DNA from: Collinsella aerofaciens
GTDB taxonomy: Bacteria > Actinomycetota > Coriobacteriia > Coriobacteriales > Coriobacteriaceae
Assembly (NCBI RefSeq): GCF_020181355.1
Contig: NZ_CP084004.1
Span: 1,364,001 to 1,428,000 of the forward strand
Length of the DNA stretch: 64,000 nucleotides
Direction: 5' to 3'
In this document: positions 1 through 64,000 of the stretch, piece by piece
Layout: every line of letters starts with the position of its first letter
How positions within the stretch are numbered: the stretch's first letter is position 1
Translations under genes and position numbers: made by a program
Notes under the pieces: model-generated
Seen by the model: the letters and a program-made list of their open reading frames with translations, nothing else
The model's database searches: none
What the model was told of the DNA's origin: nothing

Positions 1-393
1 GATGCCGCGGCCAAGGCGGCGCAGGCGGCAAGCTGGAGTGCGCAGGCCGCCAATGCCGCTACGGCGCAGGCGACGAGTGGCACCGCGGTTGGCTCGACTC
101 CGGTGAAGGGCCCGTTCCAGTCGTTCCCGTATTGGGCCGTGTGCTGGCTGCTGTTCTTTTTGCTGATGTTCCTGTTTGGTGCCGGCCCCTTTGCCGCGCT
201 GATCTTCTTTACGATTCCCATCTATCACTGGGTGGCGCGTGCGCTCGATGGTGATTGGGTGCGCGGGGATATTCAGGTTGGTCCGGCGTCGGTGGCGATC
301 AAGGCTCAGGGGAAGGATGCTTCTGCGGAACCTGATGCTGACGTGGCTACCACGACCACCGCTGAGCCATGTGCCAAAGAGGGTGACGAATGA
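1..393 (+). CDS. C-terminal part of a small membrane protein (5' truncated)
   Basis: The reading frame is open from the first base of the window, so the N-terminus lies upstream. The visible 130 residues start with an Ala/Gln-rich hydrophilic stretch, followed by two closely spaced hydrophobic segments (about residues 43-82) and a hydrophilic acidic tail. The stop codon overlaps the ATG of the next gene (ATGA), which implies translational coupling with the DUF4097 protein. Small membrane proteins of the PspC or HAAS/DUF1700 type often precede DUF4097 genes, but no domain signature is visible here, so the function is unknown. Confidence 0.6.
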   Translation, partial: DAAAKAAQAASWSAQAANAATAQATSGTAVGSTPVKGPFQSFPYWAVCWLLFFLLMFLFGAGPFAALIFFTIPIYHWVARALDGDWVRGDIQVGPASVAIKAQGKDASAEPDADVATTTTAEPCAKEGDE

Positions 394-1289
394 TGAAGCT
401 TTCGCATGAATCCAAGGTACGCCTGGGTGTTGGCATCGGAGCGTTTGTGCTCATTGTTGGGCTTGTTTTTGGCGTTTCGCGGACATTGATTCATTTTGAT
501 GGCCCGTGGGATCTCGACGATGTTGTATCCGGCCTGTCTGGTATGGACGATGTGGTGGACGAGGGCGATCTTTTGGATGACGGTAACTATTCCGCTCGGC
601 CTCAGCAGCTTTCGTGTACGACCTTTGACGAAGACGCGTTCCAATCGCTCGACTTGGATGTGACGTCGGGGACGGTCGAGGTTAAACGTGTCTCTGACGG
701 ACCGGTACGTGTCATCGAAAGCGGGCACGTTGCAAAGGGGGCATCTGCTTCCGATGCCGCCACTCAGAATCTAGCCAAGATCGAGGGCTCTACACTCAAG
801 ATTAGCCAGTTCGACTGCGATGACGAGCGCGCCCATGACCGTAAGGTCACCATTGAACTGCCGCGTGAGCTTGCCGATAACATGGTGGGCATTACAGCGA
901 ATGTAGAATCGGGCGACCTGACGGTCGCGGGCATTGCGTGTCATGACCTCAACCTGACTTTGGACTCTGGAGACGTTGAGTTTACGGGCACCGTGACCGA
1001 TACCCTGAATGCCGAGGTCGGTTCGGGCGATGTGACGTTCGAGCTCTACCAGGCCCCCGCGAAGTCGATGGACGTGAGTGTGGGCTCGGGCGATGTGGAG
1101 ATGACGGTTCCGAACTCGACGGGCTTTAAGGCGAGCCTCACCTTGGGCAGCGGCGACTTCGAGAGCGATTTCCTTCCGCTTGGCTACGACGGCGAGACCA
1201 TTTTGAATCTTGAATTCGATAACGGCGATAAGTCTGCTACGTATCGTTTTGAGGTCGGTTCGGGCGACATGTCGTTTGATCCGGAGTGA
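390..1289 (+). CDS. DUF4097-family beta-strand-repeat envelope protein
   Basis: The 299-residue protein has one N-terminal transmembrane helix (about residues 11-30) and an extracytoplasmic region built of repeats carrying an SGD core (ESGDL, DSGDV, GSGDV twice, GSGDF, GSGDM), the hallmark of DUF4097 beta-helix-like proteins. Members are usually partners of envelope-stress or HAAS-type membrane regulators; their molecular role is not established. Its start codon overlaps the stop of the preceding membrane-protein gene, so the two are probably made together. A strong hairpin follows in the gap before elp3. Confidence 0.8.
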   Translation: MMKLSHESKVRLGVGIGAFVLIVGLVFGVSRTLIHFDGPWDLDDVVSGLSGMDDVVDEGDLLDDGNYSARPQQLSCTTFDEDAFQSLDLDVTSGTVEVKRVSDGPVRVIESGHVAKGASASDAATQNLAKIEGSTLKISQFDCDDERAHDRKVTIELPRELADNMVGITANVESGDLTVAGIACHDLNLTLDSGDVEFTGTVTDTLNAEVGSGDVTFELYQAPAKSMDVSVGSGDVEMTVPNSTGFKASLTLGSGDFESDFLPLGYDGETILNLEFDNGDKSATYRFEVGSGDMSFDPE

Positions 1290-1335
1290 CATGCGGTTTT
1301 CGGAGATCGGTACATATAGGCATGCTCTTTGATGG

Positions 1336-1375
1336 AGGCGCCGGAGCCGTGACGGGCTTCGGCGCCTTTGCCTTT
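1336..1375 (+). terminator. Rho-independent-type hairpin after the DUF4097 gene
   Basis: GGCGCCGGAGCC (1337-1348) pairs with GGGCTTCGGCGCC (1354-1366) over a short loop and is followed by a weak T-rich stretch (TTTGCCTTT). It separates the DUF4097 gene from elp3. A TACAAT hexamer directly after it could be a -10 element for elp3. Confidence 0.6.
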
Positions 1376-1386
1376 ACAATGGGGAC

Positions 1387-3294
1387 ATGGAACAGATTAT
1401 CTTGAACATACTCGAGGCTCTGCATCACGGCGAGACCGTGGACGACAAGGCGCTCGTCAAACTGATACATGCCGAGGCGCGCCGTGAGGGTGCCGACAAA
1501 CGCGATTTGGCCAAGCGCCGTCTGCTGCCGTTCTACCAGCGGGTTAAACGTGAGGAGCCGGCTCGGTGGGCTACGTGGAATGTCGATTCCGATCTGGAAC
1601 GCCAACTGCTGCAGGTGCTACGCATGAAGCCGCGCCGCACGGCTTCGGGCGTGGCGACCATTACCGTTATCACCAAGCCCTGGCCATGCTCGGGCGATTG
1701 CCTATTTTGTCCCAACGATCTGCGCATGCCCAAGAGCTATCTGCACGCTGAGCCGGCGTGTGCCCGTGCGGAGCAAAACTGCTTCGATCCGTATCTGCAG
1801 GTGAGCGCTCGTCTGACCGCGCTTTCGCAGATGGGGCATGCGACCGACAAGATAGAGCTCATCGTTCTTGGTGGTACCTGGAGCGACTATCCACAAGGGT
1901 ATCAGGCATGGTTTATGTCGGAGCTCTTCCGTGCACTCAATGATGATGCGGTGGCGGGCGTGGCGGCCAACCCCATGTTGGCGCGTCCGGGCATCAGCCG
2001 TGCCGAGGCGGGGCGTCTGCTCGATGACGCTCCCGCCGATGCCCTGCCGCCGGTGGTAGTAGAGCGCCGCGAGCGCTATCGGGCCGCCGGCATTGCGACA
2101 GACGAGGCTGAGCTTGCTGCCGGCGTTGCCGACGAGCAGGAGCGTGTGGATGCTGCCGTGGGTGGCTATAACCGCGCGGTGCGTCGTCTGTACGGCCCTG
2201 GTACGCCGTGGGGTGAAGTTGCCGAGTGGCAGATGGCAACGATGGAGGAGCTTGAGCACCAGCAGCGCATCAACGAGACGGCGAAGCATCGTGTGGTGGG
2301 GCTCGTTATCGAGACGCGCCCCGATGCCGTAACGCCGCAGACCCTCACGCTCATTCGCCGCCTGGGCTGCACCAAGATTCAGATGGGTATCCAGAGTCTC
2401 GACCAGCACCTGCTCGATATCAACGAGCGTCGCATTTCGGTGGCGCAGATCGAGCGGGCGTTTTCGCTTGCGCGCTTGTTTGGCTTTAAGATCCACGCGC
2501 ACTTTATGCTCAACTTGCTGGGCGCCACGCCCGAGGGGGACAAGCGCGACTACGAGCGCTTTATGACCGAGGGGGCCTTTATGCCCGACGAGGTCAAGGT
2601 CTACCCGTGCGCGCTCATCGAGGGCTCGCGTCTGGTGGGCCGCTATGAGCGCGGCGAGTGGCGCCCCTATACCGAGGAAGAGCTGCTCGATGTGCTGGCC
2701 GACGACATCGTGGTGACGCCGGCGTTCTGTCGCATCAGCCGTATGATTCGTGACTTTAGCTCCGACGACATTATGGTGGGCAACAAGAAGCCCAACCTGC
2801 GCCAGCTCGTTGAGAACCGCCTGGCTGCTCGGGGTGATGGTGCGACGGTGCGTGAGATTCGCTATCGCGAGATCAGCACGGCGGGTGCCGACCTGGACGA
2901 GTTGACCCTTGACGAGGAAGTGGCGTACGAGACGCCGGTGACGCGCGAGCGCTTTTTGCAGTGGGTGACGCTCGAAGGCAAGATCGCCGGCTTTTTGCGC
3001 CTGTCGTTGCCCGATCGTGCGTTTGTTACCGCGCACGCAGACGAGTTGCCGACGACGCCGGACGAGGCAATGATTCGCGAGGTGCACGTGTATGGCATGG
3101 CGGCACGTGTGGGCGATCAGGGCCAGGCGGCTCAGCATCATGGGCTGGGGCGGTCGCTGGTGGAGCGCGCCTGCGAGATTGCCCGGGATGCGGGCTATAC
3201 GCGCATCAACGTGATTAGCGCGATCGGTACGCGCGAGTACTATCGCCATTTGGGTTTTTATGACCACGGACTCTATCTGCAAAAGGAGCTCTAG
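1387..3294 (+). CDS. elp3: Elp3-type tRNA uridine(34) modification enzyme (radical SAM plus GNAT)
   Basis: The 635-residue protein has an N-terminal helical tRNA-binding region, a radical SAM core with a cysteine triad C101, C105, C108 in PCSGDCLFCPND, and a C-terminal GNAT acetyltransferase domain (about 540-635) with the acetyl-CoA loop QHHGLGRS. Elp3 uses acetyl-CoA and SAM to form the carboxymethyl group at C5 of wobble uridine in tRNA. In eukaryotes it works in the Elongator complex; bacterial and archaeal homologues act alone. The start is the ATG preceded by GGGGAC. The next gene begins immediately after the stop, so the two are probably cotranscribed. Confidence 0.92.
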   Translation: MEQIILNILEALHHGETVDDKALVKLIHAEARREGADKRDLAKRRLLPFYQRVKREEPARWATWNVDSDLERQLLQVLRMKPRRTASGVATITVITKPWPCSGDCLFCPNDLRMPKSYLHAEPACARAEQNCFDPYLQVSARLTALSQMGHATDKIELIVLGGTWSDYPQGYQAWFMSELFRALNDDAVAGVAANPMLARPGISRAEAGRLLDDAPADALPPVVVERRERYRAAGIATDEAELAAGVADEQERVDAAVGGYNRAVRRLYGPGTPWGEVAEWQMATMEELEHQQRINETAKHRVVGLVIETRPDAVTPQTLTLIRRLGCTKIQMGIQSLDQHLLDINERRISVAQIERAFSLARLFGFKIHAHFMLNLLGATPEGDKRDYERFMTEGAFMPDEVKVYPCALIEGSRLVGRYERGEWRPYTEEELLDVLADDIVVTPAFCRISRMIRDFSSDDIMVGNKKPNLRQLVENRLAARGDGATVREIRYREISTAGADLDELTLDEEVAYETPVTRERFLQWVTLEGKIAGFLRLSLPDRAFVTAHADELPTTPDEAMIREVHVYGMAARVGDQGQAAQHHGLGRSLVERACEIARDAGYTRINVISAIGTREYYRHLGFYDHGLYLQKEL

Positions 3295-4173
3295 ATGAAC
3301 AAGCCAAGTGTTTCTGCTGGTGTCGTTGCCGGCGTTGCTTTGGGAGCCGCGGCGCTTGGTGCGGCCGCCGTCGCTGTTCGTGCTGCCTGTCTGCAGGTTG
3401 CGCGAACCCGCAACGGGTTGGCGCGCGTAAAGCGCATGCACGACGAGGGCGGTGACGAGGTCCGTGTGCTCGTGCAGGGCGGTGTCTACCAAAGTGCGAG
3501 TTACGTTGGCGAGCGCTGGGCGGAGCCCGTCTTTGCGTACTATCGCGCGTTTGACGATGTGTTTGAAGCCGAGGACGCAATGCGTGATGCTTATGGTCAC
3601 GGGATCGACCGTATGCTTATGCTGGGCGGCGGTGGGTTTGCCTATCCCAAGTTCGCGCTGATGTCGCACGAGAGCTTGCGCATGGACGTCATTGAGTACG
3701 ATGCCGAGATTACGCGCCTGGCGCGCCGCTGGTTCTACCTAGACGAGCTGGAGCGCGCGGCGGGCGATCGCCTGCGGGTGATAACCGCTGAGGCTCGCTC
3801 GTATTTGGGTGTGACGAGCGTGGGCCATCGTCGCTACGACGTGGTCGTGAGCGATTGCTTTGGCGGTGCCGAGCCCGTGCGCGGGCTGGCGACCGTTGAG
3901 GCGCTGCGCCTGGTGCGGGGCAGCCTGAACCCCGGGGGTATCTACGTGGCCAATATCGTGAGCGCAAACGAGGGGAGCGATGTGACGTTCCTGCGCGACT
4001 GTGCCGCCACGGCGCTTGAGGTGTTCGACCATGCTTGGGTGGTCCCCTGTGGCGATGCAGAGTTCGGCGGCGAGGAGAATTATCTGCTCATCGCCAGCGA
4101 CGGCGACTACGCCTTTGCCGAAGCCGTGCCTTTTGACGCCGACTTCCTTGGCACCGTCCTTCACGACAAGTAA
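3295..4173 (+). CDS. Spermidine-synthase-like class I SAM-dependent methyltransferase, membrane-tethered
   Basis: The 292-residue protein begins with a hydrophobic Ala/Gly/Val-rich segment (about 8-33), probably a membrane anchor, followed by a Rossmann-fold domain with the glycine-rich motif MLGGGGFAYPK and the acidic loop DVIEYDAEI. This resembles the spermidine synthase/spermine synthase fold. Many such stand-alone proteins are annotated spermidine synthase without proof, so polyamine synthesis is unproven. The ATG directly follows the elp3 stop, and the ribosome site AAAAGGAG lies inside the end of elp3. Confidence 0.75.
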   Translation: MNKPSVSAGVVAGVALGAAALGAAAVAVRAACLQVARTRNGLARVKRMHDEGGDEVRVLVQGGVYQSASYVGERWAEPVFAYYRAFDDVFEAEDAMRDAYGHGIDRMLMLGGGGFAYPKFALMSHESLRMDVIEYDAEITRLARRWFYLDELERAAGDRLRVITAEARSYLGVTSVGHRRYDVVVSDCFGGAEPVRGLATVEALRLVRGSLNPGGIYVANIVSANEGSDVTFLRDCAATALEVFDHAWVVPCGDAEFGGEENYLLIASDGDYAFAEAVPFDADFLGTVLHDK

Positions 4174-4199
4174 GTCTCCCCGTCCCAAAAAGACTGGTC

Positions 4200-6644
4200 T
4201 TAGGCGTGGTCGCGCCAGCCGAGAACGCGCTGCTTCATACCCTCGATGTCGAGCACGCTTTCGGCAAAGCCCTTGCGCACGAGCTCTTCGGGAACAAACT
4301 CGTCGTAGCGGTCAAAGTAAGGCACCTCGCCGGGATAGACGAGCTCGATGGGATCGAAGTCTTTCTCGGCCTCGGCGGCGAGCACCTCAAAGAACGCCTC
4401 CTCGTCGGCCTTCATCTTAAACTGCATAAAGTACGGGCGTGACGGGTCGAGTCCGCGAAGGCCCAGCTCCGCGGCACACTTAATCTTGAGCATGCGCTCG
4501 AGTGCCAAAAAGGCGTAGCTGCCCAGCCAGGGGAAGAGCACCCAGGTGTCGCCACCCAGGTTAATGAGCGGCTTAGTTCCCGCGCCCGAAATCTCGGCTG
4601 TATGGCGAGCCTGCGCCAAGCGGGCCCGCGCGTTACCCATAAGGTACGGATATGCCGCGTGCTCGTTGAGCGCTTTACGCATGCGTTCGAGCACATGCGT
4701 GTTGATGTCGCCGGGGCAATCGCCAAAGTAGGCCGGCACACGACCTTTGACTTGCGTGGCAAAGACGGTATGGCGCTTCCAGTCCACTTCCTCGACAATC
4801 CAGCAGTGTCCGGCGATGGCGATGCGCTCGCCGGGCGGTGGCGGATTGACGATTGTGCCCAACTCGGCCGACTCGCTGCGGACGGTGAACTCCTCGTTTT
4901 CCTGGAACACGGCGTAGAACTTAAAGTTGTTAATGATGCGTTCGCCCGCGAGGCCCACAATGAGCCCACCGCCCTCGGCGACCTGGATATGGTCGATCTT
5001 GATGAGGTGGCGCAGCAACACGCGATAGTCATCGGCCGAGACGCGATGGAAATAACTGAGCGTGAGTACGCGCTGGGCAAGCTCTGCCGGCGTGAGTTCG
5101 CCGGTGCTGGCAAGCGTCGACATGGTCTGGTGATAGAGCAGACTGTAGGGGAGTCGATCGAGCTCAGGCGGCTCGACCCACTTTTCCTCGCGATAGAGCT
5201 GTACGAGCGCGATGCCCTGCAGGAGCTTCCACGGAATGGTCTCGGGCATCATCGTGCGCGGCTCGGGCTCTTCCTCGCGCATGACGAACCACATCTCGGG
5301 TGGAAGATCGCGGCGTCCCGTGCGGCCCATACGCTGCAAAAAGGAGCTGACGGTAAACGGCGCATCGATCTGAAACGCACGTTCCAGACGGCCGATATCG
5401 ATGCCGAGTTCCAGCGTGGAGGTGGTGACGGTTGTCTGCGCCTGCTCCTCATCGCGCATGAGTTCCTCGGCCGTCTCGCGCAGCGATGCCGAAAGATTGC
5501 CGTGGTGGATGAGAAAACGGTCGGGCTCGTGCCGGCTCTCGCAGTAGCTACGCAGCATGGAGCATACGGCCTCTGCCTCCTCGCGCGAGTTGGCAAAGAC
5601 CAGGCACTTGCGGCCGCGGGTGTGTTCGAAGATATAGCCCATGCCGGGGTCGGCGTTGTCTGGTGCTGTGTCGGTGGGGTTGAGAAGCGCCTGCTCGGTC
5701 GCTCGTGGGATGTCGACTTCGCCCTCGGGGGCCGAGGAAGTTTGGCGGTCCTTGGGAGCGGCCTTGCCCCGTGCCCGCTCACGACGTTGACGGCGCTCCT
5801 CTTGTGTGAGCTGTCCGCTGTGACGCATGTCTTGGGCGCCGGCGGGCAGTGTCGCGGATGCCGCCGCCTCGATGCGCTCGCACGCAAGCACTTCGGCCTC
5901 TTGAGGACCCGTGCTCTCGAATCCCCGCTGCTGTGCCTGGGGACCCGAGTTGTAGAAGTGCTCCATGGAGATGCGCCACACGTGGCGCGGTTCTTCAAAG
6001 CGGGGGATAACGCAGTCGCGCCCCGTTCCCTGTGAGAGAAAAGCGCCCGTGCGCTCGGGGTCGCCGATGGTGGCAGAAAGGCCGATGCGGCGGGGCTGCA
6101 CGCCCGCCATGCGCGAGAGGCGCTCAATAAGGCAGAGCGTCTGACCGCCGCGGTCGCCGCGCATGAGCGAGTGGACCTCATCGATGACCACGTAGCGCAG
6201 GTCGCAAAACATGCGCGGAATCGCCATGTGCTTATGGATCAGGAGCGCCTCGAGTGACTCGGGCGTAATCTGCAAGATGCCGCTCGGTTTTTTGATGAGC
6301 TTAGCCTTGTGCGACTGCGAGACATCGCCATGCCAGTGCCAGACAGGGATATCGGCTTCTTCGCACAGATCGTTGAGGCGGACGAATTGGTCATTGATGA
6401 GCGCCTTGAGGGGGCCAATGTAGAGGGCGCCCACGCTTGCGGGCGGGTTCTCCCAAAACTCGGTCAGGATGGGAAAGAAGGCTGCCTCGGTTTTGCCGGA
6501 AGCCGTGGATGCCGTCAGGAGCACATTATCTTGCGTGTTAAAGATGGCATCAGCTGCCGCAACCTGGATAGAGCGCAAGCTCTCCCAATCGTGGGAGTAG
6601 ATGAAGTCTTGGATAAACGGGGCGTAGCGGTCAAAGGCGTTCAC
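4200..6644 (-). CDS. sngC: Lhr/BrxHI-like DEAD/DEAH helicase, Shango SngC candidate
   Basis: This superfamily 2 helicase is about 814 residues long. Motif I is TASGKTEAA-like near residue 48, motif II DEVH is at about 155-158, LSAT near 190, and the motif VI-like RMGRTGRR lies in the second RecA lobe, followed by a long Lhr-type C-terminal region. A charged, low-complexity linker of about 90 residues separates the lobes. The start is taken at GTG 6644 because AGGAGG sits four bases upstream; the longer TTG start would overlap that site. It is the last gene of a TerB-domain / ATPase / helicase operon. In Shango such a helicase is SngC, and it is also related to BREX BrxHI. Confidence 0.85.
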   Translation of the reverse strand: MNAFDRYAPFIQDFIYSHDWESLRSIQVAAADAIFNTQDNVLLTASTASGKTEAAFFPILTEFWENPPASVGALYIGPLKALINDQFVRLNDLCEEADIPVWHWHGDVSQSHKAKLIKKPSGILQITPESLEALLIHKHMAIPRMFCDLRYVVIDEVHSLMRGDRGGQTLCLIERLSRMAGVQPRRIGLSATIGDPERTGAFLSQGTGRDCVIPRFEEPRHVWRISMEHFYNSGPQAQQRGFESTGPQEAEVLACERIEAAASATLPAGAQDMRHSGQLTQEERRQRRERARGKAAPKDRQTSSAPEGEVDIPRATEQALLNPTDTAPDNADPGMGYIFEHTRGRKCLVFANSREEAEAVCSMLRSYCESRHEPDRFLIHHGNLSASLRETAEELMRDEEQAQTTVTTSTLELGIDIGRLERAFQIDAPFTVSSFLQRMGRTGRRDLPPEMWFVMREEEPEPRTMMPETIPWKLLQGIALVQLYREEKWVEPPELDRLPYSLLYHQTMSTLASTGELTPAELAQRVLTLSYFHRVSADDYRVLLRHLIKIDHIQVAEGGGLIVGLAGERIINNFKFYAVFQENEEFTVRSESAELGTIVNPPPPGERIAIAGHCWIVEEVDWKRHTVFATQVKGRVPAYFGDCPGDINTHVLERMRKALNEHAAYPYLMGNARARLAQARHTAEISGAGTKPLINLGGDTWVLFPWLGSYAFLALERMLKIKCAAELGLRGLDPSRPYFMQFKMKADEEAFFEVLAAEAEKDFDPIELVYPGEVPYFDRYDEFVPEELVRKGFAESVLDIEGMKQRVLGWRDHA

Positions 6645-6727
6645 GGGGCCTCCTCTCAAATACGAACCTCTTAACGCGGTGAGCAGTGGCTTGCCGCATC
6701 ACTGCCTCGACGTTTGCCCAGATAAAG

Positions 6728-6760
6728 CCTGCCAAAATAAACCTGTCCCTTTTTGGCGGG
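6728..6760 (-). repeat. Hairpin between sngB and sngC
   Basis: CCTGCCAAAA (6728-6737) pairs with TTTTGGCGGG (6751-6760) around a loop containing the complement of GGGACAGG. It begins directly after the sngB stop codon and lies in the only gap (116 bp) of the operon. It has no proper T-run on the minus strand, so it may be a partial attenuator, an mRNA-stabilising stem or a REP-like insertion. Confidence 0.5.
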
Positions 6761-8065
6761 TTAGATGGTGAATTCGGCGAAATTGCGGTCGCCGCTTGCG
6801 GTGCCGGTGTCGCCTGTTGCTGTTGCCGGCGCCAGCGCGTCGCCGCCGACGCTTTGCAGTAGCTCGGCCACGTTGGCGTCGGGGTTTTGGCATAGGATGT
6901 CGAGCAGCTCGATAAAGTCACGAATGACCTCACGCGGCGTCAAGTGCGTATCGGCTCCCACGCGGCCAAACTCAATCCTGAGAAAGTCCACCAAGTCGTT
7001 CTCGGTAAGCGTGGGCGTCCAGCCAAAGTAGCCGGCATGGATCTGCATGAGTTTTTCGATGAGCACCAGCAGCTCCTCATAGGTGAGTGGCTGCAGACGA
7101 ATGATGGGCGCGAGCATGTCCTTAAGGTCCTCGCGCGCAAAACGGCCCTGAGCGAGTCGGCTGCGCAGGGCCTCGTAGGAGAACACGCCGCGGCGACGGT
7201 CCTCGATGGAGGTTGGCGTGCCACCCATGATCATGCCCAGGTACTGCGCCTTGCCCTGGAGCGTGTCGTTGTACATGGTCAGGATCTTCTCGTAGTTGTA
7301 CTGGCGCGTAATGGCGTTGGGAATCTTATACAGATTCACGAGCTCGTCGATGAGCACCAGCATGCCCTTGTAGCCACTGCAAACCAAAAAACGCGCGATG
7401 AGTTTGACGTAGTCGTACCAGTCATCGTCGCTGATGATGGTTGAGGACCCCAGTTCGGCGCGAGCCTCGCTCTTGGTGCGGTACTCGCCGCGAATCCATT
7501 TGGTCACGCGGCTCATGGCTTCTTCGTCGCCCTCGGATACGGCCGTGCGATAGCGGCGGAGCATGCGGGTGAAGTCGAAGCCGTGGACCATTTCCTCGAG
7601 CGGGGCCAGTTGGGCATTGACAACCGACTCGTCGACGTCGGCGTACGAGGCGACCCAGCGATCAAGAATAAGGTTGAGCGCACCGCCCTCGGGGCGCGTC
7701 TTGGTCGATATATTGCGTATGAGCTCGCGGTAGGTGGCAAGGCCCTGCCCCTGCCCGCCCTGCAGACGGCGCTCGGGGGATAAGTCTGCATCGGCGACGA
7801 CGAATCCCTCACCCATGGCGTGCGTGCGGATGGTCTGGAGCAAAAAGCTCTTGCCGGCGCCGTAACGACCGACCAGAAAGCGGAAGCTCGCACCACCGTC
7901 GGCGATGAGACTCAGATCGGTGAGCAGGGCGCGGATCTCGACCTCGCGCCCTACGGTAATGTAGGGAAGGCCGATGCGCGGGACCACGCCGCCCTTGAGC
8001 GAGTTGAGAATGACGGCAGCGACGCGCTTGGGCACGCGGGGTGCTGCGGATGCGGTATCACTCAT
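6761..8065 (-). CDS. sngB: BrxD/DUF2791-type P-loop ATPase, Shango SngB candidate
   Basis: The 434-residue AAA-like ATPase has Walker A GRYGAGKS at residues 66-73 and Walker B MLVLIDE at 235-241. The layout (an N-terminal IGLPYITVGRE segment, then the P-loop, then an all-helical C-terminus with a RLAQGRF region) matches the DUF2791 / BREX ATP-binding family. Its ATG overlaps the end of the upstream TerB gene by 8 bp, showing tight coupling. Together with a TerB-domain protein and a helicase this matches the Shango defence locus, where the ATPase SngB is required for protection. No signal peptide or membrane helix is seen, so it should act in the cytoplasm. Confidence 0.87.
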   Translation of the reverse strand: MSDTASAAPRVPKRVAAVILNSLKGGVVPRIGLPYITVGREVEIRALLTDLSLIADGGASFRFLVGRYGAGKSFLLQTIRTHAMGEGFVVADADLSPERRLQGGQGQGLATYRELIRNISTKTRPEGGALNLILDRWVASYADVDESVVNAQLAPLEEMVHGFDFTRMLRRYRTAVSEGDEEAMSRVTKWIRGEYRTKSEARAELGSSTIISDDDWYDYVKLIARFLVCSGYKGMLVLIDELVNLYKIPNAITRQYNYEKILTMYNDTLQGKAQYLGMIMGGTPTSIEDRRRGVFSYEALRSRLAQGRFAREDLKDMLAPIIRLQPLTYEELLVLIEKLMQIHAGYFGWTPTLTENDLVDFLRIEFGRVGADTHLTPREVIRDFIELLDILCQNPDANVAELLQSVGGDALAPATATGDTGTASGDRNFAEFTI

Positions 8066-9818
8066 GGTCTAGGTATCCTCTCACGTCTGCTTCGTAGTCC
8101 TCAATAATCTGCGGCCCTGCCGCGCTAAATTCAATTACGGTGTCGCCCACCAGGTCAAAGAGCGCCTCGTTGATGGTATCGACGAGCATGTCCTCGCTCT
8201 GTCCTGAGTGCGCCACTGCCGATGTCGCTTGCGCTGCGTTTTGCTCGAGCAGTGCGCGAAGGAAGGCATCTGCGGCGGGCGCGAGTTCGTTTGTGGCGTC
8301 AGCGGGCGCAGCAGCTGCGAACGCGGGCGTCGGCGCGAGAAGCGGTGCCACGACACCAAACTGTTCGGTGGATATGGTCGGCTCGTCGGTCAAGTCCTGC
8401 CGAATGGGTGCCACGACCGGTTCGACAATCACGTCGGTCGCAGGCTCGGCTTCCGGTTGCCATGAGTCCGCTGCCTCAGCTTCTGCGGACGCGCTGTCCT
8501 CGCGTTCCTCGTCGATTAAAAGCGCTTCGCGCGTTTGCGCAGCGGCGTTCCGAATGTGCCCCAGCTGACTCAGATCGATATCGATCTTGACGGGCTGGTG
8601 TGCGGCGTCCCACGAAAGCCATGCCACAATCTCGTCATCGATAATCTTGGCCAGATATTTGGGGACCTTTTCTTCCTTAAGGGGATGGGCGGGGTCCAGC
8701 GCCAGGCGCAGGCGTTGGTCGCAGGCGCGCATCATTTCACCGAGCTTGCTGCTCTTTTGCCTACTACCGTGGATACGCATGCATTCCCAAAAGCCGTTTT
8801 GGCAACGGTAGATATGGATAGGATCCAGGCGGTATTCGCAGTCCTCGTGGCGCTCGGGCGCAAAGAATACGGCCGAGGCAAACATGGTGTAGGGCATGGC
8901 CGTCTCCTCCCCAAATAAGCTCGCCACGATGCCGGTCTTTCGGTGCGTGTCATAGTAGCGCGCCATACGGACATACACGGCGCACGCCACGTGGCGCAGA
9001 TCGCGGTGGTAGCTGCGGTCGAGCCGCGAGTTACTTAGGTTGTACGCGGAGAGGGCGTTGATGGCGGCCATGAGTCGCTCCTCGCGCACCTCATCGGGCG
9101 GAAGGGGGAGCGTGGGCTCGGAGGTTTTGCGACGCTTAGGGGTCTGGCCGGACGGTGCTGGCGCTGGCACAAGGTCTCGTGCGGCGCGTCGCAGCTCGAT
9201 AAGGGCGTTATCGAACATGACGGTTTTAGAGTCACGAAGCAGCTTGGGGTCGAGCCCATGGAACACGGCGTAATCCTGCAGCCACACGCGCGCAAACCGG
9301 TCGATGCCGGGCTCGAAGGCGCGATAGACATCCCAAAAAGCCTTGATCTTGTTAAAACCATCGAGCGGATTATCTACGCCAATGCCGCAAATCAGCTCAT
9401 AGAGATACAGAAAGGCAAAGGACGTAGACGTTTCCTCGACGGTTCCGCGACGCACTTGGGCACGCCAGGTAAAGTAGCCGCGCAACTGTCGATCGCTCAT
9501 GGCATTGTAGGTGGGAAAGTACGACTTAAAGGTGCCGTTGTAGGGGCAGTCGTCCTCAAAGTCGGCCATCAGTAGGCCTTGGCGGTAGAAAAGCTCGGCT
9601 TCCGAAAGCCAGCGACCCGCGCCGCCCTCGGGGTCTTCTTGCCAACGCGATATCTCACGCATCTTGCGGTATTGGTCGGGGAGGAAGTTCTGCATCTGTC
9701 GGCCGGTCTTGAGAATCGGCTCGTCTGCGTAGACTTCATGTGAGAAACGGGCGGACTGATGGGTCCGGGCCTCGGCCATAATGCGCTCGATGAGCATCTT
9801 GATGTCCTGGTCGGCCAC
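8058..9818 (-). CDS. sngA: TerB-N/TerB-C domain protein, Shango SngA candidate
   Basis: This is the first gene of the operon: 586 residues, GTG start preceded by GAGAGGAGAAGCG. Residues of about 30-230 carry a TerB-N-like region (WLSEAELFYRQG, YNAMSDRQLRGYFTWR, FAFLYLYELICGIG). The C-terminal part (about 440-586) resembles TerB-C, ending with NEALFDLVGDTVIEF and a final EDYEADVRGYL. An acidic Ala/Pro-rich linker joins the two. TerB-N/TerB-C proteins have been linked to DNA-processing stress or defence operons, and in Shango the TerB-like protein is SngA. Despite the name, there is no tellurite-resistance (terZABCDE) cluster nearby, so a role in tellurite resistance is unlikely. Confidence 0.85.
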   Translation of the reverse strand: MADQDIKMLIERIMAEARTHQSARFSHEVYADEPILKTGRQMQNFLPDQYRKMREISRWQEDPEGGAGRWLSEAELFYRQGLLMADFEDDCPYNGTFKSYFPTYNAMSDRQLRGYFTWRAQVRRGTVEETSTSFAFLYLYELICGIGVDNPLDGFNKIKAFWDVYRAFEPGIDRFARVWLQDYAVFHGLDPKLLRDSKTVMFDNALIELRRAARDLVPAPAPSGQTPKRRKTSEPTLPLPPDEVREERLMAAINALSAYNLSNSRLDRSYHRDLRHVACAVYVRMARYYDTHRKTGIVASLFGEETAMPYTMFASAVFFAPERHEDCEYRLDPIHIYRCQNGFWECMRIHGSRQKSSKLGEMMRACDQRLRLALDPAHPLKEEKVPKYLAKIIDDEIVAWLSWDAAHQPVKIDIDLSQLGHIRNAAAQTREALLIDEEREDSASAEAEAADSWQPEAEPATDVIVEPVVAPIRQDLTDEPTISTEQFGVVAPLLAPTPAFAAAAPADATNELAPAADAFLRALLEQNAAQATSAVAHSGQSEDMLVDTINEALFDLVGDTVIEFSAAGPQIIEDYEADVRGYLDHE

Positions 9819-9906
9819 CGCTTCTCCTCTCCTAACGCAGCTTCGGTGACCTCATATCATAGCACAGCATCAAACAGGTGTTCGAGATACTGCTGCGTAG
9901 ATAGAT

Positions 9907-10623
9907 TTAGAACAGGAGGGCGTAGATGACGGCGATGACGACGGAGGGGAGCATATTGGCCGTGCGGAAGGTCTGAGGACGGATGAGGTTGACGCCGACG
10001 CAGAAGATGAGCATGGAGCCTACGAGCGAAAGGCTGTCGAGGGCTGCCGTAGTCATGATGGGGGAGAGTGCGCCGGCAAACAGCGTGATCGTCCCCTGGA
10101 ACACGGCGACGGGCAGGGCGGAGAAAATGCAGCCGCGGCCAAGCGACGCCGTCATGGTGCAGACGATGATGCAGTCCAGCGCGCCCTTGAGGGCAAGCGT
10201 GGACCAGTCGCCGAGCAGGCCGTCCTGGATCGATCCCACAATGGCCATGGCGCCGATACACACGGTGAGTGAAGTCGAGACAAAAGCGTTGGTGAACTCG
10301 TTATCGCCCTCGCTGCCGGTTTTGCGCTTGAGCCATTCGCCAAGGTTCTCAATGGCGGCCTCCAAGTTGATGGCCTCGCCGATGAGCGAGCCGAGGGCGA
10401 ACGAGACAATGAGCATGGTGGTGCCGGTGGTCGCTAGCGCCTTCCCATCGATAAGGAGCATCTTTTGCATGGTGCCGCCAAGGCCGATAAACAGGACGCA
10501 CAGCCCCGATGCTTTCATGAGCGTGTCTTGGATGCGCGGTGTGATGAAGCGGCCGCCCGCTAATCCCAAAAGACCGCCCGCAACTAAAAGCACAACGTTG
10601 ATGATTGTTCCCAAGCCCGGCAT
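9907..10623 (-). CDS. DUF554 family membrane protein
   Basis: This is a polytopic membrane protein of 238 residues with about six or seven hydrophobic helices and repeated glycine-rich turns such as GGLLGLAGGRF and FIGLGGTMQ. It matches the DUF554 (YdfK-like) family of uncharacterised possible transporters. The start is set at the internal ATG 10623, because AGGAGGG precedes it by three bases and the protein then begins at the first conserved helix. It lies alone between the Shango-like operon and the surface-protein cluster, transcribed in the same direction as both. Confidence 0.85.
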   Translation of the reverse strand: MPGLGTIINVVLLVAGGLLGLAGGRFITPRIQDTLMKASGLCVLFIGLGGTMQKMLLIDGKALATTGTTMLIVSFALGSLIGEAINLEAAIENLGEWLKRKTGSEGDNEFTNAFVSTSLTVCIGAMAIVGSIQDGLLGDWSTLALKGALDCIIVCTMTASLGRGCIFSALPVAVFQGTITLFAGALSPIMTTAALDSLSLVGSMLIFCVGVNLIRPQTFRTANMLPSVVIAVIYALLF

Positions 10624-10741
10624 GAGCCCTCCTGTATTGATGCCAACGTGGCAATCGTAGCAGAACGAAATGCGAGGCACATCGCGACTCATCTAATACG
10701 TTATATAAGTGGTGTTAGGAATGATGTGCAGCATTTAAGCC

Positions 10742-12172
10742 TCAGGTGGTTGTCGGGACATAGGGATAGTATTCAAAGCGCAGTGTCATAAGCCGCTGCG
10801 GGGATTCAATAGCCGCGGCGATGATATTGGCATCGCGGGCACGATCAAACCCTTCGAGTTCGATCTGATACGAGACGTCTTGCATAATGTCCAGACGTCG
10901 CCAGGCTAGGAGTGTGTCACCATCGAATTCCAAGGTCTTGCCTCCGTCTGGAGCAACGGCGTATAGACGCAGCTTGGCGGTGGTTGCAGGGTCGACAACC
11001 GTGACCTTTTTAATTTCGTTTCGAGTATTCTTGGCGCCCAACAAGGTGAGCAGTGTTGGGGCCACGACCTCGCCCGATGGCAAAAAGACGACTTCGATGG
11101 ATTCAGGAAATGCGATGATAGCCGACTTGCGGACGGGCTGATTGGCGGCGGCAACTTCGATGTTCGCAGCGTCGATGACCTCCGTGTGGTCGAGCGCGGC
11201 AAGCACGCAGCAGTTACCTTCATCGATCTCTTGAGGATCAGCAAGCCCCAGACTGTCCGCGAACTCGGGATCGTTTGGATCGGCAGCGGGCTCATTCGGC
11301 GCTTCGAAAGAAGCTGGGACGCTGTTTGTCGGCGACGGCGTGTCGCCCGCACCTGCTTCTTTGTCCGCGCTCTCTTCTTGTATGGTTGCGTTGATGGGTT
11401 CGTCGTTTGGGGGGAGCGTCTTGGCGTCAAACGCGGAGGGGAGAATTCCGATGGCTCCGGATCCGTTCCACTCCATTTCGAGAAGCGCCGGGTCGGCAAG
11501 AATGCGTTGCCTGCTTTGCGCGCGGGCATCGATTTCAATAGGGCCTGCCTCTATCCCTCGTGTAAGGCTGAGTGATCCGGCTGGCTTCTCGAAATGAGCG
11601 TCTGTGTCTTTGGTACTGACGGCGTAGAACAGCAGGGACGCTTCTCCCGCCGCGATGGCATCGGTACCGGCTTTGGTCAGCCGCAACGATGCCGTGAATG
11701 AGAGGGTGGGCTGCGTGTCGTCTGCATTCGCGGCGGCGCAGCCCAGACATATACCGCCTCCTTTCTCAAAAAACGTACCGTCGAAGGCGACCTTCGCTCC
11801 GTTCGCCGAGTCATCGACCGAAGCGATGTCGATGCGCAGCTCTAAATTGCATGGATCGCCATCTGCATCGAGCACAACCGAGCGCCACGTGCAGACGGCG
11901 CACCCCGCCTGGGAGCCGTTTGCCTTGTTCGAACGATTGATATCCACGACTATCGAGCCGTCCGTATTACGACGAAGGCATCCCGAGGTTGAGATTGCGG
12001 CCTGTGCGATCGAAAAACGCTTGCACGCAATGGCGCTCGACGGATTTGGTGCGGAGCTTAGGGCCGCTGGTAAGGAGTCTGCCATGACAGGAGTCGCCCA
12101 AGCGGCGACAGGCGTTCCGGTTGCGAGCGCGCCGCAGAGTGCGACGACGGGCAAAAGGTTCTTCGATGCCAT
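10742..12172 (-). CDS. Secreted protein of unknown function
   Basis: The 476-residue protein has a clear Sec signal peptide (hydrophobic core about residues 6-28, AWA-type cleavage region). The mature part contains several cysteines (CAVC, CLGC), a Pro/Glu/Ala-rich acidic linker around 285-330 and beta-rich flanks. No sortase motif or membrane anchor is visible at the C-terminus. The start has AAGGAG five bases upstream. It is the last gene of a minus-strand cluster of exported proteins and probably interacts with them at the cell surface. I recognise no family. Confidence 0.75.
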   Translation of the reverse strand: MASKNLLPVVALCGALATGTPVAAWATPVMADSLPAALSSAPNPSSAIACKRFSIAQAAISTSGCLRRNTDGSIVVDINRSNKANGSQAGCAVCTWRSVVLDADGDPCNLELRIDIASVDDSANGAKVAFDGTFFEKGGGICLGCAAANADDTQPTLSFTASLRLTKAGTDAIAAGEASLLFYAVSTKDTDAHFEKPAGSLSLTRGIEAGPIEIDARAQSRQRILADPALLEMEWNGSGAIGILPSAFDAKTLPPNDEPINATIQEESADKEAGAGDTPSPTNSVPASFEAPNEPAADPNDPEFADSLGLADPQEIDEGNCCVLAALDHTEVIDAANIEVAAANQPVRKSAIIAFPESIEVVFLPSGEVVAPTLLTLLGAKNTRNEIKKVTVVDPATTAKLRLYAVAPDGGKTLEFDGDTLLAWRRLDIMQDVSYQIELEGFDRARDANIIAAAIESPQRLMTLRFEYYPYVPTTT

Positions 12173-12190
12173 GGGGTCTCCTTAGCTAAT

Positions 12191-12472
12191 TTAGTGCGGC
12201 CTGTTCATGTTTTGTTTCTGGCTGTGTTTGATGTGCAGACCGAGGCCGGCGGTTCCCGCGCCTGCTGCTGCGGCGCCTGCTGCCAAGAGCCATCGTTTGT
12301 CGCCTGTCTGCGCCAACGGTTCCTCGCGGTCGCTGCGGTCGAGCTCCGAGAGGTCGACCGTCACTTGCGTGGCGGCCTGCGCCTGTTCTTGCTGGGCAAA
12401 GGCCATGGCTGGCCCAAACGCTAGGATGCTGACGGCGGCGGCCAGGGCGACGGCCTTATGCCGTGTGCGCAC
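12191..12472 (-). CDS. Small wall-anchored protein with LAxTG sortase-like signal
   Basis: The protein is about 93 residues if it starts at the GTG at 12472; a TTG at 12502 is an alternative that would overlap the upstream gene by 47 bp. It has an N-terminal signal peptide (VALAAAVSILAFGPAMAFAQ), a short acidic spacer (LDRSDREEP), then LAQTG, a hydrophobic Ala/Gly helix and a basic tail (HIKHSQKQ). This is the layout of a sortase substrate; LAxTG is the variant used by class E sortases of actinobacteria. It overlaps the end of the upstream secreted-protein gene, so it is cotranscribed. The mature domain is tiny, so it may be a structural or linking component. Confidence 0.65.
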   Translation of the reverse strand: MRTRHKAVALAAAVSILAFGPAMAFAQQEQAQAATQVTVDLSELDRSDREEPLAQTGDKRWLLAAGAAAAGAGTAGLGLHIKHSQKQNMNRPH

Positions 12473-13055
12473 CGGGCTCGACCGTCCAGGTGATCGTTGC
12501 AACCTGATCGCCTTCGCCGGTTACGCGGAAGATGTCGCGCGTGACGCGGGCGACGTTTCCGCTTGTCTTGAGCTTAATTTTGTCCGTGCCACCGGCAATG
12601 CCCTGGTAGCCCATGTCGAAGGCTGCATTCTTGGAAAGATCGAGGCCCGTTCCCTGCATTGCGGCGCTGGCGTTCTGGAGCGCGCCGTCGGGGCCGACCT
12701 TAAAGTCGATGGAGTTCTGCGCGGTTCCGGCCTTGGCGTCGGCGGCAATGGTCCAGGTGTTCATGGCGTCGATCTTCATGTTGGTGACATGGATGCCGTA
12801 GGCCGAATGATTGTCGATGGTGGTCGCGTCTTCTGAGGGGCCCTGAAGCGTGCCGTCGGCCTTGGCGACGAAGGGAATAACCGTCGGAACTTTGAACTCA
12901 ACGTTGTCGATCTCGGTCCTGACCATTACCTTCGTGGTTCCAACGCGCCCGGCTGCCATAGCTGGCGTCGGGGCGGCGCCCATTGCGAGCGCGAGCGCGA
13001 GCCCTGCGCCCACGGCGAGCGCTCTGGCTCCGTTCATGTTCCTGGTGATGTCCAT
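12456..13055 (-). CDS. Secreted beta-rich protein of unknown function
   Basis: The 199-residue protein starts at an ATG preceded by AAAGGA. A signal peptide covers about residues 8-35 (ALAVGAGLALALAMGAAPTP, cleavage after AMA). The mature protein is rich in alternating hydrophobic/Thr strands and ends with ATITWTVEPG, reminiscent of WxL-like or pilin-like surface proteins without being a clear member. The downstream LAxTG protein overlaps its 3' end. Together with the membrane-anchored protein upstream it suggests an exported complex or fibre. The function is unknown. Confidence 0.7.
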   Translation of the reverse strand: MDITRNMNGARALAVGAGLALALAMGAAPTPAMAAGRVGTTKVMVRTEIDNVEFKVPTVIPFVAKADGTLQGPSEDATTIDNHSAYGIHVTNMKIDAMNTWTIAADAKAGTAQNSIDFKVGPDGALQNASAAMQGTGLDLSKNAAFDMGYQGIAGGTDKIKLKTSGNVARVTRDIFRVTGEGDQVATITWTVEPGAHTA

Positions 13056-13145
13056 GGTCGTTCCTTTCTATTCGCCGCGGGCCGTCCCCGCGATGATTGG
13101 ACGAATGCTGGTGAATTGCGTGCGGTGCCGCGTCGGCCGGAAAAG

Positions 13146-13655
13146 CTAGTTCTCGGCTTGCTCAACCCGCACCTTGACACGTGTCGGATTGCCGTGGCTG
13201 TCGAGGGTCTTGGCATCGAGCGCCTGAATCTCGATGTACGCCTCGCCTTCTTTGATGTCGCCGGCGGGGCACGTTTCGATTGTCTTGCCGGTCTCGACCA
13301 CACCGGATTCGTACATGGTCTCGTCGTTTTGGATGACGCGGAATCGCTGGGGAAATTTATTGTCTTGGACGTTTTGCACGTTGACGCGCAGCTTGCCGTC
13401 CTCCTGCAGCTGAGCGACCGGTGCGACCGAAATCGTCATCATGTTGTCGCGGACGATGGCGTCGAGCTCATCTTGGATTTCCTGACGCGTTTTGCCCTCG
13501 GCCGTCGTAACCGAAGCGCCCGCCTCGGGTACGGGCTGCGACTGCCAAGCGTATAGTCCTACGGCGACAAGGGCACAGACGATGGCCAAGCAGGCAACGA
13601 TGAGCTTCTTGCGACGACCCAGGCCTGCAAAGTGGGGTGGCTTCTTCGCGCTCAT
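13146..13655 (-). CDS. Membrane-anchored exported protein of unknown function
   Basis: The true start is the ATG at 13655, whose ATGA overlaps the stop of the upstream gene; the open frame extends further but without coding character. The 169-residue product has a basic N-terminus (FAGLGRRKK), one transmembrane helix (about residues 19-38) and an extracytoplasmic beta-rich domain ending KVRVEQAEN. The topology is type II membrane or uncleaved signal anchor. It sits between the 98-residue protein and the secreted proteins of the cluster. No known family is recognised. Confidence 0.72.
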   Translation of the reverse strand: MSAKKPPHFAGLGRRKKLIVACLAIVCALVAVGLYAWQSQPVPEAGASVTTAEGKTRQEIQDELDAIVRDNMMTISVAPVAQLQEDGKLRVNVQNVQDNKFPQRFRVIQNDETMYESGVVETGKTIETCPAGDIKEGEAYIEIQALDAKTLDSHGNPTRVKVRVEQAEN

Positions 13656-13948
13656 GCGGCATCCTTGGCGGTATAGATGCGCGCAAAGGTGGACGGGTTC
13701 GCTCCAAAGAGCATGTGAAGCATCAGGCGGCGTGAGTAGACAAGCTCGTCGAAGTCGGGAGGGAGCTCGATGTCGTGGATATGCGCGATGTGGTGGGCGA
13801 GCGCCGAGAACGACTCGGGGTCGCAGATCACATCGGTGGTAACGTGGTAGACCGTCGTATCGGGGAATGCCTCTTCGTCGAAAGGCAGGAGATGGGGATC
13901 GTCGTCGACTTCGATGGCGATGCCGTACTGGGGCCAGTAATATGCCAT
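13652..13948 (-). CDS. 98-residue protein, possibly a reduced DUF559-like domain
   Basis: The start ATG has GGGAGG five bases upstream, and the stop overlaps the next gene (ATGA). The segment YWPQYGIAIEVDDDPHLLPF near the N-terminus looks like the beta-strand/acidic motif of Vsr/DUF559 nuclease-like folds found in AbiEi-like proteins, and a helical C-terminus follows. The rest of such a fold is missing, so this may be a remnant or an unrelated small protein. It is the first gene of the surface-protein cluster, which does not explain it. Confidence 0.55.
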   Translation of the reverse strand: MAYYWPQYGIAIEVDDDPHLLPFDEEAFPDTTVYHVTTDVICDPESFSALAHHIAHIHDIELPPDFDELVYSRRLMLHMLFGANPSTFARIYTAKDAA

Positions 13949-14293
13949 GGGAACCTCCCTGCTTCTGGGCCAAAACTTCTATCGGTTTTGGCTGTCGATG
14001 CCGACGGTATCAGCCGCTACTTGACCAATTTCTGACCAAATGCTTGACGGATTGGCGTCTCCGCAGGTAAAAGGCGGCAAAAAATACTCCAACTTTTTTC
14101 GAGCGACAATCGCGCGGTCGGCGACGGCGGGGCCATATGTGTCAAAAGCATCGTCTGCCGAGGAAATCAAGCCGCTCGCCGAATTGCACGAACGTAAAAA
14201 TCGCCAATTATGGAGACGGTCTCGAACACGTCGACGAAACGATGCGGTAACATCTCCCTGCAAACACTGTAGTTAGCTAAAGGGGGAGTTCGC
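13949..14293. other. 345-bp intergenic region before the lactate dehydrogenase operon
   Basis: This is the divergent region between the minus-strand surface cluster and lctD. It contains an A/T-rich core around 14080-14100 (CAAAAAATACTCC, AACTTTTTTCG) and a short open frame (14040-14276) without a ribosome site. No tRNA, terminator or clear sigma-70 promoter can be named. It probably holds promoters for both sides. Confidence 0.4.
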
Positions 14294-15895
14294 GTGTCTG
14301 CAACCATCAAACCCTTCACCGACGAGTTCGAAGAGTATGGCCGCGATGAATCTCGCGCATCGGGCGAAGCATCGAGCATCTCGTTTCCGACGACGGAAAA
14401 CGAGGTCCGTGCCATTTTGGAAAAGCTCCATGCCGAGCGTGTCCCGGTAACGGTTCAGGGCGCCCGAACCGGCCTTGCCGCCGGTGCCGTGCCCCACGGC
14501 GGGCATATCCTCAATACTTCCCGTATGAATCGCTACTTGGGCCTTCGCCGCGATGAACAAGGCCAATTTCTGCTGCGCGTGGAGCCGGGCGTTGTGCTCT
14601 CGGAGCTGCGCAAGCAGCTGAGCAAGAAGGTGCTGCCGACCGCTGGTTGGGACCAGGCATCGCTTGAGGCCTACGAGGAGTTCCAAGAGGCCCCCGAGCA
14701 GTTCTTTCCCACCGATCCCACCGAGACGTCTGCCTGTCTGGGCGGCATGGCGGCATGTAACGCCTCCGGTGCCCGCAGCTACGCCTACGGCCCCATGCGC
14801 CCACATATCACGGGACTCCACGTCGTGCTGGCTGATGGCGATTTGCTTGAGCTTCGGCGCGGCGAGGCTTTTGCCCAGGGCCGCCACCTGTCGCTCGTGA
14901 CGGCAGCGGGCCGTACACTCGAGCTCGATCTTCCCGGCTATACCATGCCCAAGACAAAAAATGCTTCGGGCTATTTCGTTGCTGACGATATGGATGCCAT
15001 CGATCTGTTTATCGGTGCGTGTGGCACAATCGGTGTCATCACCGAACTCGAGATTGCCCTGCAGGTGGCACCCGCGGTCGTTTGGGGCGTGAGCTGCTTC
15101 TTCGACAGCGAAGACAAGGCCGTGTCCTTCACCGATTCTGTGCGTCCCGTCCTGTCCCATGCGGCTGCCATCGAGTACTTCGATGCTGGCGCCCTGGATA
15201 TCCTGCGTCGTCAGCGTGAGCAGTCGACGGCGTTTGCCTCGCTGCCTGCGCTCGACAAAGACGCCAAGGTCTGTGTCTACGTGGAGCTCGACTGCGACGA
15301 CGAAGCCCAGGCGACTGAGGAGCTGTATCACTTGGGGTGGGTACTGGAGCTTGCGGGCGGCAGTGACGATGCGACATGGGTCGCGCGCACCGAGGTCGAT
15401 CGCGAGTGTCAGCGATTCTTCCGCCATGCGGTGCCCGAGAGCGTCAACATGCTCATCGACGAGCGCCGCCGCATGGATCCCACCATCACCAAACTGGGTT
15501 CGGACATGTCGGTGCCCAACGCGCACTTGGCCGATGTTATCGCCCTCTATCGCCGCACGCTGGCGGAAAGTGGGCTTGAATCTGCCGCCTGGGGGCATAT
15601 CGGTAACAACCATCTGCATGTGAACATTCTGCCGCGCGATGCACAGGATTATCGCCGCGGCGCAGAACTCTTTGCCCAGTGGGCTTCCGAGGTCACGGCC
15701 ATGGGCGGTGCCGTCTCCGCAGAACACGGCGTCGGCAAGATCAAGGCGGGCTTCTTGGAGACGATGTACGGTCACGAGGCCATGGTCGAGTCGGCGCGGC
15801 TCAAGCTCCAGCTCGATCCTGCCGGGCAGCTGGGTCGCGGTAACCTGTTTTCGGAGAAGCTCTTGGATGAGCTCGTCCAGAAAGGGGGCGCGTGA
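14294..15895 (+). CDS. lctD: FAD-dependent lactate dehydrogenase subunit (LctD-like)
   Basis: This 533-residue flavoprotein of the GlcD/D-lactate dehydrogenase family starts at a GTG with GGGGGAG upstream. The N-terminal FAD-binding PCMH domain includes VTVQGARTGLAAGAVPHGG; the C-terminal FAD-oxidase domain contains the HIGNNHLHVN and SAEHGVGKIK motifs. The two following genes encode EtfB and a ferredoxin-fused EtfA, so the trio matches the LDH/Etf complex of anaerobes such as Acetobacterium. There, lactate oxidation to pyruvate with NAD+ is driven by simultaneous oxidation of reduced ferredoxin (electron confurcation). No lactate permease is adjacent. Glycolate or another 2-hydroxy acid is an alternative substrate. 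Confidence 0.87.
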   Translation: MSATIKPFTDEFEEYGRDESRASGEASSISFPTTENEVRAILEKLHAERVPVTVQGARTGLAAGAVPHGGHILNTSRMNRYLGLRRDEQGQFLLRVEPGVVLSELRKQLSKKVLPTAGWDQASLEAYEEFQEAPEQFFPTDPTETSACLGGMAACNASGARSYAYGPMRPHITGLHVVLADGDLLELRRGEAFAQGRHLSLVTAAGRTLELDLPGYTMPKTKNASGYFVADDMDAIDLFIGACGTIGVITELEIALQVAPAVVWGVSCFFDSEDKAVSFTDSVRPVLSHAAAIEYFDAGALDILRRQREQSTAFASLPALDKDAKVCVYVELDCDDEAQATEELYHLGWVLELAGGSDDATWVARTEVDRECQRFFRHAVPESVNMLIDERRRMDPTITKLGSDMSVPNAHLADVIALYRRTLAESGLESAAWGHIGNNHLHVNILPRDAQDYRRGAELFAQWASEVTAMGGAVSAEHGVGKIKAGFLETMYGHEAMVESARLKLQLDPAGQLGRGNLFSEKLLDELVQKGGA

Positions 15896-15897
15896 AG

Positions 15898-16713
15898 ATG
15901 AGCGATTTCCATATGGTGGTGTGCGTCAAGGCCGTGCCGGGCAGCACTGAGGTCAAGATGGACCCCAAGACCAATACCATCGTGCGCGATGGCAAGCAGG
16001 CGGTCATTAATCCCTTTGATGCGAGCGCTTTGGAATGCGCGCTGGCGCTGAAGGACGACTTTATCGGCTTTGGCATGGATGTGCGCGTGACGGTGGTGTC
16101 GATGGGCATCCCCGCGACCGAGTCGCTGCTGCGCGACTGCATCGCTCGAGGCGCCGACGATGCGCTGCTGCTGACCGATCGCGCCTTTGCAGGTGCCGAT
16201 ACCCTGGCAACCACCTATGCCCTCAAGTGCGGCATCGAGGCGCTCGACGAGGACTTCGACCTGCTCATCTGCGGCAAGATGGCGGTGGATGGCGATACGG
16301 CCCAGATTGGTCCCGAGCTTGCCGGTGCCTTTGATATTCCCTGCGTGACCGACGTGAGCTGCGTGCAGAGCGCGGGCTTTACGACCTGTGGCTCGCTGGC
16401 GCTCGTTCACGGATGCGATGCCGGCGAGGAGACGGTGTACCTTGAGATGCCGTGCGCGATGACGACTGCCAAGGAGATTGGCCAGTTGCGTATGCCGAGT
16501 ATTGCCGGTATTCGCGCGGCGGAGGAGGCGGACGTGCGCGTGGTCAGTGCCGCCGACGTGAACGCCGACCCCGCGCGTTGCGGTCTTGCCGGGTCGCCGA
16601 CACAGGTCGTGCGCTCGTTTGTGCCCGACCGTGACCAAACGTGCGAGGCCGTTGAGGGGACGGCGTCCGAGCAGGCGGCAAAGCTTGCCAAGATTATCGA
16701 GGGGATGGCATAG
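15898..16713 (+). CDS. lctB: Electron transfer flavoprotein beta subunit (LctB-like)
   Basis: The roughly 271-residue ETF beta/FixA-family protein begins with a typical HMVVCVKAVPG strand and carries the AMP/FAD-binding ETF fold (GADDALLLTDRAFAGADT, CGKMAVDGDTAQIGPELA). The ATG at 15898 is preferred over the overlapping GTG at 15892 because GGGGG lies about nine bases upstream. The gene overlaps or abuts lctD and is followed directly by the EtfA gene. In LDH/Etf complexes this subunit carries the flavin that splits or joins electrons between ferredoxin, NAD and the dehydrogenase. Confidence 0.9.
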   Translation: MSDFHMVVCVKAVPGSTEVKMDPKTNTIVRDGKQAVINPFDASALECALALKDDFIGFGMDVRVTVVSMGIPATESLLRDCIARGADDALLLTDRAFAGADTLATTYALKCGIEALDEDFDLLICGKMAVDGDTAQIGPELAGAFDIPCVTDVSCVQSAGFTTCGSLALVHGCDAGEETVYLEMPCAMTTAKEIGQLRMPSIAGIRAAEEADVRVVSAADVNADPARCGLAGSPTQVVRSFVPDRDQTCEAVEGTASEQAAKLAKIIEGMA

Positions 16714-17919
16714 ATGAGCGGACTGATTATCCATAGCGAAGCCTGTATCGGCTGCGGTCGCTGCGTTCGCGCCTGTGCCTCGGGCGGCATCGTAGTGGAA
16801 GGCGAGCGACCCAACCGATGCGCCCGCGTAACTGACGGCTGCATCCTATGCGGTGGGTGCGTCGACGCCTGCCCCGTCAATGCTATCTCGATCGAGCGTG
16901 ACGAGGCCGCTGGTGCGGTGGACCTTGATGCATATCGAGACATTTGGGTCTTCGTGCAGACTGACGAGCACGATGCCGTGGCTCCCGTGGCCTACGAGCT
17001 CATGGGCAAGGGGCGCGAGCTTGCCGATGCTCGCGGCTGCCGTCTGGTGGCACTGGTCGGCATGAGCCCCGAGGGCTCGCTTGGGGACCTGGAGCATCTG
17101 GTTTGCGCGGGCGCCGACGAAGTCCTGGCCTGTCGCGACGAGCGCCTGCGCCAAAACGATGCGGAGGTCTACGCCCGCTTGATCTGCGATTTGGCAGCCG
17201 AACGCAAACCCGAGGCCATCCTATATGGTGCAACCGCTTTTGGTCGCGAACTGGCACCCGGCGTTGCCGTGCGTTCGCAGACGGGTCTTACGGCCGACTG
17301 CACCGTGCTTTCGATGGATGCGGAGTCGGGCCTACTGCAGCAGACGCGCCCGGCGTTTGGCGGCAACTTGATGGCCACCATTATCTGCCCCAATCATCGT
17401 CCCCAGATGGCAACGGTGCGTCCCGGCATCTTTGGAGCGCCCGAGTTTGATTACGGCCGCTCTGGCACGATTACCCAGGTATCGCTGGCGGATGATGTTA
17501 AGGCCCGCGTCAAGATCTCGATTCCAGCCGAGGAGTGGGGGCAGCAGGCATCAATTGCCGATGCCGAGCGCCTGGTCGTGGTGGGCCGCGGCATTGGCTC
17601 CAAGAAGAATCTGCCTCTGATGCGAAAGCTCGCCGATGCGCTGGGTGCCGAGCTTGGTTGCACGCGTCCCGTCGTGGAGGCGGGTTGGCTGGAGTACCGC
17701 CACCAGATTGGCCAGACCGGCGTGTCGGTTTCGCCTAAGCTCCTCGTGAGCATCGGCGTTTCGGGTGCTATCCAGCACCTAGCCGGCATCGGCGGCGCGG
17801 AGTGCATCATCGCCGTCAACGAGGACCCGGATGCTCCCATCTTTGGCGCTGCGCAGTACAAAGTTGTCGGCGACGCCGTCGAAGTCGTCGAGGAGCTCCT
17901 GGCCCAGCTCGAGCGCTAG
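16714..17919 (+). CDS. lctC: Electron transfer flavoprotein alpha subunit with N-terminal ferredoxin domain (LctC-like)
   Basis: The protein has 401 residues. Residues of about 8-60 form a 2[4Fe-4S] ferredoxin domain with CIGCGRCVRAC and CILCGGCVDACP; residues of about 70-270 form the ETF alpha N-terminal domain; about 280-395 form the C-terminal FAD-binding domain (GRGIGSKKNLPL, RHQIGQTG, SIGVSGAIQH). The extra ferredoxin domain is what distinguishes confurcating LDH/Etf complexes from ordinary ETFs. The ATG follows the lctB stop without a gap. The operon ends here, and the HD-domain gene on the other strand overlaps by 4 bp. Confidence 0.92.
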   Translation: MSGLIIHSEACIGCGRCVRACASGGIVVEGERPNRCARVTDGCILCGGCVDACPVNAISIERDEAAGAVDLDAYRDIWVFVQTDEHDAVAPVAYELMGKGRELADARGCRLVALVGMSPEGSLGDLEHLVCAGADEVLACRDERLRQNDAEVYARLICDLAAERKPEAILYGATAFGRELAPGVAVRSQTGLTADCTVLSMDAESGLLQQTRPAFGGNLMATIICPNHRPQMATVRPGIFGAPEFDYGRSGTITQVSLADDVKARVKISIPAEEWGQQASIADAERLVVVGRGIGSKKNLPLMRKLADALGAELGCTRPVVEAGWLEYRHQIGQTGVSVSPKLLVSIGVSGAIQHLAGIGGAECIIAVNEDPDAPIFGAAQYKVVGDAVEVVEELLAQLER

Positions 17920-18728
17920 GCGCGCGCCAGCCAGTCGCGCATCTCGTCCTTTAAGCGCTCCCAGGTCGCTTGCGTGGCGGGATCGGTAAAGGGCCGCACG
18001 ATACCAAAGGGCGCGTCGAGCAGGCGGTAGATATCGCCCTGTTCGCGCGCCAGCGCGCGGCTTGCTGGATAGACGAGCTCAAACATAAAGCAGATAAGCC
18101 CCACCAAGAAGTCGGCGGGCTCATCGCGCTCATCGCGTGCGACGCAGCGGTGTTCGTCAAAGGCGGCAAGCGTCGGTACCGAGAAGTGGCTGGTAAGAAA
18201 TGTATCCTCATCAACCTTGAGGATGGTGTCGACGGTGCTGTCGGCGATGGTGCGCATAATGTCGATCTTGTCGCCATCGCGCACGATATCGCAGAAGTTC
18301 CGCGTGCGGGTGTCGAGTTCCGTGGGTAGGCGAAAATCGCTGTGGTGGGCGATGCTTGCACGGATGAGCTCGTCTTCTGCCGGATCGTCGATAAAGTCGC
18401 GGATACTTGTTGTCGCGGGCGCGTCTGCAGGGTTTTTGCCAAAGAGAACCTCGACGCCCAACTCCGCATGGCTCATACTCTCGGCATCCTTAAACGTGTC
18501 CCAGCGTCGCAACTGTTCAAAGCGACCCATATCGTGTAGCAGGCCGCAAAGCCACGCTAGGTCAATGTCCTGCGGTGACCAGTCCTGTTCGCGCGCCACG
18601 GCATCGCATACCTCGGCAACGTGGTACGTATGCTCGATTTTGAGCGCGATACGCGGATTGGCGGCATCGTAAGCATCGGTATAGGTCTTGAAGGCCGCGA
18701 CTGCCGTCGTTCGATCGATAGCTGTCAT
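17916..18728 (-). CDS. HD-domain phosphohydrolase
   Basis: The 270-residue protein of the HD superfamily shows HTYHVAEVCDAVA (first metal-binding His), LLHDMGRFEQ (HD doublet with following Gly-Arg) and a later SIAHHSDF, giving a full H..HD..H..D set. Members hydrolyse phosphate esters of nucleotides or signalling molecules; the substrate is not predictable. It is convergent with the lct operon (4-bp overlap of the 3' ends) and divergent from azlC. Confidence 0.85.
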   Translation of the reverse strand: MTAIDRTTAVAAFKTYTDAYDAANPRIALKIEHTYHVAEVCDAVAREQDWSPQDIDLAWLCGLLHDMGRFEQLRRWDTFKDAESMSHAELGVEVLFGKNPADAPATTSIRDFIDDPAEDELIRASIAHHSDFRLPTELDTRTRNFCDIVRDGDKIDIMRTIADSTVDTILKVDEDTFLTSHFSVPTLAAFDEHRCVARDERDEPADFLVGLICFMFELVYPASRALAREQGDIYRLLDAPFGIVRPFTDPATQATWERLKDEMRDWLARA

Positions 18729-18865
18729 AATGACTTCCTAAAAAGCTGTGTCTTTCTGTGTCTTTCGATCCGGTGGCAATTGTAGGCGAACTTTATTGCC
18801 ACCGGGCGATGATTCTGCCGCGTCGTTGAATGCGGCTCGGAAAGCTTGTCGGGACGAGGAACGCT

Positions 18866-19558
18866 ATGGTGCTCAAAATCGTTAAAACCATCTGGCCGGT
18901 GATGCTTACCTATGTTGCGATAGCCGCGCCGTGCGGAATGATCATGGCGCAGACGGGAATGGAACCCTGGATGGTTTTTGCTCTGAGCAGCACGTTCGTG
19001 ACGGGCAGCGGGCAGTTTATGATCTGCAATCTGTGGCTGGCAGGTGTGCCTGCGGCATCGATCGTCGCGAGCGTCGCCGCAATCTCCTCGCGCTTTGCAC
19101 TTTACTCGGCATCGATCGCACCGCATCTGAGGGGTGCCTCGAAGCGTCAGACGCTGGCTGTTGCCGCGACACTTACCGAGGAGGCATATGGCATCTCGCT
19201 TGGCAAATTGGTTGAAGGGGAGGATTGGGGTCCGCTCGAGTCCTTTGTGCTCAACGTGATCCTCATCGCAACATGGGGCGTTTCGTGTACGACGGGCGCC
19301 ATCGTCGGTGCCGTTGTCGATGTTCCCACCGCTATTGCGGGTTTTGTCTGCACATCGCTCTTTATCTGCCTGCTCTTTTCGCAGCGACTGTCGCGCGGCA
19401 ATATCGTAGCTGCCGTTTTGGCTGCGGTGTCCGTCGCCATATGCAAGCTCTTGGGGTGGACGAATATCGCCGTGCCGGTAAGCGTGCTCGTCGGCGTTGT
19501 CGCGGCGCTTGCGTGCGATGCTCTCGCCGAAGGAAGGGGCGCTTGCGATGCCCGTTAA
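18866..19558 (+). CDS. azlC: AzlC family branched-chain amino acid exporter subunit
   Basis: The protein has about 230 residues and several transmembrane helices; it begins at the ATG preceded by GACGAGGA. Conserved AzlC features include GMIMAQTGMEPW, the TGSGQFM segment and SSRFALYSASIAPHL. With AzlD it forms the two-component exporter of branched-chain amino acids (BrnFE/AzlCD). The azlD start lies 11 bp inside azlC, so the genes are translationally coupled. Confidence 0.9.
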   Translation: MVLKIVKTIWPVMLTYVAIAAPCGMIMAQTGMEPWMVFALSSTFVTGSGQFMICNLWLAGVPAASIVASVAAISSRFALYSASIAPHLRGASKRQTLAVAATLTEEAYGISLGKLVEGEDWGPLESFVLNVILIATWGVSCTTGAIVGAVVDVPTAIAGFVCTSLFICLLFSQRLSRGNIVAAVLAAVSVAICKLLGWTNIAVPVSVLVGVVAALACDALAEGRGACDAR

Positions 19559-19871
19559 TGAGTTTTTGGTCCTGTGGCTGTCGTCATGGGCGGCTATCGC
19601 ATTTTTCCGCATTGCCCCGGCGTTTGCTTTGCGCGGGAGAACGCTGTCGCCCCGCGTTACCGAGGCCTTGGGTTATATCCCGCCCGCCGCCTTCGCGGCA
19701 CTGGTTGCTAACGATTTGATAAGCCCTGGCGCTTTTGACGCCGGCTTGTGGCAGGGCTTGATTCCCTGGATTGCGGCTGCCGGCGTCGTGGCGGTGGCAA
19801 TCAAGACAAAGTCGATGCTATGGTGCTGTGTTTCGGGCATCGTGCTCTATATCGTTTTGAGCCTCGTATAA
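19548..19871 (+). CDS. azlD: AzlD family branched-chain amino acid exporter subunit
   Basis: This is a 107-residue membrane protein with three to four helices, matching AzlD length and character (LGYIPPAAFAALVANDL, IKTKSMLWCCVSGIV). The start ATG has GGAAGGGG upstream, inside the end of azlC. It is the small partner that stabilises or completes the AzlC exporter. Confidence 0.9.
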   Translation: MPVNEFLVLWLSSWAAIAFFRIAPAFALRGRTLSPRVTEALGYIPPAAFAALVANDLISPGAFDAGLWQGLIPWIAAAGVVAVAIKTKSMLWCCVSGIVLYIVLSLV

Positions 19872-20011
19872 GAGCAGGACGCGTTTTCATTCCGGCCAAC
19901 GAATCCAATTTCCCACCGAGGCGGTCTGCTTCTTCTGGTACCATGGTCAAACTTTACTGTAGCAAAGCGTGACGTGGGCTTTTGTTCTGCGTCAGCGGAA
20001 AAGGGGGTTTC

Positions 20012-21034
20012 ATGGCACAGGGAGCGACCGCCAACGAGCAAAAGAAATTCAAGGTACCGCGCACCCCGGGTGACATCATGATCTACCCGATGATCGTCGG
20101 CCTTTTGCTCAATACCTTTTGCCCACAGGTCTTTGAGATCGGCGGCTTCTTTACGGCAGCCTGCCGCGGCGGCTCCAACACCATCGTTGCCGCGATCTTG
20201 CTGTTTGTGGGCGCCGGCATCAGCTTTAAGTCCACACCGGGTGCCATCAAGACCGGCATCGTCGTGCTGATTCCTAAGCTTGTGGTGGCAGCCGCGCTGG
20301 GCCTGGGCGTTGCGTATTTCTTTAACGACAACCTTTTGGGCCTGAGCTCGGTCTCAATCATCGGCGGCATTACGTTTTGCAACATGGCGCTCTACACGGG
20401 TATCATGGGCGAGTTCGGCGACGAGTCCGAGCAGGGCGCTGTCGGTATCCTGTTCTTTACGGCCGGCCCCGCCGTCACGATGATCATCCTTGGTGTTTCG
20501 GGTCTCGCCAACATCCCCGTCGGCACCATCATCGGATCCATCCTGCCGCTTGTTATCGGCATGGTCCTGGGCAACTTGTTCCCGTTTATCAAGAACCTGT
20601 TGGTTCCCGGCGCCAATCCCGCGATCGCTGTAATTGGTTTTCAGCTCGGTGCGTCCATGAGCCTTTCGAGCTTCATCGCCGGTGGCATTTCGGGCATCCT
20701 GCTGGGCCTCATCACGCTCTTTATCGTCGGTCCCATTACCTTTGCCTTCGAGCGCCTGTGTGGCGGCAATGGTAAGGCGGCTGTGGCATGTTCCACCATT
20801 GCCGGCACGGCCATGACCACGCCGGTCGCCCTCGCCGAGGTCGCTCCGCGCTATGCCGAGCTTGCGCCCACCGCGTATGCGCAGATCGCCACTGCCGTCA
20901 TCATCACGGCAATCATGGCCCCGATTCTGACCGGCTGGGTCGATAAGAAGTTCTGCCAGGGCAAGGAAGACCTGTCGCCTGCCGGTGTCGAGGCCATCGA
21001 AGAGGCTGTCGCGACCGACATCGATGGCGAGTAG
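20012..21034 (+). CDS. kdgT: 2-keto-3-deoxygluconate permease family transporter
   Basis: This is a 340-residue polytopic membrane protein starting at the ATG with AAAAGGGGG upstream. The pattern of about ten helices and motifs such as RTPGDIMIYPMIVGLLLNTF, FCNMALYTGIMGEFGD and AGTAMTTPVALAE match the KdgT family, which imports 2-keto-3-deoxygluconate by proton symport. No KDG kinase, aldolase or pectin genes are adjacent, so the true substrate may be another sugar acid. A long inverted repeat follows the stop. Confidence 0.88.
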   Translation: MAQGATANEQKKFKVPRTPGDIMIYPMIVGLLLNTFCPQVFEIGGFFTAACRGGSNTIVAAILLFVGAGISFKSTPGAIKTGIVVLIPKLVVAAALGLGVAYFFNDNLLGLSSVSIIGGITFCNMALYTGIMGEFGDESEQGAVGILFFTAGPAVTMIILGVSGLANIPVGTIIGSILPLVIGMVLGNLFPFIKNLLVPGANPAIAVIGFQLGASMSLSSFIAGGISGILLGLITLFIVGPITFAFERLCGGNGKAAVACSTIAGTAMTTPVALAEVAPRYAELAPTAYAQIATAVIITAIMAPILTGWVDKKFCQGKEDLSPAGVEAIEEAVATDIDGE

Positions 21035-21079
21035 CAATCGATACCCATCAATGATTCCGGCGTGCAACTCGCGCCGTTT

Positions 21080-21123
21080 GAGCGCCCGAACGAGAGCTGT
21101 CTTGCAGTGACGTTCGGGCGCTC
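21080..21123 (+). terminator. Inverted repeat after kdgT
   Basis: GAGCGCCCGAACG (21080-21092) and CGTTCGGGCGCTC (21111-21123) form a perfect 13-bp stem. It has no run of T, so it may be a weak terminator. TATTAT shortly after (21127-21132) could be the -10 element of the next gene. Confidence 0.55.
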
Positions 21124-21222
21124 TGCTATTATTCCCCTTACCCCTGCGGAGAAAGGGGCGTTTATTGCCCAGACACGAATCGGGCGATTCTGACCACTTG
21201 GATATTGAAGGGAGGGCGTCTA

Positions 21223-22365
21223 GTGGTTAAGGCACTCAAGATTGAGATATTCCTGCTATGCATGATTGTTCTTATCGGGCTTGCCGTACGAAGCCGTCGC
21301 TCCCTGTTCTCGAGCACCCAGCAGCTTTTGTTTAGCATGCTGGGCTACACGTCTGCTGCCTACATTTTCTTCGATATGATCTGGACGCTTTCGGATGGTG
21401 CGGACGGCACGTTGGGCATTGCAGCCAACTGGATTTCCAACGCGGTTTCGTTTTCGCTCTTCGCCATCGCGTGTCTCATTTGGTTTATCTATTCCGAGAC
21501 GATGCAAGGCTCTCACCTTGTGACCTCGCGCTATAGGGTGGTGCTTGTAACGTTGCCTACGGCTCTGGTGGTCGTGCTGGCTTTTACCAGTTACTGGACG
21601 CACGCCCTGTTCTATATCGATTCGCAGGGCGTGTATCGTCGCGGCTTTGCCTATATGATCCAGCCCATTGTCAGCTACTGTTACGTTATACATACGTCCC
21701 TGCATGCGTTTGTGCAATCTCGCAGGGTCGAGAGCCTGCAGACGAAGGCTGTCTATCGAACCTTGGCATTTTTCGCCATTCCGGCCCTGGTGGGCGGTAC
21801 CTTTCAGATCGTATACTCGGTGCCTGGCCTTTGTGTCGGCATAATGATTAGCATGTTGCTGCTCTATATCATCTGCCAGGAGCAGCTCATCTCGACCGAC
21901 CCGTTGACTGGCCTCAACAATCGCAACCGTTTTGAGACCTATATGCTGTCGCTCTTCTCAAATGTGGATCAGGCCGAAGATGTGTATCTGCTCATGATGG
22001 ACGCCGACGGCTTTAAGCAGATTAACGATCAGTATGGACATGTGGAGGGCGACCATGCTCTTCAGGTTGTTTCCGCAGTACTCAAGGACGTCTGTTCGCC
22101 GTCCGGCGGCTTTATTGCGCGCTATGGCGGTGATGAGTTCGTCGTACTGCAGAAGGGGGTGACGGAGCACGACATTATCCGCCTGTGTTCGGCGATCAAT
22201 AACGAGCTCTCGCGCGCCGAGACACCCTACTCGCTTCGAATGTCTATCGGCTACGCGCGCTACGGCGATGGGATCAACACGTGGCAAGAGCTTCTGCGCG
22301 CTGCCGATGCGGAGCTCTATCGCATCAAGGATGCCAAAAAGAAATCCGGCATCAAGGTTCGCTAG
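21223..22365 (+). CDS. Membrane GGDEF protein, probable diguanylate cyclase
   Basis: The protein has about 380 residues. Roughly seven hydrophobic helices occupy residues 5-215, followed by a GGDEF domain with DPLTGLNNRNRFE, MDADGFKQINDQYGH and the intact active-site motif RYGGDEFVVL. Such enzymes make cyclic di-GMP from two GTP. The usual inhibitory RxxD site five residues before GGDEF is absent (SPSG in its place), so product feedback there is unlikely. The GTG at 21223 is preferred because GGGAGG lies about eight bases upstream; the TTG at 21205 overlaps that site. Confidence 0.9.
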   Translation: MVKALKIEIFLLCMIVLIGLAVRSRRSLFSSTQQLLFSMLGYTSAAYIFFDMIWTLSDGADGTLGIAANWISNAVSFSLFAIACLIWFIYSETMQGSHLVTSRYRVVLVTLPTALVVVLAFTSYWTHALFYIDSQGVYRRGFAYMIQPIVSYCYVIHTSLHAFVQSRRVESLQTKAVYRTLAFFAIPALVGGTFQIVYSVPGLCVGIMISMLLLYIICQEQLISTDPLTGLNNRNRFETYMLSLFSNVDQAEDVYLLMMDADGFKQINDQYGHVEGDHALQVVSAVLKDVCSPSGGFIARYGGDEFVVLQKGVTEHDIIRLCSAINNELSRAETPYSLRMSIGYARYGDGINTWQELLRAADAELYRIKDAKKKSGIKVR

Positions 22366-22409
22366 AAAAAGGGGCGCACGACCGTTGCGATGGTCGTGCG
22401 CCCCTTTTT
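22366..22409 (+). terminator. Strong Rho-independent terminator after the GGDEF gene
   Basis: GGGGCGCACGACC (22371-22383) and GGTCGTGCGCCCC (22392-22404) form a 13-bp perfect stem with an 8-base loop, followed by TTTTT. The A-run before the stem makes it potentially bidirectional. Confidence 0.9.
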
Positions 22410-22556
22410 GCGTTTGTGGGGGCCACCGGCCATAATGCCCAGGCGCGGTGCGGCAAGACGGGCGTCTGCAGCCGCGACTCGGTACGAAATCAACGAGAAC
22501 CAGTGTGCTCCATTAAGCTAAAGTTTGCGAACATCCTCTCTAAAAAGGTGAACTCG

Positions 22557-23492
22557 CTAGGCTTTTTTGGGTTTGTTGACGATGATGATGCCGCCGCAGA
22601 CCAACAGCAGGGCAACAAGTACGGTAACAGGGCTCGTGCCAGCGCCCTCGCCGAGCAGCAGAGCGCTCAACAGTACGCCAAAGACTGGATTCATAAAGCC
22701 AAAGACCGACACACGGCTGACGGGGTTGACGGCAAGCAGACGCGACCATAGCGAGTACGCGACGGCGGAAATGAGTGCCATATAGATAATGAGTGCGATG
22801 GCGGGGATGATCGCGGTGGGGGAGAGCGCGCCGCCCATCAAAAACCCGATGGCGGTAAGGACCAAACCTCCGACTAAAAACTGCCAGCCGGCGAGCAAGA
22901 CGCCGTCATGCTTGCGCGAGAAGATGCCGATCAGGCAGGTCGAAAGAGCACCCGCGACAGTGGAGGCTAGGATAAAGCCTTCGCCATCGAGCCTGAAGCC
23001 AAAGGTGCCATCTGCGCCCGAGAGGTTGACGAGCGCGACGCCGGTAAAGCCCAGCGCACAGCCAAGCACCTTGGCCGTATTGAGCTTCTCGGTGTGAAAT
23101 GCCAGGGCGGCAAAGAGGATTGCGAGGAAGTTGGCGCTGGCCTCGATGATGGAGCTCGACATGGCGCTGGCGTGCGAGAGGCCCAGATAGAAAAAGAAGT
23201 ACTGCCCGATAGTCTGGAAGAGCGACAAGACAAAGATGGGCTTGATGTCGCGAGCCTGCGGAATGAGGGGGCGGCGCTGGGCCGCACTCATCCCAACGAT
23301 AACCAGGGCGCCGGCAAGCGTGAAGCGCAAGCCCGCAAAGAGCAGCTGCGAGGCGCTATCGTGCGCCGGGATACCAAAGAGTGCGTAGCCGATCTTGATG
23401 CAGGGAAAGGCCGATCCCCAGAGCGCGCAACAAACAAGACAGCCCAGGATGAGTCCGGGCAGGGTGGCGAAATACGGCTTGCGGCTTTCCAT
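22557..23492 (-). CDS. EamA (DMT superfamily) transporter
   Basis: The protein has 311 residues with about ten transmembrane helices in two EamA repeats. Typical features are the early WGSAFPCIKIGYALF segment and the second-repeat end NPVFGVLLSALLLGE. The start ATG at 23492 has AGGAAGG five bases upstream. Family members export metabolites such as amino acids; the substrate is not predictable. It lies just downstream of the purL terminator. Confidence 0.88.
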   Translation of the reverse strand: MESRKPYFATLPGLILGCLVCCALWGSAFPCIKIGYALFGIPAHDSASQLLFAGLRFTLAGALVIVGMSAAQRRPLIPQARDIKPIFVLSLFQTIGQYFFFYLGLSHASAMSSSIIEASANFLAILFAALAFHTEKLNTAKVLGCALGFTGVALVNLSGADGTFGFRLDGEGFILASTVAGALSTCLIGIFSRKHDGVLLAGWQFLVGGLVLTAIGFLMGGALSPTAIIPAIALIIYMALISAVAYSLWSRLLAVNPVSRVSVFGFMNPVFGVLLSALLLGEGAGTSPVTVLVALLLVCGGIIIVNKPKKA

Positions 23493-23515
23493 GATGTCCT
23501 TCCTGCATGCGCGAA

Positions 23516-23554
23516 GCAAAAAAGAACCCGCCACCGGATGTGTCGGTGGCGGGT
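23516..23554 (-). terminator. Terminator of purL
   Basis: ACCCGCCACCG (23526-23536) pairs with CGGTGGCGGGT (23544-23554). On the minus strand it is followed by TTCTTTTTTG, a clear T-tract. It ends purL transcription ahead of the EamA gene. Confidence 0.85.
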
Positions 23555-23591
23555 GTTGTTACCCGAGGGGATTGTACCCGATGGGAAAGGT

Positions 23592-26500
23592 TTAAGCGAA
23601 GTAGGCCACGCCGCTCTCAAAGATCGGCATGAACTTATCGCCGGGGACATGCTCGGGCACGTTGCGGTACAGGTTGTCGCCGCGGCGCTCGGCATGACCC
23701 ATCTTGCCCAGGACGCGGCCGTCGGGGCTCGTGATGCCCTCGATGGCGAGTGCGGAGCCGTTGGGGTTGACGGAGAGATCCATGCTGGGCTTGCCGTCCT
23801 CGCCCACGTACTGCGTGGCGACCTGGCCGTTGGCGATCAGCTGGGCGAGCACTTCGTCATTGGCGACAAAGCGGCCCTCGCCGTGGCTGATGGCGACGGT
23901 GTAGGGGTCGTCCAGGCTGCACTGCGACAGCCACGGGGACAGGTTGGACGAGATGCGGGTGCGCACCAGGCGGCTCTGATGGCGACCGATGGTGTTGAAC
24001 GTCAACGTGGGCGCATCGGGCGTGGCATCGACGATGTCGCCGTAGGGCACCAGGCCGAGCTTGATCAGGGCCTGGAAGCCGTTGCAGATGCCCAGCATCA
24101 GGCCATCGCGGGCCTTGAGCAGGTCGCGGACTGCCTCGGTGACCTCGGGAGCGCGGAAGAACGCCGTGATGAACTTGGCGGAGCCATCGGGCTCGTCGCC
24201 GCCCGAGAAGCCGCCGGGGATCATGACGATCTGGCTCTGGCGAATACGGCGGGCGAGCTCGTGGGTGCTCTCGGCGACGGCCTCGGGCGTGAGGTTGTTG
24301 ATCACGAAGGTGTCGGCCTCGGCACCGGCGGCACGGAAGGCGCGGGCGCTGTCGTACTCGCAGTTGTTACCGGGGAACACGGGGATGATCACGCGCGGGC
24401 GGGCGATCTTGGCGCCGCCGTACACGTGGATATCCTTGGCGCGGAAGTCGATGGTCTCGACCTCGGGGGTCTCGCCGGCGCTGCGGTAGGCGAAGACGCC
24501 CTCGATGCCGCTCTCCCAGGCCTCCTGGAGCTTGGCGAGCTCGATGACCTCGGAGCCGGTGTCGATGACATAGCCCTCGACGGTGGTACCCAGGGGCTCG
24601 ACGACAACGCCGTCGGCGACCTCGGGCAGCTCGGCGTCCTCGGCGAGCTCGACGATAAAGCTGCCGTAGAGCGGGGTGAAGAGGCTCTCTACGTCTACAT
24701 CCTCGGCAAGCTCGATACCGATCTGGTTACCGACGCACATCTTAAAGAGGCTCTCGGCGCCGCAGCCGTAGCCGGGCGTGGAGATGGCCAGGGCGTTGCC
24801 GGTAGCAGTGAGCGCCTCGACGGCGTCAAACGCCGCGAGCAGCTGCTGAGCGTCGGGGCGGTAGTCCTCGCCATAGGTGGCGGGGGCGATGCGGACGACG
24901 CGGTGCGTGAGGCCCTTGAACTCGGGCGAGACGGCGCGGGCGGCCTTGCCCACGGCGACAGCGAAGCTGATCAGGGTCGGCGGAACGTTGAGCTCGCCGG
25001 TCTCGTCCTCAAACGAGCCGCTCATGGAATCCTTGCCACCGATGGCGCCGGCACCCAGGTCGACTTGGGCCATGAGGGCGCCCAAGACGGCTGCCGTGGG
25101 CTTGCCCCAGCGCTCGGCCTCGGTGCGCAGACGCTCGAAGTACTCCTGGAAGGAGAGATAGGCGCGCTTGTGCTCAAAGCCGGCGGCAACGAGCTTGGCA
25201 ATGGACTCGACCACGGACAGGTAGGCGCCCGCAAACTGGTCGGCCTCCATCAGATAGGGGTTGAAGCCCCATGCCATGGCACTCGCCGTGGTGGTCTCGC
25301 CGTCCACGGGGAACTTGGCGACCATGGCCGAGCTGGGGGTGAGCTGCGTCTTGCCGCCAAAGGGCATGAGCACGGTCGCGGCGCCGATGGTGGAGTCGAA
25401 GCGCTCGGAAAGACCCTTGTTGGAAGCGACGTTGAGGTCGGTGACAAGCGAGGTCATGCGCTCGGCAAGCGTGGTGCCGGCCCAGCTGGGCTGCCACACG
25501 CTGCGGGCGCATACGTGGGCGATCTGGTGCTTGGGCGCGCCGTTGGAGTTGAGGAACTCGCGGGATAGGTCGACGATGGCGACACCGTTCCAGGCCATGC
25601 GCATGCGCGGCTCGGCGGTAACCTCGGCGATAACGGTTGCCTCCAGGTTCTCCTCGGCGGCGTAGCCCATGAACTCCTCGACGTCACCGTCGGCGACGGC
25701 GCAAGCCATGCGCTCCTGGGACTCGGAAATGGCGAGCTCGGTGCCATCCAGGCCGTCGTACTTCTTGGTCACGGTGTCAAGGTCGACATACAGGCCGTCG
25801 GCAAGCTCACCCACGGCGACCGAGACGCCGCCGGCGCCAAAGTCGTTGCAGCGCTTGATCAGACGGCAGGCGTCGCCGCGGCGGAACAGACGCTGCAGCT
25901 TGCGCTCGACCGGGGCGTTGCCCTTCTGGACCTCGGCACCCGAGGTCTCGATGGACTCGGTGTTCTGGGTCTTTGAGGAGCCGGTAGCGCCACCGATGCC
26001 GTCACGGCCGGTGCGGCCGCCCAGCAGGATGATCTTGTCGGTGGGGGCGGGGCACTCGCGACGAACGTGGTTTGCCGGGGTGGCGCCCACGACGGCGCCA
26101 ACTTCCATGCGCTTGGCCACGTAACCGGGGTGATAGAGTTCATTAACCTGACCGGTGGCAAGGCCGATCTGGTTGCCGTAGCTGGAGTAGCCGGCGGCAG
26201 CGGTGGTCACGAGCTTGCGCTGCGGCAGCTTGCCCTCGAGCGTCTCGGAAACCGGGACGGTGGGGTCGCCGGCACCGGTGACGCGCATAGCCTGATACAC
26301 ATAGCTGCGGCCCGAGAGCGGGTCACGGATAGCGCCGCCCACGCAGGTGGCGGCACCGCCGAAGGGCTCGATCTCGGTCGGGTGGTTGTGGGTCTCGTTC
26401 TTAAAGAGGAACAGCCAGTCCTGGTCCTCGCCATCGACATCGACCTTCACCTTGACGGTGCAGGCGTTGATCTCCTCGGACTCATCGACATCGGTCATTA

Positions 26501-27338
26501 CGCCGGTCTTCTTGAGGTACTTGGCGCCGATGGTGCCCATGTCCATGAGGCAGACGGGCTTGGCGTCGCGACCGAGTTCGTGGCGCATCTCCATGTAGCG
26601 GTCGAAGGCTTGCTGCACCACGGCGTCGTCGATCGTCACGTCGTCCAGGACGGTGCCGAAGGTGGTGTGGCGGCAGTGGTCGGACCAATAGGTGTCGATC
26701 ACGCGGATCTCGGTGATGGTGGGGTCGCGGTTCTCATCGCGGAAGTACTGCTGGCAGAAGGCGATGTCCGCCTCGTCCATGGCAAGGCCGCGCTCGGAAA
26801 TAAAGGCGGCAAGGCCGGCCTCGTCGAGCTCGCGGAAACCGTCGAGCACCTCGACGGGCTGGGGCTCGGGGGTCTCCATGTACAGCGTCTCGGGCAGGTC
26901 GAGCGAGGCGATGCGCGCCTCGACGGGGTTCACCACGTAGTGCTTGATGGCATCGATGGCGGCCTCGTCCAGAGCGCCCGAGATCATATAGACCTTGGCG
27001 GAGCGCACGGCGGGGCGCTCGCCCTGGCTGATGAGCTGCACGCACTCGCTGGCGGAGTCGGCGCGCTGGTCAAACTGACCAGGCAGGAATTCGACGGCAA
27101 AGACGGCGCCATCGCTTGCGGGGAGCTCGTCGTAGGTCACATCGACCTGGGGCTCGCTAAAGACGGTCGGCACGCAGGAGCGGAAAAGCTCCTCGTCGAT
27201 GCCCTCGACGTCGTAGCGGTTGATGATCCTCAGGGCCTCGATGCCCTTGATGCCGAGAATTTCGGTCAGCTCGCCCTTGAGCTGCTGAGCCTCGACGTCG
27301 AACCCGGGTTTCTTCTCCACGTAGATACGAGAGACCAT
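23592..27338 (-). CDS. purL: Phosphoribosylformylglycinamidine synthase, single-chain
   Basis: This 1248-residue enzyme joins synthetase and glutaminase in one chain. It converts FGAR, glutamine and ATP to FGAM in purine synthesis. The N-terminal PurS-like part, the two AIR-synthase-like halves (for example THNHPTEIEPFGGAATCVGG and the GAGGVSVAVGELA loop) and a C-terminal class I glutamine amidotransferase (NNCEYDSARAFR, nucleophile in LGICNGFQALIKLG) are all present. Length and order fit the clostridial-type long PurL. The start at 27338 has AGGAAGGCAGGA upstream; the longer frame lacks a site. No other pur gene is adjacent. Confidence 0.95.
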   Translation of the reverse strand: MVSRIYVEKKPGFDVEAQQLKGELTEILGIKGIEALRIINRYDVEGIDEELFRSCVPTVFSEPQVDVTYDELPASDGAVFAVEFLPGQFDQRADSASECVQLISQGERPAVRSAKVYMISGALDEAAIDAIKHYVVNPVEARIASLDLPETLYMETPEPQPVEVLDGFRELDEAGLAAFISERGLAMDEADIAFCQQYFRDENRDPTITEIRVIDTYWSDHCRHTTFGTVLDDVTIDDAVVQQAFDRYMEMRHELGRDAKPVCLMDMGTIGAKYLKKTGVMTDVDESEEINACTVKVKVDVDGEDQDWLFLFKNETHNHPTEIEPFGGAATCVGGAIRDPLSGRSYVYQAMRVTGAGDPTVPVSETLEGKLPQRKLVTTAAAGYSSYGNQIGLATGQVNELYHPGYVAKRMEVGAVVGATPANHVRRECPAPTDKIILLGGRTGRDGIGGATGSSKTQNTESIETSGAEVQKGNAPVERKLQRLFRRGDACRLIKRCNDFGAGGVSVAVGELADGLYVDLDTVTKKYDGLDGTELAISESQERMACAVADGDVEEFMGYAAEENLEATVIAEVTAEPRMRMAWNGVAIVDLSREFLNSNGAPKHQIAHVCARSVWQPSWAGTTLAERMTSLVTDLNVASNKGLSERFDSTIGAATVLMPFGGKTQLTPSSAMVAKFPVDGETTTASAMAWGFNPYLMEADQFAGAYLSVVESIAKLVAAGFEHKRAYLSFQEYFERLRTEAERWGKPTAAVLGALMAQVDLGAGAIGGKDSMSGSFEDETGELNVPPTLISFAVAVGKAARAVSPEFKGLTHRVVRIAPATYGEDYRPDAQQLLAAFDAVEALTATGNALAISTPGYGCGAESLFKMCVGNQIGIELAEDVDVESLFTPLYGSFIVELAEDAELPEVADGVVVEPLGTTVEGYVIDTGSEVIELAKLQEAWESGIEGVFAYRSAGETPEVETIDFRAKDIHVYGGAKIARPRVIIPVFPGNNCEYDSARAFRAAGAEADTFVINNLTPEAVAESTHELARRIRQSQIVMIPGGFSGGDEPDGSAKFITAFFRAPEVTEAVRDLLKARDGLMLGICNGFQALIKLGLVPYGDIVDATPDAPTLTFNTIGRHQSRLVRTRISSNLSPWLSQCSLDDPYTVAISHGEGRFVANDEVLAQLIANGQVATQYVGEDGKPSMDLSVNPNGSALAIEGITSPDGRVLGKMGHAERRGDNLYRNVPEHVPGDKFMPIFESGVAYFA

Positions 27339-27522
27339 TGGTTCCTGCCTTCCTGATCGGTTGGGCGTACGGTACGGTATGCGGCAGCGGTCGGTTTGCG
27401 GGGTCTGCCCTGCGGTCGCCTTGAGCCACATGTTTGTAAACCTCACCATGATACGACAGCTCGCGGCGCGTTGAGGACGGCGAGGGTGCTACAGTGAAGC
27501 GCAAACAAGAGAAAGGCATCAC

Positions 27523-29085
27523 ATGGCATTCGTTTCGCTCGCCATCATCGCACTCGTGGCCTTTGCGAGTCCTTTTATCGCCTCGGCGATTCCCGGAAAA
27601 CCCGTTCCCGAGACGGTCTTTTTGCTCGTGCTCGGCGCGGTGCTGGGACCCCATATGCTCGGCGTCATCCATGTAGATGCCGAGGTCTCGCTTGTGTCCG
27701 AGCTGGGCCTGGCCTTCTTGTTCCTGCTTGCCGGCTTTGAGATCGACCCCAAGAGCATCACGGGCGTCGAGGGGCGCTACGGCTTGGCGACGTGGGTCGT
27801 CACGTTTGGTATCGCCTGGCTTGCCGTGCGCTTTACCCCGTGGTTCTCGGTCAGTCATTTCGACGGTATCGCCGTGACGCTTGCCCTCACTTCGACGGCG
27901 CTCGGCACGCTCGTGCCCATCATGCGTGAGCGCTCGCTCACCGGCACGCGCGTGGGCGACTCGATTCTCGCGTATGGCACCTGGGGTGAGCTCGGCCCTG
28001 TGCTTGCCATGTCGGTGCTGCTGTCTGCCCGCACCGGCATCCAAACGCTTGTAATCCTTGGCTTGTTTGCGGTGGTCTGCGTGTTGCTGGCCGTGGTCCC
28101 GAGCCGCTCCAAGCGCGTCGGCAGTCGCTTCTTTGCGTTTGTCGAGGAACGCGCCGATACCACGTCGCAGACCTTCGTGCGCCTGACGGTGCTCATCCTG
28201 GTCGCGCTCGTGGCGTTCTCGGCTGTCTTTGATCTCGACATCGTGTTGGGTTCTTTTGCCGCCGGCTTTGTCTTGCGCTATATCATCCCCGAGGGCAACC
28301 ATACGCTCGAGACCAAGCTCGATGGCCTGGCCTACGGCTTTTTGATTCCGGTATTCTTTACCGTATCGGGCGCAAAGATCGATCTGACGGCCGTGGCGTC
28401 GCGCCCGGGTCTGCTCGTGGGCTTTATCGTGGCGTTGTTGATTATTCGTGCCGTGCCCATTCTTATTTCTATGAGCATTTGTCCTGCGACGCGCGATGTG
28501 TCGGCGTATGGTCGCATTACCGTGGCCCTGTACTGCACCACGGCCCTGCCGATCATCGTTGCCGTGACAAGCGTTGCCGTCAACGCGGGCGCGCTGTCGC
28601 AAGATATTGCGTCGGTCATGGTTGCTGCCGGTGCCATCACGGTGTTCTTGATGCCGTTGCTCGCGCAGCTCTTCTACCGCGTGGTCGACGCCGCGCCGGT
28701 CGCCGCCGTGGCAGAAGTTGCCGAGCATCCATCCGATGCGCTCGACATCCTGCGCGCCCATCACGATTTGGCGAGCCTGCTCGCACGTGAGCACGAGCTG
28801 CTGACTTCGCATGGCCATGGTCGCGTATTCGAGGGCTTGCCTACGCTCGATACGATTGCCGAGCGTCTTTCCGCCGAGGCGGCGAGCGGCCACATCGATG
28901 CCCGCATCGTGGACGCGGCGCATCTTCTTGCCGATAAGACCTATGGTGATGAGGTCGACCCGTCCGAGCTGACCCCGCGCGAGCGTCGCCGCCTGGAGCG
29001 CGCCAAGCTCGCCGTGCGCGAATACCGCCGCCGCATGTTGGAGCTCTATGCAAGAGAAGAAGCCGAGGACGACGACGGCAAGTAG
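27523..29085 (+). CDS. CPA2-type cation:proton antiporter
   Basis: The 520-residue protein has about eleven to twelve transmembrane helices in residues 1-385, including LAFLFLLAGFEIDP and the SAVFDLDIVLGSFAAGFVL segment typical of Na+/H+ exchanger (CPA2) proteins. A hydrophilic, charged C-terminal extension of about 120 residues (rich in His, Asp, Arg) could be regulatory. No KTN/TrkA domain is visible. The start has GAAAGG upstream. It is divergent from purL and is followed by a palindromic repeat array. Confidence 0.88.
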   Translation: MAFVSLAIIALVAFASPFIASAIPGKPVPETVFLLVLGAVLGPHMLGVIHVDAEVSLVSELGLAFLFLLAGFEIDPKSITGVEGRYGLATWVVTFGIAWLAVRFTPWFSVSHFDGIAVTLALTSTALGTLVPIMRERSLTGTRVGDSILAYGTWGELGPVLAMSVLLSARTGIQTLVILGLFAVVCVLLAVVPSRSKRVGSRFFAFVEERADTTSQTFVRLTVLILVALVAFSAVFDLDIVLGSFAAGFVLRYIIPEGNHTLETKLDGLAYGFLIPVFFTVSGAKIDLTAVASRPGLLVGFIVALLIIRAVPILISMSICPATRDVSAYGRITVALYCTTALPIIVAVTSVAVNAGALSQDIASVMVAAGAITVFLMPLLAQLFYRVVDAAPVAAVAEVAEHPSDALDILRAHHDLASLLAREHELLTSHGHGRVFEGLPTLDTIAERLSAEAASGHIDARIVDAAHLLADKTYGDEVDPSELTPRERRRLERAKLAVREYRRRMLELYAREEAEDDDGK

Positions 29086-29100
29086 TCGATACTCTCTCGG

Positions 29101-29332
29101 GGAAGCCGCGTCCCGCTTTGAAGGCTCGGAACGGGATGTGGTTTCCGAAACGGGGGCCGTTGGGAAACTGTGTCCCGGAATGGGCGCTCAGAGTGGGATG
29201 CAGTTTCCGCGAGAGACCCGTTGCGGAAACGGTATCCCAGAATCGGCGTTCAAGACGGGGCGCTCTTTCCGAAACATGGCCCTGAGGGAAGCTGCGTCCC
29301 GGTCTGAGTCGGGACTGCGGGACACAGCTTCC
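29101..29332. repeat. Tandem array of four 46-nt palindromes with a 62-bp period
   Basis: Four units start at 29101, 29163, 29225 and 29287, exactly 62 bp apart. Each is 46 nt long and begins with GGAA and ends with TTCC. The arms are imperfectly complementary, for example GGAAACTGTGTCCC with GGGATGCAGTTTCC in unit 2 and GGAAGCTGCGTCCC with GGGACACAGCTTCC in unit 4. Unit 3 is the most degraded. The 16-nt spacers are partly related (GAAAC starts two of them). The region reads as one open frame by chance, but it has no ribosome site and looks non-coding. Confidence 0.8.
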
Positions 29333-29343
29333 CTTTCAAACAG

Positions 29344-29389
29344 AAGAAGGCGCGCTGCCTGCAGTTGATGCAGACGGCGCGCCTTCTTT
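29344..29389. terminator. Bidirectional terminator between antiporter and fabG-like gene
   Basis: AAGAAGGCGCGC (29344-29355) pairs with GCGCGCCTTCTT (29377-29388). A shorter inner stem (CTGCAG/TGCAG) lies in the loop. It sits between two convergent genes and probably serves both. Confidence 0.75.
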
Positions 29390-29430
29390 GTTGGACTATG
29401 TTGAGGCTGGGAGCTGAGGCTTGTGGTCCC

Positions 29431-30180
29431 TTAAGAGCGGGCGGCTCCGTCGACGGGGAGCACGGCGCCCGTGACGTAGGAGGACATGTCGCTCGCCAGG
29501 AAAACAAAGGCGTTGGCGACATCCTCGGGCTCGCCCATGCGACCCAGCGGAATGGTGGCGATGATGGGCTTAATAACCTCTTCGGGCAGGTTAGCGACCA
29601 TATCGGTTTTGGTTACGCCGGGTGCAACGGCATTGACGCGAATGCCCACGGGGGCGAGCTCGCGCGAGAGCGACTGGACCATACCGTTGACGGCAAACTT
29701 GGACGTGGGGTAACCGACGCCGGAGGGCTGGCCGTACTTGGCGACCATCGAGCTTGTGGTAGTGATGGTGCCGCCGTGGCCGGCCTCGGTCATGATCTTG
29801 GCGGCAGCCTGGTGGCCATTAAAGACGGCGACGACGTTAAGGTCCATGACCTTTGCGAACTCCTCGGCCGTGTAGTCCAAGAGGGGTGAACGCTGGGAGA
29901 TACCGGCATTGTTGACGACCGTGTCCAAGCCGCCCATGTCGGATGCAGCCTGGGTAAAGGCCTCGGTCACGGCTTCGAGTGAGGTGAGGTCGCAGGAGCG
30001 GCCCCAGACCTTGGCGTCGGGATAGGCGGCTGTCAGCTTCTCAACGGCCGCATCGGCGGTCTCTTGACGCGAGCCAAAGACAGTGACGGAGGCGCCCTCC
30101 TCGATAAAACGGCAGGCGATGGCATAGCCGATACCGCGCGTGCCTCCGGTGATGATTGCTTTCTTGCCCTCGAGCAACAT
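29431..30180 (-). CDS. Short-chain dehydrogenase/reductase, FabG-like
   Basis: The 249-residue SDR has the cofactor motif TGGTRGIGYA, the NNAGIS motif and the catalytic residues Ser in TTSSMVAKYG and YPTSK (Tyr-x-x-x-Lys). Length and motifs fit 3-oxoacyl-ACP reductase FabG, which reduces beta-ketoacyl-ACP with NADPH. No other fatty-acid genes are nearby, so another carbonyl substrate is possible. The ATG at 30180 has GAGAGGAAA upstream; the longer frame to 30252 lacks a site. Confidence 0.85.
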   Translation of the reverse strand: MLLEGKKAIITGGTRGIGYAIACRFIEEGASVTVFGSRQETADAAVEKLTAAYPDAKVWGRSCDLTSLEAVTEAFTQAASDMGGLDTVVNNAGISQRSPLLDYTAEEFAKVMDLNVVAVFNGHQAAAKIMTEAGHGGTITTTSSMVAKYGQPSGVGYPTSKFAVNGMVQSLSRELAPVGIRVNAVAPGVTKTDMVANLPEEVIKPIIATIPLGRMGEPEDVANAFVFLASDMSSYVTGAVLPVDGAARS

Positions 30181-30329
30181 GGTATTTCCTCTCATCGCGG
30201 GCGGACATTCGCAGCACAGCGTAGCCGTAACCGGAATCGGCCGTGTTTGCATATCGGTGAACGGTAGCCCGCGTTACCGATGAGCGGCTCGCGCAAATGT
30301 GCCCTGTCGTTGTGCTTAGGGCAGGAGAC

Positions 30330-30363
30330 AAAAAGGCTCCCATCCCACATCGGACGGGAGCCC
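30330..30363 (-). terminator. Terminator of hom
   Basis: GGCTCCC (30335-30341) pairs with GGGAGCC (30356-30362), with further partial pairing in the loop. On the minus strand TTTTTG follows. Confidence 0.75.
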
Positions 30364-30396
30364 TTCGAGCAAATGCGTTGTGGGGTGTAAACCGAA

Positions 30397-31740
30397 CTAG
30401 TTCGCCATGACGCCTTCGGTCCAAGCCTCAACGTCCTCGATGCGCAGGACGTTGGCGACCTCGGCCACGCAGTCGACGCTGGCAAGCTCGGCAGCGGCAG
30501 CCTGGACGTCCTTCTCGAGCGCGCGGTGCGTCAGGAAGATGACCGAACAGGCATCGCTGACGCCCGACTTGCCGTCTTCGACCTGGTTGATGAGCGAGAT
30601 CGAGATGTTGTGCTTGGCAAAGATGTTGACCGTCTCGGACAGGGCACCCACGCGGTCGGCGACCTTCAGGCGCACATAGTACTTGGTCTGGAGCTCGTCC
30701 ATGGGCTTAAAGGCGAGGTTGTGGCCATAGGGCTCAATCTCGGGCAGCGGAGCCACGCCGCGGCTGATCTGCTCGGAGAGCGACAGGATATCGCCCACGA
30801 CGGCGCTCGCGGTGGGGAAGGAGCCTGCGCCGGCACCGTAGAACATGGTCTCGCCTACGGCGTCGCCTACCACGTAGACAGCGTTCATGGCGCCGTTGAC
30901 CTTGGCAAGCATATGGTCGGCGGGAATCAGCGTGGGATGCACACGGACGTCGACACCGGTGTCGGTGTTGCGGGCGATACCGAGCAGCTTAATGGTGTAG
31001 CCGAGCTCGCGGGCTTGGGCGATGTCCTCGGCACCGATGGTACGGATACCCTGCTGGTACACATCGTCGGTGGTAACGCGGGTGCCAAAGCCGATGGAGG
31101 CGAGGATGGCCGTCTTGCTGGCGGCATCGAAGCCGTCGACGTCGGCGGACGGGTCGGCCTCGGCATAGCCCTTGGCCTGTGCGTCGGCAAGCACGTCGGC
31201 GTAATCGGCGCCCTCGGCGTCCATGCGCGACAGGATATAGTTGGTGGTACCGTTGAGAATGCCGGCGATGGTCAGGATCTTGTTGCCCACCAGGTCGTGC
31301 TCGAGCGTGCTCACGATGGGGATGCCGCCGCCGCAGCTGGCCTCGCACTTAATCTGCACGCCGCACGCGCGCGCCTTCTCGGCGAGCGTCTCGACATGAC
31401 GGCCCAGCAGGGCCTTGTTGGCAGAGACGACATGCTTGCCGTTCTCGAAGGCAGTGGTGAAGATCTCGGTTGCGGGATGCTCACCGCCGATCAGCTCGAC
31501 GACGATGTCGACGGCGGGGTCGCTGACGACATCGTGCCAGTCACTCGTAAAGGCCTCGCGCTCAATGCCTGCCGCCTCGGCCTGCTCCCAAGCAAGCGCG
31601 CAGGCGCGGGTCAGCTTAAGGTCGATGCCGTAGGCTGCCAGGTACTCATCGTGGTGGCTGTTGATCAGACGGGCCACGCCGCCGCCGACGGTTCCCAGAC
31701 CGATCAGACCGACGTTCACGGTGCGCAGGGGTTCGCTCAT
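30397..31740 (-). CDS. hom: Homoserine dehydrogenase
   Basis: The 447-residue enzyme has an N-terminal NAD(P)-binding fold (GLIGLGTVGGGVARL), the central catalytic domain with EASCGGGIPIVSTL and the GILNGTTNYILSRM motif, and a C-terminal ACT domain (about residues 360-440) for allosteric control by threonine. It reduces aspartate semialdehyde to homoserine, feeding threonine and methionine synthesis. The start has AAGGAG six bases upstream. No thrB or thrC is adjacent. It is divergent from the liv region. Confidence 0.95.
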   Translation of the reverse strand: MSEPLRTVNVGLIGLGTVGGGVARLINSHHDEYLAAYGIDLKLTRACALAWEQAEAAGIEREAFTSDWHDVVSDPAVDIVVELIGGEHPATEIFTTAFENGKHVVSANKALLGRHVETLAEKARACGVQIKCEASCGGGIPIVSTLEHDLVGNKILTIAGILNGTTNYILSRMDAEGADYADVLADAQAKGYAEADPSADVDGFDAASKTAILASIGFGTRVTTDDVYQQGIRTIGAEDIAQARELGYTIKLLGIARNTDTGVDVRVHPTLIPADHMLAKVNGAMNAVYVVGDAVGETMFYGAGAGSFPTASAVVGDILSLSEQISRGVAPLPEIEPYGHNLAFKPMDELQTKYYVRLKVADRVGALSETVNIFAKHNISISLINQVEDGKSGVSDACSVIFLTHRALEKDVQAAAAELASVDCVAEVANVLRIEDVEAWTEGVMAN

Positions 31741-31991
31741 AGATAGCTCCTTCGTGCATCTTATGGATGGATTAACCGCTTAAAGGTTGAGTGCATTCTA
31801 GCGTGAACCGAGGGCGCGTGCTCGCCAGGCAACAGGAGTCGCACAAAACGGCACCCCCGAAACGCTGCGGAAACATTGGAAACATGCTCGCTACAAACGG
31901 AACTCCGTAACAAACTGTCAACGTTTGCGCCATAAGGTTTGCCCCGTACCGCAAGACGGCCGCGCTGCGGCCAGCGAAAAAGGGGGACACC

Positions 31992-32187
31992 ATGTTTAGC
32001 ATCAACAACGTACTTAACCGCAGGAGTTTCCTTGTTGGAGCCACGCTTATTTTTGCCCCGATCTATTACACCCCAGCGTCCGTTTTGCTCAAGAACGCCA
32101 AGGACATGAGCTACGACATGACACTAATGGGTGTCGACGGCATGGACAGCCTATGTGATCCAGGACGGCAAGTACATCGCCGCCTAA
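31992..32187 (+). pseudogene. Relic of a livK paralogue with two internal deletions
   Basis: A start with an AAAGGGGGAC ribosome site leads into VLNRRSFLVG, like the Arg-Arg signal region of the intact livK downstream. The frame then jumps to LIFAPIYYTPASVLLKNAKD, which matches livK residues near 240-260 almost perfectly, and on to GVDGMDS. In the +1 frame it ends AYVIQDGKYIAA and stop, matching the livK C-terminus (AYVITDGKYVQA). About nine tenths of the gene is lost through two deletions plus a frame change. It is a decayed tandem duplicate, not a functional gene. Confidence 0.85.
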
Positions 32188-32458
32188 GTGCGCATAAAGC
32201 GCGACCGGTGAGGCCGTTTTATTCAGGGCAGGGACGCCTGTAACAGAACGGAAACATTACTTTCACACAATAAAGTGGCATTACTGCATAAAGTAATAGA
32301 AATACGCAGAATTATGGATAAATGAACAAATCCAAAGAAAAGTTGAAATAATCGCCACTTTCCTTAACTAAAGCGTCTAGTATTTTGCGAACGCCGAACA
32401 CGGCGAAGGATGGCCTGTCGGGTAGCCGAAACCCGACGAGATTTGAGAGGAGAGCCGC
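32188..32458 (+). promoter_or_regulatory. AT-rich upstream region of the liv operon with two leader hairpins
   Basis: After the livK relic the sequence turns strikingly AT-rich (about 32240-32385), unlike the rest of the window. TAGTAT at 32378-32383 is a possible -10 element. Two hairpins follow: CGCCG/CGGCG around 32391-32405 and GTCGGGT (32417-32423) with ACCCGAC (32431-32437). The second ends nine bases before the ribosome site AGAGGAGAG of livK. This is the likely promoter and leader of livKHMGF. Confidence 0.5.
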
Positions 32459-33646
32459 ATGTCGAGCCTCACCGGTAAGTCATTGAACCCTGTTATGAAT
32501 CGCAGGAGCGTTATCGCGAGCGCAGCAGGTCTGGGGGCGATGTCCATTCTAGCTGGCTGCTCCTCCAACGGCGGCGACAGCGGTTCCGCTTCGAGCGACG
32601 CTTCGTTTAAGATCGGTACCATCGGCCCGCTGACCGGCGCCAACGCGTCCTACGGCAAGTCCGTTACCCAGGGTGTCGAGCTTGGCTGCAAGGATTTCTC
32701 GACCAAGGAGCTGCCGCTTGCCAGCAAGGCCGAGGATGACCAGGCCGACGGCGAGAAGGCCGTCAACGCCTTCAACACCCTGCTCGACTGGGGCATGCAG
32801 GCCCTCGTCGGCCCGACCACCACGGGTGCGTCGGTTGCCGTTGCCGCCGAGTGCGGTAACGACCCCAAGACGTTCATGATCACCCCGTCCGCGTCCTCCG
32901 AGGACGTCACCGACGGCAAGGATTGCGTCTTCCAGGTTTGCTTCACCGACCCCAACCAGGGTGTCAACGCTGCCAAGTTCCTGGCGCAGAAGTATGCGGA
33001 CGAGAAGTTCGTGCTGTTCTATAACTCCGGCGACGCCTATTCTTCGGGCATCGCAGATTCCTTTAAGGCCCAGGCCGCTGAGTCCAAGCTCGAGATTGTT
33101 GACGAGGAGACCTTTAAGGACGACTCCGCCACGAGCTTTACCAACCAGCTGACCAAGGCCAAGCAGGCCGGCGCCACCATGATCTTTGCGCCGATCTACT
33201 ACACGCCGGCGTCCGTCCTGCTCAAGAACGCCAAGGACATGGGCTACGACGTCAAGATGATGGGCTGCGACGGCATGGACGGCATCCTGGGCGTTGAGGG
33301 CTTCGATACCTCTCTTGCTGAGGGTCTGCTGCTCATGACCCCGTTCTCCGCCGACGACGAGAAGAACGCCGACTTCGTTAACGCTTACAAGGATAAGTAC
33401 GGCGATACCCCCGACCAGTTTGCCGCCGACGCCTACGACGGCGTGCACGCGGTGGCCGAGGCCGTCAAGGAGGCCGGTCTTGGTGTCGACGCCGATCCGA
33501 CCGAGGTCGCCGAGAAGCTGTCCAAGGCTATGCTCAAGATTACCGTTGACGGTCTGACCGGCAAGCTCACCTGGAACGATAAGGGCCAGGTCCAGAAGGA
33601 GCCCACGGCGTACGTCATCACCGACGGCAAGTACGTACAGGCCTAA
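32459..33646 (+). CDS. livK: Branched-chain amino acid ABC transporter substrate-binding lipoprotein
   Basis: The 395-residue protein has an N-terminal lipoprotein signal with an Arg-Arg pair (NRRSVIASAAG) and the lipobox LAGC; a Ser/Gly-rich linker and a type I periplasmic-binding fold follow (IGTIGPLTGANASYGK, GPTTTGASVAVA, YYTPASVLL). It should bind leucine, isoleucine, valine or a related amino acid outside the membrane. The paired arginines might direct Tat export. It heads the livKHMGF operon; a hairpin after its stop may keep its expression above that of the permeases. Confidence 0.92.
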   Translation: MSSLTGKSLNPVMNRRSVIASAAGLGAMSILAGCSSNGGDSGSASSDASFKIGTIGPLTGANASYGKSVTQGVELGCKDFSTKELPLASKAEDDQADGEKAVNAFNTLLDWGMQALVGPTTTGASVAVAAECGNDPKTFMITPSASSEDVTDGKDCVFQVCFTDPNQGVNAAKFLAQKYADEKFVLFYNSGDAYSSGIADSFKAQAAESKLEIVDEETFKDDSATSFTNQLTKAKQAGATMIFAPIYYTPASVLLKNAKDMGYDVKMMGCDGMDGILGVEGFDTSLAEGLLLMTPFSADDEKNADFVNAYKDKYGDTPDQFAADAYDGVHAVAEAVKEAGLGVDADPTEVAEKLSKAMLKITVDGLTGKLTWNDKGQVQKEPTAYVITDGKYVQA

Positions 33647-33678
33647 TTGGCCGCCTTACATAGAGCGGTTTTGATCCC

Positions 33679-33712
33679 AAGCAGGGGAGGTTTTGGCCTT
33701 CCCTGCTTGCTT
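33679..33712 (+). terminator. Hairpin attenuator between livK and livH
   Basis: AAGCAGGGGAGG (33679-33690) pairs with CCTTCCCTGCTT (33697-33708). A second small stem, AGGGAC/GTCCCT, lies at 33720-33739. The lack of a strong T-run suggests partial termination or protection of the livK mRNA, which is common after binding-protein genes. Confidence 0.6.
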
Positions 33713-33785
33713 GGTATCTAGGGACAGTGTAACGTCCCTGTTTCATACATTAACTGGAAACCTATTCGAAAGGGGGATGTGGAAC

Positions 33786-34667
33786 ATGACGGTCTTTATC
33801 CAATACCTGGTCAACGGCCTGTCCATGGGCAGCGTCTACGCCATCATCGCGTTGGGCTACACCATGGTCTACGGTATCGCCAAGATGCTCAACTTCGCTC
33901 ACGGCGATGTCATCATGGTCGGTGCCTATGTCTCGTTCTGCGCCACGTCGTATCTCGGCCTCCCGGGCTGGGCATCTGTAGTTCTCTCTTGTGTGGTCTG
34001 CACGGTTCTCGGTGTTCTCATTGAGGGTCTGGCCTATAAGCCGCTGCGCCAAGCAGGCCCGCTGGCCGTTCTGATCACGGCCATCGGCGTGTCTTACTTC
34101 CTGCAGAACGCCGCGCAGCTTCTGTGGGGCGCCACGCCCAAGAACTTCACTTCGCTCGTCACCTTCCCGGTGCCGGAGTTCTTGGCCAAGTTTAACGTAA
34201 GCGCCGTCTCGCTCGTCACCATCGTCGCCTGCCTGGTTATCATGGCCGGCCTGATGTTCTTTACAGGTAAGACCAAGATGGGCAAGGCCATGCGCGCCGT
34301 GTCCGAGGATAAGGCCGCCGCTCAGCTCATGGGCATCAACGTCAACCGCACCATCTCGATGACGTTCGCCATCGGCTCCGCCCTCGCTGCCATCGCCGGC
34401 GTGCTCCTGTGCTCCTACTCGCCGGTCCTGCAGCCCACCACGGGCGCCATGCCTGGCATCAAGGCCTTCGACGCTGCCGTTTTCGGCGGCATCGGCTCCA
34501 TCCCCGGCGCCTTTGTCGGCGGCATTCTCATCGGCATCATCGAGGCGATGGCGCAGGCTTACATTTCCACGAGCCTTGCCAACTCCATCGTCTTTGGTGT
34601 TTTGATCATCGTCCTGCTCGTCAAGCCTGCCGGCCTCTTGGGCAAGTACGTCCCCGAGAAGGTGTAG
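33786..34667 (+). CDS. livH: Branched-chain amino acid ABC transporter permease LivH
   Basis: This is a 293-residue membrane protein with about eight helices and the LivH hallmarks QYLVNGLSMGSVYAIIALGY and LNFAHGDVIMVGAY near the start and AAAQLMGINVNRTI in the cytoplasmic loop. The ATG at 33786 is chosen because the GGGGG site is properly spaced; the ATG at 33777 abuts it. It pairs with LivM to form the membrane channel. The livM start follows immediately. Confidence 0.93.
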   Translation: MTVFIQYLVNGLSMGSVYAIIALGYTMVYGIAKMLNFAHGDVIMVGAYVSFCATSYLGLPGWASVVLSCVVCTVLGVLIEGLAYKPLRQAGPLAVLITAIGVSYFLQNAAQLLWGATPKNFTSLVTFPVPEFLAKFNVSAVSLVTIVACLVIMAGLMFFTGKTKMGKAMRAVSEDKAAAQLMGINVNRTISMTFAIGSALAAIAGVLLCSYSPVLQPTTGAMPGIKAFDAAVFGGIGSIPGAFVGGILIGIIEAMAQAYISTSLANSIVFGVLIIVLLVKPAGLLGKYVPEKV

Positions 34668-34676
34668 GTGAGCGTT

Positions 34677-35756
34677 ATGAAGTTTCTTAAAGACAAGCAG
34701 ACACGTCACGACTTTGTCACGTACGCCATGTGCGTTGTGGCGTTCGCCATCGTGTTCTTTATGCAGTCCAACCACATGATCCCGCGCATGATCGCCGGTC
34801 AGCTGGTTCCCATCACAGCCTATATCGTCATGGCCATCTCCCTTAACCTCGTCGTCGGCATCGCGGGCGACTTGTCGCTGGGCCACGCGGGCTTTATGAG
34901 CGTCGGTGCCTATACGGGCATCGTCACTGCCGTCGCGCTGGAGAGCACCGTTCCGTCTGATCCGATGCGTCTGATCATCAGCATTGTGGTCGGCGCTATC
35001 GCCGCTGCCATCTTGGGCTTCTTGATCGGTATCCCGGTCCTGCGCCTGAGCGGCGACTATCTGGCCATCGTGACCCTGGCTTTTGGCGAGATTATCAAAG
35101 AGGTCGTCACCTGCCTCATTGTGGGCGTCGATTCCCGCGGCCTGCATGTGATCTTTAACATCACGGGTAACTCCACGATCGACGACCTGCACCTGCTCGA
35201 GGACGGCACCGCCATCATCAAGGGCGCGCAGGGTGCATCGGGCGTGTCGACCTATTCGACCTTCCTTGCCGGCGCAATCCTGGTTATGGTCGCGCTCGTG
35301 ATTGTGCTCAACCTGGTTCGCAGCCGTACCGGTCGTGCCATTATTGCCGTGCGCGACAACAAGATCGCTGCCGAGTCTGTGGGCATCTCCGTCACCCAGT
35401 ACCGCATGATCGCCTTCGTGGTTTCCGCTGCCCTCGCCGGTGCTGCCGGAGCTCTGTTCGGCGGTAACTTCTCGCAGCTTTCCGCCACTAAGTTCGACTT
35501 CAATACGTCCATTCTCATTCTGGTGTTCGTGGTCCTGGGCGGCCTGGGCAACATGCGCGGCTCCGTTATCGCCGCGGCGCTGCTCACGGTGCTCCCCGAG
35601 CTGCTCCGTCAGTTCTCGGACTACCGCATGCTCATCTACGCCATCGTGTTGATTCTGGTCATGGTCTTTACCAACAACCCACAGCTCAAGGCGTTCTTCG
35701 CACGCATTAAGGATCGCTTTGCTTCCAAGAAGGAGGTGGCAGCCGATGCCCAGTAA
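34677..35756 (+). CDS. livM: Branched-chain amino acid ABC transporter permease LivM
   Basis: The roughly 359-residue membrane protein has conserved LivM segments SLNLVVGIAGDLSLGHAGFM and GIPVLRLSGDYLAIVTLAFG. The start is ambiguous between the GTG at 34668 (directly after the livH stop) and the ATG at 34677; AGGTGAG before the ATG slightly favours it. The 3' end overlaps the livG start by 11 bp, indicating coupled translation. Confidence 0.92.
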   Translation: MKFLKDKQTRHDFVTYAMCVVAFAIVFFMQSNHMIPRMIAGQLVPITAYIVMAISLNLVVGIAGDLSLGHAGFMSVGAYTGIVTAVALESTVPSDPMRLIISIVVGAIAAAILGFLIGIPVLRLSGDYLAIVTLAFGEIIKEVVTCLIVGVDSRGLHVIFNITGNSTIDDLHLLEDGTAIIKGAQGASGVSTYSTFLAGAILVMVALVIVLNLVRSRTGRAIIAVRDNKIAAESVGISVTQYRMIAFVVSAALAGAAGALFGGNFSQLSATKFDFNTSILILVFVVLGGLGNMRGSVIAAALLTVLPELLRQFSDYRMLIYAIVLILVMVFTNNPQLKAFFARIKDRFASKKEVAADAQ

Positions 35757-36606
35757 ATTTGAGTTCAACAAGGGCAAGATGGTCCCGTATCCTTCTGGCG
35801 CCATCGTTCCCGACCGCGACCTGGGTCAGCGCCCGGCACTCGAGTGCATCCACCTGGGCATTGAGTTCGGTGGCCTTAAGGCAGTCGACGACTTTAGCCT
35901 GACTATCGGCAAGACCGAGATCGCCGGTCTGATCGGCCCCAACGGTGCCGGTAAGACCACGGTCTTCAACCTGCTCACCAAGGTGTATCAGCCCACGCAC
36001 GGCACCATCCTGCTCGACGGTGAGGACACCTCGGGCAAGTCGGTCTATCAGGTCAACCGCATGGGTATTGCCCGTACATTCCAGAACATTCGCCTGTTCA
36101 ACACCATGACGGTGGAGGACAACGTCAAGGTCGGTCTGCACAATCAGGAGCGCTACTCCGGTTTTGAGGGCGTGCTGCGCCTGCCGACGTACTGGAAGCA
36201 CGAGAAGGCTGCTCACGAACGCGCCATGGAGCTGCTGTCCATCTTTGATATGGAGCATCTGGCAAACGAGCAGGCCGGATCGCTGCCTTACGGCGCTCAG
36301 CGTCGTCTGGAGATCGTCCGCGCGCTTGCCACCAACCCCAAACTGCTGCTGCTCGACGAGCCTGCCGCAGGCATGAACCCGTCCGAGACCGCCGAGCTCA
36401 TGGAGAACATCGTTAAGATTCGCGACACCTTTGGTATCGCCATCATGCTTATTGAGCACGACATGTCGCTCGTCATGAATATTTGCGAGGGTATCTGCGT
36501 GCTTAACTTTGGCAAGGTCATCGCCAAGGGCACGGCCGAGGAAATCCAGAACAACGATGCCGTTATCGAGGCGTATCTGGGCAAGCAGAATAAGGGGGAG
36601 AACTAA
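35746..36606 (+). CDS. livG: Branched-chain amino acid ABC transporter ATPase LivG
   Basis: This 286-residue ABC ATPase has Walker A GPNGAGKTT, the LivG-type RTFQNIRLF segment, the signature region LPYGAQRRLEI, and Walker B LLLLDEPAAGMNP. An N-terminal extension of about 30 residues precedes the ABC fold. The ATG at 35746 has AAGGAGG upstream inside livM. It powers amino-acid import together with LivF. Confidence 0.95.
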   Translation: MPSKFEFNKGKMVPYPSGAIVPDRDLGQRPALECIHLGIEFGGLKAVDDFSLTIGKTEIAGLIGPNGAGKTTVFNLLTKVYQPTHGTILLDGEDTSGKSVYQVNRMGIARTFQNIRLFNTMTVEDNVKVGLHNQERYSGFEGVLRLPTYWKHEKAAHERAMELLSIFDMEHLANEQAGSLPYGAQRRLEIVRALATNPKLLLLDEPAAGMNPSETAELMENIVKIRDTFGIAIMLIEHDMSLVMNICEGICVLNFGKVIAKGTAEEIQNNDAVIEAYLGKQNKGEN

Positions 36607-37320
36607 ATGGCAGAGCCGATGCTTTCCGTCTACAACATCAACGTCTGGTACGGCGCCATCCACGCCATCAAGGACATCTCCTTTAACGTCAACGAGGGCG
36701 AGATCGTGGCCCTGATCGGTGCGAACGGTGCCGGCAAGTCCACAACGCTCAAGACCGTTTCGGGCCTGCTTCGCTCCAAGACCGGTTCCATCAAGTTTAT
36801 GGGCGAGGACATTACCCATACGCCCGCTGATAAGCTGGTTGGTAAGGGCCTGGCTCAGGTTCCCGAGGGTCGTCGCGCCTTTTTGCAGATGACGGTTGAG
36901 GAGAACCTGGAGATGGGCGCCTATACGCAGCCCAAGTCCACGGTGGCTCCGGGCCTGGAGCGCGTCTACGAGCAGTTCCCGCGCCTGAAGGAACGTCGTC
37001 GCCAGGTCGCCGGCACCCTTTCAGGCGGCGAGCAGCAGATGCTCGTTATGGGGCGCGCCCTTATGAGTAACCCCAAACTGCTTATGCTCGACGAACCTTC
37101 CATGGGTCTGGCACCGATTCTGATCGAACAGATCTTCCAGATTGTCGAGGACCTGCACAAGGCCGGCACCACGGTGCTTCTGGTCGAGCAAAACGCGCAG
37201 ATGGCGCTTTCCATCGCCACACGCGGTTACGTGCTCGAGACCGGCAAGATCACCATGACCGGCACCGGCCAAGAGCTCCTGCACGACGACAACGTCCGCA
37301 AGGCCTACCTCGGAGGCTAA
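36607..37320 (+). CDS. livF: Branched-chain amino acid ABC transporter ATPase LivF
   Basis: This 237-residue ABC ATPase has Walker A GANGAGKST, the signature LSGGEQQML and Walker B LLMLDEPSMGLAP, all typical of LivF. The ATG directly follows the livG stop (TAAATG). It is the last gene of the operon and is followed by a strong terminator. Confidence 0.95.
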   Translation: MAEPMLSVYNINVWYGAIHAIKDISFNVNEGEIVALIGANGAGKSTTLKTVSGLLRSKTGSIKFMGEDITHTPADKLVGKGLAQVPEGRRAFLQMTVEENLEMGAYTQPKSTVAPGLERVYEQFPRLKERRRQVAGTLSGGEQQMLVMGRALMSNPKLLMLDEPSMGLAPILIEQIFQIVEDLHKAGTTVLLVEQNAQMALSIATRGYVLETGKITMTGTGQELLHDDNVRKAYLGG

Positions 37321-37330
37321 CCCACCTAAC

Positions 37331-37369
37331 AAAAGGGGCGCTGACTATCTCAGTCAGCGCCCCTTTTTA
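37331..37369 (+). terminator. Terminator of the liv operon
   Basis: GGGGCGCTGAC (37335-37345) and GTCAGCGCCCC (37353-37363) form a perfect 11-bp stem with TTTTT after it and AAAA before it. Confidence 0.92.
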
Positions 37370-37370
37370 G

Positions 37371-37433
37371 TTGCGGTGAAATAGGGACTGAATACGGGCT
37401 CCAGAGGCCAAATGAGTCCCTATTCCACCGCAA
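37371..37433. repeat. REP-like long palindrome before cutC
   Basis: TTGCGGTGAAATAGGGACT (37371-37389) and AGTCCCTATTCCACCGCAA (37415-37433) are complementary at 18 of 19 positions around a 25-nt loop (GAATACGGGCTCCAGAGGCC and onward). It sits between the liv terminator and cutC, belongs to no gene and has no T-run, which suggests a repetitive extragenic palindrome or miniature element. Confidence 0.75.
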
Positions 37434-37494
37434 CTTCATGGGGATGTGTGACAATGCCCGTCGGAAAACATCTGCTGTCTTTGGGGGTCTATCT

Positions 37495-38172
37495 ATGCTG
37501 TACGAGTTTTGTGCCGAGAACTTTGAGCGGGTGCCGGCGGCTATCGATGCCGGTGCAAGGCGTATTGAACTGTGCGACAACCTTGCCGTCGGTGGCACTA
37601 CACCCTCGGCCGGTGTTATCAGCGCTACAGTCAGCTATGCTCACGAGCATGACGCGCGAGTGATGTGCATGATTCGCCCGCGTGGCGGTGACTTTCATTA
37701 CAACCAAGACGAGCTGCGCATGATGGAGATGGACCTGGGCCTTGCCGTAAGCGCCGGCGTTGACGGCTTGGTCTTTGGCAGCTGCAAGCCCTGCGCTGGC
37801 GGATGGGCGCTCGACGAGCTTACGTTGGGCGCTCTCGTGATGGCCGCGGGCTGCGCGACCGAGGAATGCAAGCGTGAGCCCATCGACATCACCTTCCACA
37901 TGGCGTTTGATCAGCTCTCGCCCGAGGCTCAGCTCGACGCGATTGACACACTTGCCGACTGCGGCATCACACGCATCCTGACGCATGGTGGCGCTGCCGG
38001 TACGCCGATCGAGGACAACTTCGAAAACCTGGCCCGCTTGATCGAGTATGCGGGCGACCGCCTGACCATCCTTCCCGGCGGCGGCATTTCCACGGCCAAC
38101 CGCGATACCGTGGCGGCGGCATTGGGCGTCTCCGAGCTCCATGGCACCAAGATCGTGCCGCTGGAGGCGTAA
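37495..38172 (+). CDS. cutC: CutC family protein
   Basis: The 225-residue TIM-barrel protein begins MLYEFCAENFERV and contains RIELCDNLAVGGTTPS, RPRGGDFHY, TFHMAFDQ and ILTHGGAA, all characteristic of CutC. The family was first linked to copper tolerance, but its biochemical role is unresolved. The ATG at 37495 has TTGGGGG upstream. A DUF4931 gene starts three bases after the stop, so the pair is likely cotranscribed. Confidence 0.93.
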   Translation: MLYEFCAENFERVPAAIDAGARRIELCDNLAVGGTTPSAGVISATVSYAHEHDARVMCMIRPRGGDFHYNQDELRMMEMDLGLAVSAGVDGLVFGSCKPCAGGWALDELTLGALVMAAGCATEECKREPIDITFHMAFDQLSPEAQLDAIDTLADCGITRILTHGGAAGTPIEDNFENLARLIEYAGDRLTILPGGGISTANRDTVAAALGVSELHGTKIVPLEA

Positions 38173-38175
38173 CCC

Positions 38176-38973
38176 GTGGCGCTGGTATTTGACGTTCAGC
38201 AGGCGAGCGGCAAGCCCGACGACAACCGGCGCCCTGGCACCGCGTGCCCCTTTTGCGATACCGAGGGACTCGCCAATATCATCCGGCGCGACGGCGACTG
38301 CATCTGGCTCGAGAATAAGTTCAAAACCCTGCGCGCCACCCGTCAAACCGTGCTGATCGAGTCAGCCGATCACGATGCCGACCTGGCGACCTATGAGCCA
38401 GATGAACTCCACCATGTGATGAGGTTTGCCCTGGATTGCTGGCAGCAGATGATCGATTCACAGCAGTATCGAAGCGTGCTCATGTACAAGAACAAGGGTC
38501 CTCTCTCGGGCGGTAGTCTCGTTCATCCGCACATGCAGATTGTGGGTTTGGAGCAGGAAGACGGCTATGCTTCGTTGACTTCCGCCAATTTCGAAGGCAT
38601 CAATGTCTGGCAACAGGGGAGAATCGCGGCCAACATCTCAACCGAACCGATCATGGGGTTCTTTGAGGTCAACGTTTCAGCCCCGCAGGGAATTGCCGCC
38701 AGCGATGACACAAGAGACCAAGCCGAGGCAGATCTCTTCGCCGATGCGATCCAGGTGGCTCTGCGCTATATCCTGAACGAGCACCACGGTGGTCGCGCAG
38801 AGTCGTACAACTTGTTCTTCTATCACCTGGGCGGTCGGACCATTGCCAAGGCGCTGCCGCGTTGGGTGGTTTCGCCCTACTTTGTCGGTTATCGTTTGGC
38901 CCAGGTCAATGCCGAGACAACGCTCGATATCGATGCTGAGCGCTTGCGTGCGCATCTGGAAACGCTCGTATAG
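38176..38973 (+). CDS. DUF4931 / HIT-superfamily protein related to GalT
   Basis: The 265-residue protein starts at GTG. A CPFC pair near residue 24 (possible zinc site) is followed by a HIT/galactose-1-phosphate uridylyltransferase-like fold with GGSLVHPHMQIVGLEQ, where HPH resembles the GalT active-site histidines. DUF4931 members are uncharacterised nucleotidyl-transferases or hydrolases. It immediately follows cutC. Confidence 0.75.
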   Translation: MALVFDVQQASGKPDDNRRPGTACPFCDTEGLANIIRRDGDCIWLENKFKTLRATRQTVLIESADHDADLATYEPDELHHVMRFALDCWQQMIDSQQYRSVLMYKNKGPLSGGSLVHPHMQIVGLEQEDGYASLTSANFEGINVWQQGRIAANISTEPIMGFFEVNVSAPQGIAASDDTRDQAEADLFADAIQVALRYILNEHHGGRAESYNLFFYHLGGRTIAKALPRWVVSPYFVGYRLAQVNAETTLDIDAERLRAHLETLV

Positions 38974-39003
38974 CAAGATTAACACCCGTGTAATGCGGAC
39001 AGT

Positions 39004-40002
39004 CTAGCGCGCCATGGCGTCGCGGCCGGCCTCGACACGCTTGCGCTGGGCGGCGCGCTCCTCGTCGGTCAGACGCTCAAAGAGATGCCCGATAAACGAG
39101 GCGAGTATCTGCTGAAACAGCGTTCCGCACATGACGGGAAACACGACTTCGCCTGGAAAGTACTGTGTGGCGATGACGGCGCCCGAAGAGATGTTACGCA
39201 TGCCGCAGGTAAAGCACATGGTAGTCGTCTCGCTATATGGCAGATGCAGCGCACGGGCGACCAGAAAACCAACGACAAAGCCGCTGATGGCGAAGGTCAA
39301 AATAAAGAGGGCGACTTCCAGACGCATCGCGTTCATGTGCAGGACGTACTCGCTCATGGCGGTGGAGTTGGAGGCGATAATGCCCATCATCATGAACTTG
39401 CAGGCGGGCGAGAGCGCGGGGGAGAGCTTCTCGTGTCCCCATCCACGTGTGAGCTCGTTGATCACGATGCCGAGCACGGCGGGGATGGCGATCATAAAGG
39501 CCATGTCCTGCATCATGCTCAGCACATCGATCGAGACGGTGGCACCCAGCAAGAGCTTCAGCGTGAGCGGAATCGTCACAGGCGAGATAACCGAGGACGT
39601 CAGGATGATGGTGAGCGCGAGCGGGCCGTTGCCGCCGAACATGCTAATCCACATAAAGGCAGTGACCGCCACGGGTACGCTGTACTCGAGCACGATGCCG
39701 CAGACAAGGTTGGGATTGGAGCCAAAGAACAGCGATCCCATGGCATAGGCTGCTATGGGAATAAGCACCGCCGAGACGAGCAGCGCCAAAATCAGGTGCA
39801 GGGGACGGCGGAACACCTCAGCGACCTGGTGGAAGGTGTTGCTGAGCGCACCTTGGAACGTCATAAAGGCGAAGAGGGCGGGAACGATGGGCTTGAGTAC
39901 GCCGATCTGCTGGGGAAAGAGCACGCCGAGCGTTACGCAAATCGGAACGATGACCTGCATGTGCCCCGCGAGGAACTTTCCCAGTCCAACCCATTGCTTC
40001 AT
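39004..40002 (-). CDS. Bile acid:sodium symporter (BASS) family transporter
   Basis: This roughly 332-residue protein has about nine to ten helices. Segments such as FAFMTFQGALSNTFHQV, EYSVPVAVTAFMWISMFGGN and TCGMRNISSGAVIATQYFP match the BASS family. Bacterial members import bile acids, pantoate or other organic anions with sodium; gut origin makes bile acids possible but unproven. The ATG at 40002 is preceded by a GGGG site; the longer frame to 40062 lacks one. It is divergent from the recJ fusion. Confidence 0.85.
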   Translation of the reverse strand: MKQWVGLGKFLAGHMQVIVPICVTLGVLFPQQIGVLKPIVPALFAFMTFQGALSNTFHQVAEVFRRPLHLILALLVSAVLIPIAAYAMGSLFFGSNPNLVCGIVLEYSVPVAVTAFMWISMFGGNGPLALTIILTSSVISPVTIPLTLKLLLGATVSIDVLSMMQDMAFMIAIPAVLGIVINELTRGWGHEKLSPALSPACKFMMMGIIASNSTAMSEYVLHMNAMRLEVALFILTFAISGFVVGFLVARALHLPYSETTTMCFTCGMRNISSGAVIATQYFPGEVVFPVMCGTLFQQILASFIGHLFERLTDEERAAQRKRVEAGRDAMAR

Positions 40003-40162
40003 ATGCCCCGTGACTCCCTTTATCCGCGAACTCGTTTGAATGGATATGCTAGACGCTCGCATGAGTCCATGCGTCAGAAACGCTCGATTATTTCGAGGCT
40101 ATTACCGTCATCGTTTACCGAAACCACGGCGTGCTGCGAGGTTCTGCGTCCGTGCCGCACGG

Positions 40163-40168
40163 TATAAT
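40163..40168 (+). promoter_or_regulatory. Putative -10 element upstream of the recJ fusion
   Basis: A perfect TATAAT hexamer lies about 110 bp before the gene. No convincing -35 is seen at the right spacing (the upstream sequence is TTCTGC-like). Confidence 0.4.
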
Positions 40169-40276
40169 AAATCCGTTCAACAGATCTGCCTGCCGAAGCG
40201 GGCATACACAGAGGACTCATCGCTATGAACCGTGAGAGGTATCGCGGCGACCTGCCCCTATCGGGGGTGGGCGCCT

Positions 40277-43200
40277 ATGTCATCGCTTAAGACGACGCAT
40301 CGCTGGGCGGTCGCTCAGCAAAATCCCGAGCTCGAAAAGGAGCTTTCGGCTGGTCTGGGCATACCCGGGCTGGTGGCACGCATTATGGTTGCGCACGGCA
40401 TTGCCTCGATTGAGGAAGGACAGCTATTTTTGACGCCTTCGCTCGACCGTGATTGGGCCGATCCGCTCGTCATTCCGGGCATGTCGGTTGTTGCCGATCG
40501 TGTCGAGCGCGCCATTCGCAACCACGAACGCATCGCCGTCTTTGGCGATTTTGACGTCGACGGCATTACGTCGACTTGTCTGTTGACCGAGGCGCTACGT
40601 TCGTTTGGCGCCAACGTCACGCCGTTTATCCCGCATCGCTTTGACGAGGGCTACGGTCTTTCGCGTGCAGCGCTCGACCGCGTCAACGAGCTCGCTCGCC
40701 CCCAGTTGATCGTGACCGTCGATAACGGCATTGCCGCCAAGGAAGAGGTTTCCTATCTGGAGAGCCTGGGAATCGATCTGGTGGTTACGGACCATCACGA
40801 GCCCTCCGACCAGGTGCCGCAGGGCGTGCCCCTGACCGACCCCAAGCTCGAGGACGAGGGTCCCTCGCGCGAGCTTGCCGGTGCCGGTGTGGCGCTCAAG
40901 CTGGTGCAGGTCCTGGGCGAGCGTTTGGGCAAGCCGTCGTATTGGCGTTCGCTGATCGAGGTCGCGGCGCTGGGCACCGTGTCCGACATGATGCCGCTCA
41001 CGCCCGAGAATCGCGCACTGGTCGCCGAGGGCATCCAACAGATGCGCGTGACGGCCCGTCCCGGCTATATCGCGCTTGCCGCACTTGCCAAGGCCGACCT
41101 TTCTACCATTACGGCCGACGGCCTGTCGTTTTCGCTCATCCCTCGTCTGAATGCTGCCGGCCGCATGGCTGATCCCAAGCTGGCGCTCGACCTGCTGCTT
41201 GCCCGCGATCCTATCGAGGCAAGTGCACTGGCAGCCGAGCTCGAGGAAATCAACCGTCAGCGCCGCGAGATCGAGGCGGAGCTCACACGCGACGCCATGG
41301 CAAAGGTCGAGGAGACCTATGACGGCGGTCGCGCAATCGTCGTGGGTGGCGAGGGCTGGCACGAGGGCGTCAAGGGTATCGTAGCGAGCCGCCTGACCAA
41401 CCGTTATCACGTGCCGGCGCTGCTCTTCTCGATTGAGGACGGCGTTGCGCGCGGATCGGGTCGCTCGGTGGGCAAGGTCAACCTGTTCGACGCCGTCGAG
41501 CGTTGTTCCGACCTGCTGATTCGTCGCGGCGGACATGCCGGTGCGGTGGGTGTGACCATCGAGGCATCCAAGCTCGATGAGTTCCGCCGCCGCCTTTCCG
41601 CCGTGCTATCGGAGCTTCCCGCCGAGGACTTTGAAGACACCGACGAGGTCGCCGCCACCGTCGACCTTTCCGAGCTGAATATCGAGACTATCGAGCAGAT
41701 TTCTCGTCTTGAGCCGTTTGGCCAGGGCAATAAGGTGCCGCTTCTGGCTGCCGAGGGCGTGACGATGTGCGATCGCGCCGTGGTGGGCAAAACCGGCGAG
41801 CACATGCGCTTTGTGGCGACCGATGGCGCCGCGAGTGTGCCGGCCATCATGTTCCGCGTGCCGCAGATCGATAGGCTCATCAATTGCGACAGCGCCGTCG
41901 ACTTGGTGTTCGAGGCCGTGGCCGAGCATTGGCAGGGCCGCGTGAAGCCCAAGCTCATGATCAAAGATGTCTTGGTGCGCGATACCGCGGCGTCCAATAT
42001 CGACGATCCGGCATGCGAGCTTCGCCGCGGCGTGCAGCCGGCGGATTCTGGCCTGCGCCTGGAGTCGCGTAAACGCGAGACGCTCGCCCAGCTTTCTTAT
42101 ACCGAGCTCACGCGCTCGCTTATCCATAGCTTTATCGGCTCGAACCAGCCACATCGCGCGCAGGTCGAGGCACTCGACGCGCTCGCCGACCACCAGAGCG
42201 TTTTGGCCGTTATGGGGACGGGACGTGGTAAGTCGCTCATCTTCCATGTGCACGCCGCGCGCGAGGCGGTCCTTCGAGGGCGTGCGAGCATCTTTGTCTA
42301 TCCGCTGCGCGCACTCGTTGCCGACCAGGCCTATCATCTTTCATCGACGATGGCTGCGCTCGGGATTGGCGTGGGCGTGTTGACCGGCGAGACCGTGGAA
42401 GCAGCGCGCGATGACGTGTTTGCCGGCCTGGCTTCGGGCCGCACTGGCATCGTACTCACGACGCCTGAGTTCCTGTCTATTCACCGCGACCGCTTTGCGC
42501 GCTCGGGGCGTATCGGATTTGTCGTTATTGACGAGGCGCACCATGCCGGTCTTGCCAAGGGCGGCGACCGAAGCGCATACCTCGACATGCCCGATATCCT
42601 CAAGGCCCTGGGCGACCCGGTCGTTATGGCTGCGACGGCCACCGCAACGGCTCCGGTTGTGGCCGAGCTCGCCCGCGTGCTGCCGATTACCCGTACGGTG
42701 GTCGACGAGACCGTGCGTGAGAACTTGCGGCTCGAGGACGACCGCGATCTTGCGAGCCGCGAAAACCGCCTGGTGTCCATCGTCGCGACGGGGGAGAAGA
42801 CCGTCATCTACGTCAACTCGCGTGATCAGTCCGTGGCGCTTGCCAAGACGCTACGCAAACGCGTTCCCGACTACGCGTCGCATATCGCCTTTTACAACGC
42901 GGGCCTTACGCGCACCGACCGCCATCGCGTAGAGGAGGCGTTTCGTGACGGATGCCTCAGCTGCATCGTCTCGACCTCTGCCTTTGGCGAGGGCGTCAAC
43001 CTTCCCGATATTCGCCATGTCGTGCTCTATCACATGCCGTTTGGCGCGATTGAGTTTAACCAGATGAGTGGCCGCGCCGGTCGCGATGGACAGCCCGCCG
43101 TGATTCACCTGCTCTATTCGTCGCGCGACGCCCGCATTAACGAGCGCCTACTCGACTGCTATGCGCCTGAGCGCGACGAGCTCGTCACGCTCTATCGCGC

Positions 43201-43564
43201 GCTGCAAACCATGTGGCGCTCCAACCGCGGCAAGACCGGGGACGATTCCTTTAGCGCGAGCGATATCGACATCGCGCAGATGTGCCTTGCCATCGATGCT
43301 CGCACGCCGGTCGACGAGCGCTCGGTGGAAAGTGGCCTGGGAATCTTCGAAGAGCTTGGCTTCTGTCGCGTTTCGGGGTTTGACGACACCCGTCGCATCG
43401 CGATGGCCGAAAACCCCGGCCGTGTGCAATTGAGCAGGTCAATTCGCTATTTGGAGGGCTTGCGTTCGCGCATGGAGTTCTCGGCTTTCCGGAGTTGGGC
43501 GCTCGATTCGTGCGCTTCTGATATGCTAGCCAAAGTTAACCGCCCGATCGTACCGCGGGCCTAG
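40277..43564 (+). CDS. recJ: RecJ exonuclease fused to a RecQ-like DEAH helicase
   Basis: The protein has 1095 residues, about twice the usual RecJ length. Residues 1 to about 570 form RecJ: DHH-family motifs FGDFDVDGITST (about 90-100) and VVTDHHEPS (DHH at 172-174), then the DHHA1 part with GRSVGKVNLFDAV and GGHAGAVGVT and an OB-like region. Residues of about 610-1095 form an SF2 helicase with Walker A MGTGRGKSL (about 645-653), DEAH (about 751-754), ATATAT and the motif VI-like QMSGRAGRDGQP. Fusion would couple duplex unwinding to 5'-3' single-strand degradation. The start ATG has GGGGGTGG upstream. Confidence 0.9.
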   Translation: MSSLKTTHRWAVAQQNPELEKELSAGLGIPGLVARIMVAHGIASIEEGQLFLTPSLDRDWADPLVIPGMSVVADRVERAIRNHERIAVFGDFDVDGITSTCLLTEALRSFGANVTPFIPHRFDEGYGLSRAALDRVNELARPQLIVTVDNGIAAKEEVSYLESLGIDLVVTDHHEPSDQVPQGVPLTDPKLEDEGPSRELAGAGVALKLVQVLGERLGKPSYWRSLIEVAALGTVSDMMPLTPENRALVAEGIQQMRVTARPGYIALAALAKADLSTITADGLSFSLIPRLNAAGRMADPKLALDLLLARDPIEASALAAELEEINRQRREIEAELTRDAMAKVEETYDGGRAIVVGGEGWHEGVKGIVASRLTNRYHVPALLFSIEDGVARGSGRSVGKVNLFDAVERCSDLLIRRGGHAGAVGVTIEASKLDEFRRRLSAVLSELPAEDFEDTDEVAATVDLSELNIETIEQISRLEPFGQGNKVPLLAAEGVTMCDRAVVGKTGEHMRFVATDGAASVPAIMFRVPQIDRLINCDSAVDLVFEAVAEHWQGRVKPKLMIKDVLVRDTAASNIDDPACELRRGVQPADSGLRLESRKRETLAQLSYTELTRSLIHSFIGSNQPHRAQVEALDALADHQSVLAVMGTGRGKSLIFHVHAAREAVLRGRASIFVYPLRALVADQAYHLSSTMAALGIGVGVLTGETVEAARDDVFAGLASGRTGIVLTTPEFLSIHRDRFARSGRIGFVVIDEAHHAGLAKGGDRSAYLDMPDILKALGDPVVMAATATATAPVVAELARVLPITRTVVDETVRENLRLEDDRDLASRENRLVSIVATGEKTVIYVNSRDQSVALAKTLRKRVPDYASHIAFYNAGLTRTDRHRVEEAFRDGCLSCIVSTSAFGEGVNLPDIRHVVLYHMPFGAIEFNQMSGRAGRDGQPAVIHLLYSSRDARINERLLDCYAPERDELVTLYRALQTMWRSNRGKTGDDSFSASDIDIAQMCLAIDARTPVDERSVESGLGIFEELGFCRVSGFDDTRRIAMAENPGRVQLSRSIRYLEGLRSRMEFSAFRSWALDSCASDMLAKVNRPIVPRA

Positions 43565-43579
43565 GGGAAGGGGACCTCG

Positions 43580-45940
43580 ATGGATGCCGCAGCCCGTACC
43601 GCCCATGATTCCGCCCTCCAGCCGTTCTCGGAGATGGAGCACTATAAGCATGCCGATGAGCTGCCGCCCGAGATTATGGCGGACAGCTACGACAAGCTGG
43701 AGCGCCTGTGCCTCAAATATATGAATGAGGACGACTTTTCTAAGGTGGAGCAGGCCTATTGCTTTGCTGCCGAGAAGCACTGCAACCAAAAGCGCCGCTC
43801 GGGTGAGATGTACATCAACCATCCCGTCGAGGTGGCCATCATTTTGGCCGATCTCAAGATGGACTGCGATGTGGTGTGCGCCGCGCTGCTGCACGATACC
43901 GTCGAGGACACCGAGACCTCGCTTGCCGATGTTTCCGGCCTGTTTGGCGATACGGTGGCCGAGCTCGTCGATGGCGTGACCAAGCTCACCAACATCGAAG
44001 TCGACAGCATGGACGAGAAACAGGCGCTCACGCTGCGAAAGATGTTCCTCGCCATGTCCAAGGACATCCGCGTCATCATCGTTAAGCTTGCCGACCGTCT
44101 GCACAACATGCGCACCCTTGCGGCCCTGCGTGAGGACCGTCGCCTGTTTAAGGCCCGCGAGACCATGGACGTGTATGCGCCCCTGGCCGACCGTCTGGGC
44201 ATGAGCTCCATTAAATGGGAACTCGAGGACCTGTCCTTCTTCTACCTTGAACCCGACGCCTACCAGCGCATCGCACGCATGGTGGCGGAGTCGCGCGAGG
44301 TCCGTGAGCGCTATCTGGCCGAGACCATCAAGACACTCACCGACGAGCTCAACCGCATTGGCCTGGAGGACTTCCAGATCAACGGCCGTTCCAAGCACTA
44401 TTGGTCCATCTACCAAAAGATGAAGCGCAAGGGCAAGGAATTTTCCGAGATCTACGACCTGGTGGCACTGCGCGTCATCACGCATTCGGTGCGCGATTGC
44501 TACTCCACGCTCGGTGCGGTGCATACGCTGTGGCACCCCATGCCCGGGCGCTTTAAAGACTATATCGCCATGCCCAAGGTCAATAACTACCAGTCGCTCC
44601 ACACGACGGTTATCGGCCCCACGGCTCGTCCGCTCGAGATTCAGATTCGTACCTACGAGATGCACGAGCAGGCCGAGTACGGCATTGCCGCCCACTGGCT
44701 GTATAAGAAATCGGGCGGATCGTCTGCGTCTAAGACCAATGATGCCCAGCGTCTGGACGACCAGATTAACTGGCTCAAACATTCGCTCGATTGGGCTGCG
44801 TCTGACGAGATCACCGATGCCAAGGAATACCTACATTCGCTGAAGGTCGACCTCTTCGATCAGGAGATCTTCGTCTTTACGCCCAAGGGCGAGGTCATGG
44901 CGCTTCGTGCCGGCTCCACGCCGCTCGACTTTGCCTACGCCGTTCACACCGAGGTGGGAAACCACTGCGTCGGCGCTAAGATCAACGGTGCGGTGGCCCC
45001 GCTCACGCACGAGATCAAGACGGGCGACCGCGTTGAAATCCTGACCAACAAGAGTTCCAAGCCGTCGCGTGATTGGCTCAAGATCGTTAAGACGCCTTCC
45101 GCCAAGTCAAAGATCCGCCGCTATTTTGCCGCCGCGACCAAGGACGACGACGCTGCCGCCGGTCGCGATATACTGGCCAAGGACCTGCGCAAGCGTGGCT
45201 ATGGCATTTCTACACCGCGTTCGACGCGTGCGCTCAACGCCGTGGCGGAGCAGTTTAACTACAAGCAGCTCGAGGACCTGTTTGCCGCCGTCGGCGCCGG
45301 CAAAGTTGCCCCGCGCGCTGTGGGTAACAAGGTCGAGCAGATTTTGGACCCCAAGCCCGAGGAGCAGCTCACCAAGGCCGATGCTATCGCCGAGGTCGTG
45401 AAGCAGCCGGCCCGAGGCTCCAACCGCAAGCCGCAAAAGCGCGGCAAGAGCGCCGGCAACGGCATTATCGTCAAGGGCGAGAGCAACAGCGGCCTGCTGG
45501 TTCGTCTGGCCCATTGCTGCAATCCCGTGACGGGCGACGACATCGTCGGCTTCATCACGCGCGGTCGTGGCGTTTCGGTGCATCGCGCCAACTGCCCCAA
45601 CGTCAAGGGTCTTATGGAGCATCCCGAGCGCATGATCGATGTGGAGTGGGACGGTGCTGCCGATACGCTTTTCCAGGTCGAGATCGTGGTCGAGTGCCTG
45701 GACCGCATGGGCCTGCTCAAGGATGTCACCATTGCCATTGGCGATGCGGGCGGCAATATCCTTTCTGCCGCTACGTCGACCAACCGCGAGGGTATTGCAA
45801 CCCTGCGCTTTATGGTCGAGATCTCGGACGCGAGTGGTCTGGATCCGCTGCTGGCCTCTATCAGCAGCGTTGACTCCGTCTACGACGCGCGCCGCCTGAT
45901 GCCCGGCGAGGGTGGAGCCCAGCTTAAGCGCCGCGTTTAG
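43580..45940 (+). CDS. rel: Bifunctional (p)ppGpp synthetase/hydrolase Rel
   Basis: The 786-residue enzyme of the stringent response has an N-terminal HD hydrolase (YINHPVEVA, ALLHDTVEDTE), a synthetase domain with RFKD in GRFKDYIAMPK (the RxKD form of bifunctional enzymes), a TGS domain (VFTPKGEVMALRAGSTPLDF, about 430-490) and a C-terminal zinc-finger/ACT region (CCNPVTGDDIVGFITRGRG). It makes and degrades (p)ppGpp on ribosomes sensing uncharged tRNA. It starts 16 bp after the recJ fusion and may share its transcript. Confidence 0.96.
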   Translation: MDAAARTAHDSALQPFSEMEHYKHADELPPEIMADSYDKLERLCLKYMNEDDFSKVEQAYCFAAEKHCNQKRRSGEMYINHPVEVAIILADLKMDCDVVCAALLHDTVEDTETSLADVSGLFGDTVAELVDGVTKLTNIEVDSMDEKQALTLRKMFLAMSKDIRVIIVKLADRLHNMRTLAALREDRRLFKARETMDVYAPLADRLGMSSIKWELEDLSFFYLEPDAYQRIARMVAESREVRERYLAETIKTLTDELNRIGLEDFQINGRSKHYWSIYQKMKRKGKEFSEIYDLVALRVITHSVRDCYSTLGAVHTLWHPMPGRFKDYIAMPKVNNYQSLHTTVIGPTARPLEIQIRTYEMHEQAEYGIAAHWLYKKSGGSSASKTNDAQRLDDQINWLKHSLDWAASDEITDAKEYLHSLKVDLFDQEIFVFTPKGEVMALRAGSTPLDFAYAVHTEVGNHCVGAKINGAVAPLTHEIKTGDRVEILTNKSSKPSRDWLKIVKTPSAKSKIRRYFAAATKDDDAAAGRDILAKDLRKRGYGISTPRSTRALNAVAEQFNYKQLEDLFAAVGAGKVAPRAVGNKVEQILDPKPEEQLTKADAIAEVVKQPARGSNRKPQKRGKSAGNGIIVKGESNSGLLVRLAHCCNPVTGDDIVGFITRGRGVSVHRANCPNVKGLMEHPERMIDVEWDGAADTLFQVEIVVECLDRMGLLKDVTIAIGDAGGNILSAATSTNREGIATLRFMVEISDASGLDPLLASISSVDSVYDARRLMPGEGGAQLKRRV

Positions 45941-45979
45941 TCGCGACGAACGTGCCACATTATTGATATTCGCTACACT

Positions 45980-46001
45980 CGAGGCATCGTTTGATGCCTC
46001 G
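45980..46001 (+). promoter_or_regulatory. Leader hairpin before the metallo-hydrolase gene
   Basis: CGAGGCATC (45980-45988) and GATGCCTCG (45993-46001) form a 9-bp perfect hairpin just upstream of the ribosome site GAGAGGAGAGG. TACACT (45974-45979) before it may be a -10 element, placing the hairpin at the very 5' end of the mRNA. It could alternatively help end rel transcription. Confidence 0.45.
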
Positions 46002-46024
46002 AATTCTATAGAGAGGAGAGGGAC

Positions 46025-46702
46025 ATGGGTGCTGTGTCCTTGGATGTAACTCCCAAGGGATCGGTCGAGATCGAGACGCTCGTAAACGGTCCCATTCAGA
46101 CCAATAGCTATGCAGTTATTTCGAACAATGAGTGCGTGATCATCGACCCTGCGTGGGAAGGCGAGCGCTTGGTGGAGCATGTTCGAGCCGAGCATCCCGG
46201 CGTACGCGTGCTTGGCGCCGTATGCACTCATGGCCATGCCGATCATGTTGGTGGTGTTGCCGGCGTGCGAACCACCGTTGGCGAGGGCTGCCAGTATGAG
46301 CTGTGTACTAAGGATGTGGCGGTGCCGCATACGAACATCGAGGAACAGCGAGCTATGTGGTGCATTGAGACGCCCGATCCCGGGGAGCCGACGCGCCTGC
46401 TCGCCGAGGGCGATACCATTGAGGTGGGCAATATCTGCCTGCAGGTGATCGAGACGCCAGGGCATACGCCGGGCGGGATTGTCTTGTTTGCTGCCGCTGA
46501 GCAGGGGAACATTGCCTTTGTGGGCGACACCCTGTTCCCGGGTGGGCACGGCCGCACCGATCTTTCTGGAGGAGACGAGACGGCGATTCTTCGCTCGCTC
46601 TCCAAGCTCGCCCGGCTTCTCCCGCCCGATACCGTTTGCCTAACCGGCCATGGCGATTCGACCACCATGGCACGCGAACTCATGCAGAACCCTTTCATGT
46701 AG
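46025..46702 (+). CDS. MBL-fold metallo-hydrolase (glyoxalase II-like)
   Basis: The 225-residue metallo-beta-lactamase fold protein has the HxHxDH metal motif in CTHGHADHVGG, a later GHTPGG loop with the third histidine, and GDTLFPGGHGRTDLSGG plus LTGHGDST at the C-terminus. This pattern fits glyoxalase II-like hydrolases. The substrate, probably a thioester, is not certain. The ATG has an excellent GAGAGGAG site. It stands alone between rel and fba. Confidence 0.88.
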   Translation: MGAVSLDVTPKGSVEIETLVNGPIQTNSYAVISNNECVIIDPAWEGERLVEHVRAEHPGVRVLGAVCTHGHADHVGGVAGVRTTVGEGCQYELCTKDVAVPHTNIEEQRAMWCIETPDPGEPTRLLAEGDTIEVGNICLQVIETPGHTPGGIVLFAAAEQGNIAFVGDTLFPGGHGRTDLSGGDETAILRSLSKLARLLPPDTVCLTGHGDSTTMARELMQNPFM

Positions 46703-46857
46703 GTGTAGCTTTATCGTCAGCTTCTGAAGCACGAGAAGCGTCCAAACGTCAAGCTATTTTTCCCCAACGGGTCGATTCCGTAGGGCAAACGGTCAAAAAA
46801 AGTCTGTTTGGACGATATTCGTGAACAAACGAACGTTTATGCTCGGGTGCGCCGTGG

Positions 46858-46863
46858 TAAAAT
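46858..46863 (+). promoter_or_regulatory. Putative -10 element of fba
   Basis: TAAAAT lies about 40 bp before the aldolase start codon; the -35 region is not clear. The intervening leader includes a strong AGGAGG site. Confidence 0.35.
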
Positions 46864-46903
46864 CTCAGGCGTTATCGGAGCAACCTTACAGGAGGTTTCT
46901 TTT

Positions 46904-47770
46904 ATGCTCGTCAACGCAGCAGACATGCTCAAGAAGGCCGAGGCCGGCAAGTACGGTCTCGGTGCCTTCAACACCAACAACCTCGAGTGGACCCTGGCTA
47001 TTCTCCAGGCCGCCGAGGAGGCCAAGTCTCCGCTGATCCTTCAGTGCACCGCTGGTGCCGCTAAGTGGATGGGCGGTTTCAAGGTCTGCGCCGACATGGT
47101 CAAGGCTGCCGTCGAGGCCACGGGCGTTACCGTTCCCGTCGCCCTTCACCTCGATCACGGTTCTTACGAGGACTGCTTCAAGTGCATCGAGGCCGGCTTC
47201 ACGTCCATCATGTATGACGGCTCTCACGAGGAGACCTTCCAGCTTAACCTCGACCGTACCAAGGAGCTCGTTGAGCTTGCCCACTCCAAGGGCATGTCCA
47301 TCGAGGCCGAGGTCGGCGGCATCGGCGGCACCGAGGACGGCGTGACCTCCAGCGGCGAGCTCGCTGATCCTGCTGAGTGCAAGCAGATTGCTGACCTGGG
47401 CGTCGACTTCCTCGCCTGCGGCATCGGCAACATCCACGGCGTGTATCCCGCCGACTGGGCCGGCCTTTCCTTCGAGCGTCTGGGCGAGATCAAGGCTCAG
47501 ACTGGCGACCTGCCCCTCGTCCTGCACGGTGGTACCGGCATCCCCGAGGATCAGATCAAGAAGGCCATCTCCCTGGGCATCTCCAAGATCAACGTCAACA
47601 CCGACCTGCAGCTCGTCTTCGCCAAGGGCGTCCGCGAGTACATCGAGGCTGGCAAGGATCAGCAGGGTAAGGGCTTTGACCCCCGCAAGCTCCTCAAGCC
47701 TGGTCGCGACAACATCGTTGCCCGCACCAAGGAGCTCATGGAGGAGTTTGGTTCCGTCAACAAGGCGTAA
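46904..47770 (+). CDS. fba: Class II fructose-bisphosphate aldolase
   Basis: The 288-residue zinc-dependent aldolase has the class II signature region ALHLDHGSYEDC (metal-binding His), GFTSIMYDGSHE, EAEVGGIGGTEDG and VLHGGTGIPED. It cleaves fructose-1,6-bisphosphate to dihydroxyacetone phosphate and glyceraldehyde-3-phosphate in glycolysis; tagatose-bisphosphate specificity cannot be excluded. The ATG at 46904 follows AGGAGG, whereas the longer frame starts before the probable promoter. Codon use is strongly biased to C-ending codons, as in highly expressed genes. Confidence 0.94.
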   Translation: MLVNAADMLKKAEAGKYGLGAFNTNNLEWTLAILQAAEEAKSPLILQCTAGAAKWMGGFKVCADMVKAAVEATGVTVPVALHLDHGSYEDCFKCIEAGFTSIMYDGSHEETFQLNLDRTKELVELAHSKGMSIEAEVGGIGGTEDGVTSSGELADPAECKQIADLGVDFLACGIGNIHGVYPADWAGLSFERLGEIKAQTGDLPLVLHGGTGIPEDQIKKAISLGISKINVNTDLQLVFAKGVREYIEAGKDQQGKGFDPRKLLKPGRDNIVARTKELMEEFGSVNKA

Positions 47771-47796
47771 GTAGCGGTTTAACTTTTCCGTCGGAG

Positions 47797-47881
47797 GCCC
47801 CGTTCACCCTATGCTTTTCCCTTGCGCTCACCTGGCTTTGCCAGAAGTCGCGCAATGGGAAAAGCTCCGGGTGAACGGGGC
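47797..47881. repeat. 85-nt nested hairpin after fba
   Basis: The outer arms GCCCCGTTCACCC (47797-47809) and GGGTGAACGGGGC (47869-47881) are perfect. The inner arms GCTTTTCCCTTGCGC and GCGCAATGGGAAAAGC pair with one bulge, and CTGGC/GCCAG closes the tip. No T-run follows, so it is more like a REP element or mRNA-stabilising structure than a standard terminator, although it may end fba transcription. Confidence 0.75.
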
Positions 47882-48025
47882 TTCCTTCGTTAACTCGCTA
47901 CAGGGTTACTGGGCTGAATTCATTTTTTGACTACCGCTCGGCGGTGTTGATGGCTCCCTTGTTGGGGCTTTCTTTTTTATCTCGCTACAATGGACTTCAA
48001 GAGTTCTAATGACTTGGAGTTTGGC

Positions 48026-49459
48026 ATGGCTGTTATTAATGTGCTGCCTTCGGATGGGAAGGTTATTGACGAGGGGCCGGTTGGTTGCTCTGTTGATGTT
48101 TGCAATGATGACTTCTGTTTTCTAGATATTGGCTTGCCACCCGAGATCCTGCGTTTAAAGGACGCGGGGTATCTTTCGCAGGCTATTGAGGCTTGCGACC
48201 GCCTACTTGCCCAAGATCCCGATTCCTCGCTTGCTGCCTGCGTTCGTGCCGAGCGGTATCGCATGCTCGAGACGCCGCTTCATTTTTCGGTGCCGCGTGA
48301 TCGAGCCATTGCGATGATTCGCGAGGAGTGGCCAGAGTTTACCGAAGAGCAGTTTGACGACCTGATTGATCGCAAGCGTATTGACTGGCGCTTTATCGAT
48401 GGTGAGCTATTCGTTCTCGATAACTTCCTCAATTCGCTTCGCGTGTATCCCAAAGAGGTCCCCGGCATGCGTCCTGATCCTGCGGACGGAATTGCGCTGC
48501 GCAACCAGATGCTCAAGGAGATGGAATCGCAGAATGGGCTGTCTCGCGTCATTACTCTTAAGGCGTCCGTGTCTGTTCCCGGTGCTCTTGAGGGGGAGGC
48601 CGTTCGCGCGTGGCTTCCCGTTGCTGCCGCCTGCCGTCAACAGTCTCAGGTCGAAGTTCTCGATATGACGCCGGAGGGGCATGTTGCCCCCGAGGATGCG
48701 CCGGCGCGCACCGCTTCATGGTGTTCTTCGACCGAGCGCTCGTTCTCGGTAACCTATCGTTATCACATTAATGTTGCCTTCTGCGACATTTATGGAGGTG
48801 CGCTGCCCGAACGCCCGTGCATGGACACGCCGCTGCCCGAGGACACTTCCGAGGACCGTCCGCACATTGCGTTTACGCCGTACCTGCGACAGTTGACGGA
48901 GCGTGTTATTGACGGGCTCGAGGATCCGCTCGACCGTGCTCGCGCCATCTATGATTATCTGACGCAACATATCGACTATCGCTATCAGCCACCATATCTG
49001 CTTTTGGGTTCCATCGCCGATGACTGTGCACACTCGCTCCGCGGCGATTGCGGCGTTATGGCGCTCACGTTTATCACCATGTGCCGCATCGCGGGCGTGC
49101 CTGCCCGTTGGCAGAGCGGCCTGTATGTCGCGCCCGATTCGGTGGGGCCACACGACTGGGCCGAGTTCTACACACCTCGGACCGGTTGGCTTAACGCCGA
49201 TATTTCGTTTGGTTCCTCTGCGCGCAGAATGGGGGAGGAGTGGCGTCGCCAGCATTACTTTGGCAACCTCGATCCGTGGCGCATGGTGGCAAACTCCCAG
49301 TTCCAAGCGGACTTATTCCCTGTATCTGATGGCATGCGTGAGGATCCCTATGACAACCAGATGGGCGAGGCCTCGGTTGACGGACGTGGATGCCGTCAGC
49401 GGGAGATGTTGCGTAAGATTGAGCTTATCGAAATGCTTGAAGTTCCATTTTCGGACTAA
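48026..49459 (+). CDS. Transglutaminase-like domain protein
   Basis: The protein is about 477 residues from the ATG at 48026, chosen for GGAG six bases upstream; the ATG at 47990 lacks a site. The C-terminal half carries a transglutaminase/protease-like catalytic triad: Cys in RGDCGVMALTF, His in GPHDWAEFY and Asp in NADISFG. The N-terminal part (about 40-90) is helical and TPR-like, and the middle is beta-rich. No signal peptide is evident, so it may act in the cytoplasm. The substrate is unknown; bacterial relatives include peptidases and peptide-crosslinking enzymes. Confidence 0.82.
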   Translation: MAVINVLPSDGKVIDEGPVGCSVDVCNDDFCFLDIGLPPEILRLKDAGYLSQAIEACDRLLAQDPDSSLAACVRAERYRMLETPLHFSVPRDRAIAMIREEWPEFTEEQFDDLIDRKRIDWRFIDGELFVLDNFLNSLRVYPKEVPGMRPDPADGIALRNQMLKEMESQNGLSRVITLKASVSVPGALEGEAVRAWLPVAAACRQQSQVEVLDMTPEGHVAPEDAPARTASWCSSTERSFSVTYRYHINVAFCDIYGGALPERPCMDTPLPEDTSEDRPHIAFTPYLRQLTERVIDGLEDPLDRARAIYDYLTQHIDYRYQPPYLLLGSIADDCAHSLRGDCGVMALTFITMCRIAGVPARWQSGLYVAPDSVGPHDWAEFYTPRTGWLNADISFGSSARRMGEEWRRQHYFGNLDPWRMVANSQFQADLFPVSDGMREDPYDNQMGEASVDGRGCRQREMLRKIELIEMLEVPFSD

Positions 49460-49498
49460 TCAACAGAAAGCTGTGATAAACTAACTCACGCATTACGT

Positions 49499-49585
49499 GC
49501 CCGAGTGGCGGAATTGGCAGACGCAGTGGACTCAAAATCCACCGTTGGCAACAACGTGCGAGTTCGAGTCTCGCCTCGGGCACCA
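49499..49585 (+). tRNA. tRNA-Leu (anticodon CAA)
   Basis: This is an 87-nt class II tRNA with acceptor stem GCCCGAG/CTCGGGC, an encoded CCA end, anticodon stem GTGGA/TCCAC with loop CTCAAAA (anticodon CAA, reading UUG), a long variable arm (CGTTGGCAACAACG) and the T-loop TTCGAGTC. A terminator follows directly. Confidence 0.96.
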
Positions 49586-49812
49586 TACATGCAAGTGAGC
49601 GTCAAGGGGGTCAAGGCCCCCTTTTTCGTGCCGAACTCGCGTGAGCGCGCGGAGCGTTAGGCAAACAGGCCAGCGGCCTGTTTGTAGCGGAGCGTGGCGA
49701 GGGCGCCGTGTGTCCGAAGCCCGGGGCTTCGCGAAGCGAAGGCCCTTCGAGTCTCGCCTCGGGCACCATACATGCGCCTGCGCTTCAAGGGGGTCAAGGC
49801 CCCTTTTTCGTG
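49563..49812 (+). repeat. Direct repeat of the tRNA-Leu 3' end and its terminator
   Basis: The 68 nt from the T-loop through the CCA end, CATACATG and the terminator (49563-49630) recur at 49746-49812, with divergence only in a short middle part. The offset is about 183 bp. The segment between has no tRNA 5' half but contains palindromes (GGCCAGCGGCC, GGGGCTTCGCGAAGCGAAGGCCC). It looks like the scar of an excised element with attL/attR-type ends, or a mostly deleted second tRNA-Leu copy. Confidence 0.8.
49604..49627 (+). terminator. Terminator of tRNA-Leu
   Basis: AAGGGGG and CCCCCTT form a short stem around TCAAGG-type loop bases and are followed by TTTTT. A second copy of the same hairpin is found at 49786-49808. 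Confidence 0.75.
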
Positions 49813-50029
49813 TACGTAATGTGATAACGCACGGTACGTGTTATTATCTCCGAGGCGTTGTTCTCACAATGCCCTAAAGAGGAACCCGAGGGTTCCCACC
49901 TTTTGGCGCCAACGAGCAGCTGACTGGTCATACAACTTAGAGTCTCTTCCTCATGCCGAGGATGTCTATGTGTACGACCTGGTTGCAAAGAAGCGCCGGG
50001 TTATTTTTTTATGAATGGAGGTAGGGAAA
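49813..50029 (+). promoter_or_regulatory. Leader of the infC operon with a hairpin and an attenuator-like stem
   Basis: GGAACC/GGTTCC (49881-49896) forms a tight hairpin. Just before infC, ACCTGG (49977-49982) pairs with CCGGGT (49996-50001) and runs into TTATTTTTTT (50001-50010), which looks like a transcription attenuator. Autoregulation of infC-rpmI-rplT through the mRNA leader by L20 or IF3 is known in other bacteria; which mechanism applies here is not visible. Confidence 0.55.
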
Positions 50030-50584
50030 ATAGCTAAGTCTGATGACACCCGCATCAACGACGAGATTACTGCATCTTCGTGCCGTTTGATTGGCGTCGA
50101 TGGCTCTCAGCTCGGCCTGTTCGCCATCCGCGATGCTCAGCGTGTCGCCGACGATCAGGGTCTCGACCTGGTCGAGATCGCTCCCAACGCGGAGCCGCCG
50201 GTCTGCAAGGTCATGGACTACGGTAAGTTCAAGTACCAGCAGGCCATGAAGGCCAAGGCTGCTCGTAAGAACCAGTCCAAGGTCGAGGTCAAGGAAATGA
50301 AGTTCCGACCCAAGATTGACGTTGGCGACTACGAGACCAAGAAGGGCCACGTTCTGCGTTTCCTCAAGAAGGGCGCACGCGTTAAGATTACCATCATGTT
50401 CCGCGGCCGTGAGATGGCTCACCCGGAGCAGGGTCTTAACGTTCTCGAGCGTCTCGCCGAGGATCTCAAGCCTTACGCTACGGTCGAGTCCAAGCCTAAG
50501 ATGGAAGGCCGTAACATGCTTATGCTGCTCGCCCCGATTAAGGGCGCCTTTGATGAGGATAAAGCGGCAAGCGATACTAAGTAA
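50030..50584 (+). CDS. infC: Translation initiation factor IF-3
   Basis: The protein is 184 residues if translation starts at the ATA codon at 50030 (reading IAKSDDTRINDEI), the expected IF-3 N-terminus. GGAGG lies eight bases upstream. The in-frame ATG at 50015 overlaps that site and follows directly on a T-run, so it is unlikely to be used. Non-AUG starts of infC let IF-3 repress its own synthesis. The N-domain (GSQLGLFAIRDAQRVADDQG, DLVEIAPNAEPPVCKVMDYG) and C-domain (KFRPKIDVGDYETK, RGREMAHPEQG) are complete. It is followed by rpmI and rplT. Confidence 0.95.
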   Translation: MAKSDDTRINDEITASSCRLIGVDGSQLGLFAIRDAQRVADDQGLDLVEIAPNAEPPVCKVMDYGKFKYQQAMKAKAARKNQSKVEVKEMKFRPKIDVGDYETKKGHVLRFLKKGARVKITIMFRGREMAHPEQGLNVLERLAEDLKPYATVESKPKMEGRNMLMLLAPIKGAFDEDKAASDTK

Positions 50585-50616
50585 CTAGTGTTCTGTAACC
50601 GATTAAGGAGTATTTC

Positions 50617-50808
50617 ATGCCTAAGATGAAGTCCCACAGCGGCACCAAGAAGCGTTTCCGCAAGACTGGTACCGGCAAGCTTATGCGCGCCAAGGCTTTC
50701 AAGAGCCATATCCTGAGCAAGAAGTCCACCAAGCGTAAGCGTGGCTTCCGTCAGGAGACCGAGATCGCCGCTGCCGACCGCAAGGTCATCAAGTCGCGTC
50801 TCGCCTAA
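50617..50808 (+). CDS. rpmI: Ribosomal protein bL35
   Basis: This is a basic protein of 63 residues beginning [15 protein letters not shown] and containing KRKRGFRQE, typical of bL35 of the large ribosomal subunit. It has an AAGGAG site upstream. It is the second gene of the conserved infC-rpmI-rplT operon. Confidence 0.97.
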
Positions 50809-50854
50809 GTTCGCGTTCCCGTTTTTCGTTTAACCGTCTAGGAGTTGATAGAAC

Positions 50855-51214
50855 ATGGCACGTATTAAGCGCGCTGTTGCCGCCAAGAAGAAGCGCCGTA
50901 CCGTTATGCACCGTGCGAAGGGTTACTACGGTGCCGCTTCGCGTACTTACAAGCATGCTAAAGAGCAGGTCCAGCACTCCCTGCAGTATCAGTATCGTGA
51001 TCGCCGCAACAAGAAGCGCGAGATCCGCTCTCTCTGGATCACCCGTATCAACGCTGCCGCTCGCCTGAACGACATCTCTTACTCTCAGTTCATGCACGGC
51101 CTGAAGGTTGCCGGTATCGAGCTCGACCGCAAGGTCCTGGCTCAGATGGCTTACGAGGACATCGAGTCCTTCAACGAGCTGGCTGCCATCGCCAAGAAGG
51201 CTCTCGAGGCCTAA
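50855..51214 (+). CDS. rplT: Ribosomal protein bL20
   Basis: This is a basic protein of 119 residues beginning MARIKRAVAAKKKRR and containing AKGYYGAASR and LWITRINAAARLNDISYSQF, diagnostic of bL20. It is required for early assembly of the 50S subunit and in many bacteria represses its own operon. It is the last gene of the operon, followed by a terminator. Confidence 0.97.
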   Translation: MARIKRAVAAKKKRRTVMHRAKGYYGAASRTYKHAKEQVQHSLQYQYRDRRNKKREIRSLWITRINAAARLNDISYSQFMHGLKVAGIELDRKVLAQMAYEDIESFNELAAIAKKALEA

Positions 51215-51234
51215 TTGATTCTCTTGAATCGCTA

Positions 51235-51272
51235 GGGGAGTGTCGCGTTGTGCGCGGCGCTCCCTCTTTTTA
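51235..51272 (+). terminator. Terminator of the infC-rpmI-rplT operon
   Basis: GGGAG-TGTCGCG (51236-51247) pairs with CGCGGCGCTCCC (51253-51264), with TCTTTTTAT after it. Confidence 0.85.
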
Positions 51273-51752
51273 TCTACAGCGCTGGTTTATATAGCAAAAG
51301 CGCGGGTAGATAGACACTTACAGGTGACCGATCTTTATATATCTCTTAACCGAAGGGTCATCATCTGATACGTGCAGTATTTCTGCACCAGCCTTTCTAT
51401 TACTTATATAGAAAGCGATGTATTGTGTAGGACTTGTGAAGAGTGGAATTGACGTCCCACATCGCTTCGCGGTCTGGCAATATATCTCCTTGCCGCGCGG
51501 CCCGGTGCAACCGGGAACCAGCGCAGGCGTGCACCTTGAGAACCGGATACTGCGAGGATGGACACTCACTTCAGTGTCGCATCCGGGCAGACATCGAACC
51601 ATTTGAAATGGTCTAACTTGGATTTGTTTTTCGCAAGGCCGCCGAGAGGCGGCCCCGAGAAATTCCTTTTCCTATACTAGAACCATATGAATCGAACGGA
51701 ACCGATCAGCTAATAGTTGTGAGGACCGGACGGGCTCGAAGCCCATTTATTT
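51273..51752 (+). promoter_or_regulatory. Upstream region and leader of the rRNA operon
   Basis: These 480 bp hold no gene. The first part is AT-rich and includes CTTTCTAT/ATAGAAAG (about 51393-51415). TATACT at 51673-51678 is the best -10 candidate, about 80 bp before 16S, but no good -35 is visible; GGCCGCC/GGCGGCC (51637-51654) forms a hairpin just upstream. ACCGGACGGGCTC (51725-51737) is the left arm of the 16S processing stem and pairs perfectly with 53310-53322. Confidence 0.5.
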
Positions 51753-56634
<4,882 letters not shown>

Positions 56635-56780
56635 CGCACCTCGCGGCCCGCGGGACTGAGCGCTCATGCGCGCGGTCCGGGCACGAGGATGCCCCCGAGT
56701 CAGATCTTTCCTATGCGCCATGCGGCCCCCAGGGCACGTAGATGAGACCCAGGACACCGTAACGGTGGGCGCCGCCCACC

Positions 56781-56897
56781 GGTCAGCGGCCAGAGCATGG
56801 GGGGCACGCCCGGCCCCGTTCCGAACCCGGAAGCTAAGCCCCATCGCGCCGAGAGTACTGCGGGGCCAGCCCGTGGGAGGCCAGGGCGCCGCTGACC
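56781..56897 (+). rRNA. 5S ribosomal RNA
   Basis: The gene is about 117 nt. Terminal helix GGTCAGCGGC pairs with GCCGCTGACC, and the conserved CCGTTCCGAACCCGGAAGCTA segment lies inside. Flanking CCACC/GGTGG extends the helix as a processing stem. It is the last gene of the rRNA operon. Confidence 0.95.
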
Positions 56898-56930
56898 GGT
56901 GGACGGCACCGAGCCGTCATCGAAACTGAA

Positions 56931-56963
56931 AAAGGGGGAGGCCTCGCGGCCTCCCCCTTTTTT
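56931..56963 (+). terminator. Terminator of the rRNA operon
   Basis: GGGGGAGGCC (56934-56943) and GGCCTCCCCC (56948-56957) form a perfect 10-bp stem with a TCGC loop, followed by six T. Confidence 0.95.
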
Positions 56964-57090
56964 GCGTTTTATAGAGAGCTGTAATACAAGAACTCGCCTT
57001 CTCTTAGCTTGTCTTACTGTTTGGCTGTATTTTGAGTCCTTCTTTTGTATTTGCGCGATAATAACTCCCATTGGCGTTAGGGAGGACTTG

Positions 57091-57732
57091 ATGTTTACCG
57101 TTTTTGTCTTGGGCAATATTGCTTCGGGTAAGTCGACTGCCTGCCGCTATCTCGAATCTCATGGCGCCATGCTCATCGATCTGGACGAACTTGCCAAATC
57201 GCTGTATGTGCCAGGCTCCGATATCGTCAATGCCCTCGCGGAAGAATTTGGCTGGGATATTTTGGACGAGGAGGGCGGCGTTCGCCGTAACATCCTCGCT
57301 TCTCGAGCTTTCGCTTCTCCTGATTCGGTCGCACGGCTCAATGACCTTGTGCACCCCGTTCTCATTGAACAGCTTTCGCTTAGGATTCTCGATCCGGTTT
57401 GTTGTACGGTTTCGTCCCCCCGTTATCCCTTTGCGGTTGTCGAGGTTTCTGCCCCGACTGGTTTTGAGGATGCTTTTGGCCTGGCTGATGAAATTCTGGT
57501 TATCAGTGCTCCTTTGGCAGTTCGTCGCGAGCGTGCCATTCATCGTGGTATGGAGTCCTCTGATTTTGATGCTCGCTCTGCATGCCAACCTGATGAGGCT
57601 TCGCTTTGCAATCTCGCTACGACGGTAATCGATAATGCGGGAGGCGATAATTCGCTCTTTGAACAACTGGACGCATGGCTTGTGCGCCATGGCTTCGGGG
57701 ATGTAACGGATAAGGAGGAGGCCGATGCCTAA
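57091..57732 (+). CDS. coaE: Dephospho-CoA kinase
   Basis: The 213-residue P-loop kinase begins MFTVFVLGNIASGKST (Walker A) followed by the CoaE-type acidic DLDELAKSLY and a later FEDAFGLADEILVI segment. It phosphorylates the 3'-hydroxyl of dephospho-CoA, the last step of coenzyme A synthesis. The ATG at 57091 has GGGAGG six bases upstream; the longer frame runs back into the rRNA terminator. The next gene overlaps by 8 bp. Confidence 0.88.
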   Translation: MFTVFVLGNIASGKSTACRYLESHGAMLIDLDELAKSLYVPGSDIVNALAEEFGWDILDEEGGVRRNILASRAFASPDSVARLNDLVHPVLIEQLSLRILDPVCCTVSSPRYPFAVVEVSAPTGFEDAFGLADEILVISAPLAVRRERAIHRGMESSDFDARSACQPDEASLCNLATTVIDNAGGDNSLFEQLDAWLVRHGFGDVTDKEEADA

Positions 57733-58306
57733 GACACGTTTCTTTACGTGGTATCGCGTTGCGCCACTTGCCGTTGTGCTCGTCTTCGGCTTTATTTCGC
57801 TCGTCTATTCGTATGCTCCTGCCGCCTTCTTTAAGCCTTTGTATCCAATTGACTACGAGGCGTATGCAAAGCAATCGAGCATTTCGCACAATCTTGATCC
57901 ATATCTGGTGTGTGCTGTCATAAAGTCGGAATCGAATTGGGATCCCGAGGCTGAGTCGAATCAAGGCGCTCGGGGATTGATGCAGCTGATGCCCGAGACT
58001 GCCCAGGATATGATTGCCAAGGGTCTTGTCGATGGTAGCGAGTATTCCGCCGACAACCTTAACGATCCCGCTACGAACATCGAGTTTGGCTGTGCGTATC
58101 TTTCGTATCTTCTAACGTATTTTAACGGGTCGACTGACAGCGCCATTGCCGCCTATAACGCCGGCATGGGCAATGTCGACGGATGGGCGCAGCAGAGCAC
58201 GTCGCTTCATAATGCAATCACCTTTCCCGAGACGCAGGCGTATCTGATTCGTGTCAATAATGCCTGGGTTCGCTACAAGACCCTCTATCCCGATCGGTTC
58301 GTATAG
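57725..58306 (+). CDS. Lytic transglycosylase (SLT domain)
   Basis: The 193-residue protein has an N-terminal membrane anchor (about residues 10-32) and an SLT/lysozyme-like domain: catalytic Glu in VIKSESNWDPEA, then NQGARGLMQLMPETA and AIAAYNAGMGNV. It cleaves peptidoglycan between N-acetylmuramic acid and N-acetylglucosamine at the outer face of the membrane. It overlaps coaE by 8 bp, a pairing seen in related genomes from operon reading, not from shared function. Confidence 0.92.
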   Translation: MPKTRFFTWYRVAPLAVVLVFGFISLVYSYAPAAFFKPLYPIDYEAYAKQSSISHNLDPYLVCAVIKSESNWDPEAESNQGARGLMQLMPETAQDMIAKGLVDGSEYSADNLNDPATNIEFGCAYLSYLLTYFNGSTDSAIAAYNAGMGNVDGWAQQSTSLHNAITFPETQAYLIRVNNAWVRYKTLYPDRFV

Positions 58307-58326
58307 GACTATGCCTGCCGCCTGCG

Positions 58327-58332
58327 TATACT
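58327..58332 (+). promoter_or_regulatory. Putative -10 element of uvrB
   Basis: TATACT lies 26 bp before the uvrB start, which would give a short leader. No clear -35 or SOS box is visible in the 50-bp gap. Confidence 0.35.
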
Positions 58333-58357
58333 GCAGATATATGAGTTAGGAGTATCC

Positions 58358-60598
58358 ATGGCGGAATTTGAAGTTGAGCGTGTTGGAGGAGAGCTCAAAC
58401 GTTTTGGCGTTGAGGGCTCTGAGGTGCCGTTTGAGGTCGTGTCTCCATACGAGCCCGCTGGTTCCCAGCCTAAGGCCATTGAGTCGCTTGTGCAGGGTGT
58501 GAGGGACGGAGATCGCTATCAGGTTTTGCTGGGCGTGACTGGTTCGGGCAAGACCTTCACGATGGCTAAGACTATTGAGGCCCTGGGGAAGCCGACGCTG
58601 GTCATGGCTCCCAATAAAACGCTCGCCGCTCAGCTTGCGAGCGAGCTCAAAGAGTTCTTTCCCAACAACGCTGTGGTCTACTTTGTCTCGTACTACGACT
58701 ACTATCAGCCCGAGGCGTATGTGCCGCAAAGCGATACATATATCGAGAAAGACTCCTCGATTAACGAAGAGGTCGAGATGCTGCGCCATCAGGCGACCGC
58801 ATCGCTGCTATCTCGACGCGATGTGATCGTTGTCGCATCGGTCTCGTGTATCTATGGCATTGGCTCTCCTGAGGACTATGCGGGTCTGGCTCCAAACGTC
58901 GACAAGAAGGTGCCGCTCGAGCGCGATGACTTTATCCATGCACTTATCGACATTCAATATGATCGCAATGACTATGACCTGGCGCGCGGCACGTTCCGCG
59001 TGCGCGGCGATGTTGTCGACGTGTATCCGCCTTATGCCGAGCATCCGTTGCGGTTTGAGTTCTTTGGCGACGAGGTCGAGCTGATTGCCGAGATCGATGA
59101 GGTTACCGGTGAGATGCTTCGTGAGTACGAGGCCATCCCCGTATGGCCGGCATCGCACTACGTGACCGAGAAGCCGAAGGTCAAGGCGGCTCTGAAATCG
59201 ATCAGCGAAGAGTGCGAGAAGCGCGTGGCGGAGCTCAAGGCGACTGATAAGTTGCTCGAGGCGCAGCGTCTGCAGCAGCGCACCGATTATGATCTTGAGA
59301 TGCTCGAGACGATGGGTTTTTGCAACGGCATCGAGAACTACTCGCGTCATCTGGACGGTCGCAAGCCGGGTGAGCCGCCGTTTACCCTAATCGATTACTT
59401 TCCCAAGGATATGCTCTGCATCATCGATGAGAGCCATGTGACGGTGCCGCAGATTCGCGGCATGCACGAAGGTGACCGCTCGCGTAAGGTGACGCTGGTG
59501 GAGCATGGTTTTCGCCTTCCTTCGGCACTCGATAACCGCCCGCTTCGTTTCGATGAGTTTGAGGCAAGGATACCCCAGTTTATCTATGTTTCGGCCACAC
59601 CGGGCGACTACGAGCTGCGGGTGAGCCAAAACGACGTTGAGCAGATTATTCGTCCAACCGGTCTGCTCGACCCCAAGATCGATGTGCGTCCGGTTCGTGG
59701 GCAGATTGACGATCTTGAGGACGAGATTCGCGAGCGCGTTGCCCGCAAGGAGCGCGTGCTGGTGACCACGCTCACCAAGCGCATGGCCGAGGACCTGACC
59801 GACCATCTGCTTGATGCCGGCATTAAGGTCAATTACATGCACTCCGATACAGCGACGATGGACCGTGTCGAGATCCTGCGAACGCTGCGCGAGGGAAAGA
59901 TTGATGTTCTCGTTGGCATCAACCTGCTTCGCGAGGGCTTGGATCTTCCCGAGGTCTCACTGGTGGCAATTCTCGATGCCGATAAGGAAGGCTTCTTGCG
60001 CAACCGCCGTTCGCTGATTCAGACGATTGGCCGCGCGGCCCGTAACGCCGATGGTGAAGTCATCATGTATGCAGACGTTGTGACCGATTCGATGAAAGAG
60101 GCCATCGAGGAGACGCAGCGCCGTCGCGAGATTCAGATGGCATATAACGAAGAGTATGGCATTGTGCCCAAGACGGTGCGCAAGGCCATCAACGACATCT
60201 CAAGTTTTATTGCCGAGGCCGAAAAAACCGTGGGTTCCAAGGGGCGCTCGAAGGGCGACTCTCTTGGCCATGGCGCATTCTATACGCCCGATGAGTCGGG
60301 CGAGGGTGGCGTGCCGGAAACGGTGGCGCCCGAGCAGACACTTGCGGAGCAGTTGGAAGAACTGCCGCATGACGAGCTTGTGCGGATTGTCGAAACCATG
60401 GAAGAGGATATGCGTAACGCTTCTGCCGCCATGGACTTTGAGGAGGCGGCGCGCCTGCGCGATGCCGTCGTTCAGATTCGGGCGATGCTCGAGGGCGCGT
60501 CTGAGGACGAGACGATTGAGCGTTTACGTTCGCAGGCCCGCAAGGGTTCCACGTTCGCATCGGGCAGAAAACGCCAGGGTGCACGGTTTAAGAAATAG
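58358..60598 (+). CDS. uvrB: Excinuclease ABC subunit B
   Basis: The 746-residue nucleotide-excision-repair helicase-like protein has Walker [13 protein letters not shown], the damage-probing beta-hairpin region [26 protein letters not shown] (motif II) and [27 protein letters not shown] (motifs V-VI). A C-terminal UVR motif ([19 protein letters not shown]) binds UvrC. It is about 70 residues longer than many UvrB proteins because of a charged linker before the UVR motif. The ATG has TTAGGAG upstream. Confidence 0.97.
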
Positions 60599-60602
60599 CG
60601 AA

Positions 60603-60646
60603 CAGGCCCCGAGTTCCCTGTGGAGCTTGGGGCCTGTGTCTTTTGC
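60603..60646. terminator. Terminator between uvrB and the FAD oxidoreductase gene
   Basis: ACAGGCCCC (60603-60611) pairs with GGGGCCTGT (60630-60638), extended by AG/CT, with TCTTTTG after it. It lies between convergent genes. Confidence 0.75.
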
Positions 60647-60663
60647 GCGCTGGAATTCGTGCG

Positions 60664-62304
60664 TTAGAGGTCTGCGATCAGGGCTTCGGCACAACGGATG
60701 CCGTCGGTGGCCGCGCTCATGATGCCGCCGGCATATCCAGCTCCCTCACCACAAGGGTAGAGGCCCGGGGTCGACACGGCATGGCATGTTCGGTCTCGGG
60801 TGACGGTGACCGGTGAGCTCGAGCGAGTCTCCACGCCGGTAAGAACGGCATCGGGGCGGTCGTAGCCTCGTAGTTTTTTTCCGAGTAGGGGAAGTCCCAG
60901 ACGGAGCGACTCGACGATATGCTGCGGCAGGGCTTCGTCAATTGCCGTCCAGGTCACACCGAGCGGATAGGTAGGTTTTACCTTTCCGGGCGCCTTGCTG
61001 GCGCGTCCTGCGAGGAAATCTCCGACGAGCTGTGCCGGTGCGTTCCAGCTGGAACCGCCCAGGCGATAAGCGGCCGCCTCGCAGGCACGCTGGAGCTCGA
61101 TGCCGGCGAGCGGGTCATCGTTGGGAAGGTCCTCGGGCGTGACGTTAACGAGCAGGGCGGCATTTGCGTTGCGTCCGTCGCGGGCATTAAGACTGGCGCC
61201 GTTGACGCACAGGTGGCCCTGTTCGGAAGAGGCGGCGACAACCTGTCCGCCGGGGCACATGCAAAACGAGAACACGCTGCGGCCGTTGGGAAGATGGGCG
61301 ACGAGCTTGTAGGGGGCTGCTCCGAGGGCAGGATGTCCCGCCGAGGCTCCGTATTGGGCACGGTCGATGTCGCGCTGCGGATGCTCGATGCGAACGCCCA
61401 TGGCAAAGGTCTTTTGTGCGAGGGCCACGTTGTGGTCCTTAAGGAGCTCAAAAATATCGCGAGCAGAATGCCCGCAGGCGAGGATGAGGTGCTTTGTCTC
61501 GATTGGCTCGCAAGCGGCGTCTTGGGACGATTGGACATCAATACCGGTGATGGCGCCAGACGCGTCGATGCGAATGTCGACGAGCTTCGTTCGATAACGG
61601 ACGACACCTCCGAGCTGCTCGATGCGCTGGGATATAGCGGTGACAACCGTGGGAAGGATGTCGGAGCCAATGTGCGGCTTGGCATCCCACAGAATATCGC
61701 GGGGCGCACCCGCCTCGACGAAGGTTTCGAGGATAAGGCGATGGGCGGGATTTTTGGTTCCCGTATTGAGCTTGCCGTCCGAGAAAGTCCCCGCGCCGCC
61801 CAGGCCAAACTGGATATTGCTCTCGGGGTCGAGGATGCGCTCCTTTAGAAAGAGGTCGATCGCCCGCGAGCGGCGAAATGCCGGGTCGCCGCGCTCGATG
61901 AGCAAGGGCTTAAGACCTGCTTCGGCGAGCGTAAGCGCAGCGAAAAGGCCGGCGCATCCGGCGCCGACAACGACAGGGCGTTCTTGAGGCGCGTCGGAGG
62001 CGGGGGAGGGGAATGAAGGCTCATCGTCTTCTATCGCGCGTACGCGCGAGCGGTCACGCTCGGCAACGCTGTCGACCGCTTCTCGCTCGAGGTGGGGACT
62101 AGTCAGCTCAACAAGAAAACTCAGGATAAAATGGACGTCTCGTTTTTTGCGAGCGTCGATTGACTTGCGGTGGAGCTCGATGGACTTGATCTCGGAGTCC
62201 TTGCAACGTAGGACGCGCTTGGCGACTCGCTTGCCAACAATGAGACAGGCATTTTCATCGCCGGCTTCATCGAGCGACGCGTTGACTTGGGTGATTTCAA
62301 TCAT
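60664..62304 (-). CDS. FAD-dependent oxidoreductase (YtfP/uncharacterised dehydrogenase type)
   Basis: The protein has 546 residues. An N-terminal region of about 100 residues precedes the FAD-binding Rossmann motif VVVGAGCAGLFAALTLAEAG. FGLGGAGTFSDGKLNTG, CPGGQVVAASSEQGHLCVNG and a C-terminal YPCGEGAGYAGGIMSAATDG complete the family pattern of large uncharacterised FAD-dependent dehydrogenases. The substrate is unknown. The ATG at 62304 has AAGGAG upstream. It lies just downstream of another flavoprotein gene on the same strand, separated by a terminator. Confidence 0.88.
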   Translation of the reverse strand: MIEITQVNASLDEAGDENACLIVGKRVAKRVLRCKDSEIKSIELHRKSIDARKKRDVHFILSFLVELTSPHLEREAVDSVAERDRSRVRAIEDDEPSFPSPASDAPQERPVVVGAGCAGLFAALTLAEAGLKPLLIERGDPAFRRSRAIDLFLKERILDPESNIQFGLGGAGTFSDGKLNTGTKNPAHRLILETFVEAGAPRDILWDAKPHIGSDILPTVVTAISQRIEQLGGVVRYRTKLVDIRIDASGAITGIDVQSSQDAACEPIETKHLILACGHSARDIFELLKDHNVALAQKTFAMGVRIEHPQRDIDRAQYGASAGHPALGAAPYKLVAHLPNGRSVFSFCMCPGGQVVAASSEQGHLCVNGASLNARDGRNANAALLVNVTPEDLPNDDPLAGIELQRACEAAAYRLGGSSWNAPAQLVGDFLAGRASKAPGKVKPTYPLGVTWTAIDEALPQHIVESLRLGLPLLGKKLRGYDRPDAVLTGVETRSSSPVTVTRDRTCHAVSTPGLYPCGEGAGYAGGIMSAATDGIRCAEALIADL

Positions 62305-62321
62305 CGAGGTCTCCTTAGAGG

Positions 62322-62354
62322 CAAGAAAGAGGCCGTCCGGTATCCCAGACGGCC
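62322..62354 (-). terminator. Terminator after the HI0933-like gene
   Basis: GGCCGTC (62331-62337) pairs with GACGGCC (62348-62354), with additional C/G pairing inside. On the minus strand TCTTTCTTG follows. Confidence 0.75.
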
Positions 62355-62384
62355 CGAATGCGTTTTTGATTATAGACTGCGCGG

Positions 62385-63656
62385 CTACAGGCTGCTTGCA
62401 GCGCGAATGCCCGAGATCCAGGCCCACGCAAGGTTAAAGCCTCCGCAATCGGCGTCGATGTCGAGCGCTTCACCGCAGACGTAAAGCGGGGCGTCGACAA
62501 CGCTGCGCACGCGTAGACTGGGTGTCGAGATGCTCTCGACAGATATGCCACCACGCGTGACCTGCGCCGAGCGCTCATCGGTCGTTCCCTCGGCAAACAG
62601 CTTAAAGTGCTTGAGAATCGAGACCAGGTGGATGACATCGTTGGAGCCTGGATGGCACTGCTCGAACGCTGTGCAGACGACGTGGGAGAGTTGCGGGGCG
62701 AGCATGCCGTCGAGCCAACGGGGATCGCGGGGTGAAAAGCCGCCGAGCAGCTCAATGCGCCGGTTGAGCTGCTCGAGCAATTCGTCTTTAGAGAGGTCGG
62801 GGAAAACGTCGAGCAGGATCGTATCGCCGCGCTGGATACGACGGGAGAGGTTGAAGACAGCGACGCCCGAGATGCCGAAGGTTCGAAACAGCACTTCACC
62901 GTCTTCGTGCCAGAGCTCATTATGATTGCGGGCGAGCGTCAAGCGGGCGCGGACGCGCAGGCCGTCCAACGTCTTGAGTGCCGCCCGATCGCCAACGACC
63001 GTTGCCGATACGGGGCAGAGGATGGGGCGCAGCGAAGTGAGGGGAAGGCGAAACGTATCGGCGATACCGGTGGGGTTGCCGCCCGTGGCGATAATTACGG
63101 CATGTGCCTGCAGGGCCTCGTTCTTGCGAGGGACATCGGCGAGCGCTTTCCGAAGCGAGCGGAGCTCCGATTTTCGGTCGTCGTGCTTTTTTGCCTTGAG
63201 CACCCGCGCTGGACGGTCTATTTGGAGTGCCCAGCCTTCGGAAGCTTTGTGCGCCGAGGCAACGTTGGCTCCGCAGATTAAGGTGATACCTAGGCGGTCG
63301 CAAACGTTGAGAAGCGCGTCGCGCACCGATTCGGCGCGAAGGGAGCGCGGGTACAGTCGGCCTTCCTCGGAGGTTGTCATGATACCCAGCGAGGAGAAGA
63401 AACCCATAAGCTCTTGTTCGGGTTGGGGGCCCATGACGGATTCGACGAATGCGGGGTGGTTGTACCGCTGGAAATCAATTGATTCGTTGGAAAGGTTGCA
63501 ACGGCCGTTGCCGGTCGCAAGGAGTTTAAGGCCACAGGCAACATCGCGCTCAACGATGCAGGCGCTTTTGCCTGCGCGTGCGGCAGTAATGGCGGCGGCG
63601 AGACCCGAGGCCCCGCCGCCGATTACCAAGACGTCATAGGAGGCGTTTGTGTTCAC
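62385..63656 (-). CDS. HI0933-family NAD(P)/FAD-dependent oxidoreductase
   Basis: The 423-residue flavoprotein has the N-terminal FAD motif VIGGGASGLAAAITAARAG, the family-specific LLATGNGRCNLSN and a C-terminal FNLAWAWISGIRAAS. Family members include BaiN-like proteins; no substrate can be assigned. It starts at GTG immediately after the stop of the Mrp-family gene, so both are in one minus-strand transcript. Confidence 0.92.
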   Translation of the reverse strand: MNTNASYDVLVIGGGASGLAAAITAARAGKSACIVERDVACGLKLLATGNGRCNLSNESIDFQRYNHPAFVESVMGPQPEQELMGFFSSLGIMTTSEEGRLYPRSLRAESVRDALLNVCDRLGITLICGANVASAHKASEGWALQIDRPARVLKAKKHDDRKSELRSLRKALADVPRKNEALQAHAVIIATGGNPTGIADTFRLPLTSLRPILCPVSATVVGDRAALKTLDGLRVRARLTLARNHNELWHEDGEVLFRTFGISGVAVFNLSRRIQRGDTILLDVFPDLSKDELLEQLNRRIELLGGFSPRDPRWLDGMLAPQLSHVVCTAFEQCHPGSNDVIHLVSILKHFKLFAEGTTDERSAQVTRGGISVESISTPSLRVRSVVDAPLYVCGEALDIDADCGGFNLAWAWISGIRAASSL

Positions 63657-64000
63657 TTAGGCCTCGGCGGTCTCGTGCGGGGCAATGGCCTCGACGGCAG
63701 AGACGGCCTTGGGCAGCATGCCATCGGGCAGCGCGGTCTCGACTTCACCCTTATCGCAGGCCTCGGCGAGTGCCGGATTGATGGGAAGCTGCCCTAGGAT
63801 CTCGAGGTTGTAACGCTCGGCGACCTCGGGGAGCTTGCTCTTGCCAAAGACTTCGATCTTCTTGCCGCAATCGGGGCACTCGATATAGCTCATATTTTCG
63901 ACGATTCCCAGAATGGGGACGTTCATCTTCTCGGCCATGTTGACCGCCTTGGCGACGATCATCGAGACCAGATCCTGCGGGCTCGTGACGATGACGATGC
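63657..64000 (-). CDS. mrp: Mrp/NBP35-family ATPase, C-terminal part (cut by window end)
   Basis: The frame is open to the last base, so the N-terminus with the P-loop lies outside. The visible 113 residues contain VTSPQDLVSMIVAKAVNMAE, the ENMSY motif, a CPDC pair (the cysteines that hold an iron-sulphur cluster in Mrp/NBP35/ApbC scaffolds) and LPINPALAEACDKGEVE. Such proteins deliver Fe-S clusters to target enzymes in the cytoplasm. It is the upstream neighbour of the HI0933-like flavoprotein. Confidence 0.9.
   Translation of the reverse strand, partial: IVIVTSPQDLVSMIVAKAVNMAEKMNVPILGIVENMSYIECPDCGKKIEVFGKSKLPEVAERYNLEILGQLPINPALAEACDKGEVETALPDGMLPKAVSAVEAIAPHETAEA

Follow-up and report, generated by a model that had tools for sequence, protein, structure and literature searches.

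Comparison with the list of open reading frames confirmed the coordinates and the order of three genes in the window, i.e. the whole 64,000-nucleotide stretch of Collinsella aerofaciens DNA analysed here, which code for a TerB-domain protein, an ATPase and a helicase and which we call sngA, sngB and sngC (Table 1). The initial annotation had described the first two genes as overlapping by 8 bp, and they do so at positions 8058-8065; sngC starts about 100 bp beyond sngB. The genes on either side are of other kinds. PADLOC returned no match for seven of the eight flanking proteins scanned, and the eighth, the spermidine-synthase-like protein, matched a methyltransferase profile with 25 bits. A defence-island or mobile context, which is usual for Shango loci without being part of their definition, was found neither in these flanks nor in the inserts that separate the genes in relatives (see below).

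Table 1. Genes and predicted regulatory elements at the sng locus, in positions of the window.
Feature	Position	Strand	Length	Description
sngA	8058..9818	-	586 aa	TerB_N/TerB_C protein; winged-helix-like domain modelled for the last ~80 residues
sngB	6761..8065	-	434 aa	BrxC/BrxD-family P-loop ATPase; GAGKS Walker A, DE Walker B
sngC	4200..6659	-	819 aa	Lhr/BrxHI-like SF2 helicase; motifs intact
Predicted LexA (SOS) box CGAACACCTGTTTG	9871..9884	-		Upstream of sngA
Candidate -10 element TATGAT	9856..9861	-		Just 3' of the LexA box; putative -10 role
DUF554 gene	9907..10692	-		Flank, upstream neighbour of the sng genes
Spermidine-synthase-like gene	3295..4173	+		Flank, convergent neighbour
elp3-like gene	1387..3294	+		Flank; radical SAM/GNAT tRNA-modification gene

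The gene order, the protein families and the profile scores are those of Shango, as the initial annotation had recognized. Against the PADLOC Shango profiles, for which no cut-off is printed, SngA scored 258 bits, SngB 562 bits and SngC 915 bits, far above the best BREX scores of 133 bits (BrxD, for SngB) and 409 bits (BrxHI, for SngC). Pfam analyses assigned TerB_N (113 bits) and TerB_C (60 bits) to SngA, BrxC_BrxD (PF10923, 498 bits) to SngB, and DEAD (93 bits) and Helicase_C (66 bits) to SngC, and revealed no nuclease domain in any of the three proteins. Regular expressions applied to the homologues bore out the claim of intact Walker and helicase motifs: GK[ST]F is present in 81 of 81 SngB proteins and the Walker B pattern in 78, while among 70 SngC proteins motif I was found in 67, DExH in 69, motif III in 65 and motif VI in 69. 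The structural model of SngA (mean pLDDT 81) is helical in its N-terminal and middle regions, where some strands also occur, and closes with a winged-helix-like part, the fold match being weak. The solved structures nearest to SngC by sequence are the Lhr-type helicases 5v9x and 7lhl and the YprA protein 6znp, and the match spans the first helicase domain.

The Collinsella trio therefore shares its three families and their order with the Shango systems of Pseudomonas aeruginosa PA14 and Escherichia coli. However, the latter are patchily distributed sets found in hotspots, islands or plasmids, whereas the trio is near-universal in its family, often split, and accompanied by LexA boxes. The likeness to BREX consists in the membership of SngB in Pfam BrxC_BrxD and in the relatedness of SngC to BrxHI; SngB reached only 134 bits against the BrxD equivalog cut-off of 350 in NCBIfam, and neither pglZ, pglX nor any other BREX gene was detected among five flanking proteins scanned with Pfam or eight scanned with PADLOC. 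Likewise, SngC has its nearest solved relatives among the MrfA/YprA and Lhr repair helicases but lacks a Pfam match to DUF1998, and no MrfB-like partner is coded for among the flanking proteins scanned. SngC-type helicases are reported to cluster with BrxHI, DruE and DpdJ (PMC12278908), DruE is described as a YprA-like helicase (PMC13192584) and Shango is located in E. coli islands (PMC11096173).

Distribution and descent of the trio

We take the window's family to be the Coriobacteriaceae, its sister family the Atopobiaceae, and a third family of the class presumably the Eggerthellaceae. SngB is present as a single copy in each of 41 of the 43 genomes of the genus; the two misses are a genome in which sngA runs into a contig end (G026, L087) and one that is 72% complete (G032). 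Of 296 genomes in the class sample, 123 gave a SngA match, 37 of them belonging to the genus and 15 to the rest of the family. Since the list is ordered by kinship and the genomes shown without a match begin with other families, we read this as presence of SngA in 52 of the 52 family genomes of the sample, a few matches being partial at contig ends. With a threshold of at least 393 bits, 64 of 65 family genomes contain a SngC orthologue; the one that does not, G305, is 85% complete. As controls, the type I restriction domain HSDR_N was found in 28 of 65 family genomes, and Cas1 in 17 family genomes of an equal-sized class sample, weak matches counted. Beyond the family, SngB was found in 106 of 140 genomes and 19 of 35 genera of the sister family, and in 15 of 138 genomes of the third family, or 13 when two weak matches (18-24 bits) are set aside, incomplete genomes being included in both counts. 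Its absence from 34 of the 140 and about 125 of the 138 genomes implies that SngB is dispensable there.

Elsewhere, Shango is patchy in its occurrence and mobile. Using a Klebsiella sngB-sngC query at 80% cover, which divergent alleles may escape, we detected Shango DNA in 469 of 5,426 E. coli genomes. SngB relatives are present in 684 plasmid records; for 541 of these the plasmid is typed as conjugative, and all 684 copies fall below 60% identity (50.6% for the best-ranked). Only six SngB loci were confirmed in a viral collection queried with two peptide patterns. The trio also occurs on Paenibacillus and Arthrobacter plasmids, and Gram-positive Shango is therefore not peculiar to the Collinsella genome. 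Among the plasmid loci, the Klebsiella plasmid pKP308-2 (L142) exemplifies the mobile form, with the operon lying between IS5-type transposases near silver-resistance genes and an ATPase/UvrD-like pair, while on a Sulfitobacter plasmid (L144) genes annotated as coding for an SMC-family ATPase and SbcCD subunit D lie immediately 5' of the Shango operon.

The sng genes are often split by other genes, yet retained. In the 41 genus genomes, sngB and sngC are separated by less than 500 bp in 23 and by 0.7-9.7 kb in 14, and lie on separate contigs in 4. In two of the latter (G015 and G016) the genes are clearly unlinked, as both lie far from contig ends, while the separation in G028 and G035 may reflect assembly breaks. 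The chromosomal neighbours of the sng genes are common to many genomes. Pfam scans of ten of the 99 candidate open reading frames in the inserts identified Fe-hydrogenase-like, NMT1-type binding, ABC transporter, methyltransferase-like, M13 peptidase, LytTR regulator, MFS transporter and acyltransferase proteins. PADLOC scans of 20 insert proteins left 17 without a match, and the profiles hit by the other 3 were generic ones for ATPases or methyltransferases. In a C. tanakaei-like genome (L101, 9489-13914) the insert consists of an Fe-hydrogenase-like protein gene on the opposite strand and an NMT1-type/ABC transporter pair; the sizes of the open reading frames at L081, L090, L096 and L098-L100 resemble those of this insert, suggesting that it recurs between sngB and sngC in genomes of this type, its domains being those checked in L101.

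The trio is under strong purifying selection and descends mostly vertically. Protein distances correlate with those of alanyl-tRNA synthetase (AlaRS) with r = 0.86 for SngB (78 genomes), 0.81 for SngC (67 genomes) and 0.83 for SngA (77 genomes), values equalled in none of 500 permutations for any of the three proteins. In the sister family alone the correlations are lower (0.73, 0.70 and 0.63 for SngB, SngC and SngA, respectively), and the flanking genes elp3 (r = 0.97, 32 genomes) and DUF554 (r = 0.95, 29 genomes) track AlaRS more closely than the sng genes do. The rate of divergence of SngB and SngC is about as low as that of AlaRS, with mean distances of 0.261 for SngB and 0.265 for AlaRS. 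A tree of SngB and SngC in which the family forms one clade was not rejected (p-AU = 0.544), and its likelihood was slightly above that of the tree found initially. The single-gene SngB and AlaRS trees conflict in places, and outgroups attach by very long branches. In three sister-family genomes (G120, G157 and G228) AlaRS falls inside the window's family and the neighbours of the window's sng genes are common to all three; exchange between the two families through these genomes is possible.

In 20 genomes of the C. aerofaciens group, the median pairwise dN/dS was 0.041 for SngB, 0.043 for SngC and 0.116 for SngA, compared to 0.033 for AlaRS, 0.063 for Elp3, 0.064 for DUF554 and 0.093 for SpeE. 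None of the 25-codon windows of the three genes (0 of 113, 0 of 82 and 0 of 159) had a pN/pS above 1; the highest, at 0.75, lies within the disordered linker of SngA, which is the least constrained subunit (pN/pS of 0.58 in this fast linker). Presence in nearly all species, in one copy and with mostly vertical descent, places the trio in the core genome of the window's family. The initial annotation had weighed whether the trio might be present in all relatives as a fixed operon, and as far as presence is concerned this is so, the genes being found in practically all family genomes. For this family, the data do not support a reading of the trio as an acquired defence cassette, given the near-universal distribution, the mostly vertical descent and the LexA boxes described below.

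LexA boxes at sngA and at separated sng genes

The 88-bp gap upstream of sngA contains the motif CGAACACCTGTTTG (9871-9884, minus strand) followed by TATGAT, a hexamer absent from the output of our promoter scan. In 19 sequences of the C. aerofaciens group, 13 of the 14 positions of the box are invariant, as are 34 of the 36 bp of the block formed by the box and the putative -10 element, compared to 30 of the 52 remaining positions of the gap. The exact pattern CGAACRNNYGTTYG occurs at seven distinct sites in the 2.28-Mb genome, three of which precede lexA, recA (both products confirmed by Pfam) and sngA. The reversed control pattern is equally frequent, and the case for SOS control therefore rests on position and conservation rather than on rarity. 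The other exact sites (L310, L311, L312 and L314) lie near an AbiEi-antitoxin-like gene, an ABC transporter/GyrI-like pair, a gyrB-like gene and a phosphate transporter gene; some may mark further SOS genes and some may be due to chance. The lexA promoter of the window's genome (L315/L339) apparently carries two boxes, CGAACATTTGTTTG and AGAACGAATGTTCG.

All of 30 lexA promoters, each from the family, and 27 of 28 parsed recA promoters, six of them from the family and the others from elsewhere, contain a box with no more than one mismatch; these are the best matches to the consensus, two recA loci not being parsed. From 23 distinct lexA and recA boxes we built a matrix and applied it to positions -200 to +60 with a threshold of 10 bits. 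It detected a box at sngA in 49 of 53 sequences of the family. The count was 7 of 20 for the sister family, 2 of 3 for the third family and 0 of 2 for two more families; the single Paenibacillus sequence also has a box, which brings the total to 59 of 79. Hits at control genes amounted to 0 of 31 for elp3, 0 of 29 for DUF554 and 2 of 44 for speE, and to about 1% for shuffled sequences. The sngA box thus matches the lexA and recA boxes of the same lineage, and resembles the CGAAC-N4-GTTCG-type boxes of Gram-positive LexA regulons, which Collinsella carries at lexA, recA and sngA. These observations suggest that sngA belongs to the LexA regulon and would be bound by LexA and induced by DNA damage.

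Boxes also occur where the other genes stand apart. In the sister family, sngB carries a box in 10 of 10 cases when at least 50 bp from sngA and in 0 of 10 when closer (P = 10−5, Fisher's test; this and the following P values are indicative only, since species are not independent). Counted by genus, the figures are 5 of 5 and 0 of 9 (P = 5×10−4), one genus appearing on both sides. In the same family, sngC has a box in 4 of 5 cases when separated and in 0 of 12 when adjacent. In the window's family, 16 of 28 sngC genes have a box when at least 250 bp from sngB or unlinked, compared to 2 of 31 when closer (P = 3×10−5). The 12 separated genes without a box in the strict window lie mostly 0.4-1.2 kb from sngB, and in a post hoc tally a box was present at about 14 of 18 sngC genes that are unlinked or at least 1.2 kb away, versus 2 of 10 that lie 0.25-1.2 kb away, a pattern that would fit continued read-through from sngA into close copies. 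Each of the two clearly unlinked sngC genes carries a box (AGAACATATGTTCT in G015, and one in G016). A perfect AGAACATATGTTCT box also lies at the unusually distant position of about -406 to -410 of sngC at L388, L386 and L101 (G040, G035 and G041), which suggests a small extra gene or a long leader before sngC. In total, a box accompanies at least one sng gene in 70 of 77 genomes, or in 74 after a post hoc widening of the window; G036, G211 and G232 have none at any sng gene, even in the wide window.

In 52 of the 69 nearer named loci, sngA has a box at the strict threshold, the misses being mostly of the Olsenella type. Nine distant named loci from metagenome-assembled genomes comprised five with 11.9-16.9 bits, three of which are of Bacillota type (12-14 bits), and four with less than 9 bits. 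With taxon-appropriate consensuses, no SOS box was found at the E. coli, Klebsiella, Sulfitobacter, Azospirillum and Arthrobacter loci or at one Paenibacillus locus, and another Paenibacillus Shango has an 18-bit box at -161. SOS control therefore appears to be a feature of the Collinsella-type form, and perhaps of some Bacillota, but not of Shango generally. Our literature search, which left most subscription papers outside, retrieved no report of Shango genes as SOS targets, and a search for Collinsella with 'defense systems' and DefenseFinder returned nothing.

Alternative explanations and possible function of the trio

We consider it likely that the three proteins form a complex of the Shango family, the genes of which have become part of the core chromosome in the window's family, are inherited for the most part vertically and belong to the LexA (SOS) regulon. 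The mobility of Shango elsewhere, with its 684 plasmid records and 541 conjugative-typed plasmids, could instead point to repeated acquisition of a mobile cassette in each species, but this is highly improbable: the chromosomal neighbours are identical in many genomes, the distances follow those of AlaRS, a one-clade tree is not rejected, all plasmid copies fall below 60% identity and only six SngB loci were found in the viral collection. Repeated acquisition is thus largely refuted for the window's family. It is also improbable, if somewhat less so, that the box is a chance palindrome or that of another regulator and the SOS link spurious. Such a view could draw on the exact pattern being as common in the genome as its reversed control, but a matrix trained solely on lexA and recA boxes finds a box at 49 of 53 sngA promoters of the family against about 1% in shuffles, boxes recur at separated genes, and within the box 13 of 14 positions show no variation, compared to 30 of 52 in the remainder of the intergenic stretch.

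Two further explanations share the core and SOS parts of our reading and differ from it on function. The trio could be a true anti-phage system that has merely been fixed in this lineage, its SOS expression responding to phage DNA or to an induced prophage and its function being wholly defensive. This is rather doubtful, although Shango lowers the plating of many phages 10-100-fold in P. aeruginosa PAO1 (PMC10250203), the SngC-type helicases group with BrxHI, DruE and DpdJ (PMC12278908), and SngA is the least constrained subunit, with its fast linker. Universality, dispersal and slow evolution set the trio apart from the restriction and CRISPR genes of the same family, none of the 25-codon windows exceeds a pN/pS of 1, and the insert proteins either lack a PADLOC match (17 of 20) or have generic ATPase or methyltransferase matches (3 of 20). 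Conversely, the trio could be a pure DNA-repair module resembling MrfAB, with no effect on phages in the family and with mobile Shango as a derived immune branch, a view that we hold to be just as doubtful. LexA boxes like those at recA and lexA, the core distribution (SngC in 64 of 65 genomes) and the kinship of SngC with the Lhr and YprA/MrfA helicases all speak for it, and the YprA family offers a precedent: a preprint (PMC12458937) divides YprA-type helicases into separate repair and defence branches and assigns MrfAB a role in mitomycin repair. Against it, the tree gives no direction of evolution, as the outgroups attach by very long branches, and the absence of SngB from many sister-family and most third-family genomes speaks against an indispensable role in repair.

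Returning to the core, SOS-linked complex that we favour, its standing job would be DNA maintenance, with control of phages or prophages as a second or shared role. We know of no established mechanism for Shango. We propose a loader-translocase complex that is induced by damage and acts on branched or single-stranded DNA. Damage to DNA, or a fork that has stalled or broken, whether the cause is internal to the cell, a phage or an induced prophage, would lead to RecA filaments and to self-cleavage of LexA, the loss of which would free the box at sngA and often also that at sngC or sngB where these are separate. SngA, with its TerB-type domains and winged-helix-like end, and the SngB ATPase could then form or load a platform that puts the SF2 translocase SngC onto branched or single-stranded DNA, which SngC would strip or unwind, presumably in the 3'-5' direction by analogy with Lhr. 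A defence role may exist in Collinsella too, because anti-phage activity of Shango has been published for P. aeruginosa (PMC10250203).

More tentatively, and with less confidence than in the core and SOS reading itself, we suggest that Shango was or became an SOS-regulated DNA-maintenance machine, of which the Coriobacteriia form could be a standing surveillance complex that also restrains prophages and phages upon RecA activation, and the mobile proteobacterial form a relative that has escaped control by LexA. Many of the split copies would be missed by defence callers that require an adjacent trio. A lineage in which the system is core, slow-evolving and apparently wired to the SOS response offers a direct handle on the mechanism of Shango: its substrate is probably DNA that is damaged or being replicated, and a phenotype in damage survival could be looked for there without any phage. 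Independent testimony to a continuing joint action of the three genes comes from the boxes at separated genes, and the trio provides a natural case on the border between repair and immunity.
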